Shown: piece after piece, positions 1 through 64,000 of the stretch | Layout of the letters: every line of letters starts with the position of its first letter | How positions within the stretch are numbered: position 1 is the first letter of the stretch | Assembly (NCBI RefSeq): GCF_000701805.1 | Contig: NZ_JNJW01000003.1 | Location: 1-64,000, forward strand | DNA length: 64,000 nt | Reading direction: 5' to 3' | Source of the DNA: Mycoplasmopsis iners ATCC 19705 | GTDB taxonomy: Bacteria; Bacillota_I; Bacilli_A; Mycoplasmatales; Metamycoplasmataceae | Made by a program: the position numbers and the translations under genes | Notes under the pieces: model-generated | Database searches by the model: none | Told to the model about the DNA's origin: nothing | Seen by the model: the letters and a program-made list of their open reading frames with translations, nothing else

Positions 1-156
1 TTTTTAACATTTTGCTCTTATCAGTTCCTTTAACAAACTAAATTAGTTAATTAACAATAAAGCAACTTTTTTTCTATATAATAGAACTAATATATAAGAG
101 ATCTTTTCATTTTTAACAATAATTTTTAAAATGTAAACTTAATTAAGAAAGGAAAA

Positions 157-1983
157 ATGAAAAATTCAATAAGAAATTATTTAAATTTCTTAAACATTAA
201 TATCTTTGCTAAAAAGATTACTTGAATCACTTGATTAACTTTCTTAGCCTTAAATTTAATTATTAATATAACAATTGGCATTATCAATCCGCAAGTTGAT
301 AAAAATTTAATTATTTTTATTATTGCATTTGTTCAAATTTTATTTTCGATATTTTTCAGTTCTTTTATTTACATTAACATTTTTAAAGAATTAGAAGAAG
401 AAGGAATTGAAATATTATCATTGAGTAAGCCGATTAGTAGAAAACACATTTATATAGCCAAAAGCCTTTATTGCCTTATTTATAGTGTTTTTTATGCTTT
501 AAGTTTAATGCTAATTAACTTAAGTTTGATTCTAGGTTTAAGACAATTTAATTTAACATTAATTTATTTATTAATAAACTTAGTGGCTTTTACTTTAATT
601 TTCAACTTTTTTGGTGTAATAGCTTCTCTATTAGCTTATAAATTGAATACTAAGTTTGCTATGACTGTGCCATTTATTGTTTCAGCACCATTAATGATTG
701 GCGGATCAATAATCAATCAACAATCAACAAGTAGCGCAAACAATATGGCTTATTTCTTGAATTTAAATTATGCAAATAATCTATCAGGTAATATTAGCAA
801 CAGCGAAAAGTTTTATTTAAATAATGCGCAAGATAATTACTATATTTTACCAAATGGCTTTCAAAATAGGTCTTTTAGTCAAAAACAATCTGAAATGTTA
901 AAAGAATTTTATAAGATGGCTAATAATTCTGCCACTGAACTTTTAGCCTATTCATGAACAATTATTCCTTATCAATTTTTAGATATTTTTAATGTTAACA
1001 ACAAAAATATTTTTAGTAATAATTCAACAAATAATTTAAATAATTATTTATATTATCCAAAACAAGATTCGTATTTATATAAATATAAATTAGCTGAAGC
1101 AAATTTGAGAAAATTTGAAGTAATTAACAATGATGAAATTAGTAAACAATATATTGTGCCAAGCGCTTTAAAAAACCAGAGCTAAAAAGACAATGTGATT
1201 AATACTAAAATAATCTATGCAAGACAAGGCGCTGATGATTTTACATTATCATTCCCTGAGGATTCTTATACTTTTTCTTCAAGTGATAATTTAGTTGGTG
1301 AATTAGACTGAAAATATTTAAAAGAAGTTTTAGAAGATAACAATTTTGTTAATTATTCACAACAATTATTTGCCCAAATTGACTATAAAACAATCGAAAA
1401 AGGTAATTATGGTCAATTAATTAACTTAAAAAATCAAATTTTAAACTTAATTGGCAATGAATTAAATAATCCGACTAGTTTTTTAAATACTTATAGCAAT
1501 TCATTAATCACTGTTTTTGATTCAAGTGCAATTGAAAGTAAAAAAATTAAGACAATTATTGAAAAGAAAGTTTATTTAGCAACCGCTTTAATTTATTCAA
1601 TTTACTTTAACAGTTTTGGTTCAAATTTATTAGATGCTATTTTATTGAATGAAAAAGATATAACAAGCTCTGTTAAAACAAATACTTTTAATCCGCAACA
1701 ATTTAATATACAAATTAACGAAAACAACTATTTAATAGGTGGTTATTCATCATACACGCCTATTCAAGAAGTTAGAGAAATTGATGGAAACAACAAAATT
1801 ATCATAAGATATAATCTTCATGAAAGCGATAATTACTTATTTCAAAATATTGATCAAGTTTATGAATTACAAAGATCAAGCCAAATCATTTCTAAAATTG
1901 GTTATGTTGCAATATGAATTAGTTTGATTTCAGCACTTATGTTATTAAATGCCTACAAATACATGAAGAAAGATTACAAATAA
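157..1983 (+). pseudogene. ABC-2-type transporter permease, interrupted by in-frame TAA
   Basis: ATG at 157 follows the SD AAGAAAGGAAAA. The frame stays open through TGA (Trp) codons to 1182, meets TAA at 1183-1185, then continues in the same frame to TAA at 1981-1983. The whole would be 608 residues. The N-terminal part has hydrophobic segments and the phrase LEEEGIEILSLSKPISRKH, typical of the cytoplasmic start of ABC-2 permeases. A long polar, probably extracellular region follows, and a final membrane segment lies just before the end (ISLISALMLLNAYKYMK). The ATPase starts 3 nt downstream, so they form a pair. The sequence after the stop has the same composition and an open frame of about 265 codons, so the break looks recent, or it is a sequencing error. 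GTG 1195 is the only near start after the stop. Substrate unknown. Confidence 0.75.
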
Positions 1984-1985
1984 TT

Positions 1986-2696
1986 ATGGAAGAAATTTTA
2001 AAAGTCAGAAATTTAAGCAAAATTTACCAAACTGCTAAAGGTGAAAAAAGAGGCGTTTTTGACATTAGTTTTAATGTCAAAAATGGTGAATTTCATGCTT
2101 TTATAGGTGAAAACGGCGCTGGTAAAACTACCACTATTAAAAGTATTGTTGGTGCTTATGAAAAATTTAAAGGCGAGATTTTAATTAATAACATTAACAA
2201 TCGTTTGGCAAAAAGTAAAAATTTTCTTGGTTATGTGCCAGAAAATGCACTTTTCCCCAAAGATATTACCGTTTATCAATATTTGTACTCTTTAGCTAAA
2301 TTAACAAATACTCCAAAAGCAGACATTGAAAGTAAAATTAATCAATTTTTAACAGACTTTAATATTTTAAATTTAAAAAATGCTAAACCTTATTCTTTTT
2401 CTTCGGGACAAAAGAAAAAAATTCTTTTAATTCAAGCCTTAATGTTCGAACCAAAAATTTTAATCTTAGATGAACCGGCTGCAAACTTAGATCCAACAGC
2501 CCGTTTTAACTTATTTAAATTACTTAAAGAATTGAATGAAAAAGGCACAACAATTTTCATTTCTTCTCATGTTTTAAGTGAAATTGATAAATATGTTGAT
2601 TCTTTAACTTTGATTCATCAAGGTCAAATTATTTATTCAGGCAAAAAATATCAAAATTTAGAAAATATTTTTTATGAAAAAATTATTCAAAATTAG
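1986..2696 (+). CDS. ABC transporter ATP-binding protein
   Basis: A 236-residue nucleotide-binding domain that should power the adjacent permease. Visible motifs are Walker A GENGAGKTTT (near residues 42-51), signature FSSGQKKK (near 139), Walker B ILILDEPAANLDP (near 157-169) and switch His in FISSHV. This is the CcmA/export-type or ABC-2 class (SSGQ, short, no regulatory domain). It starts 3 nt after the permease stop, and its 3' end overlaps the start of the next lipoprotein gene by 23 nt, so translation is coupled. Family assignment is secure. The transported substrate cannot be inferred. Confidence 0.93.
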   Translation: MEEILKVRNLSKIYQTAKGEKRGVFDISFNVKNGEFHAFIGENGAGKTTTIKSIVGAYEKFKGEILINNINNRLAKSKNFLGYVPENALFPKDITVYQYLYSLAKLTNTPKADIESKINQFLTDFNILNLKNAKPYSFSSGQKKKILLIQALMFEPKILILDEPAANLDPTARFNLFKLLKELNEKGTTIFISSHVLSEIDKYVDSLTLIHQGQIIYSGKKYQNLENIFYEKIIQN

Positions 2697-3639
2697 TTCA
2701 CTTATTTTTGGTTCTTCAATAATTGTTGCTTCAGCAAGTTGTACAGAAAGCTCAAAGGTAACAATTCAACATCAACCAAGTTTTGAAGAAAGAATTAACC
2801 CTTTAATTAAACAAATAGTAAATGATTTTTTTAATCAAGACACTTCTCAAATTGAATCATTTTACACTCAACAAGCTCAATTTAGCAATGATATAGCTAA
2901 TGAGTTAAATGCTTCATTAGTTTTAGCTCCGCTTTGAGATGTTAATGTTTTGGCTAATGCTGGAGATAAAGCAAAAAGAACAAGACAAGCAATAATTAAT
3001 ATCCGTAATTTTTTATCAAATAATTGATTTTGATATTTGAATAATTTAAATAAATTAACTTTTGTTTTTAATCCATATGGCGAATATTATGATGGTTCTG
3101 CTTTTAGCGAATCATCGTCAACTATGGATGAACTTATCAATGAAAAGTTTACAAATGGTAAAGCAATTTTAAATATTAAAAATCCAAAAATTAATAAGAT
3201 GTATTCACTAGCATTAAAAGATGAAGAGTTTGATAATTGATTAGACAAAAAATTAAACTTTGTACAACTTAATTCCAAAACATTTGCGCTTTTCCTTTCA
3301 TACAATGAAAGAAAAGAAAATGATGCAATTCAAAAACATCTTATGATCATTCCCGACTTATTAGTAATTGATAACAGCGATCCAGAAAACTTATTTAACT
3401 TATTTATAGCCGAATTCGAAAAAAGTAAGTGAGCAAAATATGAAAAAGAAAAAGCATATAATTCTGATTATGAAGATTTTGATTATCATGCTTATTTACG
3501 AAATAATAATGATTCAACTATTTGAAAACTTTATCAAAGCAATAATTACTCAGAATTATTCAAAAACACTATTGATGCATTAAAAACACAAAATAATTTA
3601 ATTGAAAGATACACATGAGGTTATGTAAATGAAAAATAA
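2674..3639 (+). CDS. Lipoprotein with aromatic cluster motif (copy 1)
   Basis: 321 residues when TGA is Trp. The N-terminus is a lipoprotein signal (MKKLFKISSLIFGSS, lipobox ASASC), so it should be anchored outside the membrane. A striking aromatic cluster NNWFWYLNNL lies about 115 residues in. Equivalent clusters occur at the same relative place in the next two genes. This matches the family named aromatic cluster or aromatic motif surface lipoproteins in mycoplasmas. Function is not known. It starts inside the ATPase gene (23-nt overlap) and ends 11 nt into the next gene, so it belongs to the ABC operon. Confidence 0.85.
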
Positions 3640-4660
3640 AATTTTAAGTTTATTAACTTTAACAACTTTTGGTTCTTTGACAACAACTTTATCATGTGCT
3701 AATTATGTATCAATAAGTAATTTTGAAAAAAACATTGATCATGAATTGGATTTTAATGAAAATAAACAATCTAATGAACAATTAAAAACTTTAGCCATTT
3801 TAAACACTTTGTTAGATGTTGTTTATAAAAATGATAATGCTGCAAAAATTTTGTTTTTAAACCAACAAAACAATGAACAAATAAAGAATAAGTTTATTGA
3901 ATTAAGCAATAGATATTCAAGTACATTTAGTGAAAAAGATGCAATCGATCAAGAATTAATTCAATTAAATAAAGATTTAGAGAACTACAATTTCTTACCT
4001 AGTGTGTACTCGCAACAAATCAAAAATACCAAAGCAAAAATTGTTGAAGCAAAAAGTAAATTGACTAATTTAAATGAACGTTTTCAACAATATTTAAGTG
4101 ATTTTGGTCAATTAGCTAGTGAGAATTGGTATTGATTTTTAACTAACATTGATAAATTTAAATTTGACTATTTTCAATATATCGCCAGCGATTTAATTAA
4201 TAGAATTAAAAGTCAAAATAATGGCGAAATCCCTGAAAACTTTAAAAAGTATTTAACAGACGAATATCTTCAAAAAATTGAAAATGCTCCATTAACTGCT
4301 ACATATAAATTAAGTGATAATCATTTAAATTCAATTGCTTTAGGTGATGAATCTAAAGATTCGGAAGGTACTTATTATTACTTAAACACAGGTAAATTGG
4401 TAATGAGGATTCAAATAGAAAACGGCAATACTAATTCAATGGTTAAAGAATTGAGCTTACAACCTTACATTTGATATTTTGCTTCTTTAAAAACTCCTGA
4501 AATTTCTTTAAAGTTGATTTCTTCAATTTATCACTACGCATTCATACATGCTTATCTAGAAGGTTATGGGCAATTTACTAACGATATGGTTGTAAAACAG
4601 CGTTATGGCGAACCAGTTTATGTGCTACCTATAATTGCAGGAGAGACTAATGAAAATTAA
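3629..4660 (+). CDS. Lipoprotein with aromatic cluster motif (copy 2)
   Basis: 343 residues. Signal peptide MKNKILSLLTLTTFGSLTT with lipobox TLSC. After a predicted helical, Gln/Lys/Glu-rich stretch (residues about 35-160) comes the aromatic cluster ENWYWFLTNI (near residue 165), the paralogue of NWFWYLNN in the previous gene. Its C-terminal half also resembles copies 1 and 3 in being Tyr/Phe rich. Overlaps copy 1 by 11 nt and copy 3 by 11 nt (ATG 4650), a tightly coupled arrangement. Probably a surface component working with the ABC system; role unknown. Confidence 0.85.
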
Positions 4661-5534
4661 AAAACTTTTATTATCTAGTGTGCTTTCTGTGCCGTTTTTG
4701 CCTGTTTCATGCGTTAATTCGCCAATTAATACCTTGAATAAACAAGAAGCTTATGAACACTTTTCAGTTATGGATAATTCATATGAAGATTTTGTGCAAA
4801 ATAATTTAATTCAAGAAGTATTAAGCCAATTATTTCCAAATGAAGAAGAAAAAAATACATATATTCAGGAACAAAATAAGTTGAATAATGAAACATACAC
4901 AAATAAAATTCAAGCAGCTTTAAAATATGCTAATCATTTAACTTATTCTTTAAATTTAAATCGTGTGGCTTGAACAAGTGGTAAAGCAAGCATTTTAAAT
5001 GTTGCTAATGAAATCATTGACAATTTAAGAGAAAAAAATTGACTTTTCTTCCTTTATAATTTACATCGTTTCACTTTTGTTCAAGATCAATTAGAAGGCG
5101 GAAGCGACTATCAAAGTGTTGAAAAAAGATCGGAAGCTGAAGAAAATATGTTGCTTTATCAAAACTTTTATCAACCAAAAAGCAATAAAATCATTGATTT
5201 TGTAATTCAAGAATATTCAAATGACGAATATGAAAACATTAAACAAGTTTACTTTTTAAATGAAGAAGGCTTTATTTTTAAAATTGTTTTAAGTTTTGCT
5301 AAAGAAAATGAAAAAATTATAGAAAGAAAAGCTGAAGTTTTCGGTTATGTTTATACTTATCCTAAATTACTCAAAAGCAATAACAAATTAAAAGATTTTG
5401 ATTTAAAAAAATATGTTTTAGCCACACAAAGTTTTGAGAACTACAATCTTTATTCTTCAAACACTGAAGCAGTTTTATTTACCGATAAATATGGTGGCAA
5501 AGAATTAGTTTATACTATAGTTGATTTTAAATAA
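4650..5534 (+). CDS. Lipoprotein with aromatic cluster motif (copy 3)
   Basis: 294 residues. ATG 4650 is chosen over an upstream TTG because AGGAGAG lies at the proper distance and the lipoprotein signal starts there (MKIKKLLLSSVLSVP, lipobox PVSC). The aromatic cluster is KNWLFFLYNL near residue 128. This is the last gene of the five-gene unit; a terminator hairpin follows at 5543. The three paralogues differ strongly in sequence outside the motif, suggesting old duplication or fast surface evolution. Confidence 0.85.
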
Positions 5535-5542
5535 TTGTCTAA

Positions 5543-5566
5543 TAAGGCATTTTTACAGCCTTTTTA
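5543..5566 (+). terminator. Terminator of ABC/lipoprotein operon
   Basis: ATAAGGC, a loop, then GCCTTTTT: a short GC stem with a T run just after the stop of the third lipoprotein. Confidence 0.6.
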
Positions 5567-5573
5567 GTAAAAT

Positions 5574-5612
5574 AAAAGCTCGAATTAGCAATTAATTTGA
5601 GCTTTCTTTTTT
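5574..5612. terminator. Bidirectional terminator between convergent units
   Basis: AAAAGCTC (5574-5581) pairs with GAGCTTT (5599-5605), followed by CTTTTTT on the plus strand. The TAA stop of the mnuA-like gene (5592-5594) lies inside the loop, so termination on the minus strand happens right at the gene end. Confidence 0.6.
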
Positions 5613-6836
5613 AATAAAATCAATAATTATTGGAGCATGATCACTTATTTCTTTAAACACCATTTCGCCATCTGTTATATATGATGAATTTTTATGTATG
5701 GCGGCATAAAGTTTTTGCATTTCAACACGATCTCATATACCATTATTAAAACCATTTATTGTGTCAATTTTCATATCAAAGTTTCTCTGCAATTGATTAT
5801 TTTCGTCATAAGACAATAAATTATAAAAATCATCTTCTTTTCATAATCACTTATCATAAGCATTTGCATAATAAGTTTCGCCAGTTTTATCATTATGTCA
5901 GATTGATGTTTTATAGTTTTTAGCTATTGAATCTTCGTAATATTGATCATAGCCAAAAGCTTTAGCACGATTTGTTCATAATTTGCTATTAGTAGTAGCT
6001 AAATTAGTATCACCACCAAATAAAACAACTTCATTTTCTATGTTTAATTTAGCCAATTCATCTGCTACATAGTAATTTTCAACTAATTCTTGATAACCTT
6101 GTTGCTTACTTAAGCTTATATTATGAATTTGATTTGTTAAAAAATCTCTTGGTTGACGAAGCACATTTGATGATTGTCCAGGACTATCCAAATGGCCAAT
6201 AACAAAATTAATTGATTTACTGTTTTCTTTATCCAATAATTTGTAATAGCCAAAAGGACGAACAAAATAGTAATTAAAATCATTATAAGTTTCAAGTTTT
6301 CTTGGGGTAATCGATTGGTGACTTATTAAATCTAATTTATCACTTCGATAAATAATAGCATTTGCTTCAGCTTGTGTTTTGTAAACACTCATATCAGAAA
6401 TTGTATATTGTGCCTTATTAAAGTTATTGTAGGCAAATTTATAAATTGGCTGGTTGTTCATGAATGAATTAAGTGTTTTTACTATTCTTTCAACTTTTGG
6501 TCCATCATCTTCATTAACTTCGGTTAAACCGATTGCATCAATATTATATTTGTAAATCAATTGTGCGATTGCTTGAACTTTGACAGAATTAATTGTGCTA
6601 TCGCTGCCACCAAAATTGAGAATGTTTCAATGAGCAAAACGCAAAACTTGATCATTGGCAATATTCTCTAACTTAACTAATTCACGCGCTTGAACGCTGT
6701 CGCTGTTTTTATTTGTATTTCTATTTTGAAAATTTTTATAACCGAAATATGAGCCAGCACCAATAACCGAAGCACCAATTAAGGCAGCTAAACCTGAAAT
6801 TATGTTTTTAACTTTTGTATTCTTCTTACTTTTCAT
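5592..6836 (-). CDS. mnuA: MnuA-like membrane nuclease (endonuclease/exonuclease/phosphatase family)
   Basis: 414 residues through TGA codons. The N-terminus has a short basic stretch, then one hydrophobic anchor (IISGLAALIGASVIGAGSYF) with no lipobox cysteine. EEP-fold motifs follow in order: LRFAHWNILNFGG (metal-binding Asn), DAIGLTEVN (catalytic Glu), NFVIGHLDSPG (catalytic His in the GHLDSP equivalent) and LFGGDTNL (Asp/Asn pair). In mycoplasmas this family (MnuA) degrades external DNA and RNA to feed nucleotide import. It has its own terminator and a clear SD (GGAAAGAGCG). With the SNase-type lipoprotein at 61.9-63.5 kb the cell would have two surface nucleases. Specificity is inferred from the family. 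Confidence 0.85.
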
Positions 6837-7040
6837 TTCGCTCTTTCCTTATTAAAAATTAATTATGAATTATTTTAAACTATTTTATTGGTTTGTCTGA
6901 AAGTTTAATAGTTTAATTAATAAGCAAGATAGGTTAAAAAACCATTATTACTTTTTTATAGGTATATTGGTTAATTAATTTTCGTAATATTAACAAATCA
7001 ATTAGTATGTTTGAAGCTTGCTTACAATTTTAAAATATAA

Positions 7041-7068
7041 AAAACCATTGCCTAATAATGGCAATAGT
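7041..7068 (-). terminator. Terminator of the CvpA-like membrane gene
   Basis: On the minus strand ATTGCC, a loop of about 7 nt, then GGCAAT followed by GGTTTTTT. Confidence 0.6.
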
Positions 7069-7075
7069 TTACTTA

Positions 7076-8269
7076 TTAATCTTGAGATAAAATAACATTA
7101 TTAACAATCATGTTTAAAACATACATGTATTTTTCTTCATCTGTTTTACCAGCTAATTTTTCATTATTTGAAGGAACTTTGACGTCTTTGTAACCTAATG
7201 ATTCTAATAATGATTGTTTTAAACTTTCTCTTTTTTCACCAGTGAACATTTTAAGCGCAATGTTAGGACGAGTTTTGTCTTGATCATTTGAACGATAAAC
7301 TAAATTAATTTGACTAAGATCTAAACCTGTAGCTTCTAAAGCAGAAGCAAATAATTTAACTTGGTTCTTAAATCTTGTTTTAAAGTTTTCACTATCTGAC
7401 GATTCTGTTAGAGCCACATTTAAAGCAAATTCAAGTATGTTAGTTGACTCGATTGACTCAGCATAATATTCGAAGTTTGATAAAGCTACTTTAACATCTG
7501 CATAATCATCTGTTGGATTTGAAGTTAAAAATGGTGTAAATTCGAAATTAACTTTGCTTCCAGGATTGAGCAGAGCGGCAGCTATAGTGTTTACATCAGG
7601 TTTAGCATAAGATTCCTGTTTTGTAAATTGTTCGAAAATTCGTTCAGCACCATCTGCTATTTTCTCTTCAGTTACTAAATTAGCTGTTCCTCTAATACCT
7701 GGCATATATTTAGACATACCTTTTGATGTTCCGAATGTCATTCCATAAAGCATTGCATCATTAAACTTAATAAAGCCGTTAGCATAATTGGCTGCTCCGG
7801 TTAAATTTGTTGATAAAACAGTTAATGGCATAATTCCAACAACACTAATTCCAGCACCAAGTAATCTACTTAATACTTTAGGTTTACCTTTTGCTTTGTA
7901 TCTCTTTTTAATAAATCTATGAATTACTATTCAATAAATTAATTTAAAGATACACATTAAACCAAAGGTGAAACTTAAAATTCAAATACCTCTGAGCAAT
8001 GGATCAATTTTATGAGTTTTAGCTAAAAGTAATGTAACATCTTTATCTGTACTGAATCCTTCAACCACTTTGATTAAAGGTATAGTGGCTAAAACTGAAA
8101 TTACTAAAGCTAAGAAATTAAAGCCTAAAGAAATTAACGAAGGAATTCAACCTCTTTTAAGTCCAATTAAAAGGCTAAAAATTGAAAAAAAACCAAAAAC
8201 AATTAATGGAATTCAAAAGTGACTTGGATTTGAGGCAAAGTTTCAATATTCTTTTACAGTTTCCGACAT
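7076..8269 (-). CDS. Membrane protein, CvpA-like N-terminal region
   Basis: 397 residues if started at ATG 8269, which overlaps the deformylase stop (TAATG) and has GGAGG just upstream. An internal ATG at 7831 would lose all four predicted membrane segments. The N-terminal half has several hydrophobic segments and the phrase GLKRGWIPSLISLGFN, like the start of CvpA-family proteins. A soluble domain of about 250 residues follows without recognisable motifs. Translationally coupled to def. Function unknown. Confidence 0.75.
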
Positions 8270-8853
8270 TATGCCTCCTCTACATCGATTAATCTTGAAT
8301 TTAATTCTGCTTTTCAAGGATCTTTTTTATTGATACGATCAACAAATAATTTGCCTTCTAAGTGATCAAATTCATGTTGAAACACAATGGCTAAATAACC
8401 TGTTAAATCTAATGTAATTTCTTTCTTTTGAAAGTATGAATAAGCTTTAGCCAAAACTCTACTTTGACGATACACAAAGCCTTCTTGTCCATGTCAATTA
8501 TGACCTACACTTAAACAACCTTCGCCGCTATCTAAAGCTAATTTATTAGCGCTAGTTGAAATAATTTGAGGGTTAATTAAAACATCTCTTAAAATGGCTG
8601 TGGGAACGTTTGAGCCTTTTTTATAGTTAGCTCCGTTAATATAGAACATTCTTTTGGGAATGCCATATTGAATTGCTGCTACACCAACTGCGGGTTGAAA
8701 GCCTAAATTATCTGGACTTTGACTAATGTCAACGTGTCAAATCATTTTTTCTGCTAATTCTTGATCTTCAGCAGAAAGAGGTAATGAAACTTCTTGCGAT
8801 TTTTCACGCAAAATTTTTGCTGGTAATTTTACTAATTTAACATCATATTTCAT
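8269..8853 (-). CDS. def: Peptide deformylase
   Basis: 194 residues. Removes the formyl group from the N-terminal Met of new proteins in the cytoplasm. All three family motifs are present: GVAAIQ (usual GLAAxQ), EGCLS with the metal-ligand Cys, and QHEFDH with two His ligands and the catalytic Glu. Length fits type I/II enzymes of Firmicutes and Mollicutes (extra insertion between motifs 1 and 2). The last base of its stop is shared with the ATG of the downstream membrane gene. Well supported. Confidence 0.95.
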
Positions 8854-8939
8854 ATCGCTATTATATATTAAATTAGATATTAATTATTAAATAAAGTAAA
8901 TAGCCAATAAAACTCGTAACTTGCCCAAAATGAGAATAT

Positions 8940-8970
8940 TAAAAAAGACACCCAAAGCGTCCTTTTAACC
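8940..8970 (-). terminator. Terminator of AEC transporter gene
   Basis: On the minus strand AAAAGGACGC, short loop, GTGTCTTTTTT: imperfect stem with a T run overlapping the stop codon. Confidence 0.5.
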
Positions 8971-10260
8971 AGCAATTGCTGTATAGGTTAAATTAGCAAT
9001 AACAATTCAAATTGGCATAGCAATTATTGAAAGCAATGTTCCTAAAGCAGAAGCTTGTGAAGTGTAATGAGCATAGTCATGTTTATAAGCGACAGCATAC
9101 ATAACACAAGTTGTAGCGGGCGGAGTAACCATTAATAAAATAATTAATGTCCCGGTTTCTTTAGTAATAAGACCTTTGCCGCCATATGGGTATACAAATA
9201 ATAGAACTATACCTAACATAATAGCGGGTAAAATAATTAATTTTGTACCCACTGTCATTCATACAGCTTTGTCTTTAACAGCTTCTTTGATATTTGATAA
9301 CGCAAGCGAACCACCAATAACCAATCAAATAACAGGCGAAACAATTTTGGCTCCAAGAGTAAGAACAGTACCAAAAGCAGGTAAAGCTAATTTGAACGCG
9401 CCTCAAAATTGGTGAAAATCACTTAAATTCATTGCTTTAGTTACATTGTTAGCACTAATAGTGCCTGAAGTTTTTCATTGAATATATTGAGCATCACTAA
9501 TTGACAAGGCATATGGTTGTGATCCCTTGCCTGTTCAATATCAGTTATTTAAACCTGGAATTCATTGTAAGCTTCATAAAAATAATGAAACAAATAATAA
9601 AATCATCATTGGGCTACAAATTCTTTTAATAATTGGCTTGATGTTTTCTTTAGTTAATTTTTCCCCAGAATATTGCATTATTTTGTATGAAAATAAAGCA
9701 AAAGTAAATGGAATATTTCAAATTTGTAATAGCGCATTAGTAAAATCTGAAAATACACTACCTTTCATATTTGAAACTAGTGGGCTAGCAAAAACTAAAA
9801 GTGATCCATAACCAATCATTAATCATGAAGTAGTTAATTTGGCTTGATAATTTCTAACATATGCATCTCTAGTTTTAGTTAAAACTAGTTCTGGATTAGC
9901 TGCTTCAAGTTTTTTGAAATGTTCAGCGGTTTTTCTTTCTACTCATTTTGGTAAAAGTTTTGGTCAATAATTAACAACTAATCAAGTAAAGATGGCAAAT
10001 AATACATAAAAACCAATACTCATTCCTAAAACAATACCGATTTCAGCAGTATTTTCACGGTTTGTGTCAACCATCAATGCTGAAAAAGTTAAGAATGGTA
10101 GAAGAAAGCTAATTCCAAATTTGGCTAAACGATTATTCATTTCAGCACTAAAAAGTTTAGTTTTAGTTGCAAAATAACCTAATAAGATGAATGTCATCGT
10201 TGCTATTACAGCGCCTCACATACCTTGGTCGCTGAATAGCTTAATAAAGGTTTCTTTCAT
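8965..10260 (-). CDS. AEC-family transporter (auxin efflux carrier/malate permease type)
   Basis: 431 residues. A first block of about five hydrophobic segments (for example TFILLGYFATKTKLFS and FGISFLLPFLTFSALM), a charged central loop, and a second block ending in LIILLMVTPPATTCVMYA; the PPA near the end is a hallmark of the AEC/BART fold. The start ATG 10260 has AAGGATAA upstream. Family members export or exchange organic acids such as malate or lactate; the substrate here is not visible. Monocistronic, with its own terminator, and separated from the giant gene upstream by another terminator. Confidence 0.8.
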
Positions 10261-10348
10261 AAATTATCCTTATTATTTATAAACAATATATTTAATTAAC
10301 ATTTAATTAACTTTGCTATTATACTTTTTTCTATTTCAATTAATTATG

Positions 10349-10377
10349 AAAAAACACACAAATTTCTTTGTGTGTAA
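10349..10377 (-). terminator. Terminator of giant SGNH gene
   Basis: Perfect 9-bp stem ACACACAAA / TTTGTGTGT with a 4-nt loop, followed on the minus strand by a TTTTTT run. Confidence 0.75.
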
Positions 10378-10382
10378 TTTTT

Positions 10383-13300
10383 CTATCAGAAACCGCCACT
10401 GTTTGGATCATTATAAACGACATCATTTGAAGTTCTAGCAGGCATATAACCTTGAATTAAGTAATCCATTAAAGCCTGTGTAAAGGTTTTTGTTGAATTG
10501 AACTTAACATCTTTATATTGATCGGCATAATAAATGTAAATTAAAACAAAATCACTTGCATATCATGTTTGGTGTAATGAACCAGATCTACTTGATTTGT
10601 CGCCTCAGAAGTTTTTAATCTTAAGGGTTCCAGCTCAATATCTGGTGTTAACTGAATAATCAGGGTTAAAACCTGCTACTCATAAAGCGTTAAATTTACC
10701 GCTTTGGCCATATTTAGCATAAATTGGTGTTTTAAATTCATTTTTGAAAGCGTCAAAAGTTTTGATTCAATGGTTATAAATTGTTGCTTCGACTGTTGTG
10801 TTTGTATTATTTCAGAATGGTAATTGAGTAACATTACTTTTGGCAAAAATTAATAATGATGTGTAAATTCTTCATAATGCTTGGTATGATGAAACATTTT
10901 GCTTAACAGCATCTGGCGAAGTGAATTTATCTTTAGCTATTAATTCTGTGAAGTAATTTTTAAATACAGGGCCTAATAAAGCTTGAATTAATTCGCTTAG
11001 TCCATTTTGTAACAAGTTCAATATTGTTCCTAAACCACCAACTTCAAAACCAGGAGCATTTCAAGTATCACCAGGACGATTTGATGAAGTTGAACTACTG
11101 CTTGATGAACTTGTTGAAGAACCTGATGAATCTTTTAATGGGCCAAATAAGAATTGGAAGATACCTTTTGAACGATCAGCAGGCGATGTAGAAAATAATA
11201 TATTAATTACATCAGTCATTGCTTGGCCATCAACATTTTGTGTAATTTCCTTTAAAACAGCCTTATTCTGAATAATGTATTTCATTGAAATGTTGCCATT
11301 TTCTGGGTTTTTCATAAATTTCAATGCACCATCAAGGGCAGCGTTTTTAAGTAAACCAAATCAGTTTGAATTGTCAGGGTAAGTGTTAATTTTCTTCAAG
11401 ACAGCGAAAATTGAATTCACAACATCATTCATGATTCTTGAATTAGCTACACCTTTTAAGATTTCTTGAATAAATTTAGCAAAACTTGGGTAGTGTGCTT
11501 CAGTAATGTTGAAACCAGCTCCAGTTAAAGCTTTGGCTAAAAGTAACCCAATTGTGCTACCTAAATCTTCTTTAGCGGCTAAAATTTCTTTCAATCATTT
11601 TTTCAATAATTCTTGAATTCTAGTTGCTGAATTTGAATTGAAGAATCTAGCTAAAGCATCAATTCATCTATTATCTGAAGCATAATCAGCAGAGTGATCA
11701 ATAACTTCATTAACAAGTAAAATTAATAATTCTTTTAAGTCAGGGCTTTGGAAAACAGAGATTAAAGTTTTTAAAGCAGCTTCATCAGTTAAGCCTTGGT
11801 TTTTTAACAATTCAGCTATTTTAAAGTCGTCTAAGAATTTTTTTACTAATGTTTTATCGCTTGTAATTCCTGTAATTACTTTGCCTAAATCGTCTTTTAA
11901 AACTTCTTTATTTCTATTTAAAGTGTTGCTATTTAAAATAATTTTAACTAAGTTGTAGTCTTTAACATTGAATGAATTAATTACAGTTGCAAATAAATCG
12001 CCAACAAAAGAATCTGAAGTAAAGAGTTTTTCAGCGTTGCTTAAAATGCCTTTAATAATTGGTTGAATAATATTTAATTGTTTAAGAATTGTTGGTAATT
12101 CAGTGTGTAAGTCACTAACAAATTGTCTGTTTTCTGGCGAGTTAATGTCCACACCGTATTTGGCTGTATTATAGTTAAATACGCCAGCTATAATTGCTTT
12201 AACTTGTGGTGAATTAAGCACTTTAATAATTAAGTTTTCAATATCAGCAGCTAATTGATTTCTTCTAGTTTCATCGCTACCAAAAATACCAATTAATTGA
12301 GCAAAAGTTGTTGCACTATTATATTCAGCTGGATTGTTTAATAATCCATCAAAAATATGTGAAATAATATCATTCACTTCTTGAGAAACTATTACATCGG
12401 CTGTTAAAGCTTTTAAATCATCTAAAGTAAAGAATGAAGTACTAATATCTTTGATTTTTTGCGGAACATTTGCTCAAAGTTTATTAACAAAGGCATTTTC
12501 ACCAGTTAACGCAAAGTATTTAATGGTATTAATAATTAATTTTTGAACAGTTACTTTATCTTCATTTGCAGTTGTATTGTTAATTAAAATTTTAATAATT
12601 TTAACTACCGTGGTTTCTAAATTGGCTTGACTAAAGTATTTATTAGTAAAGTTGTTTAGAACATTTTTGAAGTTGAAATTGTCAAAATTATCTTTAGCTT
12701 CTTGAAGCGCTAAACCAACAAAAGTTTTAACAAAACCTAATTCTGTGTCTATTTTGTCAATAGCCACTAATTTATCTTTAACTAATTTAACAATTTGTTC
12801 TGTGGTTAAATCACCTTTAATTACTGGGTATTGGCTTATTGTTCCAGCAACTAACTGACTAACAACATCGCTAAATGGCGCATTAGTAATAATTAATTTC
12901 ACTCAAGCAGAAACTTTTTCGGTAATAAATTCAATGTATTCTTGATTACTTAAGTAAGTTTTGATAATTTGTTTGAAACTTAATAAATCTTCGGTTGTAT
13001 TAACATTTTCTAATAGCGCATGGTCAATAAAGTGCTGTAATAAAGCCTTAAATGGTTCATTGGTTAGCGCGAATTTAAGTGTAATATTTAAAGTATTTTG
13101 ATCAACACCATCAATAATTGGCTTAATTGTTTCAACTAAATTAAGCGGAATTAATGAATTAATTTGATCTTTGTTTAGTAATGTTGTTACGAAATCAACA
13201 AAAGCTAAATAAAGTTTAGAATTAGCAAAGTTTTCTAAGATTTTCTTAGCTAAATCCATTGATGTATTAATTTCATCAAGTTGGTCTTTTAGACTAGTAA

Positions 13301-16300
13301 ATGTTTCAAATAAAGCGTCGATAAATTTGCCGAATTCAGCTGTTTTAAATAGGTTTTTGATAAAACCATCAAATTGTTTAACTATAATTTGACCATTAGT
13401 TATTGAGCTTAAAATTGAACTAATACTATTTCTAGTATTTGCTCCTAGTGCAGAAGTTAAGAAGTTAGTAATTAATTTCTTAATAATCTCTTTATTGTTG
13501 GTTAAATGATCTTCTTTAATTAATATTTTAAGCAACTTAATCATTGAAGTTTCAAGTGTTTCGTTGGTAAATTGTTCTCTAATCGATGCTAATAAATTAG
13601 CAATATTGAAGTTATTTGTGCCATTAGCCAATTGTTGTGTCAATGCTTGAACAAGTTTAGAAATTAAGCCAAATTCTTCTTCAAAACTATTTAACAAGCC
13701 TGTTAAATTGTTAAAGAAATTACTAAATTCCGCTTTAGTTATGTTATTTAACATGCCTTCATATCTCGAAAGCAATGCGTAAATGATATCTTGAACATAA
13801 GTTTTAAGTTGAGTGTCTTTTAAAACATCTTTAAAGAAATTAATTAGTGGCTCATTAATTGCTGTTCTATGTTCTTCAACAGTCAATCAATTGTTTAATA
13901 AGTTGTTAAGATTTTTAATTGAATCAAAGTTTGTTGCAGAAAGAATTGCATCATTAACAAATTTATCAATGATTGTTTTGAAATTCTTGTTTTTAAGCAC
14001 AAAATTAATAATGTATTTTACTTTATCATAAGTAATATAAGGTCTTGTGCTTTCTGGAATTTTGGTAATTAATTGTTCATTTACGAAAGTTTCAACTTGT
14101 GAATCTTGAAGTACAAAATTGACTAATTCAACTAATTTAGTGTATATTCCACCACTTGTTAAGTCAGTTAAATTGATTTTTAATAAATCAAAAATATTGT
14201 CAATGTCTTTAACTGTTTCATAATCAAAGTTAAGTAATTTATCAGCGAAAGTTAAAATTAAATTCATTAATTGTTCAGATGAAATTACTTTGTTGATAAT
14301 TTGATTTAATTGTTCATTTGTATTGTCAACTCCAAATACATTGCTTAAAATTTGAGCAACTGCATTTTTAAGATTAAACAATTGTGTTTCATTAAACACA
14401 TTAGTAATCAATTGTTTAATTGTTTGTTTATTATTAACATATGTTTGATTTTTGATAAATAGTTTATAAACAGCTAAAATGAAGTTTTCTAATTCATTTT
14501 GACCGAGCGCTTTCTTAATTTCAGCGCCAAAATCAAGAGATTTACCACTAATTCCATCAACTCTTAATTTATTAATAATTGCACCAACAACTTTGTTAAC
14601 AAGTGTTGTATTTTGTAAGGTGTCAGTCATATTGCCTAAAACGCCACTTAAGGCTGTTTTAAAGGCATTTTCATCAATGTTAGTTACTATATTAGAGTTT
14701 TCTTTAAAGTAATTGTAAAGTGAATGAAGTATCTCATTGTTTAATTCTGCATTAGTTAAAATATCTAACGCAAACTGTTTAACATTATTGATAATGGTTT
14801 TATTATTTTCTTCATCTGCTAATCAAGTTTTGATCAAGAAATCAATGCTTTTAAGAACTTGTAAAACATCAACGTTTTCATCAAGTAAAGTTCTATTTAA
14901 GAAATTATCGATAATAACTTTAAATGATTGATTTTGAATTCCTAAATTAAATAATTTTTTAGCTAAATCATAGGTTAAGTAATTTGCTAAATTACCTAAT
15001 TTATTATTCATTGCTTGCTTAAACACATTTGAAATAGTTTCATTTTGCAAGATTGAATTGAATAAATCAGTTAAAGTTGAGTAAATAGAACCGCTAGTAA
15101 AGTTACTTAAGAATAATTTGATAATGTCAGAATATTTTGTAATTGAATCAAGATCTTGATCTTGTAATTCAGAAAGCTTATTGAAGAAAACATCTATAAA
15201 ACTGTTAAATTTGTCAGAAACATAAATGTTTTTAATTGCTTGTAAAACATTTTCTTTTTCTTCAGGCGAACTAGCCAAATTAACTAGAAGTGTAGCCAAT
15301 TTATCATTTACTGAATTAAAGTATTTAGATCTTAAAAGATTTTGAACTAATTTTTTAATTACTGCTTTATGTTTAGTAATAAAGCCTTGTTTAATTGTTG
15401 TTTTGAAAGCACTAATAACAAGCGATTCAATTCTTTCTTTGTCAAAGTAATTTTTGAATGTTTCAATGAAACCATTTAAACTAAAGTTTGAAACACCATT
15501 GGTTTTTAATTGTTCAACAAAAGCACCAATTAAATTGGTAATTAAATTAAAGTCATTTTCATATCTTAATAATAAATCAAGTAAATCATTGATTAATGAG
15601 CTAACTTCGTCATTAGTAATGTTAGTTGTAATACCTTCGAAGTTTTGCAAAATAGGATAAACAATATTATTGACTATTTTTCTAAATGAGGCATTGCTTA
15701 ATAAACTCTTAATCAATGCTGTTGCTGATGTTTTAATTTCGGCTGCATTGTCTTCATTTTTTAACCATTTGTCCAATAAAACAGTGAAATTAGCAAAATC
15801 ACTTACTGAATTAGCTCCTAAAATAACATTATTAGTAAATTGATTGAGCAACACTTTAACATTCTCATCTTTTAAGATAATTAATAAGATTGATTTAATA
15901 TCTGTATAAGTAATGCTGTTAGCTACAGTTGAAGAAATTTTGCTTAATAAGTTTGTTTCAACAATTGTTTTAACATTTTCATTATTCAAGACAACTTCAA
16001 CCAATTCAACAAATTGGTTATAAACTTCTGTGTTAGCAATGTTATTTAAATTAGCTTTTAAAATAGTAAATAAATTAGTTGAATCTTTAATTTCGTCATA
16101 ATTTTTGGCAAAAATTTGATCAATTAAAGCAATCATTACATTAACTATTTTTTCTGAGCCTAAAATTTCATCAATAGCATTACTTAATTGTTCTTCTTGT
16201 TCTCCGATTGGAATTAATTTTTTAATGATATTTTTAAGTGTTTCTTTAGTATTGAACAATTTATTTTCATTGAAGAAATTGATAAAGATTTGTTTAATAA

Positions 16301-19300
16301 CAGCTTTATTATCTGTGTAAGTATTATTTTTTACAAATAATTTGTATAAGTTAAGTAATAATGTGTCAATTTTTTCACTAGTAAATACTGCTTTAAAACT
16401 TGAACTTAAGTTCGCACTAAAATCAGCAAAACCATTTGCTTGGAAGTTTTGAATCAACACATTAAGTATTGCGCCAATTAAATCATTTTCATCAATTAAT
16501 GTTTTAGAATCATTTAGGACTCTATTTATTAACTGGTTAAATTGTTCTTCAGTTACATTAACAACTAAATTAGAATTATTTTTCAAGAATGTATATAAAT
16601 TAGAAGTAATAAAACTTAATAATTGTTCGTTGTCTAGAGCATTATTGAAGAATTGTTTAACATAATTAATTAAAACTTTGTTGTTTTCTTCATCTGCTAA
16701 TCAGTGTTTTAAAATTGCTTCAAAACTTGAAACATCTGTTAATGTTCCATCATTATTGAATAAGGCTTTGTCTAAGAAGTTGTTTAAAATTGCTTTAAAC
16801 GCACTATCTTCAAAAACAAATTTAACAGTGTTTTTTAATAATTCTGCATTGATGTATTGAGCAATAACTTCACTTCTAGCATTAATTTCATTATTAATTA
16901 AAGTTTGAATTTTTTCATTATTAAGAATGTTGTCAATTAAACCAACAAAAGTATTGTAAAGTTCACTATTAGCAAAATCGGTTGTGAATAATTTAATTAA
17001 TTCATTTAAACTTGTTTTAGCTTTAATTGTTTCTTTATCAAAAGCAAAAATAAAGTCAATTAATTTGTCGAAAACACCTTTGAAACTATCTGATTCGATG
17101 ATTTCTTTAATTGTGTTTTCTAATTCATCAACATTAACATCGCTTTGAGTTGCTTTTTGAATCAATTGAGCTAAAATACGAGCTAATTTGTCTTTTAAAC
17201 CCAAGCTTGTGCTATTAAATACATTGTTAATAATTTTCTTGAATTCTTCTTTGAAATCACCTAAATTATTGGTTAATAATGCTTTAAGAATAGTAAAAAT
17301 AGTGTTTTCAGCATTTTGTTCATTAAATAATTCTTTAACTTTGCCAACAACATTATTCATTACTGTATCAAGGCTAAAATTACGGATTGATTCTGGGCTA
17401 ATACTTAAAGCTAAACCATTAAATAAAACTTTTAATAATTCTAAATTATTGTTTAAATCTAAAGCAACATTTAAAATCTCGTAGGCAAATTTGGTTAATT
17501 GTTGATCATCAATTTCAGCATTTAAACCTAAGGTTGTAAAGGTTTTGTTAACTGCTCTAGCAACTATTTGTTTGAATTCATTATCTTTCAATAGCTCTAT
17601 AAATAAGTCATTTAAAGCAGTTCCTAAAGCTTCTTTAATGCCTGAATTATTTAATAAAATATTAAGTAAATCGTTGAACGATCTTGCTTCACTAAATGAT
17701 GGGAAAGCATCAATTAATGAACTTATAACTTTACCTAAAGCAGTTTTTAAATTAGCATTATTGATTATTTTAGAAATTGCTCTAACTAAATCATCACGAT
17801 CAATGTATTTAGCTACTTCATTATTGTAAAATAAGCCAACTAATTTATTAATTGTTTCATCAGCTAATTCTTTTTGAATTAAATTACCAATAATTTCTTG
17901 AACAATTTCTTTAAATTCATTACGTTTATCATCATCAGCAAACATTGGCAAGCTTAAAAATGAAGTAATATTTTGAATAATTTTAAACTCGTTAGTTGCT
18001 GCGATTTTAAATGATTCTAATAAATAGTTTAATTTGTATTCTTTAGCTCCTGGCTCACCGTCATTATCTCAATCGGTTTCATAGAAATTAGTTTGTGCAT
18101 CTCTTAAAATTCCACTGAAAACTAGGTTTTCTTCAGCTCAATGTTGTAATGATTTTAAGTTTTCTTCATTGTTTCTAGTTAAAAAGTTAAACAATTTTTG
18201 TTCAGGGTCTAGTTTTAAATAACCTTTTGATTTGAAAAGTGATAATAATAAATCTCCAAAAACAATATTTGAAAAACGGGTTTCGTTAATAACTCTGTTA
18301 TAGTAGTTTGAAATATCTTTTAAGCCAATTACTTTAGCAGTTAATGCATCTTGATCAAAAAGATAACTTGTTTGATTTGAACCAAATAAACGATCGGTTA
18401 TATTAAATGGATTTTCTTCATTAAACTCAATAGTTCTTGAATAAGTTGTTTGATCGTTTTCAAAAAATTCATTGCCTCATTCAAAACCATGGCTTTGAAC
18501 TTCAGCAAGATTTTTAGTTTTTAAAATTAATTTGCTGAATAATTCCATTGCCATTTTTTTATAACCAAAAATCGAAGGGTGAATATCGAATAAAGAAGGG
18601 GCTAATTTTTCAACTTTTGGGATTCAATATGGAGCGTTATAAACATTAACAAAGTTAGCGTCGTTTGCATTAGCAACAAATTTAATTTTGTCATTAAGTA
18701 AGCCAATTAAAATTTGGCTTGCTGCTATTGGAATATTAAAATTATCTTTTAAATATTGATCAACTAATTTACCAATAAATGACATTGGTAATGGGTATGA
18801 AACAAAGTTAATGTTTAAATTTGGATTAATAGCTTTTAAATGGTTTATAAGTTCAACTTCTCTTTGTTCAATAGCATCATAAACATTTTGGAAAGTTGTA
18901 TTTAAAATTTCAACTATTTGGCCATAGTTGTATTTTTTATTAGTAATTTGTTGAATTAAAGCTGCAAAAGGCAATTTAGCAATTTCTTTTTTAAGTAAAG
19001 CGATAGTGTCATTAGCACCTAAAGACAAAGTAAGTAAATTAGCTGTTTTTAATCTTTCAATTACTAGATCAGCATAACCATCTAAATCTTGACCAAATAA
19101 ACGGTGCATTTTTGCTAAAGTTTTTGGTTCTAAATGATCATATTTATGTGCAAATAAAGCATTTCAATGCTCCATTGTGGCACCTGAACGCGCAAAGTTT
19201 TTGAATGATTCTAGTTTATTTGCTTCAGCACTTTGAATTAAAGCAGCAAAATAAGCTGGATAAGAAGCTCCAGTCACTTCACCTTCAGCGGTTAACTCGC

Positions 19301-19655
19301 CTTGAAAATCATTAGGTAAAGTAGCATCAAAACCAGCGGTAATAGAATCACCGATGGCTACATATCTTACTTTTTCTCCTTTGGTTATGGCGTTTTTAGC
19401 TAATTGCTTTTCTTCGTCTAGGATTGATAAATGGTTTTTATCATCTTCTTTGCCAGGATTAAGCGGTTGATTATCATCATCGCTTGGCAAACCTGGGACA
19501 TTAGAATAATCTGCTCCTGGTTGAATTGGTGCATCTTTGCCTTTTTCAATACTTTTTTCTTTTGTTGGGATAAAACTTAAACCAACACCTAATCCTATAG
19601 TTCCAATTAAAGTTGTGCTTAATAACACAATAGCTGTTTTTAATTTGATTTTCAT
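10383..19655 (-). CDS. Giant SGNH/GDSL hydrolase with about six helical repeats
   Basis: About 3,090 residues in one frame across many TGA codons. ATG 19655 is preferred over 19664 because AAAGGA then sits 9 nt upstream. The N-terminus has a hydrophobic signal/anchor (TAIVLLSTTLIGTIGLGVGL, no lipobox). The SGNH domain spans roughly residues 90-380, with block I GDSITAGFD, block III SLGANDT and block V FDIHPSIFGY (catalytic Ser, Asn and His). The rest is low-complexity helical sequence in units of about 310-315 residues. Unit boundaries carry the motif LxxWLxxEEN, near 17650, 16710, 15770, 14825, 13880 and 12950. A Ser-rich linker (near 11090) precedes a C-terminal Trp/Tyr-rich domain that ends in SGGFW. 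Likely a surface esterase on a long stalk; substrate unknown. Confidence 0.85.
12000..17700 (-). repeat. Degenerate tandem protein repeats (about 940 bp period)
   Basis: Within the giant gene, segments about 935-950 bp apart share the order LxxWLxxEEN, an F/I-rich helix, FVKNNTYxxNKxxIKQ, and LTxGxIYxxLVELVxxVL. The boundary DNA near 16690 and 14820 is almost identical (both encode TWLADEENNK or HWLADEENNK), suggesting a more recent duplication of those two units; others are diverged. Confidence 0.7.
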
Positions 19656-19713
19656 ATGCTCCATTCCTTTATAAAACTATGTTTTATAAATTAAAGGTAA
19701 AAAAATATACTTA

Positions 19714-19719
19714 ATTATA
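19714..19719 (-). promoter_or_regulatory. Probable -10 box of giant gene
   Basis: TATAAT on the minus strand, about 60 nt upstream of the start; no good -35 is seen. Confidence 0.45.
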
Positions 19720-19809
19720 CTATTTTTATTGTTTTTGGTAAATTTGGCTACCGCGCTTTACATTTATAAAGATTTATCGGCCTATTAGGCAAAAAATGGG
19801 CAAAAAAAG

Positions 19810-19838
19810 AAAAAATGCGCATTTTTTACGCATTTTTT
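19810..19838 (-). terminator. Terminator of rpoBC
   Basis: Perfect 10-bp stem AAAAAATGCG / CGCATTTTTT with a 9-nt loop, just downstream of the rpoC stop. Confidence 0.8.
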
Positions 19839-19849
19839 GAGTTTTTTAA

Positions 19850-24332
<4,483 letters not shown>

Positions 24333-24340
<8 letters not shown>

Positions 24341-27300
24341 CTAAACCTCCTTGAATATCTATATTATCATCATAGAATTGATCAAAATCTTTGCCATCAA
24401 GCTCATCTTGATTTGCGTAAGATAAATCAAATTTCATTTTTAAACCTTTAAGTTCATAACTTAAAACATTGAATGATTCTGGTGTGCCTGGTTTTGGCAT
24501 TTCTTTACCAGAAGCTAAAGCAGCGTATAACTTGTTACGTCCATTAATATCATCAGATTTGTAAGTAAGAATTTCTTGAAGAACATTTGTAGCACCGTAT
24601 GATTCTAAAGCTCAAGTTTCCATTTCACCAAATCTTTGACCACCATTTTGACTCTTACCACCAAGTGGTTGTTGAGTAATTAATGAGTATGGACCAACTG
24701 AACGAGCGTGCATTTTATCATCAACCATGTGGTTAAGTTTAAGCATGTACATAACACCAACAGAAACTGGGTTATCAAATCTCTTACCTGTAATTGGGTC
24801 GATTAAATATTGTTTTCCACTTTCTGGTAATTTAGCTTCTTTAATTAAATTGAAAATTTCTTCTTTCTTAATACCATCAAATGTTGGTGTAACAAATTTG
24901 CAATTTAATGATCTAGCAGCCATACCTAAATGGATTTCTAAAACTTGACCAATGTTCATACGTGATGGAACACCTTGTGGGTTAAGCATAACATCAACTG
25001 GTGTACCATCTTCTAAATAAGGCATATCTTCTTCTGGAAGAATGATTGAAACAACACCTTTGTTACCATGACGTCCTGACATTTTGTCACCAACACGAAT
25101 TTTACGTTTAACAGCTATTGATACTTTAACAATTTTGTCAATGCCATCTTCAAATTGTGCATTACTGTCACGGCTCAATACTTCAACGCCAATAACTGTA
25201 CCGCCATGTCCATTTTTAACTTTTAATGATGTGTCTTTAACATTGGTTAATCTTTGACCTAGGATTGATGATAATAATTTTTCTTCTTGTGAAGGGTTGT
25301 CATCACCTTTAGGTGAAACACGACCAACTAAAACATCACCCGGCATAACTTCTGAACCAACCCTAACAACACCATTTTCATCTAAATGACGAATTGAATA
25401 TTTAGAAACGTTAGGAATTTCAGCGGTTAATTCATCATCACCCATACGACTAGTTCTAAATTGAATTGTATGTTCTTCAATATGAATAGAAGTTAAAACA
25501 TCTTCTTTAACTAATCTTTCGTTAAGAATAATGGCATCTTCATAGTTATAACCTTTGTATGTTGTAAAGGCAACAACTAAGTTTTTACCTAATGACAATT
25601 CTCCATTTTTAAAGCTTGATCCGTCAACCAATAAGTCGCCTTTTTTAACTTCTTGACCAATTTTAACAAGCGGTCTTTGGTGAACAACTGTATCTTGGTT
25701 TGAACGTTGGAAGTTTCTTAATGAATAACTATCTGATTTGCCATTATTATTTCTAATTTTAATTTTGCTTCCATCAACATATTCAACAACACCATCGTTT
25801 TTAGCCACAAAGTTAGCTGATGAATATTTAGCAATTGCTGATTCTAAACCTGTAGCAACAAATGGAGCTTCTGTTTGTAATAATGGAACTGCTTGACGTT
25901 GCATGTTAGAACCCATAAGTGCACGGTTAGCATCGTCATTTTCCAAGAATGGAATACATCCAGCAGCTACTGAAACCATTTGGTTTGAAGCAACTTCGAT
26001 GTAATCAATTTGTGTAGGCTCACCTAAAACGTAAGTGTAATTGTGACGCATTGTTACTTGCTTGTCAATAATACGGTTGTTTTCGTCAACTTTAACTGTT
26101 GATTGAGCAATATAAAAACCAATTTCTTCTGTTGCTGTTAAATATTCAACTTTCTCATAGTTAACAACACCATTTTCAACTTTATAATATGGTGTTTGTA
26201 AGAAACCATATTCATTAACTTTGGCATAAGTAGCAAAGTTTAAAATTAAACCAATGTTAGGTCCTTCTGGGGTTTCAATTGGACAAATTCTACCATAGTG
26301 AGTAGCATGAACATCCCGCACTTCGAATTGAGCAGTATCACGGTTAAGACCACCAGGTCCTAAAGAAGTAATACGCCTTTCGTTTGAAATTTCAGCTAAT
26401 GGATTGATTTGGTCCATGAATTGTGAAAGTTTTGAAGAGTTAAAGAATGTTTTCATTTGTGTTGAAACTAATTTATTGTTAGTAACATTCTTTGGATTAA
26501 CTTTATCAGGTTCTTTAGCACCCATTCTTTCACGAGTTGTTTTTTCAAGTTTAGTTAAAACAACATTAAGTTGATTTTGCATTAATTCACCAACAGAAAC
26601 AATTCTTTTGTTTGTTAATGAATCTGGATCATCGTCGTGTCCTATACCATTTAAAAGATTGAAGTAGTAATTAATTGCAGCAACAATATCTGAAATTATT
26701 AAGTGAGTTTCAGTTGCTTTTGGATCTGTACCAATTACTAAAACAGGCTCTTTACCTCTATCTTTTCATTTACGGTTTGGATAAACCAACAATGAAATCA
26801 TTTTAGTCATCTTTTTAAGGTGCTTGCTTTGTGTGTTGTTAAGCAATTTACCATAAACTATATCTGCCTTAACGCCTGGTATTTCAACAGATTTTAAGTA
26901 GCCATCATCAAAATTCTTTTGAATTAATAAAGCAATTTTGTGTGTTATATCAATTCCTGGTTCTAAATGAACTTCCTGGCCTTCATCATTTAAAATTGTT
27001 AATGGTTGAGCAAGAATAGTATCTGAAATACGATCAACTAAATTAAGTTTTTTATTCAACATGTAACGACCAGTTTGATTTAAGCTGTAACGTTTCTTGT
27101 TAAATAAAATACCTGGAATTAAGTTTGCTACTGAATCATCAGTAATACGGTCACCACGACGAATTACACCAAATAATTCTTCTTGGCAATATCTGATTTT
27201 TTCTTCAAGTGTGTCGCCATATTCACTAATTTTTTTGTCACGTTTGATTGTTTCGGCTAATTCATTTGAATTACCAAACAATTCTTTCATGTTTTCAACT

Positions 27301-27965
27301 GAAAAACCAAGTGCCATTAAAAATGTGGTTAAATTAACATTTTTGTTTTTGTCAATCTTAATTTTTACTGGATCTACATTTTTAGTTGTAACTTTGTGAG
27401 AAATTTCTAATCATGAACCAATTCTTGGCAAGATTTCTAATTTGTTAAACAAGTCATCTGATTGTTTGTTACGAACACCACGACCAAAGTATGCACCTGG
27501 AGATCTGATTAACTGGCTAACGATAACTTTTTCACTTCCGTTAATAATAAAGCTTCCACCTGATGTCATAAGTGGAATTTCGCCTAAAAACACTGTGTCT
27601 TCTTGAACGACACCAGTTTCGGTTGCGGTTACTTTAAATTTAGCATGAAGTTTGGCTGCATAGTTAATTCCTTTAACTCTAGCATCAGCAACAGCTTCAT
27701 ATTCTTTGCCACTTGGCATTTCTAAATAAGCTGATGAATGAATATACTCTAAAGTTAATTTTCCATTTGAAGCAACTATTGGGTAGTGCTCACGTAATGA
27801 TTCTTCAATTCCACTCTTCTTGAATCATTCGAATGATTCTTTGCTAGTAGAGAGAAAATCAGGAATGTTTAAAGTTTGTTTTGTAGTTGAATAATCACGT
27901 CTTTCTGTGATAGGACCAAATTTACGCAATTTGTAAGCGGGTTTTAAGTTTTCATTGACATTCAT
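24333..27965 (-). CDS. rpoB: DNA-directed RNA polymerase subunit beta
   Basis: 1,210 residues. ATG 27965 is preceded by AAGGAAG. Conserved blocks include [64 protein letters not shown] and the C-terminal [21 protein letters not shown]. In the rifampicin pocket the residue aligning with E. coli His526 is Asn528 (codon 26382-26384), and the Ser531 position is Thr533. Asn at 526 is the known basis of natural rifampicin resistance in Mollicutes. Overlaps rpoC by 8 nt. Confidence 0.97.
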
Positions 27966-28202
27966 ACTTTACACTTCCTTAATATTTTGTTTATGCAATA
28001 AAAAACAAAAAGGAGCCAGACAGTTATCATCATCAAGCTCAATTTATGAATTAAATATATATTTATATTATATTAATGTATTGCATGTAAAAAAATATTA
28101 CCATAAAACAATAATTTTGAAAATAAAAATAAGTTTTTTATGTTTTTAATTAAAAATGCTTTTTTATAGCGTTTTTGGGCACAAAAAAATCTTTTAAATA
28201 AA

Positions 28203-28231
28203 TTTTCTTTGATTTTAAGCTCTAATATAAT
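28203..28231 (+). promoter_or_regulatory. Promoter giving a leaderless transcript
   Basis: TATAAT at 28226-28231 with only six bases before ATG 28238, so transcription would begin at or next to the start codon. A T-rich -35 region lies near 28203. No SD is possible. Confidence 0.55.
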
Positions 28232-28237
28232 TTTTTT

Positions 28238-28930
28238 ATGATTAAAAATATCAACTTTAATGAACGGTCGACTGACTGAAAAAATATTTATGAACAACTT
28301 AAAAATAAAAATGACTTTGAAAATTCAATAAATTATGTAAAACTAAATGCACATTTAGAAGATAAAAGTGTTTTGTTTAACAATGAAAAATCATTAATCA
28401 AAGCAGCAAAATTAATGTTAGAAATTCACGAAAGCAAATTGCCTGTTGGTAAAAATAAATTAGCTTGAGCTATAAAAAAATATCGGATGATATTTAATCA
28501 ATTAGGCTATAAAATAGAAGTTTTAGATAAATATTTCAAAAGAATAAATACTATTTTAAGCAAGTCAAATAACACAAGAATTACTAATTTATTTTGATTT
28601 AATAGCAACTTGATTGAAGATAACGATCAAATTAAGTTAAATGACTCGCAATTCTTAATGAATGGTGATAAGCATTTTGATTTAGCATCGTTTATAGTCC
28701 TTAATAATTTAAATGATAAGGAAGAAAAAATTTTTCTAGATTCTTATAACACATATTGAGAAGAGTATTTAATTCAACAAAAAATTTTAGTAGCTTATTT
28801 TTATTTGCTTTATTTTAATACTGCTAATTGCCAAAAATATAATGATTATTTAATTAATATAATCGAAAGTAATATTAAACTTTTCGATTATAAAAGAGCC
28901 ACAAATACATTCCGTAGAGAAGAGTGATAA
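28238..28930 (+). CDS. Hypothetical protein, leaderless
   Basis: 230 residues, open only with TGA as Trp (TGA codons near positions 14, 73, 115, 167 and the last codon). Start MIKNINFNERSTDW, end RATNTFRREEW. Charged and probably helical, with no signal peptide or membrane segment and no motif I recognise. Divergent from rpoB and upstream of the tRNA cluster. The missing SD and the -10 box immediately before ATG are explained by leaderless translation. Confidence 0.75.
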
Positions 28931-28987
28931 AAAAATAAAAAATTTTTGTTTGGTTATTATTTTAATGCTATAATATTCAAGCAATAA

Positions 28988-29063
<76 letters not shown>

Positions 29064-29110
29064 TATGCTTAAAAAAGGTTTAATGAGGTTCGATTCCTCA
29101 AGTAAGCATA
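29064..29110 (+). other. tRNA-like remnant: acceptor stem plus T-arm only
   Basis: TATGCTT (29064-29070) pairs perfectly with AAGCATA (29104-29110), extendable by one pair. Inside is a T-arm TGAGG TTCGATT CCTCA (29084-29100) with a consensus T-loop. There is no D-arm or anticodon arm; only about 13 A-rich bases link the 5' acceptor strand to the T-arm. It sits exactly between tRNA-Thr and tRNA-Leu. Best read as a tRNA gene from which the middle was deleted; a functional minihelix RNA is the alternative. Confidence 0.6.
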
Positions 29111-29113
29111 CAA

Positions 29114-29196
29114 GCGCAAGTGGTGAAATTGGCATACACGCTAGATTTAGGCTCTAGTGCTTCGGCGTGAGGGTTCGAGTCCCTCCTTGCGCACCA
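29114..29196 (+). tRNA. tRNA-Leu (TAG)
   Basis: Acceptor GCGCAAG / CTTGCGC, anticodon stem CTAGA / TCTAG with loop TTTAGGC (anticodon TAG), long variable arm (TGCTTCGGCG) as in class II tRNAs, T-arm with TTCGAGT, encoded CCA. Confidence 0.97.
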
Positions 29197-29207
29197 TTTG
29201 CAATGCG

Positions 29208-29235
29208 CCAGCTGGAAAAAACCAGCTTTTTTTTA
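29208..29235 (+). terminator. Terminator of tRNA cluster
   Basis: AGCTGG, A-loop, CCAGCT followed by eight T. Confidence 0.85.
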
Positions 29236-29308
29236 TATTTTTTCCACTTTTGTTTAAATTTTTCAACTTTTAACTAAATGGATTAGATGAATTGAAAGGA
29301 GAAAAAAG

Positions 29309-29923
29309 ATGGTTTTATACAGAGTTGGAGAAATCATTTATAAAAATGGAAATAACTTAATTTTTGAAAGTCAAGGAGTGGGTTATTCAATAATTGTGCC
29401 TTGTAGTGAGAGATTTGAACCAAAGATGAGGCTAAAATTATATTTACATGAAATCAAAAATGACTATCTACAAGCCACATATGGTTTTAAAGATTTTAAA
29501 GAAAGACTTTTATTTTTAGATTTAATTGCAATGCAAGGAATTGGTCCAAGAGTAGCATGCAGTATTTTAAATAAAGGTTGAGAAACAGTGGCAAATTTGA
29601 TAGCCAATGGTCAAAGTGAAGAGTTAAATGGCATTCAATATATATCGCCGAAAATTGCTAGATCAGTAGTGAATGAATTGCAAAGTAAATGAAGCAAAAT
29701 GCTAACTAATTCAACTAATAAAAAGGAAATTCAAGCTAACTTAGAAAAGAACAACAATATTTTAGAAGTTAAAGAAACTTTAAAAATGCTTGGTTTCAAA
29801 AATAATCAAATTGAAAAAGCAATTGATAATTTGAATGTAACTAACGATATTGAAGAAATGGTTGAAACAGCTATCAAATTTATTTCTAAAGATTATGAAC
29901 AAACAAACCTTAAGACCGCTTAA
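29309..29923 (+). CDS. ruvA: Holliday junction DNA helicase subunit RuvA
   Basis: 204 residues. N-terminal OB-fold (MVLYRVGEIIYKNGNNLIFESQGVGYSIIVP), helix-hairpin-helix parts (QGIGPRVACSILNKG and NGIQYISPKIARSVV), and a C-terminal domain (VKETLKMLGFKNNQIEKAID) that contacts RuvB. Binds four-way junctions as a tetramer and loads RuvB. SD AAAGGAGAAAAAAG precedes the ATG. ruvB starts 29 nt before its end. Confidence 0.93.
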
Positions 29924-30845
29924 TTTTAATGAATTTATTGGTCAAGAAAAATTAAAAATTACTTTGAAAACAATGATTAGTGGAGCATTACATAGAAAAG
30001 AAGCCATTGATCATATTTTGTTTTATGGTCCGCCGGGGGTGGGTAAAACTACTTTAGCAACAATTTTGGCTCAAGAACTAAATGTTAAGATTCATTATTT
30101 ACAAGGGTCATTATTAGAGAAAAAGTCAGATATTTTATCGGTATTTGCCAATGTAAATAATAATGACATAGTATTTATTGATGAGGTTCATAGCGTGAAC
30201 AATAATATTGAAGAGCTTATATATAACGCAATGGAAGATTTCAAAATTGACTTAATTATAGGTCCAGAAGGAAATTCTAAAGTTTTAAGAATGAATCTAA
30301 AACCTTTTACTTTAATAGCTGCTACAACTAAACCTAATCTAATTAGTCAGCCATTTAAAGATAGATTCGGTTTTAAAGCGAAATTAAATCCATATTCACA
30401 AGAAGACATAATTAAAATTTTGCAAAATAATCAACAAAAATTAGAGATTACTGTTGAACAAGGAGTGTTAGATTTAATCGCTAGATATTCAAGAAATACA
30501 CCAAGAGTAGCAAATCATTTATTAAAAAGAGTTTTTGATTTTTCAATAATTGAAAAAGAAGAATATATCACTAAACAAACAGTGAGAAAAACTTTTCAAC
30601 ATTTAGATTTATATGATTTAGGTTTAAATCGTGATCATATTGATTATTTAATGACCTTAAATGAAGTTTTTGAAACTAAATACGCTTCATTAGAATCATT
30701 AGCAGGAATATTAAATTTTCCAAAAGATAGTTTAATTTATGAAATTGAACCATTATTATTAAATCTGAAATTAATCAGAAAAAGTCCGCGAGGCAGAACT
30801 ATAACTACAAAGGGTATTGATTACTTAATTAATCAAAATGTGTAA
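29895..30845 (+). CDS. ruvB: Holliday junction branch migration ATPase RuvB
   Basis: 316 residues from ATG 29895 (an earlier ATG at 29850 lies deep within ruvA and is not needed). Domains: AAA+ with N-terminal RPLNFNEFIGQ, Walker A GPPGVGKTTLA, Walker B FIDEVH, sensor 1 LIAATTK, arginine finger region QPFKDRFGF, then the winged-helix C-terminus ending in SPRGRTITTKG. Hexameric motor that moves Holliday junctions with RuvA. Overlap with ruvA implies coupled translation. Confidence 0.95.
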   Translation: MNKQTLRPLNFNEFIGQEKLKITLKTMISGALHRKEAIDHILFYGPPGVGKTTLATILAQELNVKIHYLQGSLLEKKSDILSVFANVNNNDIVFIDEVHSVNNNIEELIYNAMEDFKIDLIIGPEGNSKVLRMNLKPFTLIAATTKPNLISQPFKDRFGFKAKLNPYSQEDIIKILQNNQQKLEITVEQGVLDLIARYSRNTPRVANHLLKRVFDFSIIEKEEYITKQTVRKTFQHLDLYDLGLNRDHIDYLMTLNEVFETKYASLESLAGILNFPKDSLIYEIEPLLLNLKLIRKSPRGRTITTKGIDYLINQNV

Positions 30846-30853
30846 ACGCAATA

Positions 30854-30878
30854 AAAAAACAGCCGCTAAGCTGTTTTT
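30854..30878. terminator. Bidirectional terminator ruvB / rpmF
   Basis: AAAACAGC and GCTGTTTT flank a 6-nt loop; A and T runs on both sides serve both convergent genes. Confidence 0.75.
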
Positions 30879-30886
30879 CATTGTTA

Positions 30887-31087
30887 TTATTCAGCACGAG
30901 AGTCTGCACTCTTGTAACCATCAACTTTTTTGCCTTTGTAAAAACCACATGAGTAGCATACTGTGTGTTGTTGAATCATGCTTGCACAATTGTTACATGA
31001 GATTAAATTTTGAACAGGTAAAGCATCATGAGTACGTCTTTTGTGTTTACGTTGTTTAGATGTTTTACGTTTTGGAACTATAGCCAT
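30887..31087 (-). CDS. rpmF: 50S ribosomal protein L32
   Basis: 66 residues. Basic start MAIVPKRKTSKQRKHKRRTH and a zinc-ribbon pair CNNC ... CYSC, the C+ form of L32. SD AAAGGAGGACAG is strong. Convergent with ruvB. Confidence 0.95.
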   Translation of the reverse strand: MAIVPKRKTSKQRKHKRRTHDALPVQNLISCNNCASMIQQHTVCYSCGFYKGKKVDGYKSADSRAE

Positions 31088-31320
31088 GTCTGTCCTCCTT
31101 TATATTTTTTACGCGTAATAAATTCTTACTAATTATAATAAAAAAGATTATTTTATTATTTAAAAAAATAATTATTTTTGAATACTGTAATTTTGCCATT
31201 TATTACTTTATTTAAGTTTTATTAGACAAAATGGAGTTAATTAAAAAACACTTTAAAATCTTTTAAAAATATATAAAATAATTAAAAATATAATTAAATA
31301 GGCTAATGTAAAGAGGCAAA

Positions 31321-33390
31321 ATGAAAAAAAGTTCAAAATTATGATTAATTCTTAGTTCTTTAATTTTTGTGACAGTTGGTGCTTTATCTAGCGTAGCTTA
31401 TTTAATTTATTCTAACTGAAGCAAAGGTTCAATAATAATTAGAGGAAGCAAAGGCAATCTTGACATTAACATTTTAGAAATTGAAGACAATATGTCTGTG
31501 TCAAATAAGTCATTTAAAGAAATAACTTATGATCCTAATTTTCAAATTCAAGATAAAACAAAAAAATTGCTTGATGATTTAAATAAAAATTCAGCTAATT
31601 GAATTAAAGACGAATATTTTTCATACAAAATGGAAAATAATGTTTTAGTGTTGGTCTATACTGACCCAATAAATGGTGTTAAATTCAAAGATCATTCTTA
31701 TGGAACTTATAAAAAAACATTAGATTCTGAAAATGAAAGTGAAGAAATCTTGTCTAATGAAGCAGATAAAAATGAAGAAGTTGAACAAAAACCTAGATTT
31801 CTTTTAGGCAAAGAAGGTTTAGCTCTTTTAGCTAATCATTTTTATGCTAAACAAACTTTCGGACCTGAAATAATGTATTTAGATTCTATAAATATTAATG
31901 ATGCGAGAGTAAGCGCGAGCAATGCTAATGGTCTTTATACACCAAGCACAAAAACAATTTTTTTGAATGGATCATTTGTTGCTGAAAAAGGCTATGAAAT
32001 AGATCAAAAAGTAAAATTTTTAATTCCTGTATTATTCCATGAATATATGCACCATTGAGCTAATTCATATGTTAATTACTATGATTATAACGATCAATTT
32101 ATTCCTGTTTCTTATAGACAAAACCATTCTAAAGCAAGAACTATTAATTATTTTTATAAAGAATTCTATAATGGATTTAAAACTTATTTAAATTTTGCTG
32201 AAAAACCAATAAATGCTAATGAAAACGAATGATTAGATTCAGAAAAAAACTTTATAGGTAGAATTTTAACCACTCAAGAATTGTTTGCCTTAGGCAATTC
32301 AAATAACGCAGCTGAATATCAAAGTATTTACAGCAAAATTTCTAGCTTTGCTAGTTTATATGGCAATCAAGAAAAAATTACATTTAAATATAAAAAAAAT
32401 GAGCTAAACAAATATGTAATTTCTGAATACTCGCCTCAAGACCTGCCTTATTACTATTCAATAGTTGAATTAATTCCGAGAGAATGAACAAAATTTGCTT
32501 ATAAACCTTATTATTCGGTAATGTATGAAACGCCCGCGGCATCATTAAATGATAAAGGCTACTATTTATCACAAAATTACTTTGCTACAGCATATTTAAA
32601 AAACGGAGAAAAGTCAACATACTTTTCAAATAATACTTATGTACAAGATTGAGCAAGAACAAACAATAATGGAATGCCAATTTCAGATAAAACAACAAAT
32701 ATTCAAACATTTGAAAATAATATTTGAAATTATATTATTGCTGAAAGTAAGGAACCGGTTTATAAAGAATTTTACAAAATGTTCTTAAAATCAATGGGAT
32801 TTGGCAAATTGATTTCACAAATGAAGAGTAGAACTGAATGATCATTTATCTCTGGTGAAAATGGAACAGACATTAACATCAATACAGATAATAATGTAAT
32901 TGGCAAGGTTTCTTTAACAGGTTATTTAGATTCAAGCAAATATAAGGCGCTTGTTTTTGTAAAAGATAATGTTAAAAAAATAGTTAATATCAATTATGTG
33001 CCTTTAATAAGATTTAATTCATTTAATAAGCCACAAATTGATGAAAAAATTCATTCAAATCAAATATTAAGACCAAGCGATGTGTTGGATAACATTAATA
33101 ATTTAACTAATAAAAATGACTATATTGCCTATAAAACAGATGAATTCGATATTAAGAACTATACAGGTAGTTATATTTATTTATGAGAAGATGTTAATAA
33201 TAACAATCAAATAGAAAATAGCGAATTAATTAAGCAATTTACTGACCCATTGCCTGATCGACCAATAATTAATTCAGATTCAAAAGAATATATTAATCCG
33301 AATGCAAGTAGTAATATAAGTTTTTCTTGACCTGAAATTGTTGAGGCTGATAGTGACCAAGATGGATTTAATGTTGTTAGAATTGCTTAA
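31321..33390 (+). CDS. Membrane-anchored metalloprotease (HEXXH), MYPU_1760-like
   Basis: 689 residues across TGA codons. The N-terminus has one hydrophobic anchor (LWLILSSLIFVTVGALSSVAYLIY). A zinc-protease motif FHEYMHHW sits near residue 240, preceded by a region mentioning ANHFYAKQTFGPEIMYLDS. The architecture matches what is annotated in mycoplasmas as MYPU_1760 family metalloprotease; that name comes from memory, not from a search. Probably acts outside the cell on host or surface proteins. The C-terminal part (EDVNNNNQIENSELI ... DSDQDGFNVVRIA) looks like a calcium-binding Asp/Asn loop. SD AGAGG upstream, terminator directly after. Confidence 0.75.
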
Positions 33391-33555
33391 CATGAAAAAA
33401 TAATCGGTTCCCCGATTATTTTTTAATTTTAAGATTTCAATAAGTTTCAATCTCAGTTAAAGTTTTTTGATCAACAGGCTTAATGTCATAATGATGAACA
33501 TTATAAGCTGTAATTTCTTCGTCTGGATTTAAAGGATTTCAAACAGTGTAATGAT
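33375..33555. repeat. 181-bp direct repeat, copy 1
   Basis: Identical to 33897-34077. Contains the end of the metalloprotease gene, the terminator hairpin and the last about 46 codons of the downstream potD-like gene in antisense. Read as the target duplication of the element between the copies. Confidence 0.9.
33394..33424. terminator. Terminator (copy 1), serves metalloprotease gene
   Basis: AAAAAATAATCGG, TTCC loop, CCGATTATTTTTT: perfect 13-bp stem. Duplicated at 33917-33946. Confidence 0.8.
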
Positions 33556-33896
33556 CCCGAGTTTCCAAGTTTGAAAGTCTAAAAAAACGAATATGTCTAT
33601 AAAAAAGACATATTCGTTTTTTATGTTTCAAAATTACACACATAAAATCCCGAGTTTCCAAGTTGAATTTACTAAAAAACAGTGATTTTTGGTTTAAAAT
33701 AACAAAACAATTATTACATAAACGAAATTTTTTATTCTTTTTTAATAATTTTTTTGAACAAAATAAAAAATTTTTAAAATAATTTTCATTTTTGATTTTG
33801 ATTTTTTTATGTAAGTAATGATGATTAAAAAATAGTGAATTACCCTATAAATAAGCACTTTATCATTGAAAATGGCATTAAACTTGGAAACTCGGG
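33556..33896. mobile_element. 341-bp mini-element with terminal inverted repeats, IS1634-like ends
   Basis: Starts CCCGAGTTTCCAAGTTT and ends with its exact complement (17 bp). Flanked by identical 181-bp direct repeats. Such long, variable target duplications are known for IS1634-type elements. No transposase inside; mostly AT-rich noncoding sequence. A perfect stem-loop (33582-33622) lies near the left end. A second copy of the terminal motif lies at 33649-33664, so the left 93 bp may be an extra end. Confidence 0.75.
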
Positions 33897-34077
33897 TGTT
33901 AGAATTGCTTAACATGAAAAAATAATCGGTTCCCCGATTATTTTTTAATTTTAAGATTTCAATAAGTTTCAATCTCAGTTAAAGTTTTTTGATCAACAGG
34001 CTTAATGTCATAATGATGAACATTATAAGCTGTAATTTCTTCGTCTGGATTTAAAGGATTTCAAACAGTGTAATGAT
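33897..34077. repeat. 181-bp direct repeat, copy 2
   Basis: Exact copy of 33375-33555; here it forms the real 3' end and terminator of the potD-like gene. Confidence 0.9.
33917..33946. terminator. Terminator (copy 2), serves pot operon
   Basis: Same 13-bp stem as 33394-33424; the TAA stop of the potD-like gene is within the stem. Confidence 0.8.
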
Positions 34078-35656
34078 CTTTAATATCAAATAAATTATTT
34101 ACATATTTAATTTCATATTCAATATGTTTAGCTCATTCTTCATCTGTGAAGTTATCAGGTTTTTCTCATTCTTCAATTGATTTGAAGTATTCTTCACGAA
34201 CGTATTCAACAACTTTTTTGAAAACTGGAGTATACCCCACTGAATCAAAGTTTAAAACAGAGCCTAATTCCAATTTGTCTTCAACCGAATCTCAAGTTCC
34301 GTCGCCTATACCTTGAATAAATGTATCTCTAGCAGCAGAATAAACTTTGTTTTTAACTTCATCAGAAGTGCCTTTAACGATTACTAAACCGTCAACTAAT
34401 AATAAATTGTCTTTTGGTCTTAAATATCTTAATTCACCATCTCTAACATTACTGTTATTGTCATTACCAAAAAACGCGTCAACGGTATCACCATTATAAA
34501 TAATACCCATTTGAATTTCAGACTGCGGGCTAATAATTTTGTCAACTAATTCTAAACCATTTCCAATAAAGTTGATTTTCGAACTGTTCAAAGCATAACC
34601 AGTTGCGTTTTTGATTAAGCTTTCAAATTGATCAATTAATTCTTGGTAATTTGAAGCTCCTGATGTTTGTTGATTAGCAAACATTTCTAATTCTTCAATC
34701 ATTTTGTCTGAAGTTTCAAAATTGTTACCTTTAGCTTTTTCATCTTCGACATGTTTTTTGAATAATTCTATTAATTTATTAGGATCATTGACCTTGTTAA
34801 AGTTTTGTCCTTTACCTGTCGCATAGATTGACACATATTTATTTGCATTCTTGTCTAAACGATAAGCAGAACCATAAATCATATTGTCACGTACTGCGTC
34901 TGTGGCTTCTAAATTATCAAAACCTTCTTCTTTTAAAACTTTTAAAATTGAATAAAGACTAAAACTTCCTGCTTCTCATGATTTGTCTTCAGGTCTTTCT
35001 TCCATTAATTTGTCATAAATTTTCTTTTCTAAAGTTGAAGTGGCTTTAAAATCATATTCAGCGCCGTGTTTTTGGTTTTTTAAATTTAATTTGGCTGGAT
35101 TATATGCAACAACCATATCTTGAGCAAAATATGGTAAAAAGTATTCTCATAAATGAAGAGGTTGCTCATATGCTTTACCATTTTCATCAGTCAATAATTC
35201 ATCATCATATGATGCTAAATGGTTTCAAACACCTTCAGTGTAAATTGATTTTAAAACTTCTTCAAGCGAAGCGTCAGGATTACTTTCAAAAGCTTTTGGG
35301 AATAATTTTTTAAAGTCTAATTTTTCTAATTTACCTTTTTTAATGAGTGTTACAGCTTGTGAATCTGAACCAATACCAGCTACTGCTTTATTGGTTAAGA
35401 TAGCATTTGTAAATTGATTTAAAGTATCAAATTCTTTGAAATCGAAATCTTGATTAATTCTTCTTTTGTGTGAAACATCATCACCATCATTAATGTATTG
35501 TTTGTAATTGTAAAATGATGGTTTGAATTTATGTGAATATTTATAAGTTAATGAAGCTGCTAGAACCCCAACAACAGCAACACCTACTGCTGAATATAAG
35601 AAAGTTTTATTAAGGAAAAAACCTTTTAATTTATTTCAAAAATTAGACTTAGCCAT
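33938..35656 (-). CDS. potD: Polyamine ABC transporter substrate-binding protein (PotD-like)
   Basis: 572 residues, larger than E. coli PotD (about 350). An N-terminal membrane anchor (FLYSAVGVAVVGVLAASLTYKY) without lipobox Cys replaces the usual periplasmic signal. The PotD-like fold is suggested by FDFKEFDTLNQFTNAILTNKAVAGIGSD, QDMVVAYNPAKLNL and MGIIYNGDTVDAFF, with DGLVIVKGT later. It is the last gene of potABCD and overlaps potC by 8 nt. Binds spermidine/putrescine by inference from the operon. Its final 46 codons are duplicated beyond the mini-element. Confidence 0.85.
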
Positions 35657-36503
35657 TTTGCACCTCGCTTAATTTTTGAGTATTTTTGGCTTTTAATTTT
35701 AACTTTCTTGCTTTACGAAGCCCTTTTGATTTGTGTAAGAAATAAATAGCATTACCAATTAATGTTGCAAACATCAATGCTGCTCCTACAACTAAACCTC
35801 AAGCTTGAAAATCACTTTCATAAAGTTTTGTTCCTAATGTTGCTGTGTTGCTTAAAGTTCTTAAAATAATGAAATCATCAAATGATAAGAAAGCAGCAAT
35901 GGCGCCTGAAAAAATGATTGAAGGCATCATGTAAATGAAATAGGTTTTAAATCATGATCTAAATAATGAATATCCTAAATCTTGACTAGCTTCTAATAAT
36001 GATTTATTAAATTTTTCGCTTCTTGGATACATCATTGTAATTCCATAAGGTAAAGCCATAATTGTGTGTCCAACAATACCTCTGATTAAGCCTTCGCTTG
36101 TGTTAGCTAATGTTCCAAAAAGAATAGCAAATACTAATACTAAACCAATAGCAGTAATGTTATCAGGATTGATTAATGGAATATTATTAACAGCTTGAAT
36201 AGCTGAACCATATTTTTTATTACGTTGTCTTCACATAGCAAAAACAGTAACTAAAGAAATAGAAATAACTAAAAGCGCTGTAAATAAGGCAATTATTAAT
36301 GAATTAACTAAAGCTAAATCACGCCCATTTTGTCAGAAATTGGTTCAAGCTTCAGTAGTAAATCTATTTCAAGTAAAGCTTAAGAAACCTTTATCACTTG
36401 GTTTATTAAAACTAAAAATTATTGCGAATGTTAATGGCACATAAGTAAGGAATAAAATTAAATAAATATAAGAATGTCTTAAAAAATTAACAAATTTATT
36501 CAT
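35649..36503 (-). CDS. potC: Spermidine/putrescine ABC transporter permease PotC
   Basis: 284 residues with about six membrane segments (for example YIYLILFLTYVPLTFAIIF). The EAA loop EASQDLGYSLFRSWFKTYF couples to the ATPase. ATG 36503 lies inside the end of potB; overlaps potD by 8 nt. Typical PotC length. Confidence 0.92.
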
Positions 36504-37332
36504 AAATTCACCCTTTCTTGTTATGTTTAGCAATCAATTTAGGTAAAAATTGAATTAATGCGTATGTGCCGATAAAAATTGCTGAAACAACAATAACAAT
36601 TAAACTGCCTCTTGATAAAGCAAATTGATTTGAAGGGTTAGTATAATCATTGATTATTGATCCAATTAATGGTAATTGATTTTTGTTTGGTAAAAGTTTA
36701 TCACTAATCACAAAGTTAGTTGCTGAAGCCAAGAAAATTAAACCGAAACCACTAATAATTGCTTTAAGGCTATATGGAATAACGACTTTAAATAAAGTTC
36801 TAATTTTGCCATAACCTAAGTCTTCACTAGCTTCTAAAATATTTTTTGGCATATCTCTAAGCACTGAATATAAAGGCATAATCATTAACGGTAAGTTTAA
36901 ATATGTTAAAGCAAGCACCATAAATCATTCGGCATTAAGAGTTTCCGGCGTGTCAACTATTGACATGAAAAGTCCTCTAATCGCATAAATTCTAGCAATT
37001 GTGAAAATGATCATAGGGCTAATAATTAAGCTCATTCCGTAAATTGGTAAAAATTTATTTTTACTTAATGCTATTAAATAAGCATATGGATAACCAATAA
37101 TTAAACATAAAAGAGAGCTAATTACACCTATTTTTAAACTACGTCAAATTTGAACTCAGGTATTTTTTTCTTTAATAAGTGCATATTGATCAAAGCCTTC
37201 TCTTGGTGTTAAAGCACTAATAATAATTAAAATAACTGGTAATAAAATGAAAAAGATAGCAATAATAACAAACGGCAAGGCTAAACTAAGCCGTTTATTT
37301 AGTTGTAATTTGTTTTTAATTTTTGAAAACAT
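36496..37332 (-). CDS. potB: Spermidine/putrescine ABC transporter permease PotB
   Basis: 278 residues ending ..HNKKGWIYE after a TGA Trp. Six hydrophobic segments; EAA loop EASEDLGYGKIRTLFKVVIP. Overlaps potA by 17 nt and potC by 8 nt. Forms the channel with PotC. Confidence 0.92.
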
Positions 37333-38689
37333 CTGAAGAATAATCTCATTTACTATCTTTTTTCATTAAATGAATTGAATCAATTGTTCAACTAAGGAAT
37401 ACTTGTTGATTTAAATCAAATTTTTTAGCTGTTTCAACATACATAATTTGTTTATTTGCTAACTTAACAGTTAAATAGTAATAACTTCCTCTGTATGTTG
37501 AGTTAATAATTGTACCTAAAAGTTTATTTCCTTGTTCTCTGTCTGTATCAACAATATCAATATCTTCTGGTCTAATTAATACATCAACATCTTCACCATC
37601 AGCAAAGTCATCTTCTTCATGAACTGTTTTATAGGTATTTGTGTTTCAAACGGTAACAGTTGCATCACTATTAAATGTACCATTATAAATGTTTGAATCG
37701 CCAATAAATGAAGCTACTCATTTATTAACTGGATAGTCATAAATAGCTTTTGGTGTATCATATTGTTCAATTTTTCCGTCTCTAACAACTGCTACTCTAT
37801 CAGATAATTCTAAAGCTTCATCTTGGTCATGAGTAACAAAAATGAATGTTAAACCTAATTTTTGTTGAATGGTTCTTAATAAAACTTGCATTTTTTGACG
37901 AATTTTAGCATCTAAAGCACTTAATGGTTCATCAAGCAATAAAATTTCTGGTTCAATAACTAATGAACGAGCCAAAGCAACACGTTGTTTCATACCACCA
38001 GATAATTCGCTGATTGCTTTCTTTTCATTACCTTCTAAACCAACTAATTTAACAATATTATTAACTTCTTCTTGAATTTCTTCTCTAGTTAATTTTCTAG
38101 TTAAATGTTTCTTTTCAAATTTTTCAATTTGTTTAGTTGTGTAATATTCTCAGTATGAATATTTGAAGTCAGAATCATCAAGTCATTTTTGGATTTTCTT
38201 GAATTTTTTGCTTGTTGGTTTTAAAGTTTCCATTTCTGCTTCATATTCATTTTGTTGCTTGTCTAATTCAGCCATTTTATCTTTGGCTTTTTTATTTCAA
38301 ACTTGTTTTTGTTTTTCTAATAATTCTAAGTAATATGGATTTACTTTTTCTTTTGGTTTTCTTTTAAGCATTAAACCATATTTAATGTTTCCTTCAACAT
38401 TTAAATGTGGGAAAAGAGCATAATCTTGAAAAATTGTTGATAAATCACGTGAGTGAGCGGGCAAGTCTTTAATATCAAGACCATTAAACTTAATTTCACC
38501 ACGGGTTGCTCATTCAAAACCAGCAATTAAACGTAAAATTGTTGTTTTACCTGAACCTGAAGGACCAAGTAAAGTCACAAATTCACCTTTATTGATTTTT
38601 AAATCCACATTATCCAAAACCAATTTATCATCAAATTCTTTAACAACTTCTTTTAGTTCAATAATGTATTGTGAATTTTGTTTTTTCAT
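37316..38689 (-). CDS. potA: Spermidine/putrescine ABC transporter ATPase PotA with helical insertion
   Basis: 457 residues from ATG 38689 (SD AAGGAGAA). Walker [10 protein letters not shown] (42-50), Q-loop FQDYALFPH (87-95), signature LSGGMKQR (229-236), Walker [13 protein letters not shown], switch FVTHDQDEA, then a regulatory C-terminal domain. The Q-loop to signature distance is about 140 residues instead of the usual about 50. The extra 90 residues are Lys/Glu-rich and probably a coiled coil. First enzyme gene of the pot operon. Confidence 0.93.
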
Positions 38690-38726
38690 AATTCTCCTTA
38701 AATTTTTGTTAATGAAAATAGCTTCA

Positions 38727-38879
38727 TTAAGCAAAAACTATCGTGGAGGCAAGATCAAAAACATTCTGTGTGTATTCAATAGCATAAAAAGGCAATGAAG
38801 GATTTTTGTCTTCATTGAAATCTAAAAGTATTTTCTTAGATCTGTATTTATCTTTCTTTCAATAATTAGCTATTTTCAT
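38727..38879 (-). CDS. Small leaderless ORF ahead of potA
   Basis: 50 residues ([16 protein letters not shown] ... STIVFA), one TGA Trp. TATAAT lies 7 nt before the ATG, so the pot transcript would start at this codon without an SD. The stop is 37 nt before potA. May be a leader peptide, a tiny protein or a gene fragment; no homologue recognised. Confidence 0.45.
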
Positions 38880-38886
38880 GCCAAAA

Positions 38887-38916
38887 ATTATAAAGTAAAA
38901 TAAGCGATTTAGTCCA
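38887..38916 (-). promoter_or_regulatory. Promoter of pot operon
   Basis: -35 TGGACT (38911-38916), 18-bp spacer, -10 TATAAT (38887-38892) on the minus strand. Confidence 0.6.
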
Positions 38917-39080
38917 TGTTTTTAATTTTTTTTATTTTTCTTTAAACCCTTATGAATTAGTCCTTTTAGTCAAATTTTTCATATTTTTTTCTGATAAGAA
39001 AATTCAATTGAAAAAAATGTGAGAAGTATTAACAAAATATAAAAAATAATTTATGCAATTTTGGAAGACATAAAGTAATT

Positions 39081-39118
39081 TATAATATAAAAAAGCGGCG
39101 CACCGCAGTGGGGGTTAT
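39081..39118 (+). promoter_or_regulatory. -10 box and GC-rich leader hairpin of the methyltransferase
   Basis: TATAAT at 39081-39086, then a leader with GCGG CGCA CCGC (39095-39106), a 4-bp stem of pure GC, and GTGGGGG before ATG. Such GC density is exceptional in this window and may be a control site. Confidence 0.45.
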
Positions 39119-40084
39119 ATGGATTTAAAATGTGCTTCTTTTTTTGCTGGAGTTGGTGGAATAGATAAAGGTTTTGAGAATGCTGGATTTAAGACAATAT
39201 ATGCTAATGAAATTGATGAAAACGCTGCCAAAACATTTAAAGCAAATTTCCCAAATGTTCAATTAGATATTTCAGATATTCGTCAATTAGATGAAAACAA
39301 AGATATACCAAATTTTGACGTTATGTTGGCAGGATTCCCTTGTCAAGCATTTTCTATTGCTGGATATCAGCAAGGATTTCATGACGAAAAAGGAAGAGGA
39401 AATTTATTTTTTGAAATAATGCGAATTGTCAAGGCTAAAAAACCAAAAATTATTTTTTTAGAAAATGTTAAAAATTTAGTATCTCATGACAATGGCAATA
39501 CCTTTCAAGTTATTAGCGAATCATTAGAAAAAGAAGGTTATCATGTAAAATCTATGGTTCTTAATTCGAGCAATTATGGAAATGTGCCACAATCAAGAGA
39601 AAGAATTTATATTGTTTGTTTTAAAGATTATGAACAATACCGTAATTTTGAATTTCCTAAACCTATAAAACTAACCACAAAATTACATGATGTTATAGAT
39701 TTTGAAAATGATGTTGATAAAAAATATTATTACACAACACTTTGTAGCTTTTATAAAGAATTAAAAAATAACATGACTAAAAGTGATACTTGTTATCAAT
39801 GACGTAGGGTTTATGTAAGAGAAAATAAAAGCAATCTTTGCCCAACTCTTACAGCAAATATGGGAACTGGCGGCCATAATGTACCTTTAATACGTACATT
39901 TAATGGAAAATTTAGAAAATTAACCCCTCGTGAATGTTTTAATTTACAAGGATTTTCAAAAGATTTCATTTTACCAAATTCCCTTAGTGCAAGTTCTTTA
40001 TACAAACAAGCTGGCAACTCAGTTGTTGTTTCAGTAATTGAAAGATTGGCTGAGCAAATCAAAATTGCTGTTAGCAAAAAATAG
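39119..40084 (+). CDS. Type II DNA (cytosine-5) methyltransferase
   Basis: 321 residues through one TGA. Motif I FFAGVGGIDKGFENAGF, motif IV GFPCQAFS with catalytic Cys75, motif VI ENVKNL, motif VIII PQSRERIYIV, short target-recognition region around RRVYVRENKSNLCPTLTANM and motif X AGNSVVVSVI. Methylates C5 of cytosine in a short site; length and N-terminal half resemble M.HhaI-size enzymes, but the recognition region differs, so specificity is unknown. Convergent with the putative cognate endonuclease. Confidence 0.93.
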
Positions 40085-40116
40085 CAGAAGACAACAAAAT
40101 TCTTCTGCTATTTTTT
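40078..40116. terminator. Bidirectional terminator of restriction-modification pair
   Basis: AATAGCAGAAG and CTTCTGCTATT form an 11-bp stem with T/A runs both sides; the stops of both genes lie within it. Confidence 0.8.
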
Positions 40117-41292
40117 ATTATTTAAATAATCATTATAGTAATATTCTTCATAAGTTCCCGATGGTGAAAAATCAATTGAATATTCATTTTCTCCAATTTT
40201 AGTAAAAATAACACTATCAATATTATATTTTTGAAGCATTTCATAAGTTAATTTTGTTCCCTTTGGTATTTCAAAAACATCTCTTAAAAGCCATTTGCCT
40301 AAAACTTTATTTGGGTTACTCATTATAGCCTTACCAATTTTCGGATTATTCTTATCAGCACTTTGACAAACTTTTGCTGAAATGGTTGTTCCATTAGGGA
40401 GGTGTAATTTAAAAGGGATGTCACGTTGAGGAAAGAAATTAGGATTCCTTTGTCTATCAATAGTATTATAAGGAATATATATTTCATTGAAATCACGTTT
40501 GCGACCATTAGCGTTTCATTGGTTTAATCCGCTTTTTTCAGGAACAAATTTCTGACCGTTTTTTTCTGAATAAAGCCTTAAACAAAGGGTATTAGTTTTG
40601 TCTAATGATTTTTTATTAGATACAAAAAGTTCATTAGTTTTTGAAATTTCTGCTTCAATTATTGAGTTCATTAAAAATGAATAAGGGTCTTTTATTATTG
40701 GAACATCAAAACTATCAAGAACTTCAAAATTTTCAAAAAGCATGTATAAAGTATTTTTTGATGTTGAAAAATGATATTTATGTTTACCATCAGTGAAATA
40801 TGTGTTATTGATGTTCCCACGGTTTTCAATAATTGTAATTTGGTCAATATCAATAAAATCAAATGGATATTCAATAATTTCCATTCTTCCAGGAGTTCTA
40901 CGAACCATGTGGTATATCATTTTATCAATGTTATAAAGGTTTTTTGTAACACGTATACGCATATTTCTATATTTGGCAATTTTTTTAATAAGTTCTAAAC
41001 CACTTAAGTGAGAATAATAAGGTTTTAATTTACCAAATTCCGCTATTTTTTGATCAATATTCCCAGTAAAAGTTTTTAAACCAATGCCGATTGTACCTTT
41101 TTTAGCATCAACTGAGCAATCTTTTCTAGCAAGATTTTCTGCTTCAAAATATTTACAAAAAATATTTTCATGCGCTCGATATGGTAAATAAGGGCTATCG
41201 CTTTCTGAAAAAAGTAATGTTAAATTGCCAAGAATAGTTAACATTCTTTTATATTGCTTTTGTTGTTCAGTAGATTGGTCCTTATAGAACAT
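40108..41292 (-). CDS. Putative type II restriction endonuclease
   Basis: 394 residues across one TGA (40516). Possible PD-(D/E)XK-type core: ENIFCKYFEAENLARKDCSVDAKKGTIGIGLK gives an acidic residue, then DAK (D-x-K) near residues 60-80; quoted only as position evidence. The C-terminal region (MSNPNKVLGKWLLRDVFEIPKGTKLTYEMLQK) may be a separate DNA-binding domain. The role is inferred mainly from being convergent with a C5-methyltransferase and sharing its terminator. I cannot name the family. Confidence 0.65.
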
Positions 41293-41469
41293 TATTTACT
41301 CCTTATAATTACTTGATATAAAAATTATAACAATATTTATAATGATGCTAAAGACGCTAGAATTTATCTATTTTGTAGATTAATTAATCCAAAAATATTC
41401 TGAAAACATTATTAAATTTGTTTAAAAAATGTTAGTCTTAAAAAACCAACGAAAAGCAAATTAATTTTA

Positions 41470-41498
41470 ACTAAAAGCCTATGAAATAGCTTTTTTGG
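41470..41498 (-). terminator. Weak terminator of rsmD
   Basis: AAAAGC ... GCTTTT with a 10-nt loop beyond the rsmD stop. Confidence 0.35.
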
Positions 41499-41499
41499 T

Positions 41500-42048
41500 C
41501 TAATTATTATTACTAATATACAAAATATCTACTTTGCCATATTTTTTGTAGTTTTGAATTGTTAAGCCTTTTGGCAGCATAATTTGTTTGCTATCATTTG
41601 TTTCGACAATTATTAGACCATTCTTATTTAGATATTTAAATTCATTAATTAATTCTAATGTTTGATTTACTGTTTCATACATTAAATAAGGCGCATCGAT
41701 AAAAATATAATCAAACTCTTTACCTTGATTACTATTTAAGAAATTCAAAACATCTGTATATTCAATTTGAACATTATTTGCTTTTAAAGTATTTTTGTTA
41801 TTTCTAATAACATTAATTGCATTTTTATTGTTTTCAACACAAAATACTTTCATTGCTCCGTTACTTATTGCTTCAAAGGCAAAAGCACCGCTGCCAGCAA
41901 AAAGATCAAGCACTATTTTATCTTTTATATTCATTCTAATTGAATTAAAAATTGCTTCTCTAACTCTATCCATTGTTGGTCTTGAAATGCTCATATCTGG
42001 TTGTTCTAATTGTCTTGATCTATGAATTCCTGAAATTATTCTTAACAT
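41500..42048 (-). CDS. rsmD: 16S rRNA (guanine-966 N2)-methyltransferase RsmD
   Basis: 182 residues. Start MLRIISGIHRSRQLEQP, then RPTMDRVREAIFNSI, SAM site VLDLFAGSGAFAFEA and catalytic motif FIDAPY (usual D/NPPY, here Ala in the second place). Modifies G966 of 16S rRNA. Short Mollicutes version. Confidence 0.9.
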   Translation of the reverse strand: MLRIISGIHRSRQLEQPDMSISRPTMDRVREAIFNSIRMNIKDKIVLDLFAGSGAFAFEAISNGAMKVFCVENNKNAINVIRNNKNTLKANNVQIEYTDVLNFLNSNQGKEFDYIFIDAPYLMYETVNQTLELINEFKYLNKNGLIIVETNDSKQIMLPKGLTIQNYKKYGKVDILYISNNN

Positions 42049-42573
42049 GTTTACTCCTTATTTTCAATAAAACTTTGTTTTAATTTTATAAAATCTTTTA
42101 ACATTCCTTGAAATTTAAAATGCCTAAATAAAATATTTTCCTTTTCTTTTATCCTCCTAATTGTTTAGTTTTAATTTGAAAAAATAACTATATAGGCAGG
42201 TAAAATTGATGTAAAAAGTTTAATAATTTAAAAAAATTTAATGAAAAATCCATTTTTTTGTAAAAAATAACCAAATTTATAAGACAATAAAATGTAATCT
42301 TTAAATATTCGATTTTGTTGCTAAATGAAATTAAAAGAATTCTTTAATTATTTAAATTAATATTGGTTTGTTTAATGATAAAATTAGATATTGGTAGACA
42401 AGAAAAAATTGAATTGTTTGATCTTAGCGTTCTTTTTTTTTTTTTTTTGAAATTACATTATTTCTACAAATTAAATATTTGACCTTGAGAGGATTAAATA
42501 TAAATATTTCTTACGTTTTTTATTTTTTTATCTAAAATTTTTAACGGCAATTTTAGAAATTTAAGGAGGCACG
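42049..42573. other. Long AT-rich intergenic region with T16 tract
   Basis: No supported gene. Holds a 16-base T run (42433-42448), a possible but unconvincing 50-codon ORF from 42376 that reads through it, a TTGACC -35-like box (42479), and a hairpin TCTAAAATT / AATTTTAGA (42531-42557) just before the SD of the HAD gene. Confidence 0.6.
42433..42448 (+). repeat. Homopolymeric T16 tract
   Basis: Sixteen T, the longest single-base run in this intergenic region, 30 bp upstream of a -35-like box of the HAD hydrolase gene; prone to slippage. Confidence 0.8.
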
Positions 42574-43389
42574 ATGAAGAAAAAGCCTATTGTTTTTAGT
42601 GATGTAGATGGAACAATCTACACAAGAGATGCTTATGTTTCTAATTTCAACTTAAGCGTAATTAAAAGAGATGATCTTAGTTTTAATATAGCTACAGGTA
42701 ACCCAATTTGCCCAAGAATGCTTAAATTAGCTAAATTAACTGATGCTGATTACATTATTGGTTCATCTGGTGTACAAATTTATGATTACAAAAACTCAAA
42801 ATTTATTAAAGAAAAATATTTAGACCCTGAAACAGTTAAAACAATTTTTAAAATCTTTAAGGATTTCAACGTTTCAGCAGCTGCTTGATCAAGCGAAGTA
42901 TTTTATGTTTTTAGAGAAGAAGACAAAGAGTTTCTTAACAAAATTTACTTTAGAAGTGAAAGCTTTGATCAATTTACCTTAGTTACAGGTAATGAAACTG
43001 AACTTAAAAATGTAGCAAAAATTGAAGTTTATTTTGAAGGCACTCAAAATGTTGATCAATTAATGGAATTATTAGAACCGCTTGATTGCAAAATTATTAA
43101 AACTCACATGAATATTGAAATTCTTTCATATGGCGCATCAAAAGGTAGAGCAATTGTTTGAATGTTAGATCATGTGTTTGGTGAAAATGTAACTGAGGAT
43201 GACGTCATGGTTATAGGAGACAGCGAAAATGACTTTTCAATGTTTAAACGTTTCTATCACTCATATGTTATGGACAATGCCAAAGATGAAGTTAAAGAAA
43301 AAGCCAACAATGTTACAAAACACGTTGTTGAACATGGTTTAGGCTATGCAATCTTAGATTATCTTGAAAAATTAAACAAACATAATTAG
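42574..43389 (+). CDS. HAD-superfamily (Cof-like) phosphatase
   Basis: 271 residues. Motif I FSDVDGTIY with nucleophile Asp, motif II FNIATGN, a C2-type cap in the middle, motif III Lys in GASKGRAI, motif IV GDSENDFSMF. Cof-type members dephosphorylate sugar phosphates or flavin precursors; substrate not determinable. SD AAGGAGGC is strong. A terminator follows at 43391. Confidence 0.9.
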
Positions 43390-43390
43390 A

Positions 43391-43429
43391 AACAACTTTG
43401 GTGAATTGTTTATTCACTTAGTTGTTTTT
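43391..43429 (+). terminator. Terminator of HAD gene
   Basis: AACAAC ... GTGAAT loop ATTCAC ... GTTGTTTTT: two-part stem with a T run. Confidence 0.65.
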
Positions 43430-43525
43430 ATTTTAACTAGACCGTTAATTAGATAGTTAATCAAATATTAATATATAAATTAATATAGTAAAATTAGAAA
43501 AACACTTATAGGTAGGAGGTTAATT

Positions 43526-44791
43526 ATGGCTCGTTTTATTGACCAAATTAATATTATTTTACAAGCTGGTAAAGGTGGCGACGGGATGATTTCTTTCAGA
43601 CGTGAAGCGCATGTTGACAAAGGTGGTCCTGATGGCGGTGATGGTGGTCGTGGCGGCAACATTTATTTTGTTGGTGATCCTGGCAAAAACACCTTGCTCT
43701 CACTTTACGGCAATAAAAAAATTGTTGCTGAAGATGGCGTTAATGGTGGACCTAAAAACCTTTATGGTGCTGCCGGCAAGGACACATACATCAAAGTTCC
43801 ATTAGGCACAATAGTTTATAACAAAGGCAAAGTTGTTGCAGATATAATTGACGAAAAAGCCTATTTAGTAGCCAAAGGTGGTCAAGGTGGAAGGGGAAAT
43901 ATGAAATTCAAAACGCCTCGTAACACCGCCCCAAGAATTAGTGAAAATGGTACTAAAGGTGAAAAATTTGAAGCAAACATAGTATTAAAAGTAATGTCTG
44001 ATGTTGGTGTTGTCGGAAAACCAAGCGCTGGTAAAAGCACTTTATTATCAGCTTTATCAAACGCCAAAGCCAAAATAGCCGACTATGAATTTACTACTCT
44101 TGTACCACAATTAGGTTTAGTAAGATTTCATGAAAATTCATTTACCATTGCTGACTTACCAGGTTTAATTAAAGGTGCTTCATTGGGCAAAGGTCTAGGT
44201 TTTCAATTTTTAAAACATATTGAAAGATGTAGAGTTATCGCGCACATTATTGATTTTGGTAGCGAATACAAAAAACCAATTGAAGATTTTGAAGTAATCA
44301 ATGATGAATTAAAATCGTATAGTTTGAATTTAGAACAAAAACCACAATTAGTTGTTGCCAATAAAGAAGATATGGAACATTTTGCTGAAAACTTTGCTAA
44401 ATTTCAAGCCAAATACCCAAATGTACCAATTGTTAAAATTAGTGCGCTTGAAAGAGAAAATTTAGATGAACTAAAAGCAAAACTTTGACATCTAATTGAA
44501 GAAAATAAATTAGCTCCAATTAAAGAAGAAGAAAATGATGAAGTTGTTGAAATTAAGCTTGAAGAGGATTATAAAATTGTTAATCCATTCAAAGGTTTCT
44601 TTGAAATTAGTGGACCTAAAATTCAATACATTTATGATAAAAACCCAATTAATACTTATGACAACTTATTAAGATTTAATCAAAAATTAAAAAACCTTGG
44701 CGTTTGAGATGAGCTTTTAAAAATGGGAATTGAAACTGGTGATACAGTTAGAATTTTTGATTATGAATTTGAGTGAGACGGTAATTATTAA
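43526..44791 (+). CDS. obg: Obg-family GTPase
   Basis: 421 residues. N-terminal Obg fold with Gly-rich [13 protein letters not shown] and [14 protein letters not shown] domain: G1 [10 protein letters not shown]3 DLPG, G4 NKED, G5 SAL. C-terminal OCT domain ([19 protein letters not shown], ending DGNY). Needed for 50S assembly and stress control. SD AGGAGG. Stop TAATG overlaps the ATG of the pseudouridine synthase. Confidence 0.96.
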
Positions 44792-45498
44792 TGCCCAATT
44801 TAATGAAAATAGAAAGAGTTATTAGCAATTACACTGAATATAGTCGCAAAGAAATTAAAAAATTAATTAAACAAGGCAAAGTTAAAGTTAATCAACAAAT
44901 AATTACCGAATCAATAAATTTTGATCTTGATAACGATAAATTAATAATTGACGAGAAAGCCTATGAAACAGCTAAATTTGTTTATTTAGCTATGAATAAA
45001 CCAAAAGGTGTAGTTTGTTCACATGATATTAAAGAAGGTAAAACAATTTATTCGCTATTACCTGAAAAATATCAATATATTAAAAATCTCAACACTTTTG
45101 GGCGCCTAGATAAAGATACAACTGGCTTGATTATTATTTCCAATGATGGTGAGCTTAATCATAAATTAACTTCTGATAAACATCATGTTCAAAAAACATA
45201 TTTAGTTAAACTCGATCAAGATTTTAAAAAAACTGATCAAGAAATTATTGAAAAAGGCATAGATATAGGTGAAAAAGATTTAACCAAACCTGCAGAATTA
45301 ATAATTAGAGATACTGGTATGGTGGAATTAACCATTCAAGAAGGCAAATACCATCAAGTTAAAAGAATGTTCAAAAAACTTAATTATGAAGTTATCGAAC
45401 TGCATCGGATTAAATTTGGCAACTTGTCTTTAAATGATTTAAAAGAAGGCGAAGTAATTAAAATTAGCCATTCGCAATTAATAAAAGAAAATAACTAA
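44791..45498 (+). CDS. RsuA/RluB-family pseudouridine synthase
   Basis: 235 residues. N-terminal S4 RNA-binding domain (RVISNYTEYSRKEIKKLIKQ), then AMNKPKGVVCS and the active-site GRLDKDTTGLII with catalytic Asp, and EGKYHQVKRMF. Isomerises uridine in 16S or 23S rRNA; which target is not visible. Translationally coupled to obg. Confidence 0.92.
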   Translation: MPNLMKIERVISNYTEYSRKEIKKLIKQGKVKVNQQIITESINFDLDNDKLIIDEKAYETAKFVYLAMNKPKGVVCSHDIKEGKTIYSLLPEKYQYIKNLNTFGRLDKDTTGLIIISNDGELNHKLTSDKHHVQKTYLVKLDQDFKKTDQEIIEKGIDIGEKDLTKPAELIIRDTGMVELTIQEGKYHQVKRMFKKLNYEVIELHRIKFGNLSLNDLKEGEVIKISHSQLIKENN

Positions 45499-45920
45499 TT
45501 GAACTGTTTCATAGTTGTTTTTGTAAATTCCGCTTAGGCTGATTTTTTAATATTTTTACAACATTAGCCTTGTATAATCTCAAGTTTCCAAGTTAAAAAG
45601 GGATGAAAAAATTGACGCATTGTTAAACGAAATCAAAAAAGAACTTGTTGAAGAACCTAAAAAGAAGAAACTGAGGAATAATTAATTTCAAAAGTAGGCT
45701 ACTTGGATTGCTTTATTAATGACAAATTTGACTAATATGGAAAAAAGAAAATTTTTTCCAGATTTTTTATTGTGCTTTAGCAGACGTCTTTTTTTGTGCA
45801 ATACAATGAAGTTAAGTACTAAAAAAGTACAAAAAATATAAACAAAGAAAGAGAGTGAATGTGAATGATTTAAATTTTTCAAGTTTTAGCATTTAAATTT
45901 GCAGCAGATGAGAGGGTAAA
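45499..45920 (+). other. Intergenic region with left inverted repeat and a coding remnant
   Basis: No complete gene. Contains CTCAAGTTTCCAAGTT (45579-45594), an open stretch running from 45578 to TAA 45685 whose C-terminal end is KELVEEPKKKKLRNN, a short perfect inverted repeat of A/T, and the leader of the next gene. Confidence 0.5.
45578..45685 (+). pseudogene. C-terminal coding fragment beside inverted repeat
   Basis: Open through the inverted repeat: SQVSKLKRDEKIDALLNEI then KKELVEEPKKKKLRNN and stop. No start codon. Basic-acidic tail like that of some transposases, but not identifiable. Confidence 0.3.
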
Positions 45921-46745
45921 GTGAAGATAAACCAACGAGAGGAAATAATATCATTAATCAAAGAACGTGGTCTGGTGACTCATGGTGATATTTCTGTCGC
46001 TCTTTATGGTGATAATAAACACATGCCAAACGTTTATAGTACATTGAAAAAACTTCTTGACTCTGGGGTGGTAAAGAGAACTGGTGATCATCCTTCTTAT
46101 TACTCATTGTCTAGCGACAACTACGAAGAACACAATGTTAATGCGGATAAAAACAAAATATGCTTCTTAGAAATCACAAATGAGTCCATAGAAGAAGTGG
46201 ATGCGGAGGTAGAGGCTACAGAAAACTACGGACGTGAAAACAGATTGATCACTGATTGTTTTAAAAAATATCCAAGTAATACAGATATCGAAACTGTAGC
46301 TTTGAAGATTGGTTTGATTGATATCACAAATTCTACGAATATTTCTAGATATAAAAGATTTATCAGTGTTGTTGAATTAGCGGAAATAATATCATCTATT
46401 CCAAATATTGATGAAAGGATTAAAAAAGGCGATCCAGAAGTTGTAGCGACTATTGCTAGAGCTAACGGAAAGATTAATCTGTTCTCATTTGCAACAAAGT
46501 ATTGTTGTTACCACAACAAGAATCTTTATGGCAGGGATGATTATTCAATATTGGATACTGTGTTGAAAGAGACATTACCTAAGGTGTTCAAAGATATAAA
46601 AAAATCGAATATCCAGCATTGAGTGGATTCATATGACTATAAATCTTATAATGATTTCATCACAAATAAACTTGATGAGCTTGGAATAACTATTCCTTTT
46701 AGAAAGAGGAAATTTGACCATTTTATCTGGTATAAAAATCGATAG
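45921..46745 (+). CDS. Winged-helix protein of the GIY-YIG island
   Basis: 274 residues from GTG 45921 (GAGAGGG upstream; no in-frame ATG). Residues 1-70 look like a winged helix (EEIISLIKERGLVTHGDISV, YSTLKKLLDSGVVKRTG). The C-terminal half has LFSFATKYCCYHN and DDYSILDTVL, resembling a conserved pattern in uncharacterised, often defence-associated proteins (from memory). TGA at 46620 is read as Trp because the frame continues sensibly (VDSYDYKSYNDF) to TAG 46743; one TGG is also used. The next gene starts 13 nt later. Function unknown, perhaps a DNA-binding partner or regulator. Confidence 0.65.
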
Positions 46746-46758
46746 AAGGAAGGCAAAT

Positions 46759-47511
46759 ATGATTAGTGAGTTTTCACAAGAAGTTGCAGAACAATTAAAA
46801 TATTATGTTTATAGATTAATCAATCCTCGAAACGGGCAGACCTTTTATGTTGGAAAAGGAAAAGGCAACAGAGTGTTTCAGCATGTGAAGTGTGCAATCG
46901 ATTACTATGACGGAGCTGAAGGAATCGATGAAGAAGATCCAAATAAGTTCAAAATAATACAAAGCATCAAAGAATCTGGGCTTGAAGTTATACACATCAT
47001 ACAAAGGTGGAATCTGACAGAAAGTGAAGCATTCCAAGTAGAATCTGCTTTGATTGATGCGTATCAAGGGTTGTCAAATATCCAGTCTGGACATCATTCA
47101 GATTTTGGAGTTACAAACGCTGAAGAACTTCAAATGAGATTATCAATGAAAACTTATGATGAACCCACTGATTTTAAGTATCTAATTATAAAAGTCCGTT
47201 CGTGGAGATTAGAACAATTGGAATCTGAATTTCCAACCACTTATAGATATGAGGCAACAAGAAGAGAGTGGAAAATAAGACCAAGATCAGTAAAAGAATA
47301 TAAATATGTATTTTCTGCGACTGACGGAATAGTAAAGGAAGTCTATAAAATAAAAGATTGGTATAGGTCTCCAGATGAAAATTCATCACGATTTGCTTTT
47401 AACGGCGAAATCGCTGAAGAAGAAATAAGGAAGAAATATATCAATACCAGAATCCCAGATACATATTGCAAGAAGGGAATGGCATCTCCTGTTTTATTCT
47501 CAAAGAATTAA
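46759..47511 (+). CDS. GIY-YIG nuclease with C-terminal PUA-like region
   Basis: 250 residues from ATG 46759 (SD AAGGAAGG). GIY-YIG core: YYVYRLINPRNGQTFYVGKG with the two Tyr and Gly, then a basic RVFQHV and a conserved Glu in ESEAFQVESALIDAY. This is the LEM-3-like/COG3680 type. The C-terminal part (YKYVFSATDGIVKEVYKI, later RFAFNGE and SPVLF) resembles a PUA-like fold seen with such nucleases. All four Trp codons are TGG and none is TGA, unlike almost all genes here, which suggests recent transfer from a standard-code donor. Confidence 0.8.
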   Translation: MISEFSQEVAEQLKYYVYRLINPRNGQTFYVGKGKGNRVFQHVKCAIDYYDGAEGIDEEDPNKFKIIQSIKESGLEVIHIIQRWNLTESEAFQVESALIDAYQGLSNIQSGHHSDFGVTNAEELQMRLSMKTYDEPTDFKYLIIKVRSWRLEQLESEFPTTYRYEATRREWKIRPRSVKEYKYVFSATDGIVKEVYKIKDWYRSPDENSSRFAFNGEIAEEEIRKKYINTRIPDTYCKKGMASPVLFSKN

Positions 47512-47823
47512 GAATATAAAAAAACTTTATAGCAAGAAAACTAAAAGTATATGAGCAATCAATCCTTAGTTTCAAAGTTAAAAGCTCAGGATTTTATAGC
47601 ATGTATAGGTTAATTCTATGTGTGTAATTTTAAAACGTAAAAAAACGAATATGTCTTATTTATAGGCATATTCGTTTTTTTAGACTTTCAAACTTGGAAA
47701 CTCGAGATAAATACGTTTCCATTGTTTTCCTGATTTTCCAAGTTGGAAATTCATGAAACAAAAAACACGAAATATGGATTGTCCATATTCCGTGTACAAG
47801 TTTAAATTGTGATTTTTTTATTA
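47512..47823. other. Intergenic region with right element end and fusA terminator
   Basis: No gene. Holds the stem-loop and right inverted repeat of the GIY-YIG island, a palindromic TTTCCAAGTTGGAAA (47744-47758) that may be another end relic, and the fusA terminator. Confidence 0.6.
47759..47795 (-). terminator. Terminator of str operon (after fusA)
   Basis: 14-bp stem ACACGGAATATGGA / TCCATATTTCGTGT (one mismatch), 3-nt loop, then TTTTTTG on the minus strand. Confidence 0.85.
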
Positions 47824-49914
47824 TTAATCTTCGTCTTTAACTTGAATGTTACGACGTTTGATAATGTCATCAGCAATGTTTTTTGGACATTTTTCATAGT
47901 GGTGGAATTGCATTTGGTATGTTCCACGTCCTGATGTCATACTACGTAAGTCGGTTGAATAACCAAACATTTCACTAAGAGGTACTAAAGCACGAATAAT
48001 GCTTGCTCCATCGTTTCTTGTTTCGTTTTCTTGTAATTGTCCTCTACGACGAGTTAAATCACCCATAACATCACCAAAGTAATCTTCAGGAATAACTACT
48101 GCTACGTCCATAATTGGTTCAAGAAGTACTGTGCCTAATTGATCTTTAGCTTTAGTTAAAGCTTTAGAAGCAGCTATTTTGTAAGCCATTTCTGATGAGT
48201 CGACATCGTGGTATGAACCATCAAATAATGTCGCTTTAACATCAATCATTGGGTAACCAGCTAAAATACCTGCTGCCATTTTGTCTTCAAGACCTTTTTG
48301 AATTGGTTTAATGTATTCTTTAGGAATTTTACCACCAACGATTTTGTCAATAAATTCAAAACCTTGGTCTGGGTTTGGTTCAAATTTAATTCATACGTGA
48401 CCGTATTGACCTTTACCACCAGATTGTTTAACGTGTTTACCTTCAACTTCAGCAGCTTTGGTAATTGTTTCACGGTATGAAACTTGAGGAGCACCAACTT
48501 TAGCTTTAACATTGTGTTCTCTTCTTAAACGGTCAACAATGATATCAAGGTGTAATTCACCCATACCAGCAATAATGGTTTGACCGGTTTCTTCATCTGT
48601 GTAAGTTCTAAATGTAGGGTCTTCAGCAGCTAATTTTTGAAGACCTAAAGCAAGTTTTTCCATAGCATCTTTTGATTCTGGTTCAAGAGCTTGTGAAATA
48701 ACTGGTTCTGGGAAAACCATTTTTTCTAAGATGTAACGTGGAGATTTTTCGCCAACTAAAGTATCACCTGTTGTGGTTGATTTTAAACCAACAGCAGCAT
48801 TGATATCACCAGCATAACATTCATCAATTTCTTGACGGCTATTAGCATGCATTTGAATAATACGTCCAATTCTTTCTTTTACATCTTTGGTTGAGTTGTA
48901 TACATAGCTACCTTTTTTAAGCACACCAGCATACACACGGAAGAATGTTAATGAACCTACATAAGGGTCAGTCATAATTTTGAAAGCAAGAGCTGCAAAA
49001 TCGTGATCATCTGTTGCAGGAACATCTAATTCTTCGCCATTTAATTCAGCTTTAATAGCTGGAACATCCAATGGTGAAGGTAAGTAATCAACAACAGCAT
49101 CTAACATTTTCTTAACAGCTTTGTTTTTGAAACTTGTTCCACAAACAACTGGGAAGAATTCTGAAGTAATAGTTGCTTTTCTAATAATTGCTTTTAATTC
49201 TTCAACTGTTGGTTCATAACCTTCTAACACTTGCATCATGAAGTCATCATCAAAAGTGGCAACTGCTTCAATTAATTCTTGACGTTTAGTTTTTGCTAAT
49301 TCAACTAAATCACTAGGAATTTCAACTTCTTTAGCAATTTCTTCTGGTTTTCCATCATAAACAAATGCTTTCATTTCAACAAGGTCAACAATACCTTCGA
49401 AGTAGCTTTCAGCACCAATTGGAATTTGAATTGCTACTGCATTTGCATTTAATCTTTCTCTAACAGATCTAACTGACATGAAGAAATCAGCACCTGCTTT
49501 ATCCATTTTGTTTACGTAAACAATTCTTGGAACTTTATAGTTTGTTGCTTGTCTTCAAACTGTTTCAGTTTGAGGTTCAACACCACTTTGGGCATCTAAA
49601 ACAGCAACAGCACCATCTAATACACGAAGTGAACGTTCAACTTCAACTGTAAAGTCGACGTGTCCTGGTGTGTCAATAATGTTAATTCTTTTACCATTTC
49701 AGTAAGCTGTTGTAGCAGCTGAGGTAATTGTGATACCTCTTTCTTGTTCTTGTTCCATTCAGTCCATTTGTGAAGCACCATCGTGGGTTTCACCAATTTT
49801 GTGAATTTTACCTGTGTGTAAAAGGATTCTTTCTGTAGTTGTAGTTTTTCCTGCATCAATGTGAGCCATAATACCGATATTACGGTAATCTTTTAATTCG
49901 TATTCTCTAGCCAT
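47824..49914 (-). CDS. fusA: Elongation factor G
   Basis: 696 residues. Start [21 protein letters not shown]1 [16 protein letters not shown]2 [11 protein letters not shown]3 DTPGHVDF, G4 NKMD, then domains II-V with the conserved [13 protein letters not shown] and [15 protein letters not shown] near the C-terminus. Drives translocation on the ribosome. Last gene of rpsL-rpsG-fusA, 20 nt after rpsG. Confidence 0.97.
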
Positions 49915-49934
49915 AGTATCTTAAATAATTAATC

Positions 49935-50405
49935 CTATCATCTAAAGTGAGCAAAAGCACGGTTGGCTTCAGCCATTTTGTGTGTGTCTTCACGTTTTTT
50001 GATTGCTCCACCTGTTTTGTTTGATGCATCAATAATTTCTTTAGCTAAACGAACGTCCATAGTTTTTTCGTTTCTAAGACGTGCATATTGTACTAATCAT
50101 CTTAAACTTAATGTTTGTTTACGACGAGCTGAAACTTCTGTAGGAACTTGGTAGTTTGTTCCACCGATTCTTCTTGTTCTAACTTCCAATTGTGGAGTAA
50201 TGTTTTCAATAGCTAATAAGAAAACTTCCATTGGATCTTTTTGTGTTTCTTTTTTAACAATATCAAATGCGCTGTAAAGGATTTCTTGAGCGATAGATTT
50301 TTTACCGTCTAACATAATGGTGTTGATTAATTTGGTAACTAATACTGAGTTAAAAATTGGGTCTGCTAATACTTCTCTAATAGGTGCACTATTTTTTCTT
50401 GACAT
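49935..50405 (-). CDS. rpsG: 30S ribosomal protein S7
   Basis: 156 residues ending AHFRW (TGA Trp before TAG). Conserved [20 protein letters not shown] and [17 protein letters not shown]. Binds the 3' domain of 16S rRNA. SD AAGGAG. Confidence 0.97.
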
Positions 50406-50433
50406 ATTTTCTCCTTAATTTAAATAAACTAGA

Positions 50434-50850
50434 TTAGTTTTTCTTTTCTTTCTTTGTACCGTATAATGAACGACCTTGTTTACGGTTGTTAACACCAGCT
50501 AAGTCTTGTGTTCCACGAACGATATGATATCTAACACCAGGTAAGTCTTTAACTCTACCACCTCTAATTAAAACAACTGAGTGTTCTTGTAAGTTGTGTC
50601 CTTCACCACCAATGTAAGCTGTAACTTCCATTCCATTTGATAATTTAACTCTAGCGTATTTACGCATAGCTGAGTTAGGTTTTTTAGGGGTCATTGTTGC
50701 AACCCTTGTACATACACCTCTTTTAAAAGGGGCAGATGCTTTATATTGTTTTTTAAGCAATGAGTTGTAAGATAAATTTAAAACAGGAGCTTTAGATTTT
50801 CTCACTTTGTCAACTCTACCACTTGTAACCAATTGATTTGTTGTTGGCAT
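50434..50850 (-). CDS. rpsL: 30S ribosomal protein S12
   Basis: 138 residues. PTTNQLV start, [18 protein letters not shown] with the streptomycin-site Lys, and [14 protein letters not shown]. First gene of the str operon. SD AAGGAAA. Confidence 0.97.
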
Positions 50851-50924
50851 ATTTTTCCTTTCTTAATTTTCAATGTCCAAAATTCACTATAGTTAATATA
50901 ACTTAAATTAATATAGTTGTGTCT

Positions 50925-50954
50925 ATTATATAACAACTAACCCGTGTGTATCAA
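50925..50954 (-). promoter_or_regulatory. Promoter of str operon
   Basis: -35 TTGATA (50949-50954), 18-bp spacer, -10 TATAAT (50925-50930) on the minus strand. The -35 lies inside an inverted repeat AACCCG/CGGGTT (50939-50981). Confidence 0.7.
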
Positions 50955-51027
50955 AAAAAATTTTTTTTATTTTTCGGGTTAATAAAACTTCAAAATTTAA
51001 TTAATAAAATTGGGCTAAAAATTAAAA

Positions 51028-51052
51028 AAACTCGCATAATTCGCGAGTTTCT
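51028..51052 (-). terminator. Terminator of efp unit
   Basis: AAACTCGC loop GCGAGTTT followed by a T run on the minus strand. Confidence 0.75.
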
Positions 51053-51353
51053 AATAAAGTCCAGTAAAACAAATTTTTAAGCTTTCAGGTTTGATATCAA
51101 GTAAAGCAACAAACCTATTTTCCAATTCTTTAGCGAAATTATTAATTACTGTGTGAAAGTTTTTATCTTTTTTAATTTTTACATCAATTACAAAACCAAC
51201 ATTGTCATGGCTTTTAGTAAAAATGATTCTTGGTTCATTTGCCAATTTAATGTATGGCACATCACTAATGCAATTGTGCACCAATTGCACAAAAGCATCT
51301 TCAGTAATTGAATATGATTGATTTACTGAATAATTTACTGTTACGTAATTCAT
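51051..51353 (-). CDS. Small Asp23-like protein (MMB_0454-like)
   Basis: 100 residues, MNYVTVNYSVNQSYSITEDAF. Starts on the last base of the efp stop (TAATG) and ends at the terminator. The pattern of an N-terminal strand, LVHNCISDVPYIKL and VGFVIDVKI resembles Asp23/Gls24-type alpha-beta proteins. The MMB_0454 family name is from memory. Function unknown. Confidence 0.65.
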   Translation of the reverse strand: MNYVTVNYSVNQSYSITEDAFVQLVHNCISDVPYIKLANEPRIIFTKSHDNVGFVIDVKIKKDKNFHTVINNFAKELENRFVALLDIKPESLKICFTGLY

Positions 51354-51925
51354 TATTCTTTATTACCTTTACCAACGTATTTACCTGTTTCAGTTGAAAC
51401 AATAATGTAATCATTTTCTTTAATGAACATTGGGGTTTCTAATTCAAAACCAGTTTCAATTTTTACTTTTTTCTGTGGATTGGTTGTTGTATTGCCTTTA
51501 ACAGCATCCGGCGCTTCAATAACTTGTAAAGTAACATTAGCATCTAATTCAACATCAAGAACTTCATCATTGTATTTTCTAATTTTAACAATTGAGCCTT
51601 CTTTTAGGAAGTTGAGTTCTCATTCAACATTTTTAACTGGGATTTCAATTTGTTCATATGTTTCATTGTCCATTAACACAATATTTTCACCATCTGAATA
51701 TAAGTAATTCATTGGTCTTTTGTCAATGTGAGCTTTATTAACTTTGTCGCCACCTGTATAAGATTTAATTGTTGTGCTGCCAGTTCTTAAGTTTTTAACT
51801 TTAGCCTTAACATTAGCTTGCCCTCTACCTTGTTTTGAGTGTTGAGCATCTAAAACTACAAAAATTTCACCATCATCTTCAAAAGTAATTCCTGGTTTAA
51901 ATGTATTAACATTAATTACATCCAT
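51353..51925 (-). CDS. efp: Elongation factor P
   Basis: 190 residues. Three-domain EF-P: N-terminal KOW-like domain with the tip loop SKQGRGQAN, OB domain NYLYSDGENIVLMDNETYEQ, and C-terminal YNDEVLDVELDANVTLQV. Relieves stalling at proline runs. The tip residue aligning with E. coli Lys34 is Arg34 here, and Gln replaces the Pro at 32. Overlaps the next small gene by one base. Confidence 0.93.
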
Positions 51926-52047
51926 AATATATCCTCCATTTATGATTGTTATAATTTTAATATATTTATTAAATTTCTTAATATTTAATTAGTTAACTTA
52001 AATATTGCATTTACTTAATTGGCTGTGAAAAAGTTAATTGGGCAAAA

Positions 52048-52071
52048 TAAAAGAGCTATTATTAGCTCTTA
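52048..52071 (-). terminator. Terminator of metK
   Basis: AAGAGCTA loop TAGCTCTT followed by TTATTTT on the minus strand. Confidence 0.75.
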
Positions 52072-52082
52072 AATTTGTCTTA

Positions 52083-53246
52083 TTAACTATTTTTAAAATA
52101 GTTTTTGATTTCTTCAACTTTATTTAATCTTTCTCAAGGTAAATCTAAATCGTCTCTACCGAAGTGACCAAAAGTTGCTGTTTGTTGATAAATTGGTTTT
52201 CTTAAATCTAAATCGCGAATAATACCGGCTGGTGTAAGATCAAAAACTTCATAAATACACTGAGCAATTTTTCTTTCTAAGTCTTTGTTGCCATAATTGA
52301 ATGTATTAACTGAAATGGACATTGGTTCTGTAACACCAATAGCATATGAAACTTGGATTTCAACTTTAGGCAAAATGCCAGCTGCAACTAAATTTTTAGC
52401 AATTCATCTGCAAGCATAAGCAGCAGAACGGTCAACTTTAGTGCAGTCTTTACCACTAAAAGCACCACCGCCATGTCTTGCGCTTCCACCGTAAGTATCA
52501 ACAATAATTTTTCTACCTGTTAAACCGGTATCACCAACAGGACCGCCTATAACAAATTTGCCAGTTGGATTAATATAAATTTTGCTTGGCATGGCTAAGT
52601 TATATTTATCTAAAACACCTTTGATTATGATGTTTTTGATAAAATCTTTAAATTCTTGTTCATTATAATCTTCTGAATGTTGAACTGAAAATAATATCGC
52701 TTCAACAGTATATGGTTGATGTGAATAGTCGATTGAAACCTGGCTTTTCATATCGCTGCCTGCTCATTTGAATTTTAATGGATCATTGTCAGGTAAATTT
52801 CTCAATTCTTCAGCTTTTTTAACTAATTCATGGGCTAAAGTAATTGGTAAAGGCATATAACTTGGGGTTTCATTAGTTGCATAACCAAACATTATCCCTT
52901 GATCACCAGCACCAATTTCTTCATCAGCTAAAATTACACCTTGTTTAATGTCAGGGCTTTGTTCATTAATGCTAATTGTTTTTGCGGCTTTTTGATATCA
53001 ATTTGTTAAATTTAATTTGGCAAAAATTTGTTCCAAAATTGGCTCAACTTCAACATGGGCTGTTGAAGAAGCTTCGCCGGCTATTGTTAAAACATTTCTA
53101 CTAATTAAAGCCTCAACTGCAACGTGTGCATATGGGTCTTGTTTTAAATATGCATCTAAAATTGCATCTGAAATTTGATCACATATTTTATCTGGGTGTC
53201 CAGCACCGACAGACTCGCTTGTAAAATAAATTTTTTCACTAATCAT
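52083..53246 (-). CDS. metK: S-adenosylmethionine synthase
   Basis: 387 residues from ATG 53246 (an upstream in-frame extension to 53354 lies in the riboswitch and is rejected). Signatures: [20 protein letters not shown], a [12 protein letters not shown] region, [18 protein letters not shown] and the C-terminal [16 protein letters not shown]. Makes SAM from methionine and ATP for methyltransferases such as RsmD and the C5-MTase. Preceded by a SAM-I-like aptamer. Confidence 0.96.
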
Positions 53247-53394
53247 AAAAATAAAAATCTCCTTGTTAATGGAAACACACGGAGATTTGTTGATGTTTAT
53301 ACATGTTAGGTTATTACCCCTCGTTATCCACCTTGCTAAATAGTAGGTTGGCATGCTTCAAAGCTAACTAAGCTCCACAACTCTGTATGTTTCC
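53247..53394 (-). promoter_or_regulatory. SAM-I-like riboswitch leader of metK
   Basis: A long-range closing stem P1: RNA GGAAACATACAGAG (53394-53381) pairs with CTCCGTGTGTTTCC (53284-53271), 13 of 14 pairs. Inside, in order, are GTGGAG, TTTGAAGC, TGCCAACC and AAGGTG, matching the SAM-I core order (GUGGAG, UGAAxC, GGCAACC, AGGUGC) with variations. Just downstream AAATCTCC (53288-53281) is perfectly complementary to GGAGATTT (53262-53255), which includes the metK SD AAGGAG, and U-rich sequence follows. Aptamer class is inferred from pattern, not tested. Confidence 0.7.
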
Positions 53395-53499
53395 TTAAAC
53401 AATCATAATATAAAATAAAAACAGTTGAAGCGTTTTTTTAATATTTCCATTATTTAATAATATGTAATATTATTATTAATATATTAATTAGGAGACAAG

Positions 53500-54546
53500 A
53501 TGGGTTTTTTTAGTTATTTAAAGAATAAATTGTTTAATAAAAATAAAAAAGATGTAGCTGAAAAAGAAAAAGAATTAAAAGCCAAAATCGATAAAGAATT
53601 AGTTGAATCTAAAAAACTAGATAAATATAATGCTGGTTTAGCTAAATCATCACTTGGTCAAAAAATTCTTGACTTACAAAACAAACATACCAAAATTAAT
53701 GAAGAATTTTTTGAAGAGCTTGAAGAAATTTTAATTATGAGTGACATTAATGCTTCTTTGGTTTATGCAATTGTTACACATATTCAAAACGAAGTTAAAA
53801 GAAGAAATTTAACTGAAACTAAAGCAATTGGCGAATTAGTGGCAGACCAAATGTTTGTTATTTATACTAATAAAAGCGTGGTTGATACAACTTTAAATTA
53901 TCATGAAGATCGTTTAAATACCTTTATTTTTATCGGGGTTAATGGTTCTGGAAAAACCACTTCAATTGCTAAAATAGCACATAAATTTATCATAGAAGGT
54001 AAAAAAGTTTTAATTGCGGCCGCTGACACATTTAGAGCTGGAGCAGTTAGTCAATTAGAAGTTTGAGCAAATCGTGTTGGTGCTGATATTGTTAAACCAA
54101 TTAAAGAAGGTGCAGATCCTTCATCAGTAGTTTATAGTGCTTTAGATAAAGCGAAAGCTGAAAATTATGATTTATTATTAATCGATACTGCTGGTAGATT
54201 GCAAAACAAAGTTAATTTGATGAAAGAATTGGAAAAAATGTATCAAATCATTAAAAGATTCCAAGAAGATGCACCACATGAATGTTTATTAGTTTTAGAT
54301 TCAACCACAGGTCAAAATGGTGTTAGTCAAGCCAAAGCATTCAGCGAAGTTACTAGTCCAACAGGCATTATTTTAACCAAAATGGATGGAACTTCAAAAG
54401 GTGGTATAGTTTTATCAATTAAAGATGAATTCGATTTAAATGTTAAATATATTGGTTTAGGCGAAGGCTTAGATGATTTAGAAGAATTTGATTTAGATAA
54501 ATTCATTTACGCGATGACAAAGGATTTAATCGATGAAGCAGATTAA
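53500..54546 (+). CDS. ftsY: Signal recognition particle receptor FtsY
   Basis: 348 residues. Short charged A region, N domain (FFEELEEILIMSDI), G domain with GVNGSGKTTSIAKIA, DTFRAGAVSQLE, DTAGRLQNK, TKMDGTSKGG and a C-terminal GLGEGLDDLEEFD. Docks SRP-bound ribosomes at the membrane. SD AGGAGA. Overlaps the ylxM-like gene by 14 nt. Confidence 0.96.
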
Positions 54547-54775
54547 TTTAATCAATGAAATTGATGAAATTGATTATTTAATTGATTTATTTGAAAACTA
54601 TCAGGATTTCTTAACACAAACTCAAAAACAAGCATTTATGCTTTACTTTTATGAAAACTTGTCTTATCAAGAAATAGCTAATGAAACAGCTACTACAAGA
54701 AGCGCAGCTTATGACAGTGTTAAGAAAGCAATTCAAAACTTAAAAAAAATTGGAGCTAAATTAAAACACAAATAA
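54533..54775 (+). CDS. ylxM: YlxM/p13-like (UPF0122) DNA-binding protein
   Basis: 80 residues with a sigma-factor-like helix-turn-helix (YYENLSYQEIANETATTRSAAYDSVKK; core LSYQEIANE). The family sits with SRP genes (ftsY, ffh) and is thought to support that pathway. Overlaps ftsY. Confidence 0.85.
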   Translation: MKQINLINEIDEIDYLIDLFENYQDFLTQTQKQAFMLYFYENLSYQEIANETATTRSAAYDSVKKAIQNLKKIGAKLKHK

Positions 54776-54843
54776 AATAATTGTAAAATTGACTTTTTTC
54801 TATATAATAATGATACTTTTTTCGATGAATTAGAGGAGGAAAT

Positions 54844-54996
54844 ATGCCAAGAGAAGGATTTACATTAGCTTGCACAGAATGTAAAAATGAAAATTACATC
54901 AGCAAAAAAAACAAAAAGAATAATCCAGAAAAAATTGAAATTTCTAAATTCTGCAACACATGTAGAAAACAAACAAATCACAAAGAAAAGAAATAA
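54844..54996 (+). CDS. rpmG: 50S ribosomal protein L33
   Basis: 50 residues: [19 protein letters not shown], zinc pair CTEC ... CNTC, ending KKK. SD GAGGAGG. Followed by terminator 55011. Confidence 0.93.
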
Positions 54997-55010
54997 TTCT
55001 AATAATTATC

Positions 55011-55035
55011 AAAGCTCCTTATGGAGCTTTTATTT
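55011..55035 (+). terminator. Terminator of rpmG
   Basis: AAAGCTCC TTAT GGAGCTTT with a T-rich tail. Confidence 0.85.
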
Positions 55036-55054
55036 TTGCTTTTGGGGGCGAATA

Positions 55055-55145
55055 CTTTCCAAGTTTGCAAATTGAAAATGCCTAATATTGCTTATTCATA
55101 GTAATATTTGGCATTTTTGCTTTCTTAAATTACACACATAGAATT
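55055..55145. mobile_element. Relic of IS-like end
   Basis: TTTCCAAGTTTG (55068-55079 region), a diverged stem-loop (AATGCC ... GGCATT) and AAATTACACACATA, in the same order and spacing as the left end of the element at 33556 and the reversed right end at 47630-47706. No coding sequence. Confidence 0.5.
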
Positions 55146-55203
55146 AATGGATCTATTTCGAATGCTAAATGAAATTTGGCCTATTAGCGACACAAAAGAT
55201 GTA

Positions 55204-55230
55204 AAAAAATCTCACAAATGTGAGATTTTA
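55204..55230 (-). terminator. Terminator of nuclease/ABC operon
   Basis: AAAATCTCACA / TGTGAGATTTT inverted repeat with a very tight loop, just after the last gene. Confidence 0.6.
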
Positions 55231-55233
55231 AAA

Positions 55234-56094
55234 TTACGCAGCAAATTTAGGGTTTGATTGGCTTTTTACATATACAAAAGCTGTTGATGAAGTAACGATT
55301 AAGTTGATTGCTATTAAGAAGTAAGCTCACCATCTGCCTTGACTCTTGATTTTTGGTGCGTCTAAATTTGAATCAACAATGTTTTTCATTTGAATGTATG
55401 AGAAACTTGAAGTTCTTGCGACTGTGAAAATTAAAAGTGTTAAAGCAACAATTATCAAAGTTAAGGCGGTAGCTACTATTCCATATATGAAGTTAACTTT
55501 AAATAATGAAATTAATTTTCAAATTGAAATGATAATTAAACTCATGAACACAACAAGGAATACTATATAAGCTGTGAAAGCAACTAGTATTGCTGATGAT
55601 TTAACTTCAAATAATAAATATGATAATTCTTTTTCTTTAGCTTTATCAATTAATAGATAAATTGTGTTAGTAAAGAATTTTGAGAAATAATATCCTGTTT
55701 CTCTTAAAAATGTATGGTCTTTAGCTGTTTTAGCTAGGCCTTTATAAAGGTCATATCTAGAACCATTTTCCATAAGGAATCATGCCGCTAATAACATGAT
55801 TAAGAATGTAATTAAAAGAGCGACAATTGGGAAAAAGTTTCCTTTAATTAAATCTCTAATATTGTATTTATTACGAACACCTGGTTTAACTAAAGAAGCT
55901 GTTTTATTGTGTTTTTCACTAACAGAAGTTTCTTGAACAGATTGTGTAGTTACTTGTTCTTTTGTGCCTTGTTCTTCGTCTAGCTTTGTTGTTTTTTGAA
56001 TTGGTTGTTCTAAAATTAATTGCTCATTAACAAAGTAGTCTTGACCATGATTGCTATCTGCTCAGAATTTATGAATATTTTTACGATTATCCAT
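55234..56094 (-). CDS. Membrane protein, last gene of SNase/ABC operon
   Basis: 286 residues. Charged N-terminal tail of about 80 residues (Gln/Glu/Thr rich), then four predicted membrane segments (FFPIVALLITFLIMLLAAWFL first; the last near WAYFLIAINLIVTSST). Overlaps the upstream lipoprotein by 8 nt, so it is made with the transporter. No family recognised; may help organise the transporter or lipoprotein. Confidence 0.75.
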
Positions 56095-57466
56095 TATTTG
56101 CCTCGCTATTTGTGTTATTAGCATTTAATTTGAATAATTTTAGAAGTTCTAAAATGTGTTGGTTGTTTGGTTCTGAGTTAGCAATAAAGTCCCTTGCGAT
56201 ATTTGATCTAATTCATGATGAATCGCTACTTGCTCATTTAATTTTAGCGCTTGATTCTAAGCTGCTGTAGTTGGCATCTCCATAATTTACTTCTTGTTTA
56301 TTAGCATCTAACAAGGTTGGGTTGTATGTTCAATCACTTTGGAAAATATCTTTAGTGTAAACTGGCATATTTTCTAAAGTAAATTCATATGTTTTGGCAT
56401 CTGTGTCTCTTTTACCTTTTTTGTATTCGTTAACAATTTTGGCAATATCGTAGTAATCATATGAATCTGTTTCTTTGTTAAACACTTCTAAGAAATAAAC
56501 TAAATTGTGGTTTGCTCTACTGTAAGCAACATTAACTTGAACGTTTTCTAAACCATTGTAATAAAGAATTGTAGCAAAAAATCTAGCAACATCTTGTGGT
56601 TGAGCACCATAATTGTCAATTCATTCATCTACTAAATCGTTAATTTTTTCTTCAACTACTGTTCTTGTTGTGACATCTAAACTTTCTAATTGTGAGTAAT
56701 TTTTAACATTTTCTTCATTGTCAAAGAAAGTAGCTGGACTATTAAGGAATTCATTTCATTTTTCGCTGTCTTTTTCAACCACTTTGCTAAAGACTGTTTC
56801 TAATGAAACATCGCTAAATAATTCGCTTTTTCTTTCAAGTAAGAAGATTGATGGCATGGCTAATTGCATACCTTTTTCTTGTTGATAATTAAGTTTTAAA
56901 CCGTGGTTTAAAGCATAATTAAACATATTTAATAATTTTTCTCTGGTTGTCTTACCAGCATTATATTTTTCGTTAAATTTATTCAAGAAGTATGAATAAA
57001 TTTTGTCATCTGATTTGTACATTAAAGAAATTGGTTGACCTGTAATTGAACCATTAGCATTTTCTTTAAGTAAAACATTGTAATTTGTGATGGCTAAATA
57101 ATTAAATGGTGTATTTTTGAAGAAATAATTCAACACTTTTAAGCCATCTTTACTTGATTTAAATTTATTTAATTCAGTTGTTTGTAATTTAGTACTGTCT
57201 CATTTTAATGTTGTATAGCTATTTGGATCATAGTCAATAAACATTGAGTGATATTTAATTAAGTCTGATAAATATCTTTGTGCTGAATCGGCTTGTGGAT
57301 TAACAGTGTAATAATCTGCTTTTAATTTAATAGGGAATGTTTTGGCATATTTGGCAATGTATTTAATGTTTGGATCAACAGTTAATAAACAAGAAGAAGC
57401 AATAATTGGTGTAGTTGCTGAAGCAACTAAGCCAACTGGAATAAGTAATTTTTTAATTTTTTTCAT
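56087..57466 (-). CDS. Lipoprotein of SNase/ABC operon
   Basis: 459 residues from ATG 57466 (AGGGGGAGCG upstream). Signal KKLLIPVGLVASATTP with lipobox IIASSC. Mature part is soluble with no motif I recognise; Tyr/Asn/Asp rich. Sits between the small membrane gene and the last membrane gene with overlaps, so probably a surface subunit of the same system. Confidence 0.8.
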
Positions 57467-57476
57467 TCGCTCCCCC

Positions 57477-57758
57477 TTATAAGATTGCATTGTAGTTTCA
57501 ACTTTTGAAACCAGCGTAGCAAATATATGATCCCATTAAAATAATTACTATTGATAATGCCACACCACCAATTGCATATGAACGTTCTACACGAGCATTA
57601 CTTAACATTTCTTGTGGTAAAACGGCGTAATCACGATAAACTCTTAAAATAAATTCAGCATTAGAAATAATAATTGAACAAAGTATTAAGGCGATGATGG
57701 CAGCAATTAAAAGAATTAATCAAAAAATTGTTTTGGTTTTGATATTGGCTTTTTTCAT
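57477..57758 (-). CDS. Small two-span membrane protein
   Basis: 93 residues with two TGA Trp, missed by standard-code reading. Membrane segments IFWLILLIAAIIALILCSII and AIGGVALSIVIILMGSYICY. Starts just after the second permease stop and ends 11 nt before the lipoprotein ATG. Operon position suggests an accessory of the transporter. Confidence 0.7.
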
Positions 57759-57760
57759 AT

Positions 57761-58741
57761 CTATCCTTTAATTGTGCTTCCTTGTCTTGAAATTGATGCC
57801 ATAATACGTTTTCTAAATAATAAGTAGAAACCAAACATTGGCGCAATAGCTAGTAAAGCACCTGCCATTTTAACACTTTGTAATAAGTACTCTGAACCAT
57901 CGATTTCTTCTTTACCAACCGAGAATAATCATAATGAAAGAACTTGGAAGTTTCCGTTTGAAACTAATGATGGTCATAAGTATGAGTTTCATGAAGCTAA
58001 TGCTGTAAGAATAACAACTGTTAAGGTTGTTGGCGAAATCATTGGCACTGCGATTTTAAAGAAATATTTAGCACCAACAGCACCATCAACTGTAGCAACT
58101 TCTTTAAGTCTATTAGGAATCGCTGAGAAAGCATTTCTAAACATTAAAGCACTAAAGATTGAAGCAATGAATGGTAAGGAGATTATCGTAACCATACCCG
58201 TAAAGTAATTATTGATATGTGTAGTATTGTTTAAAATTGAAATAACTCTGTATTGACCTGATAATAAAGCAACTTCCGGTAATACTAAAAGTGCTATAAA
58301 AAAGCTTCAAATAACATTTTTAAATTTTCAATTTTTAAGTGAGAATGCATAACCACCTAACATTGTGATAAATGTTTTAACAACTATTGAGAATAAAACG
58401 TTAATAAATGTTAAAACAAATGCATCGCCATACTTTGTTCCTGAGTTAGATGTGCTAGCCGCAGTAACAAAGTTTTTTCAAACTCATTCTTTCGGTATTA
58501 AAGAGAATGAAGTTTTAAGTAAGTCTGATTGTTCTTTAGGCATTAAAGAAATCATAACCATAAAGAAGAATGGGAATAAGATAACTAATGCAAAAAGTAC
58601 TAAACCAAATAATTTAAGGCTAAAGCCTAAAACCATTAATGATATTCTTGTTTCGTGGACTTGTTGAGCTGTGTTTTCTTTATTTTTTCTTAGCTTGATA
58701 TTCGATCATCACTTTCGAATTCTTAATCCGATTTCAAACAT
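57761..58741 (-). CDS. Carbohydrate-type ABC transporter permease (MalG/UgpE-like)
   Basis: 326 residues across several TGA. Six predicted spans; EAA loop KEVATVDGAVGAKYFFKIAVP couples to the ATPase. ATG 58741 lies inside the end of the first permease (62-nt overlap). CUT1-type permease; with the other genes here nucleic-acid precursors are as plausible as sugar. Confidence 0.88.
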
Positions 58742-59750
58742 TGAATTCTCCTTTGTTTAATGATACTTTTAGAATTGTATTAAATCCACCACGAATTAAT
58801 GAAGAGTAACAAACTCCTATTAAGAATAAGGCTAAGGCAGCAGAACCAGCATATGGATAATTACCACCTTTGGTAAATTTATACACATAAAGCATTAATG
58901 ATGAAGCACCATTAATAACAGCTGCGTCTGGTTGGTTGTTAAAGATAGCTAATGGGAACACTTTAATACCATTAATGATACCCATTGTAATAAGGAATGT
59001 TGTTGTTGGCTTAATTGCTGGTAAGGTAATTGTAAAGAATTGTTTTACATTACCAATACCATCGATCGAAGCTGAACGATAAAGGTTTTTGTCAACTGAC
59101 AACATAGCAGTTGTTGCGATTAAGACATTAAATGCTAAACCACTTCAAACACCTTGTGTAATGATTGGTAATAATGCTCTAAGTGAGAATTGATCTCCAG
59201 ATTCTAATCATCCATATGTACCTAAATTAAATACTGTGTTAACAACACCTGATGGTGAGTAAACTTGCATAAAGAATAACGAAACAGCAACAGCACTGGT
59301 CATATATGGTAAGAAGAAAATTGTTTGTCAAAATCCTCTTAATCTTTTATTAATAACATTAGCAATTAATGAACTTATTAATAAAGAAATCATCATTACA
59401 AATGGTAAAACAATTAGCCCGTAAATAATAGAGTTTCTAAAACCTACGGCAAAGGCTGGGTCAGCTAAAACATCTTTAAAGTTTTCAAATGTAAAATAAG
59501 ATGACCCTGATGGTGTTTCTTTAAAAAAGGCATTCTTAATATTAAGGAATAAAGGTGTCAATGTAAAGAAACAAATAACCAAAATCATTGGTAATAACAT
59601 TGAAATTGGTTTGTAGGCTGCAACTGGTTTCTCAATAATTGAGCCTGATAATGATTGTGCTTTATTTTGTGATTGTTTTGTAGCACTATATTTGTATAAA
59701 AATGGTAATTTTAGTGAAATTTTTGCTCATAAATTATTACTTAATTTCAT
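58680..59750 (-). CDS. Carbohydrate-type ABC transporter permease (MalF/UgpA-like)
   Basis: 356 residues. Cytoplasmic start, then spans beginning MLLPMILVICFFTLTPLFLN. EAA loop YRSASIDGIGNVKQFFTITLP. Starts within the last 14 nt of the ATPase gene. Pairs with the second permease. Confidence 0.88.
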
Positions 59751-61845
59751 TGTAATTTACTCTTCTTTCAGTTAACTCGTCAAACAAGTGAAGACGGTCA
59801 CTTGGAACATCAAAGTAAATAGTATCGCCGACTTTGTAATTTAGACGATTGTCAATTAAGAAGTTAGCATCGTTGTTGTCTGCTAATTTAACAATTAATT
59901 TACTTTCTTTACCAAAGTTTTCAACTGCTTTTACAATTCCACTAAATCTTCCGGTGTTATCTTCTCTAACAATAAAGTCTTCAGCACGTACGCCCACTGC
60001 GAATGTTGCTTCAGTTTTACCTTCGATTTGAATATTTTTAATTACGTTACCATAAATGTTTAATTCACCATTTTTGTATGTTCCTGGTAACATAGCCATT
60101 TCAGGCATACCTAAGAAACGAGCCACAAATTTGTTTTTTGGATGTCTATAAAGTTCCATTGGTGAACCAATTTGTTGTACTTTTGCCATAGACATACATA
60201 CAACAATGTCACTAATTGACATAGCTTCTTCCTGATCGTGAGTAACGAAAACAGTTGTAATACCAAGTTTTTGTTGAATTTCACGGATTCATTGACGAGT
60301 AGAAATACGTAATTTAGCATCAAGGTTAGATAATGGTTCATCCATTAAAAGAATTTGTGGTTTCTTAACTATAGCACGTGCGATAGCCACACGTTGTTGT
60401 TGTCCACCAGAAAGTCTTGTTGGTTTCTTTTGTAAAATAGGTAAAATTTCAACTCTTTTAGCAACTTCAAGAACTTCTTCGTGAATTGCTTTTCTAATAG
60501 TAATTAAATCTTTACTTAATTCAGCAATTTGATCTCTATCTTCATTTGATAAAGGAGCATTTTTAAGTTTTTTATCTTCAAGCATAACATTTGCTAAATT
60601 GTATTTAACTTCAACTTCTTTTAAAGCTTTATTGAAGTTCTTTAATGCTCAATGGCTGAAGTATTTGTTATTACGTTTTAATTGTTCTAAACTGTCGTGT
60701 GAATTTTCATCACTTGCAGCTTTAAGATTTTGTGAATTATATTGTTGTTTAGCTTCAGCTAAAGCTAATTTTTTTTCTTTAATTATTGTTCCATACTTAG
60801 CAATAGCTTTGGCTTGGTTATTGTAGTATTTGTAGAACAATAAGTTTTTCATTAATTTGTTTTCAAGTCTCAATAAATTAAGTCTTGCTTCAATTGAAGC
60901 TTGAGCTGATTTAACTAAAGATAATTCATTAATTTTTGCTTGTACTACATCGATTAATTCTTGTGCATGTTCTTGGTTTTTAGGTTTAATTCTCTTAAGG
61001 TCTTCTTTTGAAATAAAGCTTAAATCTAAATCATCACCATTTGAACGAACGTATTCACCGCTGTTCTTAAGAATTTGCATTTCTTCCATTAAACCATTTC
61101 TTTTTTCTGCATATGATTTTTTAAGACTTTCTAAGCCTTTAAGAACTTCTTTAGATACTGATGATAAAGCAGCTGAATAGTGAACTTTTGACATTTTGTA
61201 TTCAGTAGTTGCTTTTTCAAGGTCTTTTTTCATTTCGATTAACTTGTTGGTTAATTCTAATGAAGTTTCACGACCAATTCTCTTATAAATATTTCATAAT
61301 GATCTTAAATTATTAATTTCTTGATCACTTGCGCCTAATGATTTTAAGTAAACATATTTAATTTCATTAAAGGCTGTATTTCTTTTGAAAATAACTTTGT
61401 TTTGTCATTCTAAATCGTTTTTAAGTGGAAATGCGATATTTGCATAAACACTCATGTGTGGGTAAAGAGCATAGTTTTGGAACACAAAACCTAATTTTCT
61501 TTGTTGAGGAGGTAATTTTGTAACATCTTTTCCTCTAAAGTAAACATTCCCACTAGTAATAGTTAATAAACCAGAAATAGCGTTCAAAGTTGTAGTTTTA
61601 CCTGAACCAGACGGACCTAAAAGTGTAACTAATGATCCTTCTGGAATTGAGAAACTAACATCATCAACAGCTAATGTTTCACCAAAGTCGATAAAAACGT
61701 TTTTTAATTCGATAGCTGGATAATGTTTTCTATTTTGAACATCATTGATTTTTTCAATCAATCTTTGTAATTCTTGTTCATCAACATTATTGTATTTAGA
61801 ATAATTACTTTTAATTAAACTGTTAATTTTATTAAAAAGTTTCAT
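59737..61845 (-). CDS. ABC transporter ATPase (MsmK/UgpC type) with 300-residue insertion
   Basis: 702 residues, about twice the family norm (about 370). Walker [11 protein letters not shown] (76-85), Q-loop [11 protein letters not shown] (120-130), signature LSGGQQQR (478-485), Walker [13 protein letters not shown], and a C-terminal MOI/TOBE domain. Between Q-loop and signature lie about 350 residues instead of about 50: a Lys/Glu/Ala/Leu-rich helical insertion ([35 protein letters not shown]). All segments share one frame across TGA codons. SNase lipoprotein lies upstream. Confidence 0.9.
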
Positions 61846-61888
61846 ATTATCCTTTGATTGTTTTTTGTATTTTGTTTTAAAGAATAGC

Positions 61889-63520
61889 TTAATTGCTATT
61901 GTTTCTAGTTAATTTTTCTTTCAATTGTATTTGTTTTGATTTCAAGTGGTTGTAAATACCTTGGTTGTAAAGGTTTTCTTCACTATCTTTTCATAAGAAA
62001 TCTCATGAGTTAGATGGTTTTTCTATATAAATACCAGTTGAAACTCCATTGGGGTTAGTAAAGTTTTTGTAGAAACCTCTCTTGTTTTCAATAGCATCAT
62101 TAAACGCATCTGCTATGCCTGGGATTGTGTAATACAATGAATCAGTCGGTGTTACTGCTAAGAATTTATCCTTAGAAATTAATGGCAATGTTAAACCACT
62201 ATTAACTAATTCCACTGTATATGAATATTTTCATCCTTCTCCAAAGAAGAAGTCACCTAAATATCTACCAAATGAATCTTTGCCGGTTCCACCTACAGTG
62301 AAAATTCTAATAGGTGTACCTTTTTTAAAGTTTTTCTTGGCAAATTGTGAAGGTAATTCTGCGTATTGGTATTCGAATGGTGTTGAGTTTTTTCCTCCAA
62401 CATTCTTTTCAGGAGTATCCATGCCTTCGATTCTTAATTTAAATAAAGCACGTCCCTCGTCATCAGGTTCTGTTTTGCCTGAAGTAATGTCTGATTGGAA
62501 TTGTTCTCATTTAGGGTGGTCTGGAGTTACTGTATCAGCCAATCTGAATTTTAAAGTATCTCCGTCAGATCAAGAATCGATTATTGCATCAACGTAGATT
62601 CCTTTATTGAGTTCTCAATCCACATAAACTTGTTTTGCGATTGATTCATCAAACTTTGTACTAATGGTGCTTGGCAATGTTCAAGTGATTGTAATATCTT
62701 TAGTTAAAGATAAATCTGGTCTAAGCAAAGGAACTCAAGCTCCATCGATTAATTTAAAAGTTTGATATTTGAATTTTCTTTGTGTAGAAAATGTTTCATT
62801 AGCTTCAGTGGTTGTTTCATTTATATCCCTATCTGTTACTAATTTATTTGAAATGTACTTAGCCATGTAAGTATTGTTGGCTTTGTCATTTTCGTTTGTG
62901 GTAAAAACAACAAATTTACTTTGAACTTTTGAAGATGGCAAGTAATAATCATTAATACTAAAACCTTCTGATGTTTGAACATCTAATCTTAAGTTTGCAA
63001 ATTTGCTCTTAATTTCACTTGATTCAGCTGATGAAACATTTTCGCCTAAACCTAATACTTGTTTTTCATAATAATTTCCAATTTTGTATTTGGTATTTGT
63101 GTAATACAAGTTTTTGTAAATAATTTTTTGGTTGTTTTTAATTTCACTTATTTGATATTTATCAATTATTTCTTCATAACTTGAATCTAATAATCCACCA
63201 ATTTTAATTGATGAATCACTAAATTTGTTAGTTGTTGATGGTGCTACTAAGTCTAGTACATATTTTTTTTGGATTGTTCCATTGTTATAATCCAAAACAA
63301 CACTTTCAGGAGTTGTGGCTCCAATACCTAGAACACCTTCTATTTTTGCACTAAATTCTGATTCAAGAAATCTGCTACTTATTACTGCATTTTCTGAAAC
63401 ATCATCTTTTTCAACGATTTCTAGTTGTGAATTGCCGCAAGAAGCAGCTAATAATATCGCTGAAACCGGCATAGTTGCAAAGGCTGAAGAAAGAAATAAT
63501 TTTTTAAAATTAATTTTCAT
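61889..63520 (-). CDS. Lipoprotein with staphylococcal-nuclease-like domain (Mhp379/MslA-like)
   Basis: 543 residues. Signal KKLFLSSAFATMPVSA, lipobox LLAASC. The C-terminal third carries an SNase fold: DSWSDGDTLKFRL, then LRIEGMDTPEKN (the catalytic Arg, Asp, Thr, Glu of micrococcal nuclease) and DSFGRYLGDF (second catalytic Arg), then VELVNSGLTLPL. The N-terminal part (about 260 residues) is of unknown function. Similar lipoprotein nucleases next to ABC genes are known in M. hyopneumoniae (Mhp379). Would digest external nucleic acid for the importer. Confidence 0.87.
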
Positions 63521-63536
63521 TTCTCCTCATTTCATA

Positions 63537-63571
63537 AATAAACACGATAACGCAAGCGCTATCATGTTTAA
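63537..63571 (-). terminator. Intergenic stem-loop upstream of SNase lipoprotein
   Basis: AACATGATAGCG CTTG CGTTATCGTGTT: 12 positions, mostly paired. It lies between two genes of the same strand, so may be a partial terminator or mRNA stabiliser. Confidence 0.55.
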
Positions 63572-63597
63572 TTAAATTATATTATTAAATTTTATTT

Positions 63598-64000
63598 TTA
63601 TTTGAAAATGGTTTGAGCAAGGCTAACAATTTTATCAACAATTAATGTTTTGTAGTTACCTTGAACTGTACCATTTGCACTATTATAAATGTCTTGGCTT
63701 AATGATATGTAAACATTTTTAAGAGCGTTTCAAAAGTCATTTGATCTAGAGTCAGCAATTTCAGAGTAAGTTGTACTTGTACTTGCGCCATTTGATAATG
63801 CTATGAAATCATCCAATTGACGTTGAAGATATTTGTTCTTTTGTTCGCCCGCTGCTGTTTCAAAACCTTTAACAGGAACAATATATGATGCTGCTTTACC
63901 AAATACTTGAGATGGAGTGCCGGTTAATTCCTCTCCTCCAATTGTGAATGTTTCTTCTTGGTTAGATAAGAATCATTTCATAAACAATCTAGTTGCGTCA
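63598..64000 (-). CDS. Partial surface lipoprotein, C-terminus of solute-binding type
   Basis: Only the last about 133 codons lie in the window; the gene continues beyond 64000. It ends KTLIVDKIVSLAQTIFK. GKAASYIVPVKGFE and KYLQRQLDDFIALSNG are like the C-terminal region of family 1 extracellular solute-binding proteins (P68-like surface lipoproteins in mycoplasmas, from memory). Likely the binding protein of the downstream ABC transporter. Confidence 0.65.

Follow-up and report, generated by a model that had tools for sequence, protein, structure and literature searches.

What are two foreign-looking genes doing in the chromosome of a mycoplasma, and how did they come to lie between repeats of the kind that end insertion sequences (IS)? 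The question arises at positions 45577–47713 of the window, by which we mean the whole 64 000-nucleotide stretch of DNA analysed, from Mycoplasmopsis iners ATCC 19705. The most probable answer, to which we give a probability of roughly 0.7, is that the genes form a recently acquired, two-gene cassette for modification-dependent (type IV) restriction, as judged from homology. The relevant features are as follows.

45577–45600, no strand assigned: left IS1634-type terminal repeat, a scar, its end type (GAGTTTCCAAGTTAAAAAGGG) being shared with the intact IS of contig C2.
45606–45887, forward strand: duplicated host DNA that comprises the rbfA 3' end and the opening codons of a 207-aa gene; copies 85–87% identical lie on contigs C17 and C9.
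45921–46745, forward strand: gene 1, 274 aa under genetic code 4, GTG start; winged helix and conserved all-alpha C-domain (approx. residues 85–274).
46759–47511, forward strand: gene 2, 250 aa; by homology a PD-T4-3/CMoRE GIY-YIG modification-dependent endonuclease, with a C-terminal sensor domain (approx. 131–250).
47590–47713, no strand assigned: right IS/MITE-type end, multi-copy; hairpin at approx. 47638–47682 and terminal repeat at 47683–47708.
33557–33896, no strand assigned: MITE, one end of which matches that on the right of the gene-pair unit; perfect 182-bp target duplication (33375–33556 and 33897–34078).

The limits of the genes depend on the genetic code. TGA specifies tryptophan in this host, and code 4 applies because host genes of the window use TGA and TGG in a ratio of 175 : 6. 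The frame of gene 1 thus runs through an apparent stop at 46622 to 46745, and the extension aligns with a standard-code homologue from an Anaeroplasmataceae contig, tryptophan on tryptophan. The codon of Trp234 is the only TGA in the gene pair. Gene 2 most likely starts at the ATG at 46759, behind AAGGAAGG. Both genes of the initial annotation therefore exist, with revised limits: it had closed gene 1 at 46622 and opened gene 2 at a TTG at 46714.

The pair carries a compositional signature of its own. Its TGA : TGG ratio is 1 : 5 against 175 : 6 in the host (p = 2e-7), its members have the two lowest codon-usage likelihoods and the highest third-position GC among the 38 window genes compared, and the GC content of 45890–47590 is 33%, against 29% for the window. 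The nuclease encoded by gene 2 was not found in the other 59 nearest genomes searched. A standard-code contig of an uncultured member of the Bacillales carries a decayed copy, 95% identical in DNA sequence along 567 bp, and the Anaeroplasmataceae contig carries an intact pair, with 74% protein identity to gene 1 and 74% to gene 2. By these sequence measures the pair is foreign DNA, recently imported; the foreign look noted earlier is borne out by codon usage and by the 95%-identical standard-code remnant. We infer a standard-code member of the Bacillota as donor, and with it the direction of transfer. The single TGA codon fits adaptation following recent transfer. A recent passage of genes across a genetic-code boundary can thus be read from these comparisons.

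Gene 2 can be assigned firmly, from its sequence, to the PD-T4-3/CMoRE family as a full-length member. It matches the PADLOC PD-T4-3 model along its whole length (residues 2–248, E = 1.5e-61) and PHROG 5356 (E = 1e-58), and its Pfam match is LEM-3-like GIY-YIG. The only PDB entries found by sequence are CMoRE chains (E approx. 4e-42; 1e-78 in a profile search), phmmer aligning residues 2–250 with 9u75 at E = 5.5e-42. The GIYxY-YIG tyrosines Y16, Y18 and Y30 are present together with R38 and E95; all are invariant in the family alignment, and the active-site residues align with those of 9U7U and 9U75. The acidic lid is represented by DEED at 57–60, within an insert. CMoRE, the new name of PD-T4-3, is a type IV endonuclease acting on DNA that contains 5hmC or 5ghmC; it combines the GIYxY-YIG motif with a C-terminal sensor and assembles as a tetramer (PMC12923530). 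A lid of four consecutive acidic residues blocks the cutting of ordinary DNA, and lid mutants are toxic (PMC12923530). PD-T4-3 restricts T-even-type phages in a native E. coli host (PMC12409345). With the E. coli enzymes (APEC O1 and O157:H7; PDB 9U7U and 9U75) gene 2 shares full-length homology at approximately 35–40% identity, the motif, the catalytic arginine and glutamate, the acidic lid and the C-terminal sensor domain. It differs in its code-4 mycoplasma host and in the conserved second gene that precedes the nuclease, whereas the published systems are single-component. The earlier call of a GIY-YIG nuclease was thus correct, given the intact active site and the whole-length match to CMoRE chains. 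Its companion proposal of modification-sensing defence is upheld to the extent that gene 2 is, by sequence, a full-length homologue of a proven type IV enzyme.

The proposed mechanism follows that of the E. coli enzymes. An oligomer of gene 2 would bind DNA carrying a modified base (5hmC or 5ghmC in the E. coli case) through the C-terminal domain, and the bound DNA would outcompete the acidic lid. The GIY-YIG domain would then cut invading phage or plasmid DNA, and unmodified host DNA would be spared. A point against this account is that, to our knowledge, no phages bearing 5hmC are known for mycoplasmas. Because the published contact to the 5-hydroxyl is made by a main-chain oxygen (PMC12923530), the base recognised is not predictable from sequence. 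No mention of PD-T4-3 in this mycoplasma host group was found in the literature searched, and the locus extends a newly characterised family of 5hmC restriction enzymes to mycoplasmas. Homologues of CMoRE also occur in jumbo phages. Serratia phage Moabite, Klebsiella phage N1M2, Pseudomonas phage OBP and others encode near-full-length relatives with 30–36% identity, annotated as homing nucleases or endonucleases; these might be used against rival phages.

The sensor domain of gene 2 had been described as possibly PUA-like. In the AlphaFold2 model, residues 131–250 are confident (approx. 88 on average) and the N-terminal half is poor, so that only the C-terminal domain is interpreted here. Foldseek places CMoRE structures at the top (8e-19), followed almost exclusively by YTH domains, the N-terminal domain of Thermococcus gammatolerans McrB (6p0f) and TTHA0113 (2dp9, 1wk2), which we take to belong to the ASCH/PUA group, at E = 0.01–0.6. 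YTH is an EVE-like reader of the PUA superfamily, and the Thermococcus McrB domain is a YTH domain that reads 6mA (PMC7641849). Neither Pfam nor the PDB yielded a PUA family that matches the domain in sequence. The proposal gains weak support from the predicted fold, where these are the best matches beyond CMoRE, and none from sequence; the signal is weak but coherent, and a PUA-like sensor is treated as a lead. Like the PUA-superfamily enzymes VcaM4I (EVE-HNH) and YTH-McrB, gene 2 joins a nuclease to a putative modified-base reader with a faint structural likeness to YTH and McrB-N, and it departs from them in having no sequence-level match to PUA families (Pfam, PDB). The authors of the CMoRE study found no structural homologue of the sensor (PMC12923530). 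If confirmed, the YTH/PUA-like signal would tie this domain, published without fold relatives, to the main superfamily of modified-base readers.

Gene 1 had been described as a winged-helix protein. The AlphaFold2 model (pLDDT 89) agrees and adds an all-alpha C-domain of approximately 190 aa. Among the PDB fold matches listed for the model, most are winged helices, including winged-helix regulators, and none has E < 0.001; phmmer found no relative in the PDB, and a viral fold library returned only winged-helix-type matches. The winged helix by itself best accounts for profile matches to Csa3, FUR and TrmB, the last two weak. No Pfam model covers the C-domain (Pfam, 22 members), and matches of family members to DUF6308 fall below the curated cut-off (best E = 0.0012). 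The C-domain family occurs in 14 of the 395 genomes of the class, one of them with a winged-helix match only, in 99 Enterococcus plasmids and, by an alignment-based scan, at 27 loci of a viral collection; scans of the same collection with the gene 1 or gene 2 protein alone gave no relative. Residues invariant in the 22 members include K193, C195, H198, D212, D266 and W270. The N-terminal partner of the C-domain varies: a winged helix, DUF7669 (1e-15), DUF7662, by eye an integrase-SAM-like segment, or none. So do its neighbours, which comprise CMoRE, an RNase_T exonuclease (L019) and, recognized by eye only, genes with PD-(D/E)XK-like motifs (L034, L027, L036) and an HNH-like gene (L022).

The genes with PD-(D/E)XK-like motifs (L034 4858–5871, L027 2055–3134 and L036 4651–6276) lie directly downstream of gene-1-type proteins and have no Pfam match; the motifs read, for example, PDAT...VVETK and PDIDFG...LLCELK. 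They may be undescribed nucleases that share a gene-1-type helper. Since it adjoins several kinds of probable nuclease, the helper domain may mark other undescribed defence operons.

Gene 1 would be an accessory DNA-binding protein of the nuclease, serving in extra recognition or recruitment, or in autoregulation. A role in DNA recognition or recruitment is about an even bet. It is favoured over simple repression since invariant polar residues are retained in the helical domain, which adjoins several kinds of nuclease-like gene, while the N-terminal DNA-binding module is exchanged. A mollicute analogy for a winged helix that reads modified DNA is provided by the Acholeplasma fusions Ahi29725I and Apa233I, which likewise combine a winged helix with a GIY-YIG nuclease. 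These enzymes are modification-dependent, their winged helix reading 6mA in GATC (PMC11037411). Compared by domain make-up, they have the winged helix fused to the nuclease and contain no CMoRE sensor; here winged helix and nuclease are encoded by separate genes, and gene 1 has the additional helical domain. A bolder and rather unlikely extension would make gene 1 the founder of an unrecognized helper family, in which an all-alpha domain with swappable DNA-binding heads is common to CMoRE and other nucleases and restriction is two-component, the helper reading or processing the modified base.

The principal alternative, which we hold to be the less probable account though a serious one, makes gene 1 a mere transcriptional (auto)repressor of a potentially toxic nuclease, in the manner of restriction controller proteins, and gene 2 an ordinary single-component CMoRE. 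The winged-helix fold, the weak FUR and TrmB matches, the regulators among the fold matches and the position of gene 1 directly upstream of the nuclease all agree with it, and the toxicity of CMoRE lid mutants suggests that tight control would help. CMoRE is also described as single-component and works alone in E. coli (PMC12923530). A plain repressor would, however, have no need of a C-domain with invariant lysine, cysteine, histidine and aspartate residues, and in several relatives this domain persists where the winged helix is missing or replaced. A selfish, homing-type nuclease, or a decaying pair carried as a functionless passenger, is improbable: the homing-nuclease annotation of jumbo-phage relatives, the frameshifted and truncated Bacillales copy and the setting among IS scars would suit it, but both frames are intact, the change of one tryptophan codon to TGA has left the frame open, the active-site residues and sensor domain are complete, and the characterized members are defence enzymes. 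Very improbable is a C-domain acting as an HhH-GPD-type DNA glycosylase that excises the modified base ahead of nuclease cutting. Brig-type glycosylases are a known theme in defence, and the invariant residues K193 and D212 show the 19-residue spacing of K249 and D268 in OGG1, but in the other branch of the gene 1 family the spacing is approximately 14. The candidate was rejected, since hhalign against the Nth/HhH-GPD profile gave a probability of 0.3%, no HhH or glycosylase family appears in the Pfam matches of the 22 members, and there is none among the 50 fold matches listed for the full-length model. A search of the class for OGG (PF21790) and DUF6308 returned no matches, and its controls were likewise without a match, so that this empty outcome carries no weight.

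The reading of the pair as a two-gene restriction cassette draws on its recurrence. The initial annotation had made co-occurrence of the two genes one of its checks, and the same order does recur: CMoRE is immediately preceded by gene 1, read from the same strand, at four loci, namely the window, the Anaeroplasmataceae contig (L009/G339, one contig present in two collections), G372 and the decayed Bacillales copy (L016). The intergenic gap is 13 nt in the window, L009 and L016. CMoRE is present in 11 of the 395 class genomes, three of which have the partner; with so few carriers of either gene, the likelihood of chance adjacency is negligible. Gene 1 is not essential to the CMoRE family, because most CMoRE loci found here lack it. 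A small CMoRE tree places G372 beside a gene that has no partner (support 0.84), which implies either repeated loss or gain of the partnership or at least one loss. The conserved upstream gene, in the window and at three other loci, is at odds with a single-component system, but that trait describes the published set of CMoRE systems and is not an enzymatic requirement, so that the locus is classed as a CMoRE variant. On sequence grounds this two-gene variant of a known defence nuclease is new, and it adds a conserved partner missed by the single-component description.

Two further genes touch on this distribution. Another mycoplasma genus has a diverged CMoRE-like gene (L137 1459–2262, G115:C1) whose frame contains two TGA codons; it stands apart in the tree, adjoins an HsdS-like gene and seems to have been acquired independently, in a second event. 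Not far downstream of the Anaeroplasmataceae pair, a gene with a GIY-YIG-like stretch (GVYALYFENKLMKIGKA; L009 6250–7164) suggests a small defence cluster.

There remains the manner of arrival. The inverted repeats reported to match the mini-element at 33556 are genuine IS1634-type ends. The arms at 45577–45600 and 47685–47708 are 24 nt long and 88% complementary, and the right end is 93% identical to the mini-element end near 33.55 kb over 96 bp; the match is not a chance one, because the right-hand segment of approximately 124 bp (47590–47713) recurs genome-wide at up to 93% identity. The further claim of a mobile unit bounded by these ends found no support. No target duplication was found around the gene-pair unit and no transposase within it. 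On the left the unit ends like the C2 element and on the right like the MITE, the two ends being from different IS subfamilies. Nor is its left interior foreign: the stretch at approximately 45606–45887 copies the host rbfA 3' end and the start of the 207-aa host gene, and foreign DNA begins only at approximately 45885. For these reasons the repeats look like scars of IS rearrangement. IS-mediated rearrangement, rather than transposition of the unit, is likely to have joined the imported DNA to them, and the pair from a standard-code Bacillota would in this way have acquired its IS1634-type ends. In the closest relative found (G009) the neighbourhood is rearranged, obg-rsuA being followed by deoxynucleoside-kinase-like genes with fusA elsewhere, and a clean empty site was not found there.

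The IS1634/MITE family itself is recently active in this host, as the duplications around the C2 element and the MITE indicate. The intact C2 element (L141 877–2737, G000:C2:68876–70736) measures approximately 1.86 kb, encodes a 552-aa DDE transposase and has a perfect 119-bp target duplication; it is a recent insertion and possibly the source of transposase for the MITEs. Long target duplications, of 8–514 bp, are known for IS1634 (PMC2266710). The C2 element and the MITE conform to the family in DDE transposase, size (approx. 1.9 kb) and long duplications (119 and 182 bp), unlike the gene-pair unit, which has end-like repeats without duplication or transposase. Approximately five near-full MITE copies are present in the genome. 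The 340-bp copy in the window (33375–34078 with its duplication) lies between two convergent genes, both of which stay intact because the 182-bp duplication copies their 3' ends.
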